Below are positions 1 through 34,047 of a stretch of DNA of 34,047 bases, one piece after another (within the stretch, counting starts at the first letter, position 1; each line of letters starts with the position of its first letter). The notes under the pieces are model-generated. The model did not search any database and was not told the origin of the DNA. It worked only from the letters and a program-made list of their open reading frames with translations. The position numbers were made by a program, and so were the translations under genes. The DNA comes from a virus, in the IMG/VR virus record IMGVR_UViG_3300041403_000072, positions 1-34,047 of that record; one strand, written 5' to 3'.

Positions 1-2
1 CT

Positions 3-128
3 GACAGTTTGCGGTGATTGACGCACTTTTCTGCGCAATCACTCTAACCCCGTTGCTTTCCGAATAGCCGCCGCAAAACTCTCCATCGCGGGCTTTTCTG
101 GGTCAACGCCAATTCCGTACAGCATCCA
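3..128. repeat. Terminal direct repeat, left copy
   Basis: These 126 bases are identical to 33922-34047 at the right end. Base 2 differs (T here, G at 33921). The repeat covers an intergenic hairpin and the 3' end of the gene at 39-323. Because it cuts through a gene and is about one assembly k-mer long, it most likely marks a closed circular assembly rather than a biological end. The unique genome would be about 33.9 kb. Confidence 0.93.
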
Positions 129-323
129 AATGGCTTGCTCTAGCCCCGCCAAAAGATCCGGCGCCGCAGCGATGAGGCGGGCGTCTTCTTCCCGCCCGAT
201 GGCGCCCCAAACCGCTTCAGGATCGCTCGCCGTTGCGACATAACATTCAGCTTCAGGCGCTCGGATGTCGTACCCATCGACGAATTCATATACGACCCAA
301 GGCCCCGGTGTGTGCTGGCTCAT
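39..323 (-). CDS. Small phage protein of the HTPGPW type, copy 1 of a tandem pair
   Basis: This 94-residue protein has HTPGPW at residues 4-9 and a later segment ARLIAAAPDLL followed by GLEQA. This architecture is common in small hypothetical phage proteins; I know no established function. It is a paralogue of its upstream neighbour at 320-601: both share HTPGPW, IAAAP-x-LL-x-GLE, a G-x-GV segment, ME and a C-terminal RKA-x-GLE. The ATG overlaps the neighbour's stop as ATGA and is preceded by AAGGGG. It is the last gene of the leftward accessory cluster; an intergenic hairpin follows its stop. Its 3' end is repeated at the right end of the window because the molecule is circular. No catalytic motif or membrane segment is visible. 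Confidence 0.85.
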   Translation of the reverse strand: MSQHTPGPWVVYEFVDGYDIRAPEAECYVATASDPEAVWGAIGREEDARLIAAAPDLLAGLEQAIWMLYGIGVDPEKPAMESFAAAIRKATGLE

Positions 324-601
324 TGTTCTAACCCCTTTGCTTTCCGAACAACTAACGAAAGTCTTTCCATAATCGGAGACTCCACCGAAACGCCGACCCC
401 AAGCAGGAACAAAACCGCATCTTCTAGCCCCGTCAAAAGCTCCGGCGCCGCAGCGATAAGGTGGGCGTTGGCGTTCTTGTCTTGCCCGAGCGGTTCGCAG
501 ATAGCGGTATCGCCGTTCGTCATTTGAGGGCCGGGGTTGTCAAAGCTCGGGTGAACCCATCCGTTATAAACCCTCCACGGGCCGGGGGTGTGTTTATTCA
601 T
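320..601 (-). CDS. Small phage protein of the HTPGPW type, copy 2 of a tandem pair
   Basis: This 93-residue protein starts MNKHTPGPW and carries the ANAHLIAAAPELL and GLEDA segments shared with the gene at 39-323, so the two arose by tandem duplication and then diverged. The start is supported by GGAGG seven bases before the ATG. The first eight bases overlap the end of the lipoprotein gene upstream, which suggests translational coupling. The function is unknown. The pattern of a short PGPW motif and a hydrophobic AAAPELL helix suggests a small soluble protein with one amphipathic helix, but I cannot infer a role. Confidence 0.85.
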   Translation of the reverse strand: MNKHTPGPWRVYNGWVHPSFDNPGPQMTNGDTAICEPLGQDKNANAHLIAAAPELLTGLEDAVLFLLGVGVSVESPIMERLSLVVRKAKGLEQ

Positions 602-776
602 TGCCGGTCCTCCGGTAGCTAGAACAATCCGGCTTAAGCTGCTGGTAGTCAGGCCAGTAGTTCATGCAGACCATATCGGTATAGTGGTCCGCCTCTTTCT
701 GAGCGTCAATGTAATCTGCTTCCCCGACGCACCCGAGGATGAGTAGGGCGATGGTGGCTGCTAGTAGAATCTTCAT
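594..776 (-). CDS. Small putative lipoprotein
   Basis: This 60-residue protein begins MKILLAATIALLILGC, a short charged start, a hydrophobic stretch and a lipobox-like ILGC with Cys16 as the probable lipidated residue. Leucine at the -2 position is atypical for a lipobox. The mature part is short, acidic and Cys-containing. An AGGAGG sits four bases before the ATG. Small phage lipoproteins are often outer spanins, but the usual proline-rich linker is missing and the gene lies far from the lysis cassette, so an envelope or superinfection-related role is equally possible. The prediction of export and lipidation comes from sequence; the function is unknown. Confidence 0.75.
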   Translation of the reverse strand: MKILLAATIALLILGCVGEADYIDAQKEADHYTDMVCMNYWPDYQQLKPDCSSYRRTGNE

Positions 777-793
777 AACCCCTCCTGCGGCCC

Positions 794-1219
794 TTAGGCC
801 GCGCTCCGTGCTTTAAGCTGGTGAATCATGTCGAAGACAGCACAATGGCGGACACGATTAATAAACCAGTAGGCGTCGGTGCTGTGGTAGTCGTCTGTCT
901 CGCAGGACTGGTAGTCGTAGGTGTCGCAAAGCGCTGCTAGTTCGTGCTGCGGATTATAGGCGCGGTACGTTTTAGCGGCTGCGATGCACTCCTGAACGTA
1001 TTCTTCTGCGGGACAGTTAAGAAGGCCGCCTGCTTCCCCGTATTGGGGGTACCGTGCCTCGACGCTGCGGATGTTCTGGCGGATAAGAAGCTCTGCCACG
1101 CTAGCGGGCGTGTTGTATTCAATGAAGGTTTTCGTGATCGGGTTAAAAAACGAGGATTGGTTCTTAGCTTCTGCGGCTAATGCTGCAATCTGCTCAACGT
1201 CTAGAATGTATGCGCTCAT
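794..1219 (-). CDS. Hypothetical phage protein
   Basis: This 141-residue soluble protein has no domain I recognise. It has an alanine-rich N-terminal helix (EQIAALAAEAKN), several Tyr/Asp-rich stretches and scattered cysteines without a clear metal-binding pattern. The ATG follows AGAGGAAA with good spacing. It is the first gene after the promoter proposed at 1265-1292, so it probably leads a transcript that continues through 594, 320 and 39. Its leader includes the small hairpin GCCCT/AGGGC. Its Shine-Dalgarno region (1227-1235) matches nine bases of the pyrimidine loop of the small RNA at 4551-4611, which makes it a candidate target. Confidence 0.75.
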   Translation of the reverse strand: MSAYILDVEQIAALAAEAKNQSSFFNPITKTFIEYNTPASVAELLIRQNIRSVEARYPQYGEAGGLLNCPAEEYVQECIAAAKTYRAYNPQHELAALCDTYDYQSCETDDYHSTDAYWFINRVRHCAVFDMIHQLKARSAA

Positions 1220-1264
1220 TTCTATTTCCTCTCTCGTAAGGCCCTTGCGTTAGGGCATGGGTAC

Positions 1265-1292
1265 ATTCTAAGCATTTCCCCCTAATTGTAAA
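1265..1292 (-). promoter_or_regulatory. Candidate sigma70 promoter for the left accessory cluster
   Basis: Read on the minus strand, TTTACA (1292-1287) and TAGAAT (1270-1265) are separated by 16 bases; each differs from the consensus hexamer at one position. The -35 overlaps the stop of the CHC2 zinc-finger gene. Transcription would start near 1258 and lead into the gene at 794-1219. Confidence 0.5.
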
Positions 1293-1704
1293 CAGCCCTG
1301 CCTATACCGTTTTGTTCTAAGAGCCGTTCTTCTAATACCTGAATCCTATTACGGGCAAGGCGCACCCGCTTAAAGTCCTTATAGGACAATGGCTTACCTG
1401 CTTTCTTCATCTCCTCGTAACCAGCGATCACCAGCCGATCCATCTCTAATTCTTCGTATACCCGTTTCGGTATATACCCCTGCTCTAGCGGCTTCTCGAA
1501 TAGGACCGATGGCGAGAGCCCCAGCGCCTGTACCACTTCAAGGCCATTAGCTCCGCAGGAGAAGCAGTGGCATAGAATCCTGCCGTCCTTCTCCGCGACG
1601 CTCATAGAGGGGTTCTTGTCGCCGTGTACTGGGCAGCAAGCTACCCACTTATCCTTACCGTTGGCTCTAACCTTCTCCAGCCTATCTAGTAGTTCTTCAA
1701 CCAT
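1282..1704 (-). CDS. CHC2 zinc-finger protein (primase zinc-ribbon only)
   Basis: This 140-residue protein carries a DnaG-type CHC2 zinc ribbon: Cys24-x2-His27, then Asn-Pro-Ser at 31-33, then Cys47-x2-Cys50. In DnaG this ribbon reads template DNA at initiation sites. Here the Toprim catalytic core is absent; the rest (about 80-140) is charged and probably helical. The gene follows a short gene and the SF2 helicase, so a role in phage DNA replication initiation or in recruiting host primase is a reasonable inference. It may also be a remnant of a longer primase. The ATG overlaps the end of the preceding gene by eight bases. Confidence 0.85.
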   Translation of the reverse strand: MVEELLDRLEKVRANGKDKWVACCPVHGDKNPSMSVAEKDGRILCHCFSCGANGLEVVQALGLSPSVLFEKPLEQGYIPKRVYEELEMDRLVIAGYEEMKKAGKPLSYKDFKRVRLARNRIQVLEERLLEQNGIGRAVYN

Positions 1705-1903
1705 CCTTGCGGTTCCCCCATGCTTTAGCGATCTTCTTAACGCCCTGCCTAAACGCGGTCTTTTCTACGCCCCTTAGGTGTTCCCATTCGTTAATCTGGG
1801 CAAAGACCCGGAGGAGGGCTGCGGCCTGTCTTTCGGTAAGCATCTCCTCCTCCCACATCTCTAGAGCCCTACGCTTCCTCTGTCCACGCTCCGAGTTCTG
1901 CAT
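1697..1903 (-). CDS. Small basic hypothetical protein
   Basis: This 68-residue protein is rich in charged residues (KRRALEMWEEE, KKIAKAWGNRK) and is probably all helical. No family is recognised. GGGAGGGGG lies before the ATG. It overlaps both neighbours in the replication segment between the helicase and the CHC2 protein, so it may be an accessory replication factor; that rests on context alone. Confidence 0.65.
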   Translation of the reverse strand: MQNSERGQRKRRALEMWEEEMLTERQAAALLRVFAQINEWEHLRGVEKTAFRQGVKKIAKAWGNRKDG

Positions 1904-2030
1904 CTCGTCCCCCTCCCCAGAGGTCTTGGTTCATCGTGTCTCTTTGCGGAAAGGTCCGCGCTCTTGATATTGGTGATTCATAAAGTGTCTTGCTTTGGTA
2001 GCTCGACACTGACGGTTGCCGGTACTGCAT
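1869..2030 (-). CDS. Small hypothetical protein between helicase and accessory genes
   Basis: This reading frame gives a 53-residue protein starting MQYRQPSVSSYQSK and ending TEEA. I chose the ATG at 2030 because GGAAGGGA precedes it at ideal spacing; an upstream in-frame ATG overlaps the helicase stop. It fills the gap between the helicase and the next gene and overlaps the latter by 35 bases. The composition is polar with no recognisable motif. The strong ribosome-binding site is the main support. Confidence 0.55.
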   Translation of the reverse strand: MQYRQPSVSSYQSKTLYESPISRARTFPQRDTMNQDLWGGGRDAELGAWTEEA

Positions 2031-2043
2031 CGTGAATCCCTTC

Positions 2044-3531
2044 CTAAGCATTAGCTGTAGTTCTTCGCCCAGCATGGGCCCTCCTGATATTGTTATGAAT
2101 AATGAACGCCTGAACGTCGGGAGATAGCTCCTTAACGCCCCTCTGAGGCTGAACCTTGTTCGGCCATACCCCGAAGCGCTTTCTGTACTGGTGAGAGGCC
2201 CAGCCTGCCTTGTAGCCCTTTTTAACTGCATATAGGCATAGCTCGGAGAGCCAGCGCGCCTTCTCCTCTCCCGGCGTTACCCGGTTACGTTTCTCGGGGG
2301 TGAGCTTCTTCAAATCCGAGCTATCGGATTCGAGCTTCTCCTTCACCATGATCTCGTAGCCGCAGCGGCACCGTAGGCCAGTGAACTTCCCGTGGCATTG
2401 GGGGCAGTCGTGTACCTTCTTCTCCTTGTCCTTCTTAACCTGCGCCTTTTCGGTAAAGGCTTTCTCCCCGTCGTGTAGTTCTTCCGGGATGATGTGTTCC
2501 GCGAAGCCGTGTCTAGCTACGTTCCCGGCGTGGTCTAGATAGATCGCCTGCTCTTTACCGGGATAGGTCCGCATGATCCTTCCTGCTCGTTGAACGTAAG
2601 CGATGGTCGATCTCGTAGGGAAGCAGTCGATAAGACAGGAGACTTTAGGCGCGTCGTAGCCCGTATTTAGTAACCGGGAGCAGGACAGGATAAGGAACTC
2701 GCCTCGGTCGTGGGCGTCGAAGATCACGCTCCGTTCTTCCGGGTCCATGTAGCCGTCAATGTGTACCGCAGCCACCCCGTTAGCGTTGAAGATTTCCACC
2801 ATCTCTTTGGAATGCTTAATCGAGGGAGAGAACGCGATGGTCTGGCGCCCTTCGGCGTACTTAAACCAGTTCCGTACGATATCCCCTACTAGCCTTTCAT
2901 CGTCCTCCGTAGCCTTAGCGAGGTCCTTAGGGTCGAAGTCGGATCCACCCGTCTGTAGGGCTCGAGGCTTGATCTTAGAGGTGTCTACGTTCGCTCCGCC
3001 GTAATACTCAACGGGACAGAGGTAGTCCTGCTCTAGCAGTTCTTCAGGGGTGATAGGGATCACTAGATCGTTGTACGCCTTCCCTAACCCCTTAGAGTAG
3101 GGCGTGGCAGATAGCCCGATGAAGGGAACCGCCGAGTAACGATCCATCATGTACTGCGTCGTCTTATAGTGCACGTGGCATTCATCGACGATGGCAAAGT
3201 CGAACTCGGGCAGGTGCTTTCTTCTAGCTATGGTCTGAATCGAGGCGATCTGGATAGGGGCGCGGTAGTTCTGTCTTTCATGCTGCCCCTGCATCACCCC
3301 TACGTCTAAGCCTTCTCGGTCGAAGGCGTCTAGCGCCTGCTGTACGAGCTTCACCCGGTCGCAAATAAAGATACCCCTCCGGCCCTTCTTCGCTGCCTCA
3401 GATAGGAGGTAGGCCGCCGTAATGGTCTTACCGAAGGAACAGGGAGCCGCGAGGACTGGGCGATGCTTACCCCGTCTAAGGGAGTCTCGAAGCATCTCAA
3501 CTGCTTTGATTTGATGTGGTCTTAATTGCAT
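2044..3531 (-). CDS. SF2 DEAD/DEAH-type helicase with C-terminal zinc finger
   Basis: This 495-residue protein is a superfamily 2 ATPase of the restriction-helicase type found in many phages. Motifs in order: Walker A APCSFGKT (29-36), DECH box (116-119), SAT (141-143), and motif VI QRAGR (314-318), giving two complete RecA-like domains. A C-terminal zinc knuckle uses Cys376, Cys379, Cys388 and Cys390, followed by a basic tail likely to bind DNA. It probably unwinds or remodels replication or recombination intermediates. GAGGAGG precedes the ATG and can pair with an upstream CCTCC, which might mask it. It is adjacent to the PD-(D/E)XK protein and the CHC2 protein, consistent with a replication module. 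Confidence 0.95.
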   Translation of the reverse strand: MQLRPHQIKAVEMLRDSLRRGKHRPVLAAPCSFGKTITAAYLLSEAAKKGRRGIFICDRVKLVQQALDAFDREGLDVGVMQGQHERQNYRAPIQIASIQTIARRKHLPEFDFAIVDECHVHYKTTQYMMDRYSAVPFIGLSATPYSKGLGKAYNDLVIPITPEELLEQDYLCPVEYYGGANVDTSKIKPRALQTGGSDFDPKDLAKATEDDERLVGDIVRNWFKYAEGRQTIAFSPSIKHSKEMVEIFNANGVAAVHIDGYMDPEERSVIFDAHDRGEFLILSCSRLLNTGYDAPKVSCLIDCFPTRSTIAYVQRAGRIMRTYPGKEQAIYLDHAGNVARHGFAEHIIPEELHDGEKAFTEKAQVKKDKEKKVHDCPQCHGKFTGLRCRCGYEIMVKEKLESDSSDLKKLTPEKRNRVTPGEEKARWLSELCLYAVKKGYKAGWASHQYRKRFGVWPNKVQPQRGVKELSPDVQAFIIHNNIRRAHAGRRTTANA

Positions 3532-3568
3532 GGTTCCTCCTCATGGACTACGAATCATAAGGAGGTGA

Positions 3569-4105
3569 CTAGCCTTTGAGAAATAATTTTAGGTTCCGAT
3601 TAAGGTCTTCCATAGAACGAAGGGAAATATAGGGCAGGGTGCCTGCCTGCGTTCGCTCCGTCATGCCGTTACCGTGGGTCGTACCCGGAACCACTTCTTC
3701 ACAGTTCGCCCAGAACTGCCCCTTACTGATAAACCCCATCAGGTCGCAGCAGGCCGCTCGATCCCTAACCATCAGAACTGACGTAAAGACGTAGAAGGTA
3801 GTCTCCTGCCCCTTCTGGCTCATGGGAACCTGCGCCGCGTAGTCGCTCTTAGGGAGTACGGTGCGGTTCTTCGTCTTAACGTCAAAGGTTAGGCCCTGAA
3901 CGCTAAAGTCCGCGTTGTAGCTGTCCTTCCCGATGTAGTCGAAGGGTATCTCATGATCCGTTAGCCACCTTCCGAACACCGCCTCCCCGATATAGCCCAC
4001 ATACTGCCCAGCCCCGCCCTTGAGAAGCGTCGTCCCGTTAAAGGCTGCGTTCGAGCAGTTCGCTAGAGCCCATTTGTGGGCGTTGTCAGGGATCGGGTAG
4101 CGCAT
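3569..4105 (-). CDS. Probable PD-(D/E)XK nuclease-fold protein
   Basis: This 178-residue protein shows a PD-(D/E)XK-like signature: Glu41 in YIGEAVFGRWL, Asp66 in YNADF, and DVK at 75-77 (Asp75, Lys77), with a strand between as expected. Families with this arrangement include Holliday-junction resolvases and small phage or restriction endonucleases. The length suits a single-domain nuclease. It lies directly upstream of the SF2 helicase and downstream of the noncoding region 4106-4484. AAGGAAACGT precedes the ATG. It could process recombination intermediates or degrade host DNA; the assignment rests on motif pattern alone. Confidence 0.65.
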   Translation of the reverse strand: MRYPIPDNAHKWALANCSNAAFNGTTLLKGGAGQYVGYIGEAVFGRWLTDHEIPFDYIGKDSYNADFSVQGLTFDVKTKNRTVLPKSDYAAQVPMSQKGQETTFYVFTSVLMVRDRAACCDLMGFISKGQFWANCEEVVPGTTHGNGMTERTQAGTLPYISLRSMEDLNRNLKLFLKG

Positions 4106-4484
4106 ACGTTTCCTTAGGCAATAGTGGTCTTTTGAGGACTATTGGTGCCCCCACGCTAGAACTGCCTGCAATTTCCCGTTAGATCAGCGTCATCAGCAAC
4201 GATTTACCTGCGGCTCGTAACACCGCCCCCACGCTTTCGCGGCACCTGTACGCTGTTTATTCCCGTCCTCAAAGGTCCTGATCTAACATCTCGCTTTGCT
4301 GCTGGCTGCGCGATGCGACAGCACATCTTGTGGGGAGCAGTCCCAGTCGGCGCAAGATATGGACGAGATTTGGGGATTGAACGCCAGATATAGTGGCGTT
4401 ATAGTAGTCACCGCGTCGGGTGATCGATTCCAATCCTTCTCTCGTCGGCTCTTTAGGGGTTGCTAGCCCCACCGACGCATTCAA
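4106..4484 (-). ncRNA. Gene-free region rich in inverted repeats: candidate structured leader, RNA or replication region
   Basis: This is by far the longest stretch without a convincing gene. On the minus strand it would be transcribed from the promoter at 4485-4511 toward the nuclease and helicase genes. Stems seen directly: CGTCGG/CCGACG (4443-4448 and 4472-4477) enclosing GGGG/CCCC; TCACC/GGTGA (4408-4423); AACGCCA/TGGCGTT with a 7-base loop (4380-4400); ATCTTG/CAAGAT (4325-4358); the long-range GTTAGATCAG/CTGATCTAAC (4178-4187 and 4278-4287); and CAATAGT/ACTATTG (4119-4144) just before the nuclease gene. GCCCCCACGCT occurs twice (4147 and 4225). I do not recognise a known RNA family. A weak TTG-start frame (4269-4484) exists but begins inside the proposed -10. 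Confidence 0.45.
4178..4287. repeat. 10-bp inverted repeat with arms 100 bases apart
   Basis: GTTAGATCAG at 4178-4187 is the exact reverse complement of CTGATCTAAC at 4278-4287. In RNA it could close a domain of about 110 bases; in DNA it could be a protein-binding pair. One copy of the 11-bp direct repeat GCCCCCACGCT lies between the arms, at 4225-4235. Confidence 0.6.
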
Positions 4485-4511
4485 TTTATACCCCTTGAGA
4501 CGCCCTGTAAA
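4485..4511 (-). promoter_or_regulatory. Candidate leftward promoter of the divergent pair
   Basis: On the minus strand the -10 TATAAA (4490-4485) lies downstream of TTTACA (4511-4506) with a 15-base spacer, which is short; CTTTAC at 16 bases is an alternative -35. The -10 is embedded in AGGGGTATAA, the same 10 bases that contain the -10 of the opposing promoter. It would drive the structured leader and the nuclease-helicase genes. Confidence 0.4.
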
Positions 4512-4516
4512 GCGAT

Positions 4517-4545
4517 TTGACGGGTTTTAGCCCGAGGGGTATAAC
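4517..4545 (+). promoter_or_regulatory. Strong sigma70 promoter on the plus strand
   Basis: TTGACG (4517-4522) and TATAAC (4540-4545) are separated by exactly 17 bases, each one mismatch from consensus. It is the best promoter I find in the window and the only one that points against the genes. Transcription should start about seven bases downstream, near A4551, exactly at the base of the first hairpin of the RNA at 4551-4611. AGGGGTATAA around the -10 is the inverted copy of 4486-4495, which suggests shared control with the divergent promoter. Confidence 0.75.
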
Positions 4546-4550
4546 GTACT

Positions 4551-4611
4551 AGCTGGTGGCTCTCCCTCCTCTCTCCTGCCAGCTTTGGGCCCCTTCGGGG
4601 GCCCTTTTTTT
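4551..4611 (+). ncRNA. Putative anti-Shine-Dalgarno small RNA
   Basis: About 61 bases lie between a near-consensus promoter and an intrinsic terminator. The first hairpin pairs AGCTGG (4551-4556) with CCAGCT (4579-4584) and extends by two G-U pairs and a G-C pair, leaving the loop CTCTCCCTCCTCTCTC (4560-4575). This loop is pure pyrimidine and contains CCUCC, the complement of GGAGG, like the 3' tail of 16S rRNA. The second hairpin is the terminator. No reading frame fits within the transcript. The known concept is a trans-acting RNA with an anti-SD loop, as in the cuckoo family of proteobacterial RNAs. Loop segments match SD regions at 8824-8832 and 1227-1235 over nine bases, and at the starts of the genes at 5406 and 33866 over eight. 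The target choice is inference, because purine-rich SDs match easily. Confidence 0.7.
4587..4611 (+). terminator. Intrinsic terminator with UUCG loop
   Basis: GGGCCCC (4587-4593), loop TTCG, GGGGCCC (4598-4604) and seven T residues (4605-4611) form a textbook rho-independent terminator on the plus strand. On the minus strand no U-tract follows. It ends the small RNA and stops antisense transcription from entering the HNH gene at 4631-5035. Confidence 0.92.
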
Positions 4612-4630
4612 GGCTGTACGCTCTGCGTAC

Positions 4631-5035
4631 TTAATTCCACGAAAGGAAGTCGATGGCCTCGCCCGTCCCCCACTCCTTCCACTGTTCCCGGTAGTGCTTG
4701 GCGATCTCTTTCTTTTCAGCGACCCGCACGCGATATATCTCGTTTTTCTTTTCCATAAGCCGTTCCATGTGCCCTTCCCCTAAGTAGGAGGCGAGCCATG
4801 AGATGAAGTCCAGAGGGTTCTCGGTGAAATATCGGTGATGGTAGTAGCAAAGGGAGACGGCGTTATCTAAAGACCAGCGGGTGCTGGCGTTCCTACGGCC
4901 TATGATGTGGGCACAATGTAGGCCCTGATCAGGACCGGGGAACTCCTTGCCGCAGAACTCGCAAGTGAAGTTAGCCTTAGCCCTTACACACAGTGAAAAG
5001 TAATGGTCCGCTGCATCGCGTTTAATCCCTGCCAT
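4631..5035 (-). CDS. HNH-type zinc endonuclease, NinG-like
   Basis: This 134-residue protein has a zinc pair Cys25-x2-Cys28 (counted from the ATG at 5035), an HCAH motif about 15 residues later, a conserved Asn in SLDNAVSLC, and a final Cys-Tyr-Tyr-His-His, which together form an HNH/beta-beta-alpha-metal nuclease core. The C-terminal half is helical and charged. The layout recalls phage NinG/Rap-type recombination endonucleases, which cut branched DNA, and the NinB-like gene nearby supports that reading. A homing or packaging HNH cannot be excluded. I chose the second ATG because GAGGA sits too close to the first one at 5041. The stop adjoins the palindrome GTACGC-TCT-GCGTAC (4617-4631). Confidence 0.8.
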   Translation of the reverse strand: MAGIKRDAADHYFSLCVRAKANFTCEFCGKEFPGPDQGLHCAHIIGRRNASTRWSLDNAVSLCYYHHRYFTENPLDFISWLASYLGEGHMERLMEKKNEIYRVRVAEKKEIAKHYREQWKEWGTGEAIDFLSWN

Positions 5036-5201
5036 CGTCATTCCTCGGCACTGCGGTTAAAGCTGGTCGGTCGTCTAATAGCTGGCGGAACATCTTACGC
5101 GCTCTAGCTAAAAGGACAGGATCGCCAGAAATGATGGTCAGGGACATAGCCACCTCCCCATCCTGATCGGGGTCGTCCTCCTGCCATTCGATCCTATTCA
5201 T
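5022..5201 (-). CDS. Small acidic hypothetical protein
   Basis: The gap between two larger genes holds an intact 59-residue frame: an acidic N-terminus (QEDDPDQDGE) followed by a helical segment around LLARARKMFRQLL. Its ATG overlaps the upstream stop by eight bases and its end overlaps the HNH gene, the same coupling seen across this genome. CAGGATGGGGAGG before an internal ATG (Met19) could drive a shorter form. No family is recognised. Confidence 0.6.
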   Translation of the reverse strand: MNRIEWQEDDPDQDGEVAMSLTIISGDPVLLARARKMFRQLLDDRPALTAVPRNDDGRD

Positions 5202-5406
5202 GCTGGGCCCTCTTTAGGAGCGTGTTGATCGCACGGTTAAGGTCGCCATCATTGTAGATATAAAACACGTCAGAGAGCGTTTTAGCGCCCTCCTCGACGG
5301 TGATCCGATAGTAGTCTTGACCGTATCCGGGTGCCCACTCGCACTGCACCTGCTGATAGGCAGTCACCTTTTTGAGCGTTCCCGCCATAGGCCCAAAGTT
5401 ATTCAT
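5194..5406 (-). CDS. Small hypothetical protein
   Basis: This 70-residue protein has a Tyr-rich centre (APGYGQDYYRITVEEG) that looks like beta strands, then an Asp-rich turn and a C-terminal helix (LNRAINTLLKRA). No family is recognised. It overlaps the metallophosphoesterase gene end by eight bases. GAGGAGAGA lies before the ATG, eight bases of which are complementary to the loop of the small RNA at 4551-4611. Confidence 0.7.
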   Translation of the reverse strand: MNNFGPMAGTLKKVTAYQQVQCEWAPGYGQDYYRITVEEGAKTLSDVFYIYNDGDLNRAINTLLKRAQHE

Positions 5407-6586
5407 ATTCTCTCCTCAATACGTCGATCCCACAGGTTAATCTCATTTGTTCGCCGAACTCAGAATGCATGACGATGCACTTCATATCACGCCCCGATAA
5501 GTACCCACCCCCAACGGCGTAGGCGTCACCGGGAGCCAAAGTCCTCATCTGTTCCACGATGCAGCCGTTATATTCGACCCGGTTGTCATGGTGGTGGTGG
5601 CCCCGAAAGAATACGCGATGTTTAGTCGCGCCCCATTCTTCGGGCTTCTCCGTCGCCATGATCCCCGGAAGGTCGCGGTCCTTCGTTTGATGCCCATGAA
5701 CGACACCGATAAGGCACTTCCCATGCTGTAGGTAATGACGGGTCGTAGGAGCGTCATGGACGATAACGCGGTTTTCATTGGCGTAGAGGTTACGAAAGAG
5801 GATATTAAGGAAGTGGGCAAAGGTCTCGTCGTGATTCCCCGGAGCATTTATGAGTTCGACGATCTCGTGCTTCTGTCGCATCCGCTCAAGGCAGCGTTTA
5901 ATGATCCGAACCCCTACGTCTATCATCTTGGCCGTACGGGAGTCCCTATCGAGGATATGGCCGCTGCGTTCTGTAGTCCCGACCATGTTGGTATAATGGA
6001 AGAAGTCCCCGAGGTTGATAAGGACGCCACGCTTAGAGGGGGGGCTACGCTCAACTAAATAATCTACCGCGTTGCACATATCTTGTTCCGCGATCTGTAA
6101 GTCGAAGTTCTCCCCTACTTCATCAGCCCACGCATACATCCCAACGTGAGGATCACCCCACGGGTAGATGCTCATAAGCTGATCGTTTACGTCAGGGGGA
6201 GAAGGGATGGCTTTAACGGGCTTTACATCTTCGCAGATGGCCTCTACGGCCTGCTTCATCATCTCGACCTGAGCTTCTTTATCGAGATTGGTTTTAACCC
6301 ACTGGAGCTTCGGCTTGCCTTCTTCATCGTAAAGAGTAGACGTACCCTTAACGACAAAGGGGGCAGTAGTCGGCTTGTTTAGGTCATGCTCCGGGGCATA
6401 CCCCATCTTCGCTGCGCGACCTCGTACCCTGAGGATCGCTTGGCGAACGGTTCCATCGTGGACCCCGAGGATCTTAGCCGCACCCCGCATGGAGCCAGTC
6501 TCGATGGTCTGTTGAATGTATTTCTTTTCCTGCTCTGAAACGCAATACGTCAAAAGCTCTGGGTCAAGTTTCTCTGGCGCTGCCAT
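5399..6586 (-). CDS. Metallophosphoesterase with N-terminal helix-turn-helix
   Basis: From the ATG at 6586 (preceded by AGGAGGGGGG) the protein has 395 residues. Residues 20-55 form a helix-turn-helix-like segment (SMRGAAKILGVHDGTVRQAI). The rest is a calcineurin-type phosphoesterase: GDPH (144-147), GD (193-194), GNHD (250-253), HGH (297-299) and the run of four His at 330-333, all metal ligands for a di-metal site. This HTH-plus-phosphoesterase architecture is frequent in phages. Relatives include SbcD/Mre11-type nucleases, so a DNA-directed nuclease or phosphatase acting at specific sites is plausible. It lies in the recombination block. The longer upstream start would overlap the NinB-like gene and lacks a ribosome-binding site. 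Confidence 0.9.
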   Translation of the reverse strand: MAAPEKLDPELLTYCVSEQEKKYIQQTIETGSMRGAAKILGVHDGTVRQAILRVRGRAAKMGYAPEHDLNKPTTAPFVVKGTSTLYDEEGKPKLQWVKTNLDKEAQVEMMKQAVEAICEDVKPVKAIPSPPDVNDQLMSIYPWGDPHVGMYAWADEVGENFDLQIAEQDMCNAVDYLVERSPPSKRGVLINLGDFFHYTNMVGTTERSGHILDRDSRTAKMIDVGVRIIKRCLERMRQKHEIVELINAPGNHDETFAHFLNILFRNLYANENRVIVHDAPTTRHYLQHGKCLIGVVHGHQTKDRDLPGIMATEKPEEWGATKHRVFFRGHHHHDNRVEYNGCIVEQMRTLAPGDAYAVGGGYLSGRDMKCIVMHSEFGEQMRLTCGIDVLRREYE

Positions 6587-6602
6587 TCCCCCCCTCCTAT
6601 GG

Positions 6603-7040
6603 CTAAGCCTGACTCTTTCGTATCTGCATGAACTCAGAATCGGCTGGGGTATTGAGTTGCAGGCCAAGCTCCAAGCACCACTGGTAGACCTGCTCCATAA
6701 AGTGGTACATCTCGCCCTTTCGTAGCTTAGATGTCTGCTTCAGTTGGTTTTCGAGGATGATCTTACCAGCTTTCTTAGATTCCGTGCCTAAGAACCTGAA
6801 CTTGCATATATCCTTCATTTCCTCCTCTGTTAGCTCCGGTCTAGCCGGTTTGAAGTGGTTTACCATCTGCCTTATCCAAACATGAAATAAGGCGTTTTGC
6901 GTAAGAGAGCGGGGGTTCTGGTAGGGCTGAAAGGTAATCGAGACTGGCGTAGACCAGTCCCAATTAGCCTTAAGGTGATCCCCTAAGTGTTCTAGCCGCT
7001 CCTCTATCTGCTGCGGTCTATCAATCTTCCAGAAGTCCAC
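6603..7040 (-). CDS. NinB/Orf-like recombination mediator
   Basis: This 145-residue protein begins at a GTG that shares one base with the upstream stop and follows GGAGGAGGAG. The segment RSLTQNALFHVW matches the R-S-x-x-Q-N-x-x-F/L-W core of phage NinB/Orf proteins, which bind single-stranded DNA and help load annealing proteins. The C-terminal helical part (GEMYHFMEQVYQWCLELGL) also fits that family's dimerisation region. It lies in the same run as the exonuclease, annealing protein and SSB-like protein. The length equals that of lambda Orf. The assignment rests on one good motif plus context. Confidence 0.75.
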   Translation of the reverse strand: MDFWKIDRPQQIEERLEHLGDHLKANWDWSTPVSITFQPYQNPRSLTQNALFHVWIRQMVNHFKPARPELTEEEMKDICKFRFLGTESKKAGKIILENQLKQTSKLRKGEMYHFMEQVYQWCLELGLQLNTPADSEFMQIRKSQA

Positions 7041-7213
7041 TACTCCTCCTCCTGATCCGCTTGCAGCTCGCCTTTCGTAAGGACTTGAAGCTGGTACTGT
7101 CGCGTCATCGGCGGACGATCTCCCCAGCGACCAATAGCATGGGGCCAGATATCCAAGGCCCGTGCTAAGCCCTTCTTTCCGCCGAAGTAGTTAATCGCTT
7201 CCAGCGTCGTCAT
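7040..7213 (-). CDS. Small Cro/YdaS-like DNA-binding protein
   Basis: From the second ATG (7213, preceded by GGAGG) the protein has 57 residues: TTLEAINYFGGKKGLARALDIWPHAIGRW. The pattern A-I-x-x-F-G-G-x-x-x-L-A-x-A-L-x-I...A-I-x-x-W is typical of Cro- or YdaS-type helix-turn-helix repressors. The tail QADQEEE is acidic. It overlaps the neighbouring HTH gene by 23 bases, giving a pair of small regulators inside the recombination operon. It may control the divergent promoters at 4485-4545 or the promoter region before 8816; that is inference. Confidence 0.75.
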   Translation of the reverse strand: MTTLEAINYFGGKKGLARALDIWPHAIGRWGDRPPMTRQYQLQVLTKGELQADQEEE

Positions 7214-7412
7214 GAACGCCTCCATAGGATAGAAACTCGTCTACAGTTAAGCCGAAGAAGTCCGCCAGCTTCTGGCAATAGGACGCCTGTAGGTCCGTGT
7301 AATTCCGCCAGCGGCTAATGGTCTGAACGTGTACCCCGAGAGCCCGCGCAATATCCACATTGGCTATCACGCGGTCACTCTGGAGGGCTCGTAGGCTAGC
7401 CCCGACGTTCAT
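7191..7412 (-). CDS. Cro/CI-family helix-turn-helix regulator
   Basis: This 73-residue protein contains a classical HTH at about residues 18-37 (VDIARALGVHVQTISRWRN), followed by a helix ending in FFGLTVDEFL, as in XRE-family proteins. It lacks a C-terminal oligomerisation or cleavage domain, so it is Cro-like rather than a full CI repressor. The ATG overlaps the upstream stop as TAATG. With the next gene it forms a twin-regulator unit. With no integrase in the genome, a role in timing lytic expression is more likely than lysogeny control. Confidence 0.85.
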   Translation of the reverse strand: MNVGASLRALQSDRVIANVDIARALGVHVQTISRWRNYTDLQASYCQKLADFFGLTVDEFLSYGGVHDDAGSD

Positions 7413-7654
7413 TAGAAGGGCGCATCGTCAAAGTCGTCATCTGCTACCTGCTTCGGCGCAGCCTGTTTCTCTCCGTCCTTAGGGCTGAACTTAAGGGACA
7501 GGTACTTACGCCCATTCTTGGACTCGTTAAGCCAAGAGCTTACCCAGTATTCGGTACCATCAATTTCGCAGGAGCCCTTATAGTCCGGGTGCTTCTCAGT
7601 CTCCTTCTTATCATTCTTAAAGAGGGCGCCAGAAAGGTTATTGTCATAGCTCAT
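7412..7654 (-). CDS. Small SSB-like protein with SSB-type acidic tail
   Basis: This 80-residue protein has a beta-rich body (SGALFKNDKKETEKHPDYKGSC, then EYWVSSWLNES, then KYLSLKF) that resembles DUF736-like OB-type small proteins. It ends DDDFDDAPF, close to the bacterial SSB tail DDDIPF that recruits replication and repair enzymes. It sits directly after the exonuclease and annealing protein, as expected for a phage single-strand binding or SSB-mimic protein. I infer it protects ssDNA during recombination or hijacks SSB-interacting host proteins. The tail is directly visible; ssDNA binding is not proven. Confidence 0.7.
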   Translation of the reverse strand: MSYDNNLSGALFKNDKKETEKHPDYKGSCEIDGTEYWVSSWLNESKNGRKYLSLKFSPKDGEKQAAPKQVADDDFDDAPF

Positions 7655-8250
7655 AGTCTGTACTTCTCCACGTTGGTTTTAATAGCCTCGCAGGCTTCTT
7701 CTACGATCTGCGAGAGGGTTTCAATGTACGCATCGTCCCGCTCGATCCGTACGATCAGGGTTTGCATATCAGGGTGGTAGGAAACGAAGTCCCACCATTC
7801 CCTACGGGTGATCCACATACAGCCCTGAACTTGAGGGATGTGCTTAGACGGCATGGTCCCGCCTCGAAGGGTTTCGATATGGGTATGGGGTAGGGGGCAC
7901 TTAATCTCTAAGCCGCCCATATCCCCTATGAAGCCATCAGGGCTACAGCCTGCCTCTAAGACGGCGTGCTTAATGAACCCCATCTCTACGACTTCGTTAT
8001 CGGTAGCGAACTCGTAGTAGGCTCTAGCGTGAGGTTCCAATTCGGTCCCTCTAGCCATAGCGTCGGTAGTAGGGAAGGGCGTTGCCTCACCTGTAATACG
8101 CTCTGCCACTAGTTGATTGACGTAAGAGTCAAAGGTAGAGGAACGCTTACCCGTAGGAGTGATTAGCTTTGAGAAGCTAGAAGCGGACGGCACGCCTAAA
8201 CGCGCCGCTAGCCATTCTTCCGTGCCTTGTTCTACGTTGATGACGCGCAT
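7651..8250 (-). CDS. YqaJ/lambda-Exo-type exonuclease
   Basis: This 199-residue protein belongs to the YqaJ family of PD-(D/E)XK recombinases. It starts with the typical GTEEWLAARLGVPSAS, contains ARGTELEP (68-73), then the active site SPDG...GGLEIKCP with Asp105, Glu115 and Lys117, and later VQGCMWITRREWWDFVSYHP. Such enzymes resect double-stranded DNA 5' to 3', leaving 3' tails for the annealing protein. The partner gene is directly upstream; the stop of one and the start of the other share a base. Length is normal for the family, and all catalytic residues are present. Confidence 0.95.
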   Translation of the reverse strand: MRVINVEQGTEEWLAARLGVPSASSFSKLITPTGKRSSTFDSYVNQLVAERITGEATPFPTTDAMARGTELEPHARAYYEFATDNEVVEMGFIKHAVLEAGCSPDGFIGDMGGLEIKCPLPHTHIETLRGGTMPSKHIPQVQGCMWITRREWWDFVSYHPDMQTLIVRIERDDAYIETLSQIVEEACEAIKTNVEKYRL

Positions 8251-8816
8251 CAGGCCCCCTTTGTTTCCATCTTCTTTTCCAGTGCCGCCAGAGCTTTAGG
8301 GAACCGCTCCTTAGGCATCTCCTGTAGGGACTTGATCTTGAACGCCATGAAGAACTTCTCTAGATCGGTTTCGGTCTCAACGATTAGAGCGTGCAGCAGC
8401 TTCTGCTCGTCCTCGTTGATCTTCTCCGGCTCATGGCCCTCGGGGAGGTCCTCGCCTGCATAGATGTAATGCCCCAATCCAAGCATCGAGAGACACTTGG
8501 TTAGGCAGCGCATCTTGCAAGTGTTCCGAGCGAAGGCGTCCGGGTTCTTAATCGCCTTATTCCGATGATCCATCACCGGGAGCCACATCATTTGGGAATG
8601 AGTAGCGCCCTCATGGTTTACCGTGATCGTGCAGGTGTACTCCACGGTTTCATCGGGGAAGGTTTCGGACGTAAAGCTGTAGGTCGTACCGGGGAAATGC
8701 TTACACATCGTCCCCCACGCCCACGCCCACGACAGATAAGTTAGGTTCTGCTTCTTCTCAGTGTGCTCGGAAACGTCAATGCGGGACAGGGTGTCCCAGA
8801 TCAGCTTAGGTAACAT
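8250..8816 (-). CDS. DUF1071-type single-strand annealing protein
   Basis: From the ATG at 8816 (AGGAG at ideal spacing) the protein has 188 residues. The segments NLTYLSWAWAWGTM, MMWLPVMDHRNKAI, MRCLTKCLSMLGLGHYIYAGEDLPEG are hallmarks of the DUF1071 family, which works as a phage recombinase pairing complementary single strands. It forms a two-gene unit with the YqaJ exonuclease. It leads a new transcript after a gap of about 160 bases. The SD region AGAGAGGAG is complementary to nine bases of the small RNA loop at 4566-4574. Codons upstream of 8816 add eight residues without a ribosome-binding site, so I rejected the longer start. Confidence 0.93.
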   Translation of the reverse strand: MLPKLIWDTLSRIDVSEHTEKKQNLTYLSWAWAWGTMCKHFPGTTYSFTSETFPDETVEYTCTITVNHEGATHSQMMWLPVMDHRNKAIKNPDAFARNTCKMRCLTKCLSMLGLGHYIYAGEDLPEGHEPEKINEDEQKLLHALIVETETDLEKFFMAFKIKSLQEMPKERFPKALAALEKKMETKGA

Positions 8817-8980
8817 GGGTGTTCTCCTCTCTAAACCCAAACGAATAATAACAGTTCTGTTTAGGTATGGGGGAGAAAGCCTTAGAACATTTCGCTATAA
8901 GAAAGGGGGTGCTAAGATCGAACCGCTGCGCTGGTTTTCCCGCCCGTTGCTAGCGTAGCAGGGGGCCTCCGGGCCCCCGT
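8817..8980 (-). promoter_or_regulatory. Intergenic region before the recombination operon
   Basis: About 160 bases without a gene separate the late block from the recombination block. It holds the hairpin at 8961-8978 and a small inverted repeat AACAG-AA-CTGTT about 40 bases before the start codon, which could be an operator. A TTATAG and a TATTAT could serve as -10 elements, but neither has a good -35, so I cannot name a specific promoter. Confidence 0.4.
8961..8978 (-). terminator. GC-rich hairpin after the structural gene at 8981
   Basis: GGGGGCC (8961-8967), loop of four, GGCCCCC (8972-8978) begins two bases after the stop of the gene at 8981-9694. No U-tract follows on the minus strand, so termination may be partial or the hairpin may protect the 3' end. 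The stem resembles those at 25421 and 4587. Confidence 0.5.
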
Positions 8981-9694
8981 CTAATCATTCCTGACTAGAA
9001 TCCCTTCCACGAAGATCGAAACGATGTTGTCCCCCGAGGAGGATTTAGCCTCAAACTGGAAGTCAGTCTTTTCCCCGATCCTGAAAGGCACCTGCCGGTC
9101 GAAGGACTGCTGGTCGGTCTGCCAAGTCGCCTCTGCCACCCTTAAACAGCGCCCTGTCGAGGTCTTCGTGACGTTCCGGTAGGTGATGTACTTGTTCGGG
9201 TTCACTGATCCTGACGTCAGGTCGATCCGGTACAGATACAGCGAATGCCCGACGGGTACGGTGTAGTTACAGGCTTGAGTTAACCCCTTTCCAATAGAGA
9301 TATAGCCGAGAACGGTGCCGTCATTGGTTATCGTAATGTTCCCGGCGTTTTCTCCAGAAAGAATCACCGCCTGATTTACCCGCAGAAACGCCTGAGCCGT
9401 CGTAACAGCCGATGTACCATTAAGCGTAACCACCTCTTGAATGGGCCAATAGTTCGCGTCAAGGCCGATGATAAGTAGCCCCATCGTGTCCGAAGCGCTA
9501 GAACTGACAGCAGACAGGCTAAGAGCAGAGGCAGGGTAAGAATAAAGTCCGCCATAATCCCAGAGGGTTTCATAGGTCGTCCCCAAGACAGGGTTCACCC
9601 CGAAGATGTTCACCGCTTGAGCGTCGTCGAAATGGCCCGCAGATACCGCTAGCAGGCCGTTCGGCATCCGTACGATGTCGTTAATCAGACTCAT
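8981..9694 (-). CDS. Probable virion or host-recognition protein
   Basis: This 237-residue protein is rich in Ser, Thr, Asn and beta-type segments (GLDANYWPIQEVVTLNG, SAVTTAQAFLRVNQAV, SLYLYRIDL) and ends with a strand-rich domain. I recall similar proteins as structural components of marine phages, but the exact role is unknown; decoration or tail-associated are possibilities. It lies after the lysis genes and before the recombination block and overlaps the upstream gene by 14 bases, with GAGG as ribosome-binding site. No signal peptide, membrane segment or catalytic motif is visible. Confidence 0.7.
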   Translation of the reverse strand: MSLINDIVRMPNGLLAVSAGHFDDAQAVNIFGVNPVLGTTYETLWDYGGLYSYPASALSLSAVSSSASDTMGLLIIGLDANYWPIQEVVTLNGTSAVTTAQAFLRVNQAVILSGENAGNITITNDGTVLGYISIGKGLTQACNYTVPVGHSLYLYRIDLTSGSVNPNKYITYRNVTKTSTGRCLRVAEATWQTDQQSFDRQVPFRIGEKTDFQFEAKSSSGDNIVSIFVEGILVRND

Positions 9695-9890
9695 CGGCTT
9701 CGGCCTCTACGGGCTCTTGCAGGGACTTAGACAGCCCGTCAATGAACGCTTGTCGCGCCACGGTGATCTGATGAAGGTTGAACTTTAGCTGTTCTTCCTT
9801 CGTCTGGAGGTCCTTAACTTGGGCAAGCATATACTTCTGCTCGTCCGTGAAGTCGTCCTCTTTGTACTCGGTACCGTCAATCGTGATCAT
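9681..9890 (-). CDS. DUF6447-like small coiled protein
   Basis: The frame starts at the ATG at 9890, whose ATGA overlaps the lysozyme stop and which follows GGGAG; this gives 69 residues starting MITIDGTEYKEDDF. A short strand is followed by a long helix (TDEQKYMLAQVKDLQTKEEQL) and an acidic tail. The pattern I-D-G-x-E-Y...L-S/T-D-E-x-K resembles DUF6447, a small phage family of unknown function. A longer start at 9920 would run 34 bases into the lysozyme gene. It sits between lysis and structural genes. Confidence 0.7.
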   Translation of the reverse strand: MITIDGTEYKEDDFTDEQKYMLAQVKDLQTKEEQLKFNLHQITVARQAFIDGLSKSLQEPVEAEADESD

Positions 9891-10333
9891 ACAAACTCCC
9901 GCCAGTTTAGGTTTTGCCATAACGCGGCTTCTGCCGCCCTTCTCTTTACCAGCCCCGCAAGGACCGTCCCGCCTGCTCTAGTCCATCGCTGAATCTGGAA
10001 AGGTACGTCGCTAAGCGGACCATAGTTGATCCGGTTAAGCAGCGTAGACGCTTTGAGATTTCCCGGACCCAGATTGAACGTCCAAGCCACGAGAGCATCG
10101 AACTGATGCTGCTTAAGTTTCGTCTCCACCATGGATGAGACATAACCCTCGAACTCCTCTAAATCTTCTATGAGGTACGCTTCCGCTGCCTCTTGGTCGA
10201 TTGTATCGCCTTCCTTAACCCCTTTGGTATGGCCGTAGCCGATGGTCCAGACGTTGGAAGGACATAGGTAGGCGTCAAGGTAGCAGCCCTCAAAGTGCTT
10301 AATCAGGTCCACGCCTTCCTGACTCGTCTTCAT
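9887..10333 (-). CDS. GH24 lysozyme (endolysin)
   Basis: This 148-residue enzyme cuts the glycan strands of peptidoglycan at the end of infection. The N-terminal region shows the GH24 catalytic pattern E-8-x-5-T: Glu15 in HFEG, then Cys24, then Thr30 in WTIGYGH. The middle position is Cys instead of the Asp of T4 lysozyme, the D/C alternative also known from P1- and phage-21-type endolysins. There is no signal-anchor segment, so release depends on the holin encoded directly upstream, whose stop overlaps this ATG. The conserved FNLGPGNLKASTLL and RRAAEAALW segments confirm the fold. Confidence 0.95.
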   Translation of the reverse strand: MKTSQEGVDLIKHFEGCYLDAYLCPSNVWTIGYGHTKGVKEGDTIDQEAAEAYLIEDLEEFEGYVSSMVETKLKQHQFDALVAWTFNLGPGNLKASTLLNRINYGPLSDVPFQIQRWTRAGGTVLAGLVKRRAAEAALWQNLNWREFV

Positions 10334-10725
10334 TTACTGATCCCTTTCACCTTCTCAAAACTCCTAAGACCACCCAAGCCGAGCATCCCAAGAAGTACGG
10401 TCATTAGGTTATCCATATCAAAGACCGGGAGCCGTGGAACCTCAAAGCCCACCCATGCGGCGATGAACATTAAAAAGGGAGCCAGTACGAAGTGCCATGC
10501 TAACGCGATCCCACAGGTCCAGCCAATGAAGGGGCGCCAACCGGCTACAAATGGATTCCTTGATGCAGCTTCGGTCTTGTTTACTTCGATCTGGGCTAGC
10601 GCACGCTCTTGGGCGTGCCTCTCAGCCATCGTAGCGATCTCGTGAGCGAGTTTCGCCCGCTGATCCTTATCCTCAATAAACTTATCGAGAAGGCCCGTCA
10701 CAGGGCCTATGAGGGCCTCTAGCAT
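10330..10725 (-). CDS. Holin of the GTA 3-TM type
   Basis: This 131-residue membrane protein has a helical N-terminal part rich in charged residues (KFIEDKDQRAKLAHEIATMAERHAQ), then NPFVAGWRPFIGWTCGIALAWHFVLAPFL, another hydrophobic stretch and a third short segment LMTVLLGMLGLGGLRSFEK. The RPFIGW-centred pattern is typical of the GTA_holin_3TM family. It should open the inner membrane to let the lysozyme out. AGGAGG precedes the ATG, and its stop overlaps the lysozyme start, a standard holin-endolysin pair. Confidence 0.92.
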   Translation of the reverse strand: MLEALIGPVTGLLDKFIEDKDQRAKLAHEIATMAERHAQERALAQIEVNKTEAASRNPFVAGWRPFIGWTCGIALAWHFVLAPFLMFIAAWVGFEVPRLPVFDMDNLMTVLLGMLGLGGLRSFEKVKGISK

Positions 10726-10733
10726 GGGGCCTC

Positions 10734-10970
10734 CTATTTGCGCTCCATGAGCCGATCCAGCTTCGCATCTAGCGTGTCGATACGATCAATAACGCGGTTG
10801 ATGTCAGCGTGCATATCCGCCTTCGTTACATACTCTCTAGCGATCTGTTCGCGGGTAAGGCTCACCTGTTCCGCCAGCTTATTGACTTGATCCGCTTTGG
10901 TCTTAAAGGTCCAAGCGAGGAGACTGATCGCAGCCGTTAGAATCGAGCTCCAAATAACGGTCATCTCCAT
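10734..10970 (-). CDS. Small membrane-anchored coiled-coil protein of the lysis cassette
   Basis: This 78-residue protein has one N-terminal membrane segment (VIWSSILTAAISLLAWTF) followed by a long heptad-patterned helix (LAEQVSLTREQIAREYVT, INRVIDRIDTLDAKLDRL). This resembles XhlA-type accessory lysis proteins or inner-membrane spanins. It stands directly before the holin gene, which supports a lysis role. No recognised outer spanin is nested within or beside it. AGGGG precedes the ATG. Confidence 0.75.
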   Translation of the reverse strand: MEMTVIWSSILTAAISLLAWTFKTKADQVNKLAEQVSLTREQIAREYVTKADMHADINRVIDRIDTLDAKLDRLMERK

Positions 10971-10973
10971 GGT

Positions 10974-11117
10974 TCAGCCCCTTTTGTTCCAAAGCTCAAA
11001 GAGTACGCGCACCTTCTCCTTGAGGGTTTCGACGTCCGCGTGTTGCTTCGCCAGTACGATGACTAGCGTAATAAAGGCCAGAAAGATAGGCCAAAGGGCG
11101 CTGATAGTGTCCAACAT
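10974..11117 (-). CDS. 47-residue single-pass membrane protein
   Basis: The gap holds a short gene encoding MLDTISALWPIFLAFITLVI followed by VLAKQHADVETLKEKVRVLFELWNKRG. One membrane helix (about 7-23) is followed by a short amphipathic helix with heptad spacing. It has the same design as its neighbour at 10734-10970, which starts four bases after this stop region, and belongs to the lysis cassette by context. The ribosome-binding site is weak (GGAG further upstream). Too short for automatic gene callers. Confidence 0.75.
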   Translation of the reverse strand: MLDTISALWPIFLAFITLVIVLAKQHADVETLKEKVRVLFELWNKRG

Positions 11118-11148
11118 CTCTAAACTCCATCAAGCGCCCAAGGTCATT

Positions 11149-11331
11149 CTACCCGTCCGCGTTCTTGTTTTTAAGCACATTGCCCGCCATCGCGTTCAAT
11201 ACTTTAAGAACGATGGCCGTGTACTTATCGTCTACCTTCGTCGGCGTTAAAGCCGTGATAGCCGTAGCAGCCGTCACAAGCATCGTGATGGCATTGATCC
11301 ACGCCGGGATTGACTCGATAAACTCAAGCAT
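11149..11331 (-). CDS. Small holin-like membrane protein
   Basis: This 60-residue protein starts [20 protein letters not shown] and has one hydrophobic segment through about residue 30, then [22 protein letters not shown] and a basic tail KNKNADG. Similar small proteins are frequent in marine phages near lysis genes. Function is unproven; a pinholin or antiholin is possible. It overlaps the upstream gene end by eight bases. Confidence 0.7.
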
Positions 11332-11644
11332 CCCACGGCACTCCAGCAGCCGTTACGGGGTTCTTATCAGCCTCAATCTTGGCTGCAAGGGCTTCTTCCG
11401 TTGCGTCCTTGTCCACGCTCTCCCACACCCAAGCCAGTACGTCAGCCTCGGTGAGGTCGTCATAGGCCACGAAGTCCTCGGACTCAGGGTCAGGGGTAAA
11501 GCCTGCCGTGCCGTAGGAGGACGCGGAGAAGGTATCTTCCCCAACGGTCTCAGAGGCCGTGCAGCGCCAATGGGCCACGATAACGCCCCCGTCGGAAAGC
11601 TCGCGCTCAAGGGTCGAGATGGTCCAGTTCATCGTTGCTGCCAT
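11324..11644 (-). CDS. DUF7936-like small phage protein
   Basis: This 106-residue protein starts [29 protein letters not shown] and ends [20 protein letters not shown]. The N-terminal part is beta-type, the centre acidic, and the C-terminal part a helix followed by the PVxxxGVPW ending. This pattern occurs in phage proteins between the tail fibre and the lysis cassette; I believe the family is DUF7936, function unknown. AAGGAG precedes the ATG. It may be a fibre accessory. Confidence 0.75.
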
Positions 11645-11655
11645 GGTTATGCTCC

Positions 11656-13320
11656 TTAATTAAGGGTTGCGTTCCACATTTGAACATAGCTCGGGGTCGC
11701 GCTAAGTATTTTGTAATAAACATGTACGCCTTCCCAGTTACTACTTCCGCTTGTAAAACCTGAGGTAAAGTTAATTTCCAAAGTTGTCCCCGACGCACTT
11801 ACGCTCGCTACATTTCCAGTGCTATCAAGCAGGGACAGCGTTGTTAAAGAAGTTAGGGATGCAAACGATACTGTGGCAGTGCCCGACTTAGAATTACTGT
11901 TTAAGTTATATTCCCCACTACTAAACATAAATTGTATAACGAACCTGCGCCACCGACTGGGTTGTGAAGTTACGGGAATGCTTAAAACAGTGCCTGAGCT
12001 AGTAGTGTCAACGTCCACCACCCCCTCAGCCATTCCTCCCGATTCTGCCCCTCCTGTAATGCTTCCGTTGGATGCTATGACCGTTCCGTGCTGGTTAGCC
12101 CCTGCCGTTAACGATAACCTGCCTCCGTGGTCTACCGTCCCGCCCACCAGCAAGGCGCCGCTGGAGTCGATGCGCATGCGTTCTGTGTTGTTGGTGCCGA
12201 ACAGCATGGGATAAGCACCGCTGCCAATAATTACATTAGCGTAAGCCGACCCATATAAAGCTCCTGTACTTGTATCTCTACCTACTCGCAAATAACCCCC
12301 AGTGTTCTCCGGAATCATAAATGCGTAGCTTGTAGTATTATTTATGCTTACTGAGTTACCAGTAAATTTACCGTTACCAACAACATCAAGGGGAACAGCA
12401 GGACTCGCCGTCCCAATCCCGACGTTGCCGCTGGAGTCGATCTCAAAAACTGAAGTACCGTTGTTCTTAATGCGAACAATATCGTCTACCGTGCCAGTGC
12501 CGTCTGCATTGTGGTTAATATCCAGAGAACGGCTTTCGCCGCTGTTGATGATCTCAAGGGCATTACCCGTAGTGTTGCCTTTAGTGATCTTAAGTGCGGA
12601 AGACGCTGCACTGTTGGTAAGTTCCAACGACTCCGCACTCGCATCCCAGAAGAACTTCGCGGTCGTGCCGGTGTCCTCGTAGAAGGAGATGTCGCCGGTG
12701 TTGGCAATATCTAAACGATTTCGTGTGCCTGTGCCGCTATACGTTGACTTAAAGGTAAAGCCGCCAAATTGTTCGTCTTGAATGCTGTCTATAATTAAAT
12801 CGTTATCATCAATATGAAACTTAGCTGATTCAGTTGTGATAGCTCCATATCGCGTTACATAAAAAGCACTAGCGCCATCAGCAGTTTGAACATATGCGTC
12901 GCCAATAATTTCAGCGCCATCAGCCGCGACGGTGCCGGTTACGTCGATGCCTGTGGAGGTGGTGGCGAGTTTGGCGGCGTTGTCGTAGTAGAGAGTTACT
13001 GCGCCATTAGGCAAAGCTGCAAACATATTTTCACTAAGAGACGCTTGCATAACAATGCCGTTGCCGTTTGTGCTGAGATACATATTCCCAGTGCCAGCGT
13101 CTACAATGTAAGAGTGACTAGCGTCATGATAAATCTGCAGGTCCGACCCAGCACCGAAGATGGCCTTTTCGTTATCCCCGAAAACGATATTCCCACCCGC
13201 GCCAATGCCCGAGGGAAGCTCGGAGAGCTGCACCTTCACATTCCCACCCGACCGCACCGCGATCAGGTAGTCAGTGCTTTGAAGCGCCCCGCCGTCTGAC
13301 AGCTCGGAAATCTTGCTCAT
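11656..13320 (-). CDS. Tail fibre protein
   Basis: This 554-residue protein starts MSKISELSDGGALQSTDYLIAVRSG, a virion-attachment sequence common to phage fibres. Residues 35-110 contain strand repeats with the pattern GDNEKAIFGAGSDLQIYHD...GTGNMYL, frequent in marine phages. The centre has IDSSGNVGIGTASP (about 290-310) and a second SSGALLVGG repeat, a beta-helical or triple-stranded shaft typical of receptor-binding fibres. The last 130 residues form a different Ser/Thr-rich domain, the likely receptor-binding tip. The DNA for the C-terminal and middle part looks more AT-rich than its neighbours, which fits modular exchange. GGAGG precedes the ATG. No intramolecular chaperone is recognised. 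Confidence 0.88.
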   Translation of the reverse strand: MSKISELSDGGALQSTDYLIAVRSGGNVKVQLSELPSGIGAGGNIVFGDNEKAIFGAGSDLQIYHDASHSYIVDAGTGNMYLSTNGNGIVMQASLSENMFAALPNGAVTLYYDNAAKLATTSTGIDVTGTVAADGAEIIGDAYVQTADGASAFYVTRYGAITTESAKFHIDDNDLIIDSIQDEQFGGFTFKSTYSGTGTRNRLDIANTGDISFYEDTGTTAKFFWDASAESLELTNSAASSALKITKGNTTGNALEIINSGESRSLDINHNADGTGTVDDIVRIKNNGTSVFEIDSSGNVGIGTASPAVPLDVVGNGKFTGNSVSINNTTSYAFMIPENTGGYLRVGRDTSTGALYGSAYANVIIGSGAYPMLFGTNNTERMRIDSSGALLVGGTVDHGGRLSLTAGANQHGTVIASNGSITGGAESGGMAEGVVDVDTTSSGTVLSIPVTSQPSRWRRFVIQFMFSSGEYNLNSNSKSGTATVSFASLTSLTTLSLLDSTGNVASVSASGTTLEINFTSGFTSGSSNWEGVHVYYKILSATPSYVQMWNATLN

Positions 13321-13321
13321 T

Positions 13322-13666
13322 TCAAACCTCCACCTGCGGCCAGTCGTCCGCGATTAGATTGGGCCAGTTTACATTATTCGGTAGATCGCGTAGAGCCTGC
13401 CGGTAGGCTGCCCACGCCTCTCGATCCACTGGAGCATCAGGGAGTTGGGTCCAGTCCGAGGCCGTAAGGAGTTGGTTCCGGTACTCCCGATTGGATACCG
13501 CCCTCTCCGCCTCCAGAGCGTCCGTAGGCGCCTCGGAAAGCTCTACCCCATCCCATGCTAGCCGGAATGGATTAAGCCCCTCTGGAATCAATACAGAGCC
13601 TTCTGGGGGCTCCTGCCCCTGATAGATCGAGATGATCTCGTCGCCGTCAATGACCGCCCACTTCAT
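13322..13666 (-). CDS. Putative tail-fibre assembly chaperone
   Basis: This 114-residue protein contains NREYRNQLLTASDWTQLPDAPVDREAW and then AAYRQALRDLP, a motif shared by many phage tail assembly chaperones (the R-x-x-L-L-x-x-x-D-W-T-Q-x-x-D segment). The N-terminal half is small and beta-type. It lies between the J-like protein and the tail fibre, exactly where such a chaperone is expected. The ATG overlaps the upstream stop. It probably helps trimerise or attach the fibre; it is not itself expected in the virion. Confidence 0.85.
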   Translation of the reverse strand: MKWAVIDGDEIISIYQGQEPPEGSVLIPEGLNPFRLAWDGVELSEAPTDALEAERAVSNREYRNQLLTASDWTQLPDAPVDREAWAAYRQALRDLPNNVNWPNLIADDWPQVEV

Positions 13667-16600
13667 CGCTTGAGCCTCACAGCCTGAATGTATGTTCCCG
13701 GCGCTCTAAATGATCGCGGGAAGGTGCCGTTCGTATTCGTCGCAGCTTGCAGATAGAACTTCCAATCGCTGTTCGTCGTGTCGATAGCATATTGGAAGGT
13801 GCTGGCGAATAGAGCTTGCTGAATCTGGGCCCAGTTGGTCGTGTCGTAGGATACGTCCCCGATGAAGTAATGATAGAGCTTGTCCGTGTTACTCACCCGA
13901 ACGTATAGGCGAATGGCAATGTAAGGCGCCCCGGATGCTTCAGGGTGTGCCCGCAGGCCCCATGAAATCTCCGCGATGTCGCCATCATCGAAGGACTGCC
14001 CCGTAAGACTGGCAAGGGTTATCCAACTGGTCGAGTAGTTGGTGTTAGACGCCATATCAGCCCGAGCGGTGTTAGTGATAGCCCGAGTGCCTACTTGCGT
14101 CGTCCCGACTCCACCGTTGGCGATGATTAGATTGCTGCCTGACGTATCAAGCGTCACCCCATCAATGGCGAGTCGGTTAGCGTTGATCGTCCCAGCCACC
14201 ACTAAGTCGCCGTTGATCTCTACGTCGCTCGTAAACTGAGCTTTCCCTCCTGAAATCTGGAAGGGAACAATCGGGGTGTCCGCCGTAGAGGTCGGGTCCA
14301 CCACGCTGAACTTGTCAGCAATGATTACAAATTCACTGAAGGGCGTGGCGCCTGCCGTGGTAGACAATAGCCCGAAGCCCGAGATGCGATTGTTCGCGTC
14401 GATCTTGACCGTGTAGTTCGCCTCGATCCCGTTGATGCTAGATGCGTTCGTGGAGATCGAAGTGGTGTTAGAGCCCACCGTCGTGGTCAGGGTCGTTACG
14501 TCCGACGCGATGGACGTTATAGAGCCCTCTGCGGACGTTACGCGGGTGTCGAGCCCGCTAATGGCCGTGGCGTTGGTCGTGACGTTACTGTTCGTGGTCG
14601 AGAGCGACGATTGTAGGCTTGTGATGTCGCTAGCCTGACTCGTGATGCTGCCCTCTGCCGCCGTGACGCGGGTGTCTAATCCAGAGATCGCCGTAGCGTT
14701 CCCGGTTACGTTACTGTTCGTCGTAGTCAGTGACGATTCGAGCGTGCTGATATCGCTAGCGTTGACCGTGATGCTGCTCTCCGTCGCCGTTACCCGCGTG
14801 CTTAGAGAGCTAATGGCCGTAGCGTTAGCCGCGACCCCGGTCGTCGGATCGTTCACCGTAGACTCTAGCGTGCTGATGTCCGATGCGTTGGAGGAGATGC
14901 TCCCCTCAGCAGTCGTGACCCGCGTGTCGAGCCCGGAGATGGCGCTAGCGTTGGTGCTGACGTTGCTATTGGTCGTCGTTAGCGAAGACTGTAGGGTCGT
15001 TATGTCTGAGGCGTTAGAGACTATCGAGCCTTCCGCCGCCGTTACCCTCGTGCCCAAGGAGCTGATCGCGCTGGCGTTGGTCGATATGTCGCCTTCAGCC
15101 GTCGTTAGGCCGCTCTGGAGGGTCGTTACGTCTGCGGAGATGGACGTTATGCTGCTCTCGGTCGTTTCTACTCTGGTCGTCAGAGAGGAGAGGCCAGAGG
15201 CGTTCGCAGATACCCCAGTGGTCGGATCGTCGACCGTCGATTCTAGCGACGTAATCCGGGAGGCTTGAGATACTAGCCCCGACTCAGTTTCGGTCGTCCG
15301 GGAGGACAGCGTATCGATCGCAGAACTGGTCGCGCTCGTAACATCATCGAGCGTTTCCAAATCTAATAACGCGTCGTCCTCTAGCTCTAAGGGGTCGGGC
15401 CCAGCTTCGTCCTCTACCCTCTGGAGGAAGTCTAAGCGGGTCGTAAGAATCGTGGTGCTTTGCGCCTCACTCGTTACCAGTCCTTCGACAGTAGTCACGC
15501 GGGTGTCCAGCCCGCTGATCGCCGTCGAGTTGGCGCTGATGTCAGTCTGAGCCGTGCTGATGGCGCCCGCGTTGGTCACGATGTCCGCCTGAGCCGTGCT
15601 TAGGTCGCTGCTCAGGGTCGTGATGTCGGACGAGTTGATGGTGATGTTGCCTTCAGCAGACGTCACCCGCGTCGTCAAAGCGGTGATCGCAGATGCGTTA
15701 GTCGTGATGTCGGATTCAGCCGAGCTAAGGTCAGACTGTAGACTTGTGATGTCCGTAGCCTGACTGCTGATCGAGCCCTCAGCCGAAGTCACTCGGGTGT
15801 CGAGTGCGCTGATTGCGCTGGCGTTCGTGCTGACGTTCGTGTTCGTCGTGGACAGGTTGTTCGTCAGCGTCGTGATGCTGGTGCTGTTCGACGTTATGTC
15901 AGTTTCGGTCTGCGTCACCCGTGACTGTAGGACCGTTACCGCGTTAGACGTCGTGGAGAAGTTGCCGCCTTCATCTTCCAGTGCCGTCTCAAGGTCCGTG
16001 ATGTCCGCGCTGATTGCCGTTATGGAGTTCCCTTGACTCACCACCGTGGTGTCGAGCGTCGAGATCGCGCTTGCATTCGCCGTGATGGCGCTAGAGTTCG
16101 TAGCTATGTCCGCCGTATTGGTGTCGATGTCACCTTCGGCAGTCGTCATGCGGGTCTGAAGGGCCGTTACCGCCGCCGCGTTTTGCCCTATGCGGGGGTC
16201 TAGCAGGGACACCCACGCGGTCCCGTTCCAGTAATATGGGGCGTTGTTATCGTCCGTATCGTACCAACGAGAGCCGTCAGGGATGGGGTTAGGGATACCG
16301 CCGACGCCAGCCACAGGCTCGGAGTCCTGAAGGTAAACATCTCCCACCCCTGCCGTAACGTCACCGATGAGGCTGGTCAGGTTCTGGATGTTCCCTTCAA
16401 GCAGGTCGATGTTGCCCTGAATCGTGCTGTTCGACTCATTAACAAATATGGCAACGTCGCCAAGGTTCTGTATGTCGACCTCAAGCCCCGTTTCAAGATT
16501 GAGGATCGTTTCACCCTCAAGCTCAACCCGGAGGATGTCCTGCTCAAGGATGGAGTTCAGAACATCGGTCTGCCCGAGAACAGTGGTCCCGTCAGTGTCG

Positions 16601-18585
16601 TAGAGGTCCGTGCCGACCGTAGCGCCAACGGTAGCGTTGTCTTCCGGCCTCCCGACCCCCGTGACCTGAGGCCAGTCCGCCGTATCAGCAAAGCTCGCAT
16701 CGTCATTAAGCTGGGACGTAGCGATCTGCCCAGCCGTAGCCGTTATGCTTGAAGTATCGGAGTCAGGGTCCCTAATTGACTCCCTACCGTCTACGTCAAC
16801 AGCCCGTACCCAATAATAGCGAGCCGTCCCACGGGTAAGCTCATGGCGGAAGGTGTTCCCACGGGTTCGCCCAATTTCACTAGCCCCAGACCATGCGGAG
16901 GTCGCAGAGGCGTAGATCACTACTTCGTCGTAGCCAGAGGGCCGAGGCGGAGGGTCCCATTCCAATAAAACGGCTTCTTCCTCGGACGTAGCTTGTAAGC
17001 CAGAGGGCGCCGATACAGCTTGGTCTGCGAATGAGACAACGCCAGCAAGGGTACGCGTCGAGTATTCCGCTAAGAGCGGGTCCGCGTAGGCAGAGGAGGA
17101 ATCCTCTTGTAGCTCAAGGTTAAACCCGGAATCAGGGGAGAAGGACCAGCCGTCTACGCGAAAGACTTTGTTAGACCAGCTTAGCTCGTCGATGCTTAGC
17201 TGAATCCGGTCCCCTACAGCTACCTTCATCGCCTTCCAGTTAAAAGGAACGATGCACCGTAGCTGCTGGTTATTTAGGTTTAGCTGCTTGAACGCGATCC
17301 GCTGCGCCATGTACTCGTCATTGGTAAACGGTAAGCGGATTTCTTGGGACAGGGTTTGACCACCGTCCCGCGTATTCTTGTAGCTGGTGTTCTCTACAGG
17401 GATGAACTCGGTTGCCACATAGTCCGAATCGGGATCAATGAAGGTTCCCCGAATCTTGTTATAGCGCTGGGTCCGCGTCCTTTCGGGCTGAATCTGAACG
17501 TCCCCGATAACGTCATCACCCGTAAAGGTATAGGTGGGCGCCTCATAGGCCGCTGCGCGGATTCGGAACTTACCGCCAGACCATGTAATCTGACCGGACA
17601 TGGAGGAAAGAAGCTGCTTAATGTTCTCAGCGTAGGTTTCGCCAGTCGATAACGCACCGTTACAGGTAAAGCGCTTCTGGTTCCCATCAGGGGTGGTTAC
17701 GAGCGTGTCGCAGGCGTTAGCCGCAGCGAACACTAAATCCCAGTCGATCTCGTTATAGGTGATCCCTTCCGCACCCATCCCAAGGCGGGCGTCAAAGAGG
17801 TAGTCGGCCAGACATAGAGCAGGATTGTCTGACCATTCCCATGTCGTAGGATCAGCTAAACGGTGGGCCCCTGATCCGCCGGTCTGAGTTGAGTCCTTAC
17901 GGGGGTCGTAAACCTTCTTCCCTTTGACCACAGCCCGGATGTTCTGAGGCGCACCCTGCGCCCAAACACCCTCGCCCGTAGCCGTACCTAACTCAAACGC
18001 GGAGACAATGTACGCAACGCCTCTCCCATCATAGTCGGAGGTCCAGTCACTGAATGCAGCTGCAAGTTCAGTAACGTGGGTCTGCGTATTCGTCCCGAGC
18101 CGACGGTAGAAGTTCGTGACTTCATTCCCACCGATAGGGCCGTATTTGCCTGACGTAACCCCACCCGTTCCGGCCCAATCAATGGCAGAGGATAGGATTT
18201 TGTCCCCGTCTAGCCAGATTTCCGTAATGTCGTCTATCTCGTGCTGGCAAAGGCTAATGACGGTCCAGAGGGTTGAGTTATCGCTAGTTCCCGGAGTCGG
18301 GGCCGTGTTCGTATAGACCACGGGGCCAGAGGTTCTAGCTGTTCCATAGATGATCCGGGCAGGCTCTACCGCACTTCTAACCGTGATATCACGAGGAGCC
18401 CGAGAGCCCTCTTTTCTAGCATCCGCTTCCGCTTTCTTCGTGCTATACGATGTATAAGCGATAGACGAGAGCGCAGCGCCAGCCGCAAGCGTAGCAGCGC
18501 CGCCCGGAACTGCCGCAGTAGCAGCACTAATCGCAGCGCCCACACCCTTAACAAATGCTGCTATCGCTGGTCCAGCCTGTGGCAT
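13663..18585 (-). CDS. Lambda-J-like tail tip / host-specificity protein with long coiled-coil repeats
   Basis: At 1640 residues this is the largest protein. The N-terminal 45 residues are Ala/Gly-rich and hydrophobic. Residues about 60-560 form the J-type hub (ARIIYGTARTSGPVVY; WTVISLCQHEIDDITEIWLDG; GQITWSGGKFRIRAAAYEAP), a phage-tail_3-like module. An FN3-like domain follows (about 575-665; SGLQATSEEEAVLLEWDPPP). Residues about 800-1410 hold roughly twelve 42-residue repeats around RVTSAEGSI and TNASAISAL. The C-terminal ~200 residues contain FSVVDPT, a DUF1983-like module, and a beta-rich tip. It should close the tail tube and bind the receptor. GGAG precedes the ATG; the gene abuts the DUF6950 gene. 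Confidence 0.95.
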   Translation of the reverse strand: MPQAGPAIAAFVKGVGAAISAATAAVPGGAATLAAGAALSSIAYTSYSTKKAEADARKEGSRAPRDITVRSAVEPARIIYGTARTSGPVVYTNTAPTPGTSDNSTLWTVISLCQHEIDDITEIWLDGDKILSSAIDWAGTGGVTSGKYGPIGGNEVTNFYRRLGTNTQTHVTELAAAFSDWTSDYDGRGVAYIVSAFELGTATGEGVWAQGAPQNIRAVVKGKKVYDPRKDSTQTGGSGAHRLADPTTWEWSDNPALCLADYLFDARLGMGAEGITYNEIDWDLVFAAANACDTLVTTPDGNQKRFTCNGALSTGETYAENIKQLLSSMSGQITWSGGKFRIRAAAYEAPTYTFTGDDVIGDVQIQPERTRTQRYNKIRGTFIDPDSDYVATEFIPVENTSYKNTRDGGQTLSQEIRLPFTNDEYMAQRIAFKQLNLNNQQLRCIVPFNWKAMKVAVGDRIQLSIDELSWSNKVFRVDGWSFSPDSGFNLELQEDSSSAYADPLLAEYSTRTLAGVVSFADQAVSAPSGLQATSEEEAVLLEWDPPPRPSGYDEVVIYASATSAWSGASEIGRTRGNTFRHELTRGTARYYWVRAVDVDGRESIRDPDSDTSSITATAGQIATSQLNDDASFADTADWPQVTGVGRPEDNATVGATVGTDLYDTDGTTVLGQTDVLNSILEQDILRVELEGETILNLETGLEVDIQNLGDVAIFVNESNSTIQGNIDLLEGNIQNLTSLIGDVTAGVGDVYLQDSEPVAGVGGIPNPIPDGSRWYDTDDNNAPYYWNGTAWVSLLDPRIGQNAAAVTALQTRMTTAEGDIDTNTADIATNSSAITANASAISTLDTTVVSQGNSITAISADITDLETALEDEGGNFSTTSNAVTVLQSRVTQTETDITSNSTSITTLTNNLSTTNTNVSTNASAISALDTRVTSAEGSISSQATDITSLQSDLSSAESDITTNASAITALTTRVTSAEGNITINSSDITTLSSDLSTAQADIVTNAGAISTAQTDISANSTAISGLDTRVTTVEGLVTSEAQSTTILTTRLDFLQRVEDEAGPDPLELEDDALLDLETLDDVTSATSSAIDTLSSRTTETESGLVSQASRITSLESTVDDPTTGVSANASGLSSLTTRVETTESSITSISADVTTLQSGLTTAEGDISTNASAISSLGTRVTAAEGSIVSNASDITTLQSSLTTTNSNVSTNASAISGLDTRVTTAEGSISSNASDISTLESTVNDPTTGVAANATAISSLSTRVTATESSITVNASDISTLESSLTTTNSNVTGNATAISGLDTRVTAAEGSITSQASDITSLQSSLSTTNSNVTTNATAISGLDTRVTSAEGSITSIASDVTTLTTTVGSNTTSISTNASSINGIEANYTVKIDANNRISGFGLLSTTAGATPFSEFVIIADKFSVVDPTSTADTPIVPFQISGGKAQFTSDVEINGDLVVAGTINANRLAIDGVTLDTSGSNLIIANGGVGTTQVGTRAITNTARADMASNTNYSTSWITLASLTGQSFDDGDIAEISWGLRAHPEASGAPYIAIRLYVRVSNTDKLYHYFIGDVSYDTTNWAQIQQALFASTFQYAIDTTNSDWKFYLQAATNTNGTFPRSFRAPGTYIQAVRLKR
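14440..16170 (-). repeat. About twelve imperfect 126-bp repeats encoding 42-residue coiled-coil units
   Basis: Within the J-like gene, units such as ALDTRVTSAEGSISSQ...SLQSDLSSAES recur every 42 residues, that is six heptads and 126 bases. Hydrophobic residues fall at a and d positions (I, L, V), with Thr/Ser/Asn elsewhere, as in trimeric fibre shafts. The repeats have diverged at the DNA level. One insertion (about residues 1058-1100, acidic ELEDDALLDLETLDD) interrupts the series. Confidence 0.85.
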
Positions 18586-18972
18586 CTAGATTCTCCAGCC
18601 TTCTAAAGCATAGCGAAACGGCATTTTATGTAGCCCTCTCATAACGGGAACCAGTGCCCCGTCAGGAACGCGCACACCCATAATCTCGCCGATCTTAGGG
18701 AGCTTTAATAATAACGCATCTCCTACTTCCGTATCTTCAGGCTCGATAGCATCCCCGAACACATACGTCATGAGGGGGGATAGGCCACCGAAGTCCGCGA
18801 TTATGTGGTTCGCATCGTCCTCGTCCATGTAGACCAATTCCGGGGCAGGGTCGTGCCCACGATATAGGGTCGCTACCTCTCGCACGAACTCGCAGCAGTC
18901 AAAGTTCCCGTAGGTAAAGGGCGCGTCCTCAAACTTACGCACCGCAGCCTTGACGGCTTCGTATCTGGTCAT
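18586..18972 (-). CDS. DUF6950-like protein, possible NlpC/P60-type tail hydrolase relative
   Basis: This 128-residue protein has FDCCEFVREV with Cys26/Cys27 in the position of the NlpC/P60 catalytic cysteine, preceded by FTYGNFDC, and ends MPFRYALEGWRI. I recognise this as DUF6950, which occupies the place of lambda gpK between the L- and J-type genes. The histidine expected in GHVGIY-type active sites is not evident (GVRVPDGALVPV), so enzymatic activity is uncertain. It may be a structural derivative. The ATG overlaps the upstream stop as ATGA. Confidence 0.85.
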   Translation of the reverse strand: MTRYEAVKAAVRKFEDAPFTYGNFDCCEFVREVATLYRGHDPAPELVYMDEDDANHIIADFGGLSPLMTYVFGDAIEPEDTEVGDALLLKLPKIGEIMGVRVPDGALVPVMRGLHKMPFRYALEGWRI

Positions 18973-19628
18973 CGGACGTTCGGCAAGATGCCGCCGGTAT
19001 TAATTCCACCAATACCGCCAACAGGAGCAGTACCCGTGCCGAAACGTTGAGTCTTACCGCCCCAGCGGAACTTAGCCTCTACCATCTGTGGGAGGTACTT
19101 ATAGAACAGGTCCCCGGAAAACTCGGCTTGATGGTCTGCGTCGTTCTGTAGCCGCCCATTCGTTTTCTCAAAGGCTGCTAGCTGGGATTCACAGGAAACA
19201 CGAATAACAGACTGGCTACCTACAGCCACTTGAACATCATCAACCCTGCCAGCCCACATAGGGTGCGGGTCTGCTAAAACTACGCGGTCTAGCCCAATGA
19301 AGCCGATAGATAGATAGACTTCCCTAAGTATGGTGTCGTCCGAAAGGTGGGCATTGGCTATAGTCGCGTCAATACCGGAAAGAATCAGATCCACCTTGTA
19401 GGGCGAAACGTCTTTCCCTTCTTCGATCTGCGATATAGACCCGAAGTCACCTAAGCCTGACCACGTTCTAGAGGTCCCGCCCCAGTCATCTGCCGTGATG
19501 TCCCCGATGTTGTCGTGGAAATACAGCGTCCCCGTAGGGGAGTCGTACTTGATCTCGCAAAAGACGACAGGCCGAACGACTACATCATCGACGGCGCTGA
19601 TATTGCTAGCGTCTAGCCCCCGGCTCAT
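18969..19628 (-). CDS. Distal tail / baseplate-hub-like protein (lambda L position)
   Basis: This 219-residue protein is beta-rich: MSRGLDASNISAVDDVVVRPVVFCEIKYDSP, then DNIGDITADDWGG, then VSPYKVDLILSGID and MWAGRVDDVQV. The order (distal protein, this gene, DUF6950, J-like) matches M-L-K-J of lambda-like tails and GTA-type baseplates. The C-terminal end is Gly-rich and mobile (PVGGIGGINTGG). I see no Fe-S cysteine cluster as in some gpL proteins. A hub role joining tube and J-like tip is the best reading. Confidence 0.75.
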   Translation of the reverse strand: MSRGLDASNISAVDDVVVRPVVFCEIKYDSPTGTLYFHDNIGDITADDWGGTSRTWSGLGDFGSISQIEEGKDVSPYKVDLILSGIDATIANAHLSDDTILREVYLSIGFIGLDRVVLADPHPMWAGRVDDVQVAVGSQSVIRVSCESQLAAFEKTNGRLQNDADHQAEFSGDLFYKYLPQMVEAKFRWGGKTQRFGTGTAPVGGIGGINTGGILPNVR

Positions 19629-20215
19629 GCGATCACATCCTCAACGCAATCAAAGGTGAAACTTGATATCACTGGAGACCGGTTAGACCACGAGGACTCG
19701 TTAGAGATTAGGCGGAAGATGCCCTTAGGCGTGTCGATCTCTAGCGTCGTGTTATCCGCAGGGGTAGCGCGTAGCTCGGGCACGAACTGGATCGTAGCTG
19801 CGCCAGCAGAGATAGTGGCATCTGCCACGCACATCTTTAGTTCGCCATTAACCTCGAAGAAGTCCCCCACGAGCATAGCGTAGGTTCCCGATGTCCAGCC
19901 GTCCGTATCAATCTCGTTCCCAGTCTCCGAGGCGCCATTAACCCGAGGCGTACCGTCACCATCAGCTCTCCGAGTGTACGAATGGTCCTGAAGATAGAAG
20001 TTATTCGCCGTCGCCTGCAACTGGCTTAGGAAAGCCTGCATAGCAGCCCTATCAGCGTCGAACAGGTTCTGGAAGGTAAGGGATACCCTCCACCGATTAC
20101 CCGTCCGCTGAGCCGTCTGTATAGCCCCTGTGAGAGGCGACACGAATTGCCGGGAGTTGGACACGATAGACCACGACGTGTCCGTAGGGCGCACTGAGGG
20201 AAGCGTGAGAGGCAT
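19625..20215 (-). CDS. Distal tail protein (lambda M-like position)
   Basis: This 196-residue protein begins MPLTLPSVRPTDTSWSIVSNSRQFVSPLTGAIQTAQRTG and contains WRVSLTFQNLFDADRAAMQAFLSQLQ, then NNFYLQDHSY. Beta-strand-rich with one helix, this is typical of proteins that form the ring after the tail tube and next to the hub. It starts at an ATG overlapping the tape-measure stop (TAATG) and is coupled to the L-like gene. No enzymatic motif is visible. Confidence 0.8.
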   Translation of the reverse strand: MPLTLPSVRPTDTSWSIVSNSRQFVSPLTGAIQTAQRTGNRWRVSLTFQNLFDADRAAMQAFLSQLQATANNFYLQDHSYTRRADGDGTPRVNGASETGNEIDTDGWTSGTYAMLVGDFFEVNGELKMCVADATISAGAATIQFVPELRATPADNTTLEIDTPKGIFRLISNESSWSNRSPVISSFTFDCVEDVIA

Positions 20216-22050
20216 TAGAATCGTCTCCGTGCGAGCAGGTCAGCGATCTCCGCCTTCTGCTGTCGTAACTGGGCGGTGAATAGGGCGCGATCCTGCTCCG
20301 TAGCCCCGCCTGAAATGTTCACCGTAGGGGAGTAGACCAGACTCGGCTGAGCCCCTCGCATGGATTCATTCGTAGCGATCCGCCCGCCAGCGTTACCCAT
20401 AGTCAACACTTCAGGGCCACGCTCGCCCACCACATAAGACTCGCCGGGGCGTACCTGACCGCCCAGAGCGCGCCCTGTGAGGCTTTTCGCGGAATACGTC
20501 ACCCCAGCAGCGATAATCGCTCCAGCAGCCGCAGCGCCCAATGCAGGGCCGATGACAGGGATACCAGAGAGGGACTTGTATGCCTTCATCGCAGCGGAGT
20601 ACGAATCGGAGATGATTTGCTTCGCGTTCTCCCGCTTCTCAGCGTCCGCAAGGTTGATAGCTAGCGCCGTTGCCGCCTTCGCCTTATCCGATTTCCCCTC
20701 TAAGAGCATATCGGAGAACTCTAAGAGGCGTGCCGTATTCTCAGCGGCTAACCGTTGTTCGGTCGCTGCCCGTTTAGCTGCCTCCACTTCCGCAATACGG
20801 GTCTTTTCCGCTTCCTTTCGCGCCGTTTCCGCTATATCCGCATCAATCTCGCGCTGCCTTTGTGCCGCTATCGCTTCCCCGGCCCTAACGGCTGCCGCTC
20901 GCTCTCGCTCGTATTGCGCGTCCGCGTCCTCTGACACTCGGGCGCGCATATTCTGGTAGTTTTCCTCTACCTCGATGGCGTGTTCCCGAGCAGCGATTAG
21001 GTCATAGAGATTCGCGATTTGCCGTAGCTGGGCTTCCGTCGCGCCATTGATAGCTGCGGTATGCAAAGCCTCCGCTTTAGCGCTTAACCCTACAAGCTCT
21101 AGCTGCCCCTGTAGGTCCTCGATCATCTGCTGGGCGCTAACTGAGCGACCGTCTAAGGCGTCCTTCTCCTCTTGGATCGCTCTTTTAAGGGTATCAATCT
21201 GCGCAGCGAGGGCTTCCGGGTCAGCGTCAGAGACAGCCGAAATACCCCCGGCCATCATCGCCATACCGCCAGCCGCACCCGTAAGGCTAATTTCCGTCCG
21301 GGCTAGCTCGTTCTCTAAGACGCGGAGTTGCCCTTCCATTTCCTTAATGCGGTCAACCCTTTGGGACGCCACGAACGCCTGTTGCGCAGCGGTGAGGTTC
21401 CTAAACTCCTCCCCTAAGTCCTCGATCTCGTTCCGTAGCTCTTCCGCGCTCTTTTCCGTCGCGCCCATCTTCATAGCGACGCCGACAATAAGGGCGCCGA
21501 AGGCTAAGAGGGAGCCGACTACCGCCCCGCCGGGACCGAAGATAGAGGCGATCTGCGGACCCTGTTGCCCGAGGATAATCATTGCGTCCGTCCCAGCCTG
21601 AGCTTGAACCGCGACGTCCTGAAGCTGGAAGGATAGTTGTGAGGTAGCGTTCTTAGCTGCGCCGAAGCGGCTCCCGGCTTGAATGACGTTCTGCCCCGCC
21701 TGCTCCATGCCAGCCGATGCCGCTCTAGCAGAGGAGCTTAGGTCGGACATGTTGCGACCGATGCGCCCGAATGAGGTAGCAGACCTATTAATCTGGGCAG
21801 AGGCGGACGCAGCGGAAAGCCCGAGCGCGTCGAAGGCTGAATCGTTTTGCTTAACGGCTTGGGTAGTCTGGTTCGTCTTACCCGTGAACTCGGTCATGGT
21901 GCGGCCAGTCTTATCTACTGCCGCCTCGGTCTGCTCAATCTGACGCTTCGTTTCGCGGGAAGACCCAGTAAGGTTATCAAGATCGCGTTTCGCGCTCTTA
22001 ACCTCGCTGGTGTCCGCTCTCATGCGGATTAGTGCTTCGTAAGAGGCCAT
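20215..22050 (-). CDS. Tape measure protein
   Basis: This 611-residue protein is helical and coiled-coil-rich: an N-terminal ADTSEVKSAKRDLDNL repeat-like region, a central hydrophobic stretch around FGPGGAVVGSLLAFGALIVGVAM and a second one near GPALGAAAAGAIIAAGVTYSA. It ends GGQVRPGESYVVGERGPEVLTMG, the common tape-measure C-terminus. At about 0.15 nm per residue the tail would be near 90 nm, short for a siphovirus; this is an estimate. It follows the G/T chaperone genes, as expected, and overlaps the T frame by 22 bases. The protein sets tail length and is injected with the DNA. Confidence 0.95.
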   Translation of the reverse strand: MASYEALIRMRADTSEVKSAKRDLDNLTGSSRETKRQIEQTEAAVDKTGRTMTEFTGKTNQTTQAVKQNDSAFDALGLSAASASAQINRSATSFGRIGRNMSDLSSSARAASAGMEQAGQNVIQAGSRFGAAKNATSQLSFQLQDVAVQAQAGTDAMIILGQQGPQIASIFGPGGAVVGSLLAFGALIVGVAMKMGATEKSAEELRNEIEDLGEEFRNLTAAQQAFVASQRVDRIKEMEGQLRVLENELARTEISLTGAAGGMAMMAGGISAVSDADPEALAAQIDTLKRAIQEEKDALDGRSVSAQQMIEDLQGQLELVGLSAKAEALHTAAINGATEAQLRQIANLYDLIAAREHAIEVEENYQNMRARVSEDADAQYERERAAAVRAGEAIAAQRQREIDADIAETARKEAEKTRIAEVEAAKRAATEQRLAAENTARLLEFSDMLLEGKSDKAKAATALAINLADAEKRENAKQIISDSYSAAMKAYKSLSGIPVIGPALGAAAAGAIIAAGVTYSAKSLTGRALGGQVRPGESYVVGERGPEVLTMGNAGGRIATNESMRGAQPSLVYSPTVNISGGATEQDRALFTAQLRQQKAEIADLLARRRF

Positions 22051-22367
22051 CTCGGTTCTGCTCCACGATACTTAGCCAGCGCCATAACGGCTTCGACTTC
22101 CCACGGTTCTAGCTCATTACCCGTCAGCCGGGAGTAACTATCAAGCTCCGAGTAAGTATACTCCGTCAGGTCAGTGTACGCTTGCCATGCGTTATCGTGA
22201 AGGCTAGATAGCTTCGGCCCATCAAGCTCTTTAGGCGTTCTCCCCGTAGACTTCTGAACCTGTCGGAAGGTATCTAAGCGGCTAACTGTGGAACCTTCGG
22301 GGCAGGCATTTAGCCACATACACCAGCGCCCGAACTCTACGAACTCCGCAATTAGCCTTGCGTAAAA
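22029..22367 (-). CDS. Tail assembly chaperone, T part made by -1 frameshift
   Basis: The frame is open from the codon after a TAA at 22368-22370 through to 22029. An ATG exists at 22319 but has no ribosome-binding site, and the residues before it (FYARLIAEFVEFGRWC) continue naturally into MWLNACPEG. This frame lies at -1 relative to the G gene and overlaps its last codons, so I read it as the T extension of a G-T fusion, about 112 residues. Such fusions help load tape measure and tube proteins. Its end overlaps the tape-measure start. The fusion would read GDTANF then YARLIAEF. Confidence 0.75.
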   Translation of the reverse strand, partial: FYARLIAEFVEFGRWCMWLNACPEGSTVSRLDTFRQVQKSTGRTPKELDGPKLSSLHDNAWQAYTDLTEYTYSELDSYSRLTGNELEPWEVEAVMALAKYRGAEPRWPLTKH

Positions 22368-22735
22368 TTAGCCGTGTCCCCCAAGAACCGTAATAGCTGC
22401 TCTACGATAGAGGGAGACTGTTCGTAAAGGGATCGGGCATTCTCCGGGGTGCATTCGTACTTCTTGCCCCCCTTCGTAATACCTTTCCAGTCAAGGGTAA
22501 TGGCTACGAGGGAATCTACGTCCATTTGGTCGTAGTCAAGCTCCTCTAGCTTCCCTTCCGCCTTAGCTGCAATGATCTTGGACGTTTGGCGCTTCTTCTC
22601 TTTACGCCACGCCTTAGAGTCTGCGCCCTGAATCTTGATGAAAACATCAGTCTTAGAACCATCAACCGGGGAGAGGATATTAACCTCTGCCCCGGCTTCA
22701 TGGCTTGCCGTAGTGGCCAGCTTGTCAAACTCCAT
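22352..22735 (-). CDS. Tail assembly chaperone G
   Basis: This 127-residue protein lies between the tail tube and the tape measure, the position of lambda G. It is a small, mixed alpha/beta protein with a basic centre (WRKEKKRQTSKIIAAK) and DWKGITKGGKKYECTPENARSLYE near the C-terminus, a pattern common to tail chaperones. The zero-frame product ends GDTANFTQG. A minor share of ribosomes probably shifts to the -1 frame at TTTT (22364-22367). AGGGCGGG precedes the ATG. Confidence 0.88.
   Translation of the reverse strand: MEFDKLATTASHEAGAEVNILSPVDGSKTDVFIKIQGADSKAWRKEKKRQTSKIIAAKAEGKLEELDYDQMDVDSLVAITLDWKGITKGGKKYECTPENARSLYEQSPSIVEQLLRFLGDTANFTQG
22364..22367 (-). other. Probable -1 frameshift site in the tail chaperone pair
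   Basis: The overlap between the two frames is limited to 22352-22367 by a TAA in the -1 frame (22368-22370) and the G stop TAA (22352-22354). Only the run of four T allows good re-pairing: the codon TTT can slip one base back to TTT. The canonical X-XXY-YYZ heptamer is absent (the zero-frame codons are AAT TTT ACG), so it would be a P-site slip on Phe-tRNA. Confidence 0.6.
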
Positions 22736-22754
22736 AATCCCGCCCTTTTATGGG

Positions 22755-23672
22755 TTATGCAGCAGTTCGGGTAATCACAATGTTAGAGGCGTCCGTGGCG
22801 TCGTAGAGGCCCACGAAGTCCATAGCAATAGTGATTGCGCCCTCTCCCGAAACATCAGGCTGACCGCTGTTGTACTTAACATTGCCAATCTCGATTAGGT
22901 AATCATTCCCATCGAGGTCGGTCAGGGTCAAAGCGATGCTGCTGCTGGTTTCGTTAAGGAACTTCTCATAGAGCGCCTTAGACTCAAAGTAGGTCGTCAG
23001 CGTACCCGTCACCCGAGACTTACCAATCGCAGGGCGCTGGGTCGTAGCCGAACCGATAGCGAACAGCGGCTCGATGCCGTTCTCAAGGGTCAATTCAAGC
23101 GCCGTTACCGTAGCAATTGCGGAGCCACCCTCCGTAATTGACCCGGTAAAGGAGTCAAACGGGGTATTCCCAACGTCAGCGCTATAGGTGCTGGAAGCGA
23201 CTTGAGTCGTGTTAGTCGTCAGGTCCTTACCGATAACCCCGAAGGTACAAGTAACCATCGAGTTCGGGCTAACGCTGAGAGCGAGGGAGTTAATCTCGCA
23301 CCCCGTGTAGCGGTGATACTCAGCGATGGCGAGGTCCGCAAACTTCCGCTCAAAGGTAAAAGAGCGACGGGTCGTGCCAGCCTTGAGGACGTCCGTGGTC
23401 CAAGTGCCGCAGAGGGCCGCCTGAAGCAGGTCGTCGAAGGCTTCGTATTCCAACTCGCCAGTGATCTCACCGGAAACGCTCTTGTTCCCGTGGCGGAAGT
23501 CCTCCACCTGACGGTCGCCCCGGAGCTTTTCGGACTCGATAGCGTCCTTCGTAAGCGCAAGGGTCGTACCCGTATGGGGAACGGGCGTCCAAGTAGGCGT
23601 AGAAGGCGTGGTGCCGTAAGTGGTTTCTGCAACGAAGTGCAGACTATGTTGTGCGCCGTTTGCAATAGTCAT
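22755..23672 (-). CDS. Major tail tube protein
   Basis: This 305-residue protein starts MTIANGAQHSLHFVAETTYGTTPSTP, a recognisable start of the Phage_tube_2 family. It contains an inserted Ig-like or second tube-type region (TFGVIGKDLTT, then SITEGGSAIATVTALELTLENGIEP), and ends IAMDFVGLYDATDASNIVITRTAA. It should form the hexameric rings of the tail tube. The start overlaps the tail terminator stop; order and length fit. It should be one of the most abundant virion proteins. Confidence 0.93.
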   Translation of the reverse strand: MTIANGAQHSLHFVAETTYGTTPSTPTWTPVPHTGTTLALTKDAIESEKLRGDRQVEDFRHGNKSVSGEITGELEYEAFDDLLQAALCGTWTTDVLKAGTTRRSFTFERKFADLAIAEYHRYTGCEINSLALSVSPNSMVTCTFGVIGKDLTTNTTQVASSTYSADVGNTPFDSFTGSITEGGSAIATVTALELTLENGIEPLFAIGSATTQRPAIGKSRVTGTLTTYFESKALYEKFLNETSSSIALTLTDLDGNDYLIEIGNVKYNSGQPDVSGEGAITIAMDFVGLYDATDASNIVITRTAA

Positions 23673-24076
23673 GACCGTGCCCCTGTGAATGTCTGCACAT
23701 CAACCGAAACCGGCACGAATACCCACGCGCCGTCTAAAATTGCAGGGCCGATGCTAACAGACCGAACCCGCAGCTTAGTGCCATTATAGGACAGAACCGT
23801 ACCGCGTTTGAAATGGTCCGCGATAGTGTCCGTTAGGGTAGTCCGCCCTGCGCCCCGAGGATATACAACGTCCACCTGATAGATAGCGTTCGTTTCGTCC
23901 TTCCCAGAGGCCCCTAATGAAGCCTGTAAGGTCGTTGTAGGCAGGAACGTAGGCCGAACATAGGTCGTGCCAGCGGAAGGCTCGTAGGGCACGTTAGGCC
24001 ACGCTACGGGGGTCGAATCCATAGAATCTAAGCGCGCATCAAGCGCTGCCTGCATATCGTTGAAGAACGTACTCAT
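23669..24076 (-). CDS. Tail terminator protein
   Basis: This 135-residue protein has an N-terminal helix (FFNDMQAALDARLDSM), a PVAWPNVPYEPSAGTTYVRPTFLP loop-strand segment and DETNAIYQVDVVYPRGAGRTTLTD, the DUF4128-type pattern of gpU-like tail terminators. The protein should stop tube growth and join the tail to the neck. It sits between the HK97-gp10-like gene and the tube gene, the standard order, and overlaps both by four bases. Confidence 0.9.
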   Translation of the reverse strand: MSTFFNDMQAALDARLDSMDSTPVAWPNVPYEPSAGTTYVRPTFLPTTTLQASLGASGKDETNAIYQVDVVYPRGAGRTTLTDTIADHFKRGTVLSYNGTKLRVRSVSIGPAILDGAWVFVPVSVDVQTFTGARS

Positions 24077-24450
24077 TTGCCAGCCTCGTTCATGCGCTGC
24101 TGTAGCTCCGCGATGCTTAATCGTAGCATCCCGCTCGGCGCCTGCTTAGACCAGCCGAACTCTAGCCGATGCGCATAGGGGAGGTTATTCGATAGGTAGA
24201 AGTCCTGCCCCATCTCTAGCTTATTCACTTGAGTCCGCGCAGCGTCTACAGCCTTATTCCCGGTCTTGTCCGTTCCCTGAACCCGCCCTGTCGCGGGAGT
24301 TCCCGTAGAGGCTTGCCAGTTATTACGAAAGCGCCCCGTATCAACTGGGCTACGCTTAACGATCCGGTTCGTCAGGCCCAATAGGGTCCCTCGTACCACC
24401 TTCTCCGGCACTTCCCCGAACTCTAGTAGCGCTTCCGTTAGGTCCTTCAT
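24073..24450 (-). CDS. HK97-gp10-like tail completion / neck protein
   Basis: This 125-residue protein carries IVKRSPVDTGRFRNNW at residues 31-46, the signature of the HK97 gp10 family, and later NNLPYAHRLEFGW. It is a neck-tail adaptor of siphoviruses. The middle (TGTPATGRVQGTDKTGNKAVD) looks disordered and may fold on assembly. The ATG overlaps the upstream stop as ATGA. Confidence 0.92.
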   Translation of the reverse strand: MKDLTEALLEFGEVPEKVVRGTLLGLTNRIVKRSPVDTGRFRNNWQASTGTPATGRVQGTDKTGNKAVDAARTQVNKLEMGQDFYLSNNLPYAHRLEFGWSKQAPSGMLRLSIAELQQRMNEAGK

Positions 24451-24797
24451 TTCCGAACCTGTAGGTTTGATGCGACCACGGTCCCACTGGGCCCAATATC
24501 GCTAATCGAGATAATTCGGTAAGTCTCCGACCCCACCACGACCGTATCGCCGACTTCATACGTTCCGCTCTCCGCGAGCATTCGCCGGTCGCCCTGTAGT
24601 ACAGAACCGTCAGCCCTATCAGCGCCAGAATAGTCAAAAAGGCAAGCGTACGCCGTATAGGTAGACGAGGTGTCCGTGGTCGTTCCGGTAGCTGGGTCAT
24701 ACGTCCCCTTCGTTACCCGTGTGAACGTATATTGGGTCCCGAACTTCGCAATCATTCGGCCCGCAGATTGCGTTAAGGGCGTGTAGTTATAGCTCAC
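24447..24797 (-). CDS. Head closure / head-tail stopper protein
   Basis: This 116-residue beta-barrel-like protein has GTQYTFTRVTKGTYDPATG followed by acidic and Tyr-rich strands and a final YRIISISDIGPSGTVVASNLQVRK, typical of SPP1 gp16-like stoppers. The start is a GTG overlapping the upstream stop as GTGA. The position between the DnaT-like connector and the gp10-like gene is the normal one for head closure. It retains DNA after packaging. Confidence 0.85.
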   Translation of the reverse strand: MSYNYTPLTQSAGRMIAKFGTQYTFTRVTKGTYDPATGTTTDTSSTYTAYACLFDYSGADRADGSVLQGDRRMLAESGTYEVGDTVVVGSETYRIISISDIGPSGTVVASNLQVRK

Positions 24798-25267
24798 GCG
24801 CGGGACACCATCGTTACAGGTTGAACGAGCTTCCTGAGAGCTTGGGTAAGCGCAGGGGTCGTACGCTTCATGCCCGCGCTGTCCTTGTAGGTGATCTTAA
24901 TAGAATCCACCTGCTCGGACGTTACCTCACGCTCCGAAGGCGCCAGCCGGGAATCCCCGTCCGCCTCGATCTTGATCAGCTCGTAAATGGCCGTCTTTAC
25001 CTCTTTAGGGATTTCGTCCGAATCGACGGCGTAGCCATCAATGTATACGTCGTCCCGAGGCCATTGCATGGGCTGAAGCTCCGTATGCTTCACACCCTTA
25101 AACGCAAGCGACTCGAAATAGTCGTGCGCACGGTATAGCTGTTGGGAGATAGCCGCGTCGGTCCCGTAGGTGATCCCGCGATCATCAGCCCAGCTTTTGA
25201 ATTCTGCGACGGTGATGTAAGAGTTAGCCGACGCAACCCCGGTTCCATCTTCGACCACGATAGCCAT
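24794..25267 (-). CDS. Head-tail connector, DnaT-like family
   Basis: This 157-residue protein begins MAIVVEDGTGVASANSYITVAEFKSWADDRG, the standard opening of the phage family labelled 'putative DnaT-like ssDNA binding', and contains YRAHDYFESLAFKG and MQWPRDD. Despite the label it is a helical head-tail adaptor (gp6-like) that binds under the portal. GGAG lies before the ATG; the start is one base past the preceding stop. Confidence 0.9.
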   Translation of the reverse strand: MAIVVEDGTGVASANSYITVAEFKSWADDRGITYGTDAAISQQLYRAHDYFESLAFKGVKHTELQPMQWPRDDVYIDGYAVDSDEIPKEVKTAIYELIKIEADGDSRLAPSEREVTSEQVDSIKITYKDSAGMKRTTPALTQALRKLVQPVTMVSRA

Positions 25268-25402
25268 TTAGCGAGTCTCCAGAACCTTGTAGTCGCCCAG
25301 CTTGTAGTTCTCAACTTCAGAGGGGTGAACGTCAGCGGTCTTGCCGTCAGGGCGTACCATCTTGACCAGTTTGGGCTTAGGGCCCGGCTTCTTCTTTTCC
25401 AT
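25268..25402 (-). CDS. Small basic protein after the coat gene
   Basis: From the ATG at 25402 (GGGGG seven bases upstream) this is a 44-residue protein starting MEKKKPGPKPKLVKMVRPDG and ending with VHPSEVENYKLGDYKVLETR. The N-terminus is an AT-hook-like KKPGPKPK, and the rest fits a common small phage family with a VxPxEVxxY segment. A longer frame would start inside the coat gene and cross the terminator, so I reject that start. Role unknown; it may be a head accessory. Confidence 0.75.
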   Translation of the reverse strand: MEKKKPGPKPKLVKMVRPDGKTADVHPSEVENYKLGDYKVLETR

Positions 25403-25420
25403 TTCGTACCCCCGAGAGAA

Positions 25421-25440
25421 AGGGGGCCCGAAGGCCCCCT
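25421..25440 (-). terminator. Hairpin with UUCG loop after the coat gene
   Basis: AGGGGGCC (25421-25428) and GGCCCCCT (25433-25440) form an eight-base perfect stem; the minus-strand loop is TTCG, followed by TTTCTCTC. It lies nine bases after the coat stop. It probably terminates part of the transcripts, so that the coat gene is more strongly expressed than the connectors downstream. Confidence 0.75.
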
Positions 25441-25448
25441 GATACCTC

Positions 25449-26594
25449 TTAGCCGAGGAGGAGAGCGATGAAGTCAGGCTTCCAAGCCTTGACACCCCAT
25501 GCTGCTGCCACTTCGATCATGGTCTTACGATAGCCGCGATAAACGCGAATCTCGAACACGAGCCCGGAGAAGGGGTCCTGAACGGTCATTGCGTCATCGG
25601 CAGCATCGCCACCTTCCGGCACAGCAGGAGCGCGCATTGCGATCTCCAGAGCCCGACGGTGGAAGGCCACGTTAGCGGTGTAGCTGTTACCTACGGTGAT
25701 AGCCGCGTTATCAGCGAGAGCCAGACGCAGACCGGGAGCCCCGATTGCGAATGCGCCGCCAGCAAGAGCGGTGTTCACGACATACTTGTTCGTGTCACCG
25801 TTGAAGGTCACAACGTCGCCCGCGAGGATGGTGCCAGAGCCGCCGTCAGCAGCGATGCTGGTGTCGCCAATGGCGGACGAAGCATCGTTGAGCAGGTAGC
25901 TTGCGCCGGTCCCTTTGGTGTGCGCTTGAACCTGAGCGGACTCACGCAGGGACAGGCCCTGAAGCTCAAGCAGCGTACCTTGGCGAAGCAGGTCAGCCCC
26001 ACCGGCCTCGTTCACCTTCTGAAGCTGAGCAAGCTGACGCAGGTTCGTACCAGCGACAGTGTTCAGGACCAGAGAGGCTTGGCCGTCGTTAGCAGGCATA
26101 CCGTTGTCCACCAGAATCTGGCGAAGCTCGGCCACTTCGGAGAAGTTGCTTGCGAACGGGGTCGTGCCAGCGGTGCCGAATGCGCGGGATGCGTTCTTGT
26201 ACGCTTCCTCTGCAAGATCGGCTTCCATCTCGTTCACGAGAGCGCGCATAGCTTGGGCGATCTGATCGCCGTACACGGTCTCAAAGCCCACACCGTTGTT
26301 CAGGTGGCGGATATCCTCACCCGTGTAGGGGATTTGGACAGCGCGGCTGTTGGAGATGGAGAGAGTCTTATTGTCCACGGTCTGATCGGTCCCCTCGGGG
26401 ATCGTCATTGCCTCGGACACATCGACCACGCTAGCAGCGCGAGTGAATGCAGCACGGACGGTATCGCCCTTTGCTACACGCTCGGAGCCATTAGCGTTGA
26501 TGGTAGCCGCAGGGATGAAGCCGGTTAGCTCCCGCCCCACCACATCAGCAGCGACGTAGATGTCGGCTGCCAAGTTCGTCAGTACGTTAGCCAT
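25449..26594 (-). CDS. Major capsid protein, P22-coat type
   Basis: This 381-residue protein starts MANVLTNLAADIYVAADVVGRELTGFIPAATIN and contains GDTVRAAFTRAASVVDVSEA, followed by VQIPYTGEDI, NEMEADLAEEAYKNASRAFG, and ends RKTMIEVAAAWGVKAWKPDFIALLLG. These are typical of the P22 gp5 coat family: HK97 fold with an inserted domain (near 230-290). Length is slightly shorter than P22 coat (430). GGAGG precedes the ATG, and a scaffold gene precedes the coat gene, as in P22-like heads. Confidence 0.93.
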   Translation of the reverse strand: MANVLTNLAADIYVAADVVGRELTGFIPAATINANGSERVAKGDTVRAAFTRAASVVDVSEAMTIPEGTDQTVDNKTLSISNSRAVQIPYTGEDIRHLNNGVGFETVYGDQIAQAMRALVNEMEADLAEEAYKNASRAFGTAGTTPFASNFSEVAELRQILVDNGMPANDGQASLVLNTVAGTNLRQLAQLQKVNEAGGADLLRQGTLLELQGLSLRESAQVQAHTKGTGASYLLNDASSAIGDTSIAADGGSGTILAGDVVTFNGDTNKYVVNTALAGGAFAIGAPGLRLALADNAAITVGNSYTANVAFHRRALEIAMRAPAVPEGGDAADDAMTVQDPFSGLVFEIRVYRGYRKTMIEVAAAWGVKAWKPDFIALLLG

Positions 26595-26619
26595 AACCGG
26601 CCTCCAAAATGCTTAAGAA

Positions 26620-27282
26620 TCATTCGTCAAAGATTTTGCCGCCTGACTTGAAGAACTCAGAGCGTTGGCGCTGGTCCATCTTATCAAAAGCGGCTCTGCT
26701 AACTTCCTTCCGCGCTTCGGCTCCACCTTGCGCTTTGACGGCCCCGCCGCCACTTGCTTGACTTCCATCTACGAGGAACGGGTAAGCCGTCCTGATAGCG
26801 TTAGCCAAATCATCGAGGGAGGACACGGTTAATTGGCCGCTTTCGTCCGTCACCCTTAATTCATTATCTACTAGAGTCAGCCTTTGGCTAATCTCTTTCT
26901 GTAGTAATTGTGCGCGTTGCGTATCTTTTGTCAACCGTGACGCGAGTTTAGCAGCTTCCGTACTTACTTTCTGCTGCCGAATATCCGCGTTCATCTTCTC
27001 AATCGTAGAGCGAAGCGTATCGGCTTCCTGCTTCTGCGATTCGAATAGCTGCTTATAGTCGTTCTCTTTAGCAGCCTTATCCTCGGCTTCCTGCTTGGCG
27101 CGCATCCGGGCTTCTTCCCGCTCCTGCTGCACCTTCTTCTTTTCGGCTAGAAGCTCGTCAACCTTATTCTTAAGTCCAGCGGTCTCCTCGTTTAGTTTAG
27201 CCTGTAGGGCTTCGTTAAAACGGGAGGACAGTTGTTCTTTCAGCCCTTCGTCTAGCTCTACGTCTTGCAGTAAATCACTCAT
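26620..27282 (-). CDS. Scaffolding protein
   Basis: This 220-residue protein is almost wholly helical: residues 30-125 form a charged coiled coil (LNEETAGLKNKVDELLAEKK, then QQEREEARMRAKQEAED). The last 60 residues contain Gly-rich and basic segments ending KMDQRQRSEFFKSGGKIFDE, a probable coat-binding helix. Position directly upstream of the coat gene and composition match the scaffolds of P22/SPP1-like heads. AGAGGTGA precedes the ATG. It should leave the head on maturation. Confidence 0.88.
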   Translation of the reverse strand: MSDLLQDVELDEGLKEQLSSRFNEALQAKLNEETAGLKNKVDELLAEKKKVQQEREEARMRAKQEAEDKAAKENDYKQLFESQKQEADTLRSTIEKMNADIRQQKVSTEAAKLASRLTKDTQRAQLLQKEISQRLTLVDNELRVTDESGQLTVSSLDDLANAIRTAYPFLVDGSQASGGGAVKAQGGAEARKEVSRAAFDKMDQRQRSEFFKSGGKIFDE

Positions 27283-27319
27283 GCGTCACCTCTGGTTAGC
27301 ACGTTGCGGCTCTGCCGCG

Positions 27320-28357
27320 TTAAAGTCCCGCTCGCTCAAATGCCAGCGGTTCCAACTCTCTTAATTGGTCTAATGATAACACGCGGCCCTGCTCGTCTAC
27401 GAACCTGCCTATAGATAGCTTGCCGTCCCTAAATAGCTTCGCCTTACTAATGCCAAGGACTTCCTCTTGGAACGCTTGGGGCTGCTTCCGTAACCATTGC
27501 TCGTAGGTTGTATCCGCCCCTACAGACCGCGTGCCATCCGCTCCGATCGAAGGTCTATCACCCTCAATATCAGCGCCAAGGTCATACTCAGGATTAACCA
27601 CCCAAGTAATAGTAGAGCGGCAGTTAAAATGAGCAGGAGGCTTAGGGTTAGAATCAATATCCTTAAACACCTGTCCGTCACGCGATGCGCAAATGAGGCT
27701 AGTCCGGGAGTCCAGCGTCGCCACCCATTGGTAGGAATCAATAATGTCATCGTTCTCCCTCATGGTGATCTGACGGGCCTGAATCGACACATGGTTAGTC
27801 ACGGTGCGGGCGAGGGCTGCTGCTTGCCGCGTTTGAATACCCTCAAGGTCCTTGATGTTCTTGACGATTTGTTGAGTCGTATCGCCTAAGACGATGCCGT
27901 CCCTAATCTTCTGAACGATCTGCTGCGCCTTCTTCCGCCCGAACTCCGATAACGCCTCTCTAATCGTATAACCCTTCGTAGGCTCAAGGTCCATGATGTT
28001 CGTAAGCATAGCGGCTTGGACTTGGGCCATGTTAGGAAGAACTGTATCAACAGCGACGTTCGCCCCGAGGACGCGGAAGTTAAACCCTACCTCGTACTCT
28101 ACGAAGTCTAGCGCCTCTTGAATAAACCCCTCGGTATAGGTGCCGTTTAGCTCGTTTACAAGTTGGATTAAGTCTTGAATCAGGCGGTCTAAGCGAGCGC
28201 GGGAGAGTTCCGTAAGGTCGATGTTTAAGCGGCTTACGGCTTGCTCTAGCACCTGACGAATAAACTCCTCCGCCTCACGCTCCCGCCCCTTAGCGTAGCG
28301 TTGCACGAATATCTGATGCCGTATGAAGGCATCGCGGATGTCATCGTTAGTGCTCAC
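27320..28357 (-). CDS. Minor head protein, SPP1 gp7 / Mu F-like
   Basis: This 345-residue protein contains the Mu F-like domain: TRTVTNHVSIQARQ-type region, then YQWVATLDSRTSLICASRDGQVF and PPAHFNCRSTITWVVNP with conserved Cys and His. The N-terminal 180 residues are helical. It belongs to head morphogenesis proteins found next to the portal and is probably an internal head component affecting DNA ejection. The start is a GTG (28357) overlapping the upstream stop as GTGA; no strong SD is present, so translation is coupled to the small gene before it. Confidence 0.92.
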   Translation of the reverse strand: MSTNDDIRDAFIRHQIFVQRYAKGREREAEEFIRQVLEQAVSRLNIDLTELSRARLDRLIQDLIQLVNELNGTYTEGFIQEALDFVEYEVGFNFRVLGANVAVDTVLPNMAQVQAAMLTNIMDLEPTKGYTIREALSEFGRKKAQQIVQKIRDGIVLGDTTQQIVKNIKDLEGIQTRQAAALARTVTNHVSIQARQITMRENDDIIDSYQWVATLDSRTSLICASRDGQVFKDIDSNPKPPAHFNCRSTITWVVNPEYDLGADIEGDRPSIGADGTRSVGADTTYEQWLRKQPQAFQEEVLGISKAKLFRDGKLSIGRFVDEQGRVLSLDQLRELEPLAFERAGL

Positions 28358-28479
28358 TTACGTTTCTTATACCCTGATGCAAAGATAGCCTTGCCCTGCT
28401 TCTCGGCCTCTGCCTTCGTCTTATAAACCTTCCCCGACTTGCCCCAGCGGTAGCCGCCTTGCACCTTATAGACCGGCAT
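28354..28479 (-). CDS. 41-residue basic conserved phage peptide
   Basis: The gap between two genes holds an intact short gene coding for MPVYKVQGGYRWGKSGKVYK followed by TKAEAEKQGKAIFASGYKKRK. The composition is very basic, and the pattern VYKVxGGYRWGKSGKxY...AxxQGxAIxASGYKK is one I recall from many phages. Its stop overlaps the start of the Mu F-like gene as GTGA, and GGTGAG precedes its ATG. A role in the head is likely by position; function is unknown. Confidence 0.85.
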   Translation of the reverse strand: MPVYKVQGGYRWGKSGKVYKTKAEAEKQGKAIFASGYKKRK

Positions 28480-28482
28480 AAC

Positions 28483-28764
28483 TCACCATTTTTCCCTTGC
28501 CGCCCAGTAGGCTGCGCTCATTTTCCCTTTGGCGATGTTCTTTCGGTGTCGGGCCATGAAGGACGCTCGTCGCTTCTTAGCTGCCTCTGACTCTCCTTTA
28601 CGGGGGGGAGAACCAGAAACGCCTTGCTGTCCGAACCTGATCGTTTTGATCTGGTCCCCTTCCTTCGCCAGCACAACGTGGCTTTTCGTTGGATGCTTCG
28701 GAGTCCGTTTCGGCTTGTTATATCCCTCAACGCCTAACCTCTCGATCCGGGGGTCTTTAGCCAT
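28483..28764 (-). CDS. DUF6321-like small basic protein
   Basis: This 93-residue protein is basic and probably partly disordered. It ends with FMARHRKNIAKGKMSAAYWAAREKW, a motif characteristic of a small phage family (I believe DUF6321) found beside portal genes. The central GSPPRKGESEAAKKRRASF is also conserved in style. AGGTGA precedes the ATG. Its role is unknown; a head-associated DNA-binding protein is possible. Confidence 0.8.
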   Translation of the reverse strand: MAKDPRIERLGVEGYNKPKRTPKHPTKSHVVLAKEGDQIKTIRFGQQGVSGSPPRKGESEAAKKRRASFMARHRKNIAKGKMSAAYWAAREKW

Positions 28765-28772
28765 GTCGTCAC

Positions 28773-30170
28773 CTATGCCAAGGGGCTCACTTCGCCCAGT
28801 TCTTCCCGAACGTCTTCGAGGGTGCGATCCCCTTCAATGATCCCGGCAGCCTTTAGGCGCTGGAAGATATCCGAATCGGAGATGATCTGCCGGTCAAGGA
28901 GCGTCGTCATAGCCATAATCAGTTGGGGGTCCACTGACTTATCGTAGAACTCCCGGTTGATCTCGAACTCCGCCTCGTCCGATGCGCCCATAAACTCACC
29001 GCACCAGTAGATGCACTGCTCGATAGCCATAGAGAGGTTCTGGACAATATCGCCTAAGACGCTGTTTTCACTAGCGAAGCGGATGCGAGCGCCCTCTGCC
29101 GTCTCATTATTACCGCGGTCCGTGATGATCCGAGCCCCGATAGCCACCATAGCCTGCTCTTTCGCCTTCATGGCTTCCATGACGAGAGAGTTTGGGTTGG
29201 GCTGGAGGAGGGTCGCAGAGCCAGTGTCGCCTAATACATGCCCCGTACGAGCCCCGAGCTTAATGCCGTCCGGGTTGTAGTCGTACCACTGCTCTGGGCT
29301 TAGGTTATGCGTGATGAATAGGGTAGGCTGGCCCGTAATGAAGCAGGACTCCTCATAGTCTGCGCTGTTCCGATAGTGGGCGATGTTAACGTCCGCAATA
29401 TCCGAAAGAGGCGCGTCATCTACCGTGGCATCGTTGTTCTTCGACCCCACGAACATCAGAGGGATAACGTCCCACACAGACCCGTCTGCCTTCTTGGGGT
29501 AGAACTCGTCCGTATATTCTTCCTCGTCCCGGTATAGCTGTTGCGTATACCCATCTTCCCGAAGGCGCAGGACACGATACTGGGTCTTCTTCTCGTGCCC
29601 GAACTCGTCATCGCCCTCTAGATAGGTCTCGGCTAAGACGCAGAGGGTAAGGAGCTTCCTACCCCGTACATTGTCCGTCTTCCAGTTGACGCACTGCTCC
29701 GCCGTATAGGGAATGATCGCAGCCCGTAGATCGAGCCGTGCTACTTCTTCAGCAGTCAGGCCATCTTCCGTCTGAGGATAGTCTACGAGGAGGACAGATC
29801 GGCCAGTCTCTAGAAGGTTCGATAGCTCGTCCTTCGCCATCTGAACGAGCCCGAGGCCGTCACCGGTAGCGTCGTCCTCTAGATACTCAAGGCCGTTAGG
29901 AATCTCATAGGAGGGCTCCTTCCGAAAGGCAGCGCCTACCAGAGCGGACTTCGTACGCCCCGTGAAGTTCGTATAGAGGGCCCGCTTTAGATATTGGCGA
30001 TAGCGTAGGGTCTGACTGCCCACCGTATCATCATTCGACTCAGCGTCAGGGACCGGGAGATATTGATGGCGCTTCTCCTTGACGTAGATAGACCCACGAA
30101 CCGCGTCGCGGGTTTTCTGCCACATCGGGTAGTGAAGTTCCCACTCGGGGTGCTTAGTATCTACAGGCAT
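28773..30170 (-). CDS. Portal protein, DUF4055 type
   Basis: From the ATG at 30170 (GAGGG seven bases upstream, better placed than the GTG six bases earlier) the protein has 465 residues. The N-terminal HPEWELHYPMWQKTRDAVRG and YLKRALYTNFTGRTKSALVGAAFRKEP are typical of DUF4055 portals. Later segments AHYRNSADYEESCFITGQPTLFITH and AIGARIITDRGNNETAEGARIRFASENS complete the pattern. It should form the dodecameric DNA gate to which TerL docks. It lies directly after the large terminase. Confidence 0.93.
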   Translation of the reverse strand: MPVDTKHPEWELHYPMWQKTRDAVRGSIYVKEKRHQYLPVPDAESNDDTVGSQTLRYRQYLKRALYTNFTGRTKSALVGAAFRKEPSYEIPNGLEYLEDDATGDGLGLVQMAKDELSNLLETGRSVLLVDYPQTEDGLTAEEVARLDLRAAIIPYTAEQCVNWKTDNVRGRKLLTLCVLAETYLEGDDEFGHEKKTQYRVLRLREDGYTQQLYRDEEEYTDEFYPKKADGSVWDVIPLMFVGSKNNDATVDDAPLSDIADVNIAHYRNSADYEESCFITGQPTLFITHNLSPEQWYDYNPDGIKLGARTGHVLGDTGSATLLQPNPNSLVMEAMKAKEQAMVAIGARIITDRGNNETAEGARIRFASENSVLGDIVQNLSMAIEQCIYWCGEFMGASDEAEFEINREFYDKSVDPQLIMAMTTLLDRQIISDSDIFQRLKAAGIIEGDRTLEDVREELGEVSPLA

Positions 30171-30197
30171 CGCCACGCCCTCTAAATGTTTTGTCTA

Positions 30198-31427
30198 TCA
30201 TACCGCAAACTGGAAGCGAACATTAGCCACGGGTTTGACCACCGGGAACTCGTACGCGATTGGGTACGTCGTAGCGTCGTTCTGGTGATCGTTCCCCGAG
30301 GACTTATCAGGTTCGCCGTTCTTATACGTCTGCTGCTCTAAACAGTCCGCCGTATTCTTACACTTCTTGGCGTTAATTTTCACCGTCCCGTTTTCCAGCG
30401 CAGCGTTCATCGCGAGTATGCGATCCTTAACGGCTGGGTTCCGCTTATTCACCCTCACATAGAACCCCGCTTGTTCTAATAGGGCTATGTCAGACACTGA
30501 GGCGTTTACCGTCTTGCGGGCCGAGCCCGAGGCATCAGGGTAGATATAGATCGGGTGCCCCTCGTATCTACTTTGGATAATCCGAATCATCTCCGGGGTG
30601 TCGAACATACGCGAAAGCTCGTCCACCGCGTGCCAGCCGTCCTCTCTTTGAACGTAGATCGTGGCGCACTGCTGAGTGACGTTGAAGTCACAGCCGATAT
30701 ATAGGGGCTCTCGTGGCTGAACCTCCTCCTGAGAGTCACACCGAACCCGGTCATAGGAGGCGTACACGGTCCCGCTCGTCAGGTTCACGAACTGGCCATT
30801 CAGGTAGGCCGCTAGAAGGTGTTCCGGGTAGGCTGCCTTAAGGGAGTCTATATACCCGTCAGGGAGATAGGGGTTCGACTCCGTGGGGGCTTGAATGATC
30901 TCGTAGCCCTCTTTCGGGTCCTTCTTCCACATCTCATAGACGAAGCGGAAGCCTTCAGGGGTTGTCGTTACCCCAATCGTATTAGGCCCCGCCTTCTTCT
31001 GCCGGTTCCGGGCCATGATCTGCCGCCACGCATAGGCCGCGTCGTCCCTCTTGAGGGTGTCTAGCTCGTCTATGTCCGCGTCTGCGTGTTCGTAGCCTAC
31101 GATTCTCTGGGGGTTATCCATCGTCCGAAAGAAGATAGACCCATAGCCCTCGATCTCGATCTGATTAACCGGGCTCTTTTGGAGCCGGTACGGGATGCCA
31201 AGCTGCTCTAGCATTGCCTCGAAGCGCGGCCACGCGATCATCCTAATCAGGTCGTAGGTCGGGGCATAGAACCCCCGGTTGGTCTTCGGGTTATTTATCA
31301 GCCCGAAGATAGACCGAAAGATAGCCGCTTCAGTCTTGCCCGCTCCGAAGCCAGCGATGAACGCCGGGAAGGGCGCCTGTGATGTTATATAGCGGAACTG
31401 GGGAGCCGTCGGGCGAATCTCAGGCAT
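30198..31427 (-). CDS. terL: Large terminase subunit
   Basis: Counting from the ATG at 31427 (MPEIRPTAPQ; 409 residues) the ATPase domain shows Walker A GFGAGKT (26-32) and Walker B DIDELD (118-123), and the nuclease domain has Asp247 in CDFNV, Asp298 in YPDASG and Asp384 in NDAT, the expected metal-binding triad. The enzyme pumps DNA into the prohead and cuts it. An upstream ATG (MARTGKTS, 31472) has a possible AAGGA and cannot be excluded; 31427 overlaps the TerS stop by eight bases as is usual in this genome. Confidence 0.95.
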   Translation of the reverse strand: MPEIRPTAPQFRYITSQAPFPAFIAGFGAGKTEAAIFRSIFGLINNPKTNRGFYAPTYDLIRMIAWPRFEAMLEQLGIPYRLQKSPVNQIEIEGYGSIFFRTMDNPQRIVGYEHADADIDELDTLKRDDAAYAWRQIMARNRQKKAGPNTIGVTTTPEGFRFVYEMWKKDPKEGYEIIQAPTESNPYLPDGYIDSLKAAYPEHLLAAYLNGQFVNLTSGTVYASYDRVRCDSQEEVQPREPLYIGCDFNVTQQCATIYVQREDGWHAVDELSRMFDTPEMIRIIQSRYEGHPIYIYPDASGSARKTVNASVSDIALLEQAGFYVRVNKRNPAVKDRILAMNAALENGTVKINAKKCKNTADCLEQQTYKNGEPDKSSGNDHQNDATTYPIAYEFPVVKPVANVRFQFAV

Positions 31428-31767
31428 TCGGGTTAACAATATTGATATTGATGTCTTGCCGGTCCGAGCCATTCTCCGGGGCGTCCTTCTGCCCAAGAAT
31501 GTTCTTCCCGAGCCATACGAGCATCGTAGTGTTCCCGTCTAGCGCTGACTCAAACTGCTTACGGCGTAAGGACATTTTCCCGCTCGCCGCTGCCTTTTTA
31601 TAGTAGTCCGCAAAACCGCAGCTATACTCCTCCTGTACCCGCCTTTGGAGCGTGTCGTAGGAGACACCTAAGATGCTCGCTATCTCCTCTCCCGTGCAAT
31701 GGATATTGCATAGGCGCTGTACGAGGGGCCAGTCAATTTCTATTTTTGGTCTACCTGTTTTTGCCAT
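31420..31767 (-). CDS. terS: Small terminase subunit
   Basis: This 115-residue protein starts MAKTGRPKIEIDWPLVQRLCNIHCTGEEIASILGVSYDTLQRRVQ, a short basic start and an HTH at about 27-44, as in many small terminases. The following helices (KMSLRRKQFESALDGNTTMLVWLGKNILGQ) fit the oligomerisation region. It recognises viral DNA for packaging. GGGGG lies eight bases before the ATG. It is directly downstream of the TET/JBP-like gene, so modification state and packaging recognition could be linked. Confidence 0.92.
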   Translation of the reverse strand: MAKTGRPKIEIDWPLVQRLCNIHCTGEEIASILGVSYDTLQRRVQEEYSCGFADYYKKAAASGKMSLRRKQFESALDGNTTMLVWLGKNILGQKDAPENGSDRQDININIVNPNA

Positions 31768-31768
31768 T

Positions 31769-32605
31769 TTAGGCCCCCTGCTTTACCCGTGGGTCTATCG
31801 CTTGGGCCCGCTTTCTTGCCCGCTCTGTTGCTTTCTGCTTTGAGCGTTTAAGCTCCTCCGCTTTAGGTAAACAGTGCTGCAAGTTTGAAAGGGTGTAGAA
31901 CACTACGCTTGAACGCTCCCAGTTCTTAGCCTTTGGGATGATAGGCGTTACCCCGTGGGGAATGCTTACCCCATCAACGACAACTAAAGCGCCGTGCGAT
32001 TGCGCCAGTGCCAGCTTGAACTGAGGCATTACGAAATAGCCTCCGTCAATATTTTTCTTAGTTATTAAGACGTTACTGTACACGCCGCCATAGTTAGCCG
32101 CGTCAACATGGTAGCCGATAGCAAAGTTTTTATTGACGTTGACGGTTGTAAATGGGGTGCCTGTCTTTTTCCAATCATCGTGGATACCGCCTACAAACTT
32201 CTGAAAGTTAGCAGCAACTTCGGGGAAGCTGTTCTGGTATACGCCCCATAGGTACTTCCCCACCTTTGAAAGGCCAGCGAACACCTCTGGCTGCGCTCTG
32301 GTTTGCGCGGAAAACCTGCAATAGTCCTCCCGAACCGCGATTCTCGGCAATGCGCCATAAACCGCTGACATTTGGTTTACCCCAAGGGTGCGTGACGCCT
32401 TTGAAACTTTGGCTTTCGCGGTACAGGCATTCAGAATTGCGAGCGTATCTTCTGGCAGCACCCTATAGGCACAGACCAGCCTGCCGTTATGGTAGATATC
32501 GGCAGGTTCGTCAATTAAGGTGTCGTAATGGCTTGGCGGGGGCGTTTTGCCCTTCCAGTGCTTGTAGTCGAACCCGTAATCTACCGCCTCTATACGCCTT
32601 ACCAC
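31769..32605 (-). CDS. TET/JBP-like Fe(II)/2-oxoglutarate dioxygenase, putative DNA base hydroxylase
   Basis: This 278-residue protein shows the core of the TET/JBP family: H-x-D in GYHVDAANYGG (His166, Asp168, with Asn171), then GGYFVMPQFKLAL, then DGVSIPHGVTPI with the second metal His217, and ERSSVVFY with Arg231 to bind 2-oxoglutarate. The HGVTP...R-x-S-x-V-F-Y ending parallels the HATTP...RISLVFY ending of TET enzymes. Known members oxidise the methyl group of thymine (JBP) or 5-methylcytosine (TET). No cytosine methyltransferase or glycosyltransferase is visible here. The GTG start overlaps the end of the ParB-like gene, with AAAGGA upstream; terminase follows. The basic C-terminal tail may bind DNA. 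The substrate is inference. Confidence 0.85.
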   Translation of the reverse strand: MVRRIEAVDYGFDYKHWKGKTPPPSHYDTLIDEPADIYHNGRLVCAYRVLPEDTLAILNACTAKAKVSKASRTLGVNQMSAVYGALPRIAVREDYCRFSAQTRAQPEVFAGLSKVGKYLWGVYQNSFPEVAANFQKFVGGIHDDWKKTGTPFTTVNVNKNFAIGYHVDAANYGGVYSNVLITKKNIDGGYFVMPQFKLALAQSHGALVVVDGVSIPHGVTPIIPKAKNWERSSVVFYTLSNLQHCLPKAEELKRSKQKATERARKRAQAIDPRVKQGA

Positions 32606-33195
32606 TTGCTGGCTTCCTTTAGCACTAAATCAAAAACCAGCGTCGAATAGTCCTCTGCCCCGGTATGCGCCAGCCCTGCGTCCAGCTTTTCGACAATCAC
32701 CTCTAATTCTTCTTGGCTGTAGGCAAGGCGCAGAATCTTTGTGTCCCCGTTAAGAAAGTTCTCCAGCTTTTCTTCTGGCGTTAGCCCAAGCGGTACGTCT
32801 TCAGGGTCTACTAGCCGTAAAACCTCGTCGCTTAACCCAAGTAGGGTAGTGTCAAAGTCAAGCTCTGCTAGCCTCTCTACTTCCCCTTTAAGGGTATCGA
32901 TATCCCAGCCTGCATTCATGGCAAGGGAGTTGTCAGCGATGACGTAAGCGCGTTTCTGGGCCTCTGACAGTCCGGTGAGGGTAATCGTAGGGACTTCTTC
33001 CATGCCGAGAGCGTTCGCGGCTTCGAGCCTACCATGCCCAGCAATGATGCCGCCTGCTTCGTCGATCAGGATTGGATTCGTAAACCCGAACTCTTTAATG
33101 GATTCTACGATCTGACCGACTTGTTCCTTACTATGCGTGCGGCTGTTGTTCTCGTACGGCGTAAGGTCTACCGCCCTGCGGTATTCGATCTGCAT
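32599..33195 (-). CDS. Stand-alone ParB/Srx-fold protein, partner of the dioxygenase
   Basis: This 198-residue protein has an N-terminal ParB-type nuclease-fold domain: NNSRTHSKEQ (16-25), FTNPILID and IIAGHGRLEAAN with GHGR at 53-56, then VIADN. This version is usually fused to phage DNA methyltransferases; here no methylase domain follows, and the C-terminal ~90 residues are acidic and helical. It is not a partition ParB: there is no HTH or ParA. Overlap with the TET/JBP-like gene suggests a joint pathway of DNA modification, with this protein providing DNA binding or a nucleotide-dependent step. A hairpin at 33200-33220 may mask its SD. Confidence 0.9.
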   Translation of the reverse strand: MQIEYRRAVDLTPYENNSRTHSKEQVGQIVESIKEFGFTNPILIDEAGGIIAGHGRLEAANALGMEEVPTITLTGLSEAQKRAYVIADNSLAMNAGWDIDTLKGEVERLAELDFDTTLLGLSDEVLRLVDPEDVPLGLTPEEKLENFLNGDTKILRLAYSQEELEVIVEKLDAGLAHTGAEDYSTLVFDLVLKEASKW

Positions 33196-33199
33196 ACAA

Positions 33200-33220
33200 G
33201 CCCCCGGCTTTAACGGGGGC
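33200..33220 (-). promoter_or_regulatory. Hairpin covering the ribosome-binding region of the ParB-like gene
   Basis: GCCCCCG (33200-33206) pairs with CGGGGGC (33214-33220), with a 7-base loop that includes part of the preceding stop codon TAA. The GGGGG that would act as SD lies inside the stem, four bases before the ATG. The hairpin may limit translation unless ribosomes finishing the upstream gene open it. There is no U-tract, so it is not a standard terminator. Confidence 0.5.
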
Positions 33221-33368
33221 CCTGCCCCCTTTGCTGCTGTTCATTATACAGTTTTTGTCCTTCCTTGTATCCCCGCTCGTACGCGCCCCCTACCTTCACG
33301 TTAAAGGGTGCCTGAGCGTAGCCGTCCTGCTTCCCTAATAGGTAATTAAAGTCCTTGGCTAGAATCAA
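33210..33368 (-). CDS. Small protein with an RMF-like GAYERGYKEG motif
   Basis: I place the start at the TTG at 33368, overlapping the upstream TGA and preceded by GGGGAG; a GTG at 33395 would give 61 residues but lies well inside the previous gene. The 52-residue product contains AKDFNYLLGKQDGY and GAYERGYKEGQKLYNEQQQ. The A-Y-x-x-G-Y-x-x-G pattern recalls ribosome modulation factor and occurs in many small phage proteins, so ribosome binding is possible but unproven. The C-terminus is Gln/Arg-rich and overlaps the hairpin before the ParB-like gene. Confidence 0.65.
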   Translation of the reverse strand: MILAKDFNYLLGKQDGYAQAPFNVKVGGAYERGYKEGQKLYNEQQQRGQGPR

Positions 33369-33565
33369 TGCTTTATCTCCCCTGCCGCTTCCCACTTAGC
33401 CATAATCTTAGCCGCCTCCTCCTGCTGCTTCTCAATTAAGCGTGCGAAGGCGTGCATCATGGACGATACGAGCGCTGCTTCCTCCTCCGTAGGGTCCCCC
33501 TCAAAGATCACGCCAAGGTTCTGCTCCTCGGCGTCCCAGATGATCTCGTCCACCTTAAAGGTCAT
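33365..33565 (-). CDS. Small acidic helical protein
   Basis: This 66-residue protein begins with strands (TFKVDEIIWDAEEQNLGVIFEG) and continues into a helix (EEEAALVSSMMHAFARLIEKQQEEAAKIMAKW). It is acidic and has no recognised family. It overlaps the preceding gene by 11 bases and has only a weak SD (GGATGGG), so it is likely coupled. Its role is unknown. Confidence 0.7.
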   Translation of the reverse strand: MTFKVDEIIWDAEEQNLGVIFEGDPTEEEAALVSSMMHAFARLIEKQQEEAAKIMAKWEAAGEIKH

Positions 33566-33866
33566 AGTGGCCCATCCGCATATCCTCCATCTTTTTATGG
33601 AAGGCGTCGGAGCAGATCAAGAACTCCTCTACTTCCTTCTCATAGTCCGCTTTCAGAACTTTAGCCCTTGCCTCTTTCGTCGTGTTCTCTGCAAGAATCA
33701 TGGCAAGGTCAGACATTTCTAGCCCTTGAGTCTGAAAAAGATAGACGAGGCTTTCCCCGTCCGATGCGTTCTTGTCTATCCACTCGTCAACGTAATACTT
33801 CGCCTGCTCTACCACCATATCCCGAGTCTCCTGCCACCATTCGTAATTCTCGTCATAATCTCGCAT
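33555..33866 (-). CDS. Acidic hypothetical protein leading the packaging cluster
   Basis: This 103-residue protein is acidic and helical (MRDYDENYEWWQETRDMVVEQAKYYVDEWID, DFLICSDAFHKKMEDMRMGHYDL-type end). No family is recognised. It is the first gene after the intergenic region 33867-33957 and so starts the long leftward run. AAGGGAGAG precedes the ATG; eight bases of this SD region are complementary to the loop of the small RNA at 4551-4611. Confidence 0.75.
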   Translation of the reverse strand: MRDYDENYEWWQETRDMVVEQAKYYVDEWIDKNASDGESLVYLFQTQGLEMSDLAMILAENTTKEARAKVLKADYEKEVEEFLICSDAFHKKMEDMRMGHYDL

Positions 33867-33957
33867 GGTTCTCTCCCTTTGAACTATTAAGCAATCCTTA
33901 CACGTTCCGCATTTTTCTGCGGACAGTTTGCGGTGATTGACGCACTTTTCTGCGCAA
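33867..33957 (-). promoter_or_regulatory. Intergenic region with two hairpins before the packaging cluster
   Basis: On the minus strand, GTGATTG-CGCA pairs with TGCG-T-CAATCAC (one bulged T; loop GAAAAG) just after the end of the last gene, followed by TCCGCA-GAAAAA-TGCGGA (33907-33924 region). Both loops are GA-rich and the stems share GCGCA/CCGCA. Neither has a U-tract. Promoter elements for the downstream genes should lie here, but I find no good sigma70 pair, so the initiation signal is uncertain. The same sequence occurs at bases 1-38. Confidence 0.5.
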
Positions 33958-34047
33958 TCACTCTAACCCCGTTGCTTTCCGAATAGCCGCCGCAAAACTC
34001 TCCATCGCGGGCTTTTCTGGGTCAACGCCAATTCCGTACAGCATCCA
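33922..34047. repeat. Terminal direct repeat, right copy
   Basis: This is the exact second copy of bases 3-128 and marks the overlap of a circular genome assembly. It should be removed from gene counts. Confidence 0.93.
33958..34047 (-). CDS. 3' part of the HTPGPW-type gene, repeated by circular overlap
   Basis: The last 90 bases repeat the final 30 codons (including stop) of the gene at 39-323 and run off the window edge. It is the same gene seen twice, not a third paralogue or a broken gene. Confidence 0.9.
   Translation of the reverse strand, partial: WMLYGIGVDPEKPAMESFAAAIRKATGLE

Follow-up and report, generated by a model that had tools for sequence, protein, structure and literature searches.

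A conserved two-part RNA locus, comprising a pseudoknotted leader and a predicted antisense hairpin unit, at the head of replication genes in environmental phages

What does a phage gain from half a kilobase of DNA that encodes no protein and lies directly upstream of its replication genes? The window (the whole stretch of DNA that was analysed) is a 34,047-base IMG/VR virus record with terminase, portal, tail, lysis, recombination and replication genes, all of them carried on the minus strand. An earlier sequence-only reading had pointed to about 380 gene-free bases (4106-4484), rich in repeats, and had proposed a structured leader, an independent RNA, a replication origin or a degraded gene. 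The stretch is indeed free of genes but was undersized: the interval from 4106 to 4630 (525 nt), between two minus-strand genes, is free, and the conserved locus itself extends over about 4106-4611. Comparison with homologues indicates that 4106-4630 holds a conserved two-part RNA locus, made up of a large structured element, M1, and a hairpin unit, D1 (Table 1).

Table 1. Features of the locus and its flanks, in window coordinates
Feature	Position	Strand	Remarks
178-aa gene, PD-(D/E)XK-like motif	3569-4105	-	motif read by eye; without Pfam match
Shine-Dalgarno AAGGAAA and ATG of first operon gene	4115-4109; 4105-4103	-	sequence
M1, pseudoknotted leader RNA, about 245 nt	about 4117-4359	-	60 unique homologues, pair counts, model search
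M1 helix A	4131-4139/4265-4273	-	5 of 9 pairs change on both sides; 90% of cells paired
M1 helix F	4144-4149/4241-4246	-	mean 7.55 bp vs 5.4 with partners swapped between sequences
M1 helix B	4178-4187/4278-4287	-	10 of 10 pairs change on both sides
M1 short helix i/a	4194-4197/4252-4255	-	all cells paired, one pair varies; weak support
M1 hairpin c-ii	4305-4308/4319-4322	-	loop 4310-4313 pairs with 4291-4294 (helix H)
M1 hairpin	4331-4334/4342-4345	-	loop 4336-4340 pairs with 4299-4303; compensatory change
Candidate plus promoter, TTGAAC/17-nt spacer/TATAGT	4377-4405 (4377-4382; 4400-4405)	+	predicted start about 4412-4413
D1 hairpin unit, 66 bp	4413-4478	both transcripts	outer stem 4413-4419/4472-4478
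7-nt loop UUGCUAG of D1 inner hairpin	4459-4465	+ sense	
Candidate minus promoter, TTTACA/17-nt spacer/TAAATT	4483-4511 (4511-4506; 4488-4483)	-	predicted start about 4478
Predicted antisense/small RNA, D1 plus 3' domain	4413-4611	+	fold and alignment, two types of relatives
Possible second plus promoter, TTGACG/17-nt spacer/TATAAC	4517-4522; 4540-4545	+	by eye, window-type relatives; unscored against chance
CU-rich hairpin loop in 3' domain	about 4560-4577	+	
Intrinsic terminator, GGGCCCC-UUCG-GGGGCCC and seven T	4587-4611	+	loop UUCG or UCCG in window-type relatives
HNH/NinG-like gene	4631-5041	-	flanks gap

Neither Pfam nor the codon-position test revealed a coding ORF within the gap, and no tRNA or tmRNA was found there. 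The open frame at 4269-4484 was considered as a gene and rejected: in the two closest homologues, substitutions at the three codon positions number 9, 5, 4 and 12, 7, 5, with no third-position excess, and frameshifts and stops break it in more distant ones, so that a check for protein-type conservation over this interval found none. The inverted and direct repeats named earlier are all present in the sequence. The 11-bp direct repeat is not conserved, and the AACGCCA/TGGCGTT pair (4380-4386/4394-4400) is kept in the closest relatives only and lies across the -35/-10 spacer of a candidate promoter. In single-sequence folding, the description of the region as structure-rich finds little backing (z = -1.7 and -1.8 relative to shuffles for the two strands); it is the covariation among homologues that bears it out. 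As both strands fold only slightly better than shuffles, repeat counts alone prove little and, in our judgement, the case for function rests on nucleotide conservation and covariation.

Relatives were gathered from IMG/VR by helicase-based scans first and pattern-based scans next. One of them, L003, matches the gap at 92% identity over 503 nt, compared with 82% for the neighbouring HNH protein and 74% for the helicase. One degenerate pattern for the M1 core matched 73 viral contigs, or about 80 when earlier patterns are counted, and 60 unique M1 homologues were obtained from phage contigs. The first M1 covariance model matched all 56 of 56 newly fetched loci at E <= 7e-7, these E-values being rough. 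Two M1 patterns were run on about 85,000 sampled genomes of bacteria and archaea; one matched nothing and the other a single sequence, a 7.8-kb contig that is binned to an Anaerolineales MAG and is possibly a misbinned phage. Rfam 15 gave nothing for the window at the gathering cut-off, nothing for homologues at E<=1 and nothing over M1 at E<=10, in line with the earlier remark that no RNA family is recognised. No match to M1 was found in the literature, of which subscription journals were mostly outside coverage; BLAST of the element against cultured phages and plasmids returned short matches only, mostly in the terminator region, and an RNA-model search found M1 absent from five cultured helicase relatives (PS-1, Baldr, YA3, Vibrio 1.148.O and HS5). 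On these sequence comparisons, we regard M1 as a large structured RNA, previously uncatalogued, that is present in about 80 environmental virus sequences.

The strongest element of M1 is helix B, the very 10-bp pair with a 90-base gap that had been noticed by inspection. A scan of all column pairs in 15 sequences ranked it top with 9 covarying pairs, and across the 60 unique homologues it is present with many different sequences (in three or so, the script chose a shorter or other register); it is a true helix, kept by compensatory change. The covariation check that had been proposed earlier was run and found such change. For the six tested helices (35 pairs) in 42 diverse sequences, 87.1% of cells are paired compared to 69.6% after shuffling, 26 of the 35 pairs change on both sides, and the covariation value is 0.453 compared to 0.157 after shuffling; none of 500 shuffles reached the observed value. 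Shuffling takes no account of relatedness, whereas a second control, in which partners are slid by 1-3 columns and covariation is about 0.10 at most, does not; the tested structure was derived in part from the same sequences. Hairpin c-ii and helix H have 91% and 94% of cells paired, with both-side changes in 7 of 8 pairs. Of the six, support is lowest for the G hairpin, in which 74% of cells are paired. The hairpin at 4331-4345, together with its loop pairing, was recognised in window-like and L097/L098-like members. Helix B crosses both A and F, and helix H does the same with hairpin c-ii, which gives M1 at least two pseudoknots. Its conserved unpaired cores include GGGACAAACAGCGU and GUUGCUGAU.

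The strand of M1 is given by the exceptions to Watson-Crick pairing. Read on the plus strand, the non-Watson-Crick cells of helix B in the 60 homologues are 15 A.C and 0 G.U, with several lineages contributing; on the minus strand the A.C cells turn into G.U, which places the M1 RNA there. One helix H pair, read on the minus strand, is U.G in 27 sequences and C-G in 12. The first 15 sequences gave a mixed signal, helix A favouring the plus strand at one position, whereas the larger set is clearly minus. Sigma-70-like plus promoters are not enriched to the left of M1, and this result, together with the A.C/G.U asymmetry, rules out M1 as a plus-strand noncoding RNA upstream of the plus small RNA. 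The 3' edge of M1 is directly followed by a Shine-Dalgarno site and a start codon in three loci, those of the window, L005 and L011. We consider that the sequence evidence establishes both the structure of M1 and its minus-strand origin, and of the roles first proposed, that of structured leader or riboregulator is strongly supported for M1.

D1 begins with GCGTCGG and ends with its complement. The outer stem so formed shows compensatory change in 6 of 7 pairs and is 97.1% paired in 45 sequences, and the inner stems differ among members yet remain paired. Nine different 7-nt loops were seen and 26 of 29 fit YUNNNAR, a form that would suit kissing. Promoter-like sequences face each other across D1 in nearly all members in which it was located, mostly with 17-nt spacers and at a short distance from the D1 ends. 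Their mean score is 8.2/12 on both sides compared to 5.9 for background, using a sigma-70-type consensus and 53 D1 units located by script, a few of which, including the window's own (its true position being established separately), are misplaced. The face-to-face layout is conserved across the family. The minus promoter is predicted to transcribe D1, M1 and the genes, and the plus promoter an antisense RNA sharing D1; if both work, both transcripts begin with D1, where they are complementary over about 66-80 nt. D1 and both facing promoters are also present in three relatives in which M1 is not detectable (L002, L013 and L094). There, different sequence occupies the place of M1 and may itself be structured; a segment common to L013 and L094 has paired changes, as judged by eye.

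The suggestion of an independent noncoding RNA survives, at the level of sequence, as a separate plus-strand RNA consisting of D1 and a terminated 3' domain. This domain, with its CU-rich loop and intrinsic terminator, is an addition of window-type phages; many other members have a T-rich run directly after D1. A search for targets of the CU-rich loop gave scattered Shine-Dalgarno-like matches only. The possible second plus promoter would yield an RNA of ~60 nt (4551-4611) with the CU-rich loop, a layout like that of the MmgR-type alphaproteobacterial small RNAs, in which a CU-rich unpaired stretch is followed by a strong terminator. The plus-strand RNA is not a member of that family (18.1 bits for RF00519, gathering cut-off 41).

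In most loci, M1 is followed by a DEAD helicase gene, either directly or after one or more small genes; in the window, the operon continues with the PD-(D/E)XK-like nuclease, the DEAD helicase and a primase-like gene. In L069-type phages, M1 instead heads an operon for annealase, exonuclease and SSB, with the helicase-primase operon running divergently on its other flank. Because M1 heads a recombination operon there and not the helicase, gene-specific translational control is unlikely, and the varied downstream contexts tie M1 to the replication/recombination control region as opposed to any one gene. The slot between M1 and the helicase is a hotspot for accessory genes (3569-4105 in the window; L085, L097-L100, L123, L124, L137 and L142). 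It holds PD-(D/E)XK nucleases, of which that of L123 matches PF24579, a Mom-family DNA modification gene in L124 (PF25680, E 1.9e-30), with L142 looking alike, and a Dcm-like methylase in L137. Elsewhere in the window, two small overlapping HTH regulator genes lie at 7040-7412, one of them a P22 Cro match (PF14549, E 2.4e-17), and a queuine tRNA-ribosyltransferase-like gene (phrog_6059) adjoins a ParB-like nuclease gene at 31769-33195.

Taking these observations together, we favour an antisense-controlled pseudoknotted leader of a replication operon, akin to plasmid copy-control RNAs, to which we would assign a probability of roughly 55%. For the regulatory mechanism of M1 and D1, we infer transcription, start sites, kissing and direction of effect as follows. 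The minus transcript would start near 4478, cross D1 and then M1, and the multiply pseudoknotted leader would end beside the Shine-Dalgarno site of the first operon gene. The plus antisense RNA would start near 4413 and have the 66 bp of D1 in common with the minus transcript. Each RNA would present the D1 hairpin, with loops that are fully complementary; the loops would kiss, the RNAs would then pair over D1, and folding or use of the leader would be altered. A rise in antisense RNA would thereby hold down replication functions, at the level of expression (or priming), in the way that plasmids control their copy number. Three observations count against this reading: D1 and its promoters occur apart from M1 in L002, L013 and L094, M1 heads a recombination operon in L069-type phages, and complementarity between D1 and M1 does not exceed that of swapped partners. 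We judge antisense control of the leader to be the most likely arrangement and leave its output, whether translation, priming or antitermination, unspecified.

More radical is the idea that M1 belongs to a new class of large functional RNA (a primer RNA, a ribozyme or an RNA acting on the polymerase) that replaces a protein initiator and starts DNA replication across a widely distributed set of environmental phages, with the D1 antisense RNA as its copy-number clock; we think this unlikely, though worth stating. A little less probable is an RNA-primed origin, in which the minus transcript (D1 and M1) is a pre-primer like RNA II of ColE1, cut to prime, and the plus RNA is an inhibitor like RNA I. 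Such an origin would agree with the predicted complementarity of the antisense RNA to the 5' end of the leader and with the position of the locus, which heads replication genes whatever the flanking gene. The RepL initiator gene occupies the same slot, directly or nearly directly before the helicase, in two cultured helicase relatives, and the window proteins that were scanned, several of which have no assignment, included no recognisable initiator; failure to recognise an initiator does not mean that none exists. Against it, M1 ends at a ribosome-binding site, as a leader would, and the scan of GC skew over the window shows no inflection at the locus. We keep the replication origin proposed in the sequence-only reading as a less likely alternative.

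Further down, we place an antitermination leader, in which M1 would act on RNA polymerase as the put RNA of HK022 does so that a long early operon is read through. There is precedent for such an RNA in phage early operons (PMC9378689), and M1 sits at the operon start regardless of the next gene, the flipped L069-type included. It is, however, larger than put and pseudoknotted, no operon terminator has a demonstrated need for it, and the conserved antisense layout would be left without explanation. We have still less confidence in a riboswitch or autoregulatory leader, in which M1 would bind either a metabolite or a protein of the phage and thereby control whether the first gene is translated. 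The conserved unpaired cores and the M1 3' edge at the ribosome-binding site are what one would expect of it, but the next gene changes (nuclease, helicase, annealase, Mom-like or methylase), which is ill-suited to a gene-specific switch.

Decidedly improbable is the view that D1 serves chiefly as a DNA operator, to be bound by a phage repressor where two promoters face each other, its hairpin being incidental. The same sequence box does occur at both D1 start sites, and window-type D1 has a third copy in between. Two HTH proteins, one of them Cro-like, are encoded in the window and could use D1 as an operator; an operator repeated at both starts could also account for part of the pairing of the D1 ends. 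The inner hairpin, however, persists with stems that differ widely among members and with loops that are mostly 7-nt YUNNNAR, which would not be expected of an operator. That the region is a degraded gene, or that its inverted repeats arose by chance and have no function, can be dismissed: folding energy alone is near that of shuffles, but third-position bias is absent, homologues carry frameshifts, and compensatory change far above the controls refutes such a reading.

A conserved, multiply pseudoknotted RNA that is new to Rfam 15 and, in the two pattern scans, nearly absent from the sampled bacterial and archaeal genomes heads replication genes in these phages, and the natural compensatory changes provide ready-made variants of the M1/D1 structure. 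If antisense control of the leader is correct, phages use RNA copy control of the plasmid kind, and incompatibility groups would be defined by the sequences of the D1 loops.

To our knowledge, a pseudoknotted leader with a facing antisense RNA is otherwise known mainly from plasmids. The closest layout is that of RepZ (RepA) and Inc/RNAI in IncI-alpha, IncB and IncL/M plasmids, where, as in the phage locus, a pseudoknotted leader lies upstream of a replication gene and a short antisense RNA carries a hairpin complementary to the 5' part of the leader, with kissing-type loops. In I-complex plasmids, the antisense RNA forms a kissing contact with a stem-loop of the leader, and repZ translation is switched by a pseudoknot (PMC10724649 and works cited in it). 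The phage locus likewise has its pseudoknotted leader right before the Shine-Dalgarno site with a helicase operon downstream. Unlike in IncI-alpha, M1 has several pseudoknots, separate from the antisense target D1; the D1 target loop does not join a pseudoknot, D1-M1 complementarity being not above the level of swapped partners. The setting also differs, in that this is a phage locus and the operon contains a helicase and other genes with no known initiator.

The complementary loops of ColE1 are 7 nt long, a length that most D1 loops share. ColE1 also resembles the locus in having a long structured transcript, RNA II, with an opposed antisense RNA. Besides making a kissing contact with RNA II, RNA I is complementary to the 5' end of that transcript (PMC11012335). 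The predicted plus RNA is likewise complementary to the 5' region of the structured transcript. In contrast to ColE1, M1 runs into a Shine-Dalgarno site and a gene, the RNAs would overlap over a single hairpin unit, and priming is hypothetical. Given this, and the background level of D1-M1 complementarity, we do not file the locus as a member of the plasmid systems.

Among phages, lambda replication uses the O protein at iterons, and we know of no M1-like structured leader in its pR/pO region. The resemblance lies in the facing promoters at a phage replication region (pR/pO, with oop), as here (PMC3985674). At about 245 nt with crossing helices, M1 also differs from put RNA. Put RNA is short, with simple stem-loops. 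The structured put RNA of HK022 likewise stands where early phage operons begin (PMC9378689), and the position of M1 at the head of an operon fits this type. The ornate RNAs GOLLD, ROOL and OLE were, like M1, found by comparative genomics and are large and highly structured (PMC12286853). M1, which has no Rfam match, looks by comparison like an mRNA leader of about 245 nt. GOLLD, ROOL and OLE are larger, stand-alone RNAs.

Follow-up and report, generated by a model that had tools for sequence, protein, structure and literature searches.

The RNA regulators of phages known so far are mostly lysogeny switches or act on single host targets. Among the described systems closest to the locus considered here, the c4 antisense RNA of phages P1 and P7 and the sar RNA of P22 are phage small RNAs in which loop complementarity at a ribosome-binding site (RBS) blocks a phage message (PMC12197685), and PreS of lambda and VpdS of VP882 are phage-encoded trans-acting RNAs that retune expression during infection (PMC12197685). 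NfeR1, of the cuckoo (alpha-r14) family, is a short RNA with an unpaired loop motif resembling the anti-Shine-Dalgarno (anti-SD) sequence, variable stems and a terminator, and it acts at translation initiation regions (PMC10746234). The alpha-r14 RNAs (suhB, mmgR, NfeR1) are chromosomal and have three hairpins each with the ultraconserved motif CCUCCUCCC (PMC10746234).

The window, i.e. the whole stretch of DNA analysed (34,047 nt), probably represents the whole, closed genome (about 33.9 kb) of a tailed phage, as suggested by a direct terminal repeat of 126 nt (positions 1–128 and 33922–34047). All recognisable protein genes of the record, from terminase and portal to helicase, are located on the minus strand. 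Their protein relatives come from phages of Vibrio, Salicola, Rhizobium and Klebsiella at approximately 33–51% identity, a mixture too broad for a host call, and searches of genome contigs, by the conserved neighbour motif or by an alignment of the Sak-like ssDNA annealing protein (SSAP), gave no match, so that neither a host nor a prophage was identified. A queuine tRNA-ribosyltransferase gene and a ParB-like nuclease gene, both assigned by family match (31769–32605 and 32599–33195), adjoin the terminase genes and are possibly a base-modification or host-takeover pair. The first-pass annotation had described the plus strand as empty apart from one small RNA, which holds for proteins but not for RNA signals, as that strand also bears P1, a further conserved promoter, and a structured region that is conserved too. 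The features of the locus are as follows:

4377–4405, plus strand: upstream promoter P1, TTGAAC-17-TATAGT
4415–4480, plus strand: hairpin C, a conserved structured segment downstream of P1, GCGUCGG...CCGACGC
4483–4511, minus strand: divergent promoter P3, TTTACA-17-TAAATT, next to P2 and directed towards gene 3569–4105 and the helicase
4517–4545, plus strand: promoter P2 of the small RNA, TTGACG-17-TATAAC (-35 at 4517–4522, -10 at 4540–4545)
4551–4611, plus strand: candidate small RNA of 61 nt, comprising a 9-bp stem, a 16-nt pyrimidine loop, a terminator and T7
4551–4559/4576–4584, plus strand: loop stem AGCUGGUGG/CUGCCAGCU, 9 bp
4560–4575, plus strand: seed loop CUCUCCCUCCUCUCUC, 16 nt, all pyrimidine, complementary to the RBS of the phage's own genes
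4587–4611, plus strand: intrinsic terminator, GGGCCCC-UUCG-GGGGCCC at 4587–4604 and T7 at 4605–4611

The near-consensus promoter, 61-base predicted transcript and strong terminator noticed at first pass were confirmed base by base, and the two hairpins, the first with a pyrimidine-only loop of 16 bases, were recovered both in the sequence and in the predicted fold. P2 agrees with the sigma-70-type consensus at 10 of 12 positions and has a spacer of 17 nt; a rule-based promoter scan found the terminator and missed P2, only because its rule requires T at position 6 of the -10 hexamer. In the predicted transcript, AGCUGGUGG, CUCUCCCUCCUCUCUC and CUGCCAGCU follow one another and are succeeded by two U, GGGCCCC-UUCG-GGGGCCC and U7. 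The fold has an energy of -28 kcal/mol (z = -3.2; 1 of 200 shuffles equally good), with the loop predicted to be 98.5% unpaired. Scanning approximately 1.8 Mb of fetched, partly redundant DNA for the layout (a pyrimidine loop of 9+ within a stem of 6+ bp, then a terminator) returned the relatives of the element and one unrelated site, in L042, and nothing else.

Relatives were NinG-adjacent contigs taken from IMG/VR. The covariance search for the hairpin-loop-terminator layout that had been proposed was run, and the same layout, with pyrimidine loop, terminator and 17-nt promoter spacing, is kept in eight contigs from related metagenomic phages, including a near-identical pair. Type A phages comprise the window, L002/L071, L006/L033, L007/L043 and L008/L041, and type B phages L003/L054, L004/L090, L005/L058 and L009/L063. 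The type A loop is CUCUCCCUCCUCUC(UC); the type B loop is UCCC(C)UCUCUCUCC or UCUCCCCUCUCUCUCU and has no CCUCC, and the type B RNA carries an extra 5' hairpin, giving two hairpins before the terminator. The fold is alike in all relatives, and the covariance-model score is 87 bits for the window element and 64–87 bits for the related contigs. Among seven distinct sequences, standard pairs occupy 97.2% of the pair cells. The covariation score of 0.289 compares with 0.159 for shuffles (0/500), and slid partners give 0.08 or less. Both partners have changed in four pairs; three of these belong to the loop stem and the fourth to the terminator (pair 41–52, by position in A2, from C-G to G-C in relatives). 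The 17-nt spacer of P2 is kept despite other hexamers in L071, L054, L058, L063 and L090, the hexamers found being TTGACG/TATAAC, TTGACG/TATGTT, TTGCTC/TATATT, TTGATC/TATATT and TTGTTA/TATATT. As judged from this comparison, the hairpin at 4517–4611(+) is not due to chance, since the same layout is kept in eight related contigs with compensatory changes in the stem, and 4517–4611 is an independent candidate small RNA gene with its own promoter and intrinsic terminator, both conserved in relatives.

Relatives that keep the flanking genes and have lost loop and stem had been named as evidence against such a gene; at a NinG identity of at least 78%, the element was found in 8/8 contigs, and at about 63% or less a different pyrimidine-loop RNA replaces it. 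The final NinG search added no new type A or B members, nor did a strict layout scan of a sample of more distant SSAP-bearing loci reveal further ones, and isolate phages and plasmids gave no blastn match to the region. An exact-loop search of IMG/VR returned 19 contigs, with stem and terminator in the near relatives L033, L041 and L043 only; the other exact-loop matches are coding sequence or simple pyrimidine tracts. Weaker covariance-model matches (window 25415–25474 and L094/L089) were rejected: they fall on an ordinary late-operon terminator, and their pyrimidine stretch belongs to coding sequence. At L090 3167–3227 (-) and L097 17809–17868 (+), two further elements show the hairpin-plus-terminator layout of the small RNA, have loops around UUCCSGCCCGU and possibly represent a sister small RNA with another address.

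Target prediction at phage start regions, also proposed at first pass, was based on exact complements of at least 9 nt to the phage's own loop outside the RNA locus, with the near-duplicate contig G006 excluded. Such complements lie just before a start codon in 18 of 20 cases on the mRNA strand versus 1 of 5 on the antisense strand, a count in which some sites may precede ORFs other than real genes. The sites in the window are:

8824–8832, minus strand: predicted target AGAGAGGAG, 7 nt before ATG 8816 of the SSAP gene (8250–8816)
1227–1235, minus strand: predicted target GAGAGAGGA, 7 nt before the ATG of gene 794–1219
33871–33878, minus strand: probable target AGGGAGAG, before gene 33555–33866

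The SSAP start was taken as ATG 8816, not the TTG at 8840. Distant homologues of gene 33555–33866 in type B phages have GAGAGAGAGG / AGAGAGAGGG, and sites of the GAGAGAGAGG type stand before SSAP and several small genes in these phages. In permuted-loop tests, loop A matched 7 RBS sites in type A phages versus 0.97 expected (p = 0.005), and loop B matched 10 in type B phages versus 0.95 expected (p = 0.006). Loop B had no RBS sites in type A phages; loop A had four in type B genomes (p = 0.09), the two loops having CUCUC stretches in common. Seven other related contigs without these loops contained no RBS match of 9 nt for loop A or B. Local folds count against the target reading, in that the sites are no more than roughly as accessible as the sequence around them. 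In G005/G006, the GAGAGAGGA site is retained together with its leader (window 1227–1235; L092 1282–1290), in front of a different gene (141 aa vs 69 aa).

The SSAP gene is present in all phage groups, and its RBS is AGAGAGGAG in type A, AGAGAGAG or GAGAGAGGG in type B, and UGAGGAG(AC) in types C and D. Before this gene, type A loops pair with AGAGAGGAG and type B loops with AGAGAGAG or GAGAGAGGG; more distant relatives have a different RNA, the loop of which pairs with UGAGGAGAC. Type C phages do not have the type A/B RNA; what follows P1 and hairpin C in them is another structure (GGCCGG...CCGGCC or GGGCCAG...CUGGCCC, ending in a U-rich tail) with the loop GUCUCCUC(A/U)(A/C/U)UCCCC, which pairs over 7–11 nt with type C SSAP sites. 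This RNA is structurally independent yet again exposes a matching loop. The longest match of A sites is 9 with the main type A loop and 7 with B loops, that of B sites 8–9 with B loops and 4–6 with C loops, and that of C sites 7–11 with C loops, 6 with A and 5 with B. This block pattern is clear by contiguous match and weaker by energy alone, since type A SSAP sites would also accept type C loops, and types A, B and C/D represent only few independent lineages. Pyrimidine loops in general pair to some extent with any purine-rich SD.

The surroundings of the small RNA are conserved as well. The 17-nt spacing of P1 is kept with other hexamers in most relatives, L071 having no good P1 and L055 a best fit at 18 nt, and hairpin C (GCGUCGGGUGA...CCACCGACGC) is nearly invariant across types A, B and C (window; L050, L055, L062, L069). 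The non-coding region 4119–4374, which adjoins the small RNA, is conserved across 15 distinct sequences from four phage groups, with strong covariation: 16 of 34 pairs are changed on both sides, with 69 such cells versus 23 in shuffles. Two long helices, TTGAGGAC/GTCCTCAA and GTTAGATCAG/CTGATCTAAC, cross each other, no Rfam match was found for the region, and it is a candidate for a new pseudoknotted structured RNA on either strand. In type C phages (L051, L055, L060, L062, L069), the helicase RBS (GAGAGGAC or GAGGAGG) changes in step with a pyrimidine tract upstream that matches it (GTCCTCTC or CCTCCTC), which suggests a cis hairpin hiding the SD in the helicase leader. Gene 3569–4105 had no relatives in IMG/VR. 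P3, which reads towards it, has the form TTGATA/TTGCGA/TTGCTT-17-TATAAA in type B.

On sequence and comparison, the locus combines its own promoter, an unpaired pyrimidine loop, a terminator, compensatory conservation and type-matched RBS complementarity, and it is probably a phage-encoded gene for a trans-acting antisense small RNA by which the phage blocks the start of translation in a small self-regulon, SSAP among its members. The dedicated small RNA gene with an RBS-directed role in trans envisaged at first pass is supported. Two uses had been offered for it; the scheduling of phage translation is supported, and the silencing of host messages found no support. The host RNA polymerase would transcribe the RNA from P2, and the loop would form 8–10 bp with the extended Shine-Dalgarno in the mRNA of SSAP and in a few other phage messages, presumably keeping the 30S subunit off and lowering their translation. 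As sigma-70-type P2 and leftward-reading P3 are arranged back to back, we infer that synthesis of the RNA would coincide with transcription of the leftward operon and that the RNA would turn down its target gene set while accumulating.

That the small RNA is real and its loop acts otherwise, as a protein or Hfq sponge, in translation activation or on a single host target, is unlikely. The RBS matches would then reflect a shared purine-rich SD habit, and SDs are indeed purine-rich in all genomes and the permutation p values moderate (0.005–0.006); however, the matches differ by phage type outside the common SD core and are missing from related phages that have other loops. It is quite improbable that the RNA is a general anti-SD decoy or silencer directed against host messages or ribosome binding in general, leading to host shut-off. 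The type A loop contains CCUCCU, as does the 16S tail, and the mean pairing of all start regions is somewhat stronger than that of the genome at large, but CCUCC is lost from type B loops, whose targets GAGAGAGAG pair poorly with the 16S tail, and the matches single out a few own-phage genes and shift with phage type. Simple mimicry of the 16S anti-SD tail, as first proposed, is disfavoured by the same loss, the type B loops still matching their own phage's unusual GAGAGAGAGG sites, and the data can be explained without a general host shut-off. It is very improbable that the hairpins serve only to stop transcription of the converging NinG operon, or read-through from P1, and that no RNA functions there in its own right. 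Although the NinG stop is 20 nt away and the terminator hairpin is perfect, AAAG rather than T follows the hairpin on the NinG strand, and the pyrimidine loop, the stem and the constant-spacing promoter are all kept beside the terminator.

Beyond the trans-acting antisense RNA itself, there is an about even chance that the loops and sites constitute an RNA address code, in which a subset of genes with an extended, non-16S Shine-Dalgarno variant would be read by a self-encoded small RNA, code and reader co-evolving between phage types as a protein-free translational regulon for recombination and small early genes. If true, a small RNA linking several unlinked phage genes via a matching Shine-Dalgarno variant would provide compact timing of phage translation; such RNAs could be found in other phages by simple sequence rules, and the natural variants of loop and site already amount to a ready-made swap experiment. 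In the openly accessible literature, of incomplete coverage, no phage anti-SD RNA with a self-regulon was found.

As in the cuckoo/alpha-r14 RNAs, an anti-SD-like motif is here unpaired in a loop and the stem sequence is variable; unlike them, the element has a single pyrimidine loop, CUCUCCCUCCUCUCUC, in one hairpin, with a motif that changes between phages, and belongs to a tailed-phage genome rather than an alphaproteobacterial chromosome. The cuckoo-type membership suggested in the first-pass annotation is not supported, given the Rfam scores (no gathering match for the window or three relatives; suhB RF00519 at 15.3–19.7 bits against a cutoff of 41) and the absence of the defining CCUCCUCCC motif from the phage RNA, the type B loops being without CCUCC as well. 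PreS targets host dnaN and VpdS ties quorum sensing to phage replication; unlike the present RNA, neither is reported to have an anti-SD loop that fits a group of start sites in its own phage. In common with c4 and sar, the loop here is complementary to the RBS of genes of the same phage. A full Rfam 15 scan gave no match, including to the c4-type antisense RNA, and no antirepressor was found among the PHROG matches of the scanned ORFs, the predicted targets being SSAP, gene 794–1219 and others. The gene controlled by c4 and sar is the antirepressor ant, within an immunity circuit; here the conserved predicted target is a recombination gene, together with several unlinked genes.

Follow-up and report, generated by a model that had tools for sequence, protein, structure and literature searches.

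Can a TET/JBP-like dioxygenase and a stand-alone ParB-fold protein, encoded by two overlapping genes just before the terminase, form a DNA modification system by themselves, and on which base would it act? The question is raised by IMG/VR virus record IMGVR_UViG_3300041403_000072, whose positions 1 to 34,047 we analysed (hereafter the window, meaning the whole stretch of 34,047 nucleotides). A sequence-only reading had suggested a minimal system, directed at thymine or at host-made 5-methylcytosine (5mC). We consider it fairly probable that the pair is a two-gene module for post-replicative, TET/JBP-type oxidation of pyrimidines in phage DNA, with ParB as the partner. Other phages are already known to have the ParB-TET arrangement, and the window holds a stripped-down, divergent version of it; what is new here is the divergent clade, the absence of known partners in closed genomes and a TET-specific ParB module.

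A closed phage genome with a conserved gene pair

The window has a set of head and tail genes of the siphovirus type and a lambdoid-like early region, with a helicase, a DnaG-type zinc finger, a YqaJ exonuclease, a Sak-like annealing protein, a single-strand binding protein, NinB, NinG and Cro. Its large terminase subunit, TerL, is about 55% identical to that of gammaproteobacterial phages. The tail-tip position is taken by a 1640-aa protein with long coiled-coil regions (13,663-18,585). In the order of transcription, replication genes are followed by the ParB-TET pair and then by the terminase.

Bases 3-128 are identical to bases 33,922-34,047: this exact direct repeat of 126 bp at the contig ends implies a circular map of about 33.9 kb. 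The genome is most likely complete, circularly permuted or terminally redundant. A scan of viral contigs for an extension of its right end returned none, as expected of a closed genome. The repeat also rules out that the window is a fragment, with a methylase hidden in a missing part. Closure of the contig is absent from the description of the record.

The four genes of the locus lie on the minus strand. Those of ParB (32,599-33,195; 198 aa) and of the dioxygenase (31,769-32,605; 278 aa, GTG start) have exactly the limits proposed earlier, and their overlap and position before terS were also described correctly: they share 7 nt (GTGGTAA), and the ATG of terS (31,767) comes 1 nt past the dioxygenase stop. 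A ribosome-site-like stretch, AAAGGAAG, lies upstream of the dioxygenase GTG, and this layout makes translational coupling from ParB to the dioxygenase plausible. The probable small terminase subunit, terS (31,420-31,767), matches PHROG 309/606 weakly and is syntenic in relatives; terL (30,198-31,496; Pfam Terminase_6N and 6C) is next. No informative promoter, terminator or tRNA was found near the pair.

One further contig (L002) is identical to the window over its length, and four others (L010-L013) encode a dioxygenase 63-78% identical to that of the window. At this identity synonymous sites are saturated, which argues for purifying selection on the protein. L010, L012 and L013 have these genes in the same order as the window, ParB-TET-terS-terL, with a ParB-TET overlap of 7-8 nt. 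Compared with the window, these three have ParB 60-68% and TET 63-75% identical, whereas TerL is only about 30% identical; the pair has thus been inherited or transferred as one unit. The L012 contig (31.8 kb) closes on itself as well, through a 250-bp overlap with 249 identical positions. A scan of genome contigs yielded one distant locus.

Family and fold of the dioxygenase

The dioxygenase scores 48.2 bits on the Tet_JBP profile (PF12851; cut-off 34.9 bits, E=9.3e-13). It has the metal triad H166-x-D168...H217 and the 2-oxoglutarate anchor R231 expected of an Fe(II)/2-oxoglutarate enzyme; all four residues, named at these positions in the sequence-only reading, are invariant in 44/44 homologues. 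The motifs HGVTP (217-221) and RSSVVFY (231-237) are likewise where they had been seen, but they are not C-terminal endings: another 41 residues follow, mostly helical.

An AlphaFold2 model, built from the 44 homologues, has a mean pLDDT of 90.9. Ranked by Z, its top 16 matches in the PDB all belong to the TET family (Z 17.8-18.9), with CMD1 at 18.9, NgTET1 at 18.3, TET2 at 18.2 and CcTET at 17.9; TET-family enzymes come first in Foldseek as well as in VIA-align. TET2 and NgTET1 are also found by sequence with the profile of the dioxygenase family (E 0.005-0.016). The fold and catalytic residues are thus common to the window enzyme and to these eukaryotic proteins, from which it differs in its low identity (10-18%) and in having no Cys-rich domain, as its 278 residues include only four cysteines. 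Profile and predicted fold, the two comparisons suggested as a check on the original family assignment, both return TET/JBP and bear it out.

That the target is not DNA, the enzyme being a nucleotide, RNA or protein hydroxylase, is very improbable. The double-stranded beta-helix fold is common to many hydroxylases, and FTO/AlkB homologues match the model too, with Z up to 14.8; however, the TET family stands clearly above all other 2-oxoglutarate enzymes in the structural ranking, and related loci have DNA-modification genes as neighbours. The profile and the same ranking led us to reject an amino-acid hydroxylase.

As a side observation, phrog_6059 and Mycobacterium phage proteins labelled queuine tRNA-ribosyltransferase match the dioxygenase along its length; that label looks wrong.

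The ParB protein and its TET-linked module

The product of the upstream gene matches ParB_N (PF02195) with 27.1 bits (cut-off 26.3) and PHROG 620 with E=8e-53. Its model (pLDDT 88) has a ParB/Srx fold and resembles CTP-binding ParB (ParB-CDP), Noc, KorB, PadC and sulfiredoxin (Srx). Pfam found ParB_N alone, with no HTH domain, so this is not a canonical partition ParB; no ParA occurs among the annotated ORFs of the window.

We surveyed 83 ParBs, namely the best 80 of the matches listed and three isolates, a sample of N-domain relatives rather than a random one. Among these matches, 46/83 are fusions, each of the 46 to an N6/N4 methylase, and 37/83 stand alone. For 35 of the stand-alone proteins the next gene was scanned: among the matches listed it encodes Mom (11), the TET-associated glycosyltransferase TAGT (8), a C5-methylase (3), an N6/N4 methylase (3), GNAT-ABC (3), an FkbM methyltransferase (1) or a different Tet_JBP protein (1/35). 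ParB thus recurs in phages as a partner of DNA-modifying enzymes. In about 60 phage loci, that of cultured Microbacterium phage Terij included, a place next to TET is the rule for it, and among 80 further TET loci most have a ParB gene that overlaps TET or lies ahead of it. The stand-alone form had been singled out as notable; with 37/83 sampled relatives among the matches listed standing alone, and ParB-TET pairs common, the survey rules out that it is unusual.

The N-domain of the window ParB scores 142-212 bits (phmmer) against ParBs of the methylase/Mom type and 0-43 bits against other TET-locus ParBs, and the likeness is reversed in its C-terminal 55-62 residues, which are closer to TET-linked ParBs: hhalign aligns the C-terminus to theirs with E=7.6e-7, versus 0.19 to the rest. 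The corresponding helical module covers residues 137-198 (32,602-32,787, minus strand). By iterated profile search it is present in 62/62 TET-linked ParBs (the window and its identical copy are counted in, as are near-identical contigs) and in 0/37 other stand-alone ParBs among the matches listed. The model predicts helices at 140-148, 161-178 and 183-195, after a flexible linker of low confidence. On the simplest reading of this co-occurrence, the module is a candidate for docking the dioxygenase.

Five loci (L122, L123, L153, L160 and L164), counted among the 37 without the module, have a second TET subfamily nearby and a window-type ParB N-domain with a different C-terminus; in 4/5 of them another gene separates ParB from TET.

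ParB and TET may instead be mere neighbours, with TET acting alone and ParB serving in packaging or regulation close to the terminase. ParB-like genes do precede terminase genes with varied neighbours, and in Vibrio phage Rostov 7 ParB is followed by a gene without a modification domain and then by terL. We nevertheless hold this to be improbable, given a gene overlap kept across divergent terminases, a C-terminal module restricted to TET-linked ParBs in our sample, and about 30/35 genes after stand-alone ParBs (among the matches listed) that match modification-related families. ParB and TET distances are strongly correlated (Mantel r 0.91), which mirrors their shared phylogeny and is no proof of interaction.

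Partner enzymes and the probable substrate

Profiles for C5-methylase (PF00145), N6/N4 methylase (PF01555), D12 methylase (PF02086), thymidylate synthase (PF00303), ADDT (PF18724) and TAGT (PF20691) had no match in the window or its four relatives, and the annotated ORFs of the window include no P-loop kinase. The description of the system as minimal holds for these methylase, thymidylate synthase, ADDT and TAGT profiles in two closed genomes, those of the window and L012; since the genome closes on itself, the absence is firmer than a reading of the sequence could make it. Window ORFs without assigned function, such as 3569-4105 and 8981-9694, could encode further modifying enzymes.

TET hypermodification operons of phages were reportedly predicted by Iyer, Aravind and colleagues in 2013. 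In those of Rhodococcus phage Tonitrus and of Arthrobacter phages Klevey and Altadena, TET has a ParB nearby, as in the window; Nonlabens phage P12024L has a TET operon too, but no ParB was detected near its TET. All of these operons add ADDT/aGPT-Pplase, a kinase-like gene, a glycosyltransferase or a deacetylase, whereas none of the tested added families is in the window. Closest in layout is Microbacterium phage Terij (NC_073367), where an overlapping ParB-TET pair precedes the terminase (gp1-gp2-(gp3)-terminase) and where, again as in the window, C5-methylase, ADDT and TAGT were not found in the complete 55.7-kb record. Its TET is, however, only about 26% identical to that of the window and belongs to the other major TET clade, in a different host group. 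ParB-methylase fusions (PHROG 498) and the ParB-Mom pair of Psychrobacter phage Y8A share the N-domain at the bit scores given above and the place before the terminase genes, but in them an N6/N4 methylase or Mom takes the place of TET, and their ParB lacks the TET-linked module.

Which base is oxidised can be approached through the wider TET family. ADDT, which belongs to thymidine hypermodification pathways, occurs in 16/50 of its records and TAGT in 15/50; a C5-methylase occurs in only 3/60 distinct records. Both ADDT and TAGT are partners that work on hydroxymethyl bases. Elsewhere in the family, P-loop proteins and FAD-dependent oxidoreductases also lie between TET and TerL. With ADDT and TAGT frequent and C5-methylase rare, thymine is favoured over phage-made 5mC, and this family context leans towards thymine as the substrate. 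We put the chance that thymine is the substrate and 5-hydroxymethyluracil (5hmU) the product at roughly even. Two findings count against it: the closest solved structures are enzymes acting on 5mC, and TAGT, not the thymine-type ADDT, predominates in the nearest sister clade. In the TET tree the window clade is sister (support 98) to the clade with P12024L, most members of which have TAGT, and stands apart from a large ADDT/TAGT clade.

The other candidate substrate, 5mC, is in our view somewhat less probable. The enzyme would then oxidise host-made 5mC to 5hmC, 5fC or 5caC at host methylation sites, masking phage DNA from methyl-dependent nucleases. Besides the ranking of 5mC oxidases as top structural matches, a C5-methylase in a few members of the wider family speaks for this, as does N171, which fits the TET2 pattern HxDxxN; the 5mC itself could come from host methylases of the Dcm type. 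The base-contacting site points the other way. In the family-profile alignment R231, S233 and Y237 match TET2 R1896, S1898 and Y1902, and L239 falls on H1904, which, like NgTET1 H297, is the base-contacting histidine. This hallmark of 5mC-specific TET enzymes is absent from the window dioxygenase, since position 239 is occupied in the 44 homologues by Leu (37), Arg (4) or Lys (3). The lack of a C5-methylase in both closed genomes of the clade, its rarity in the family and the thymidine-directed ADDT partners elsewhere also weigh against 5mC.

On the thymine reading, the TET/JBP protein would act on replicated phage DNA and, with Fe(II), O2 and 2-oxoglutarate, hydroxylate a pyrimidine at its 5-methyl group, most likely turning thymine into 5hmU. 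ParB would be its partner: its N-terminal ParB/Srx domain may serve as the adaptor that in other phages goes with methylases, Mom or glycosyltransferases, while docking of the dioxygenase probably falls to the TET-specific module at the C-terminus. The genome encodes no known transferase for a later step, so the hydroxymethyl (or more oxidised) base would be left undecorated. Phages M6, ViI and phiW-14 have a 5hmdU DNA kinase and alkylamine transferases that work on 5hmU (PMC6449724). The modified base would most likely protect against restriction.

A bolder picture, which we offer tentatively, is that this otherwise ordinary genome of about 34 kb holds a complete two-protein system: a ParB-type clamp, possibly NTP-dependent, would carry TET through the docking module and convert thymine to 5hmU after replication, without a precursor pathway or further decoration, and the ParB domain would more generally be a carrier that many base-modifying enzymes of phages can use in turn. 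Should thymine be the substrate, phages would have a post-replicative route to 5hmU, unlike the usual precursor route, and the dioxygenase would be a simple enzyme to write 5hmU into DNA. Phages with ParB and TET only are the simplest setting for learning what ParB does beside base-modifying enzymes, and the TET-linked module allows a direct test of interaction. ParB is found beside CmoX carboxymethyltransferases too, where its role is stated to be unknown and its part beside base-modifying enzymes is called open (PMC12783734).

The ParB survey also brought up loci of other kinds. In six (L119, L103, L108, L109, L127 and L136) a TAGT-like gene directly follows a stand-alone ParB, with no TET in the retrieved stretch. 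Pseudoalteromonas phage SL25 (L090, 4983-6586) has two overlapping unannotated genes for a ParB and an ABC-ATPase/GNAT fusion, the latter predicted to be of the DNA acyl-modification type. In Psychrobacter phage vB_PmaS_Y8A (L091), the gene at 4596-5249, annotated as hypothetical, overlaps that of a stand-alone ParB and belongs to the Mom family (PF25680, E=2e-55); in the published annotation another gene is the only Mom entry, and the ParB is termed a partition protein (PMC10434257).
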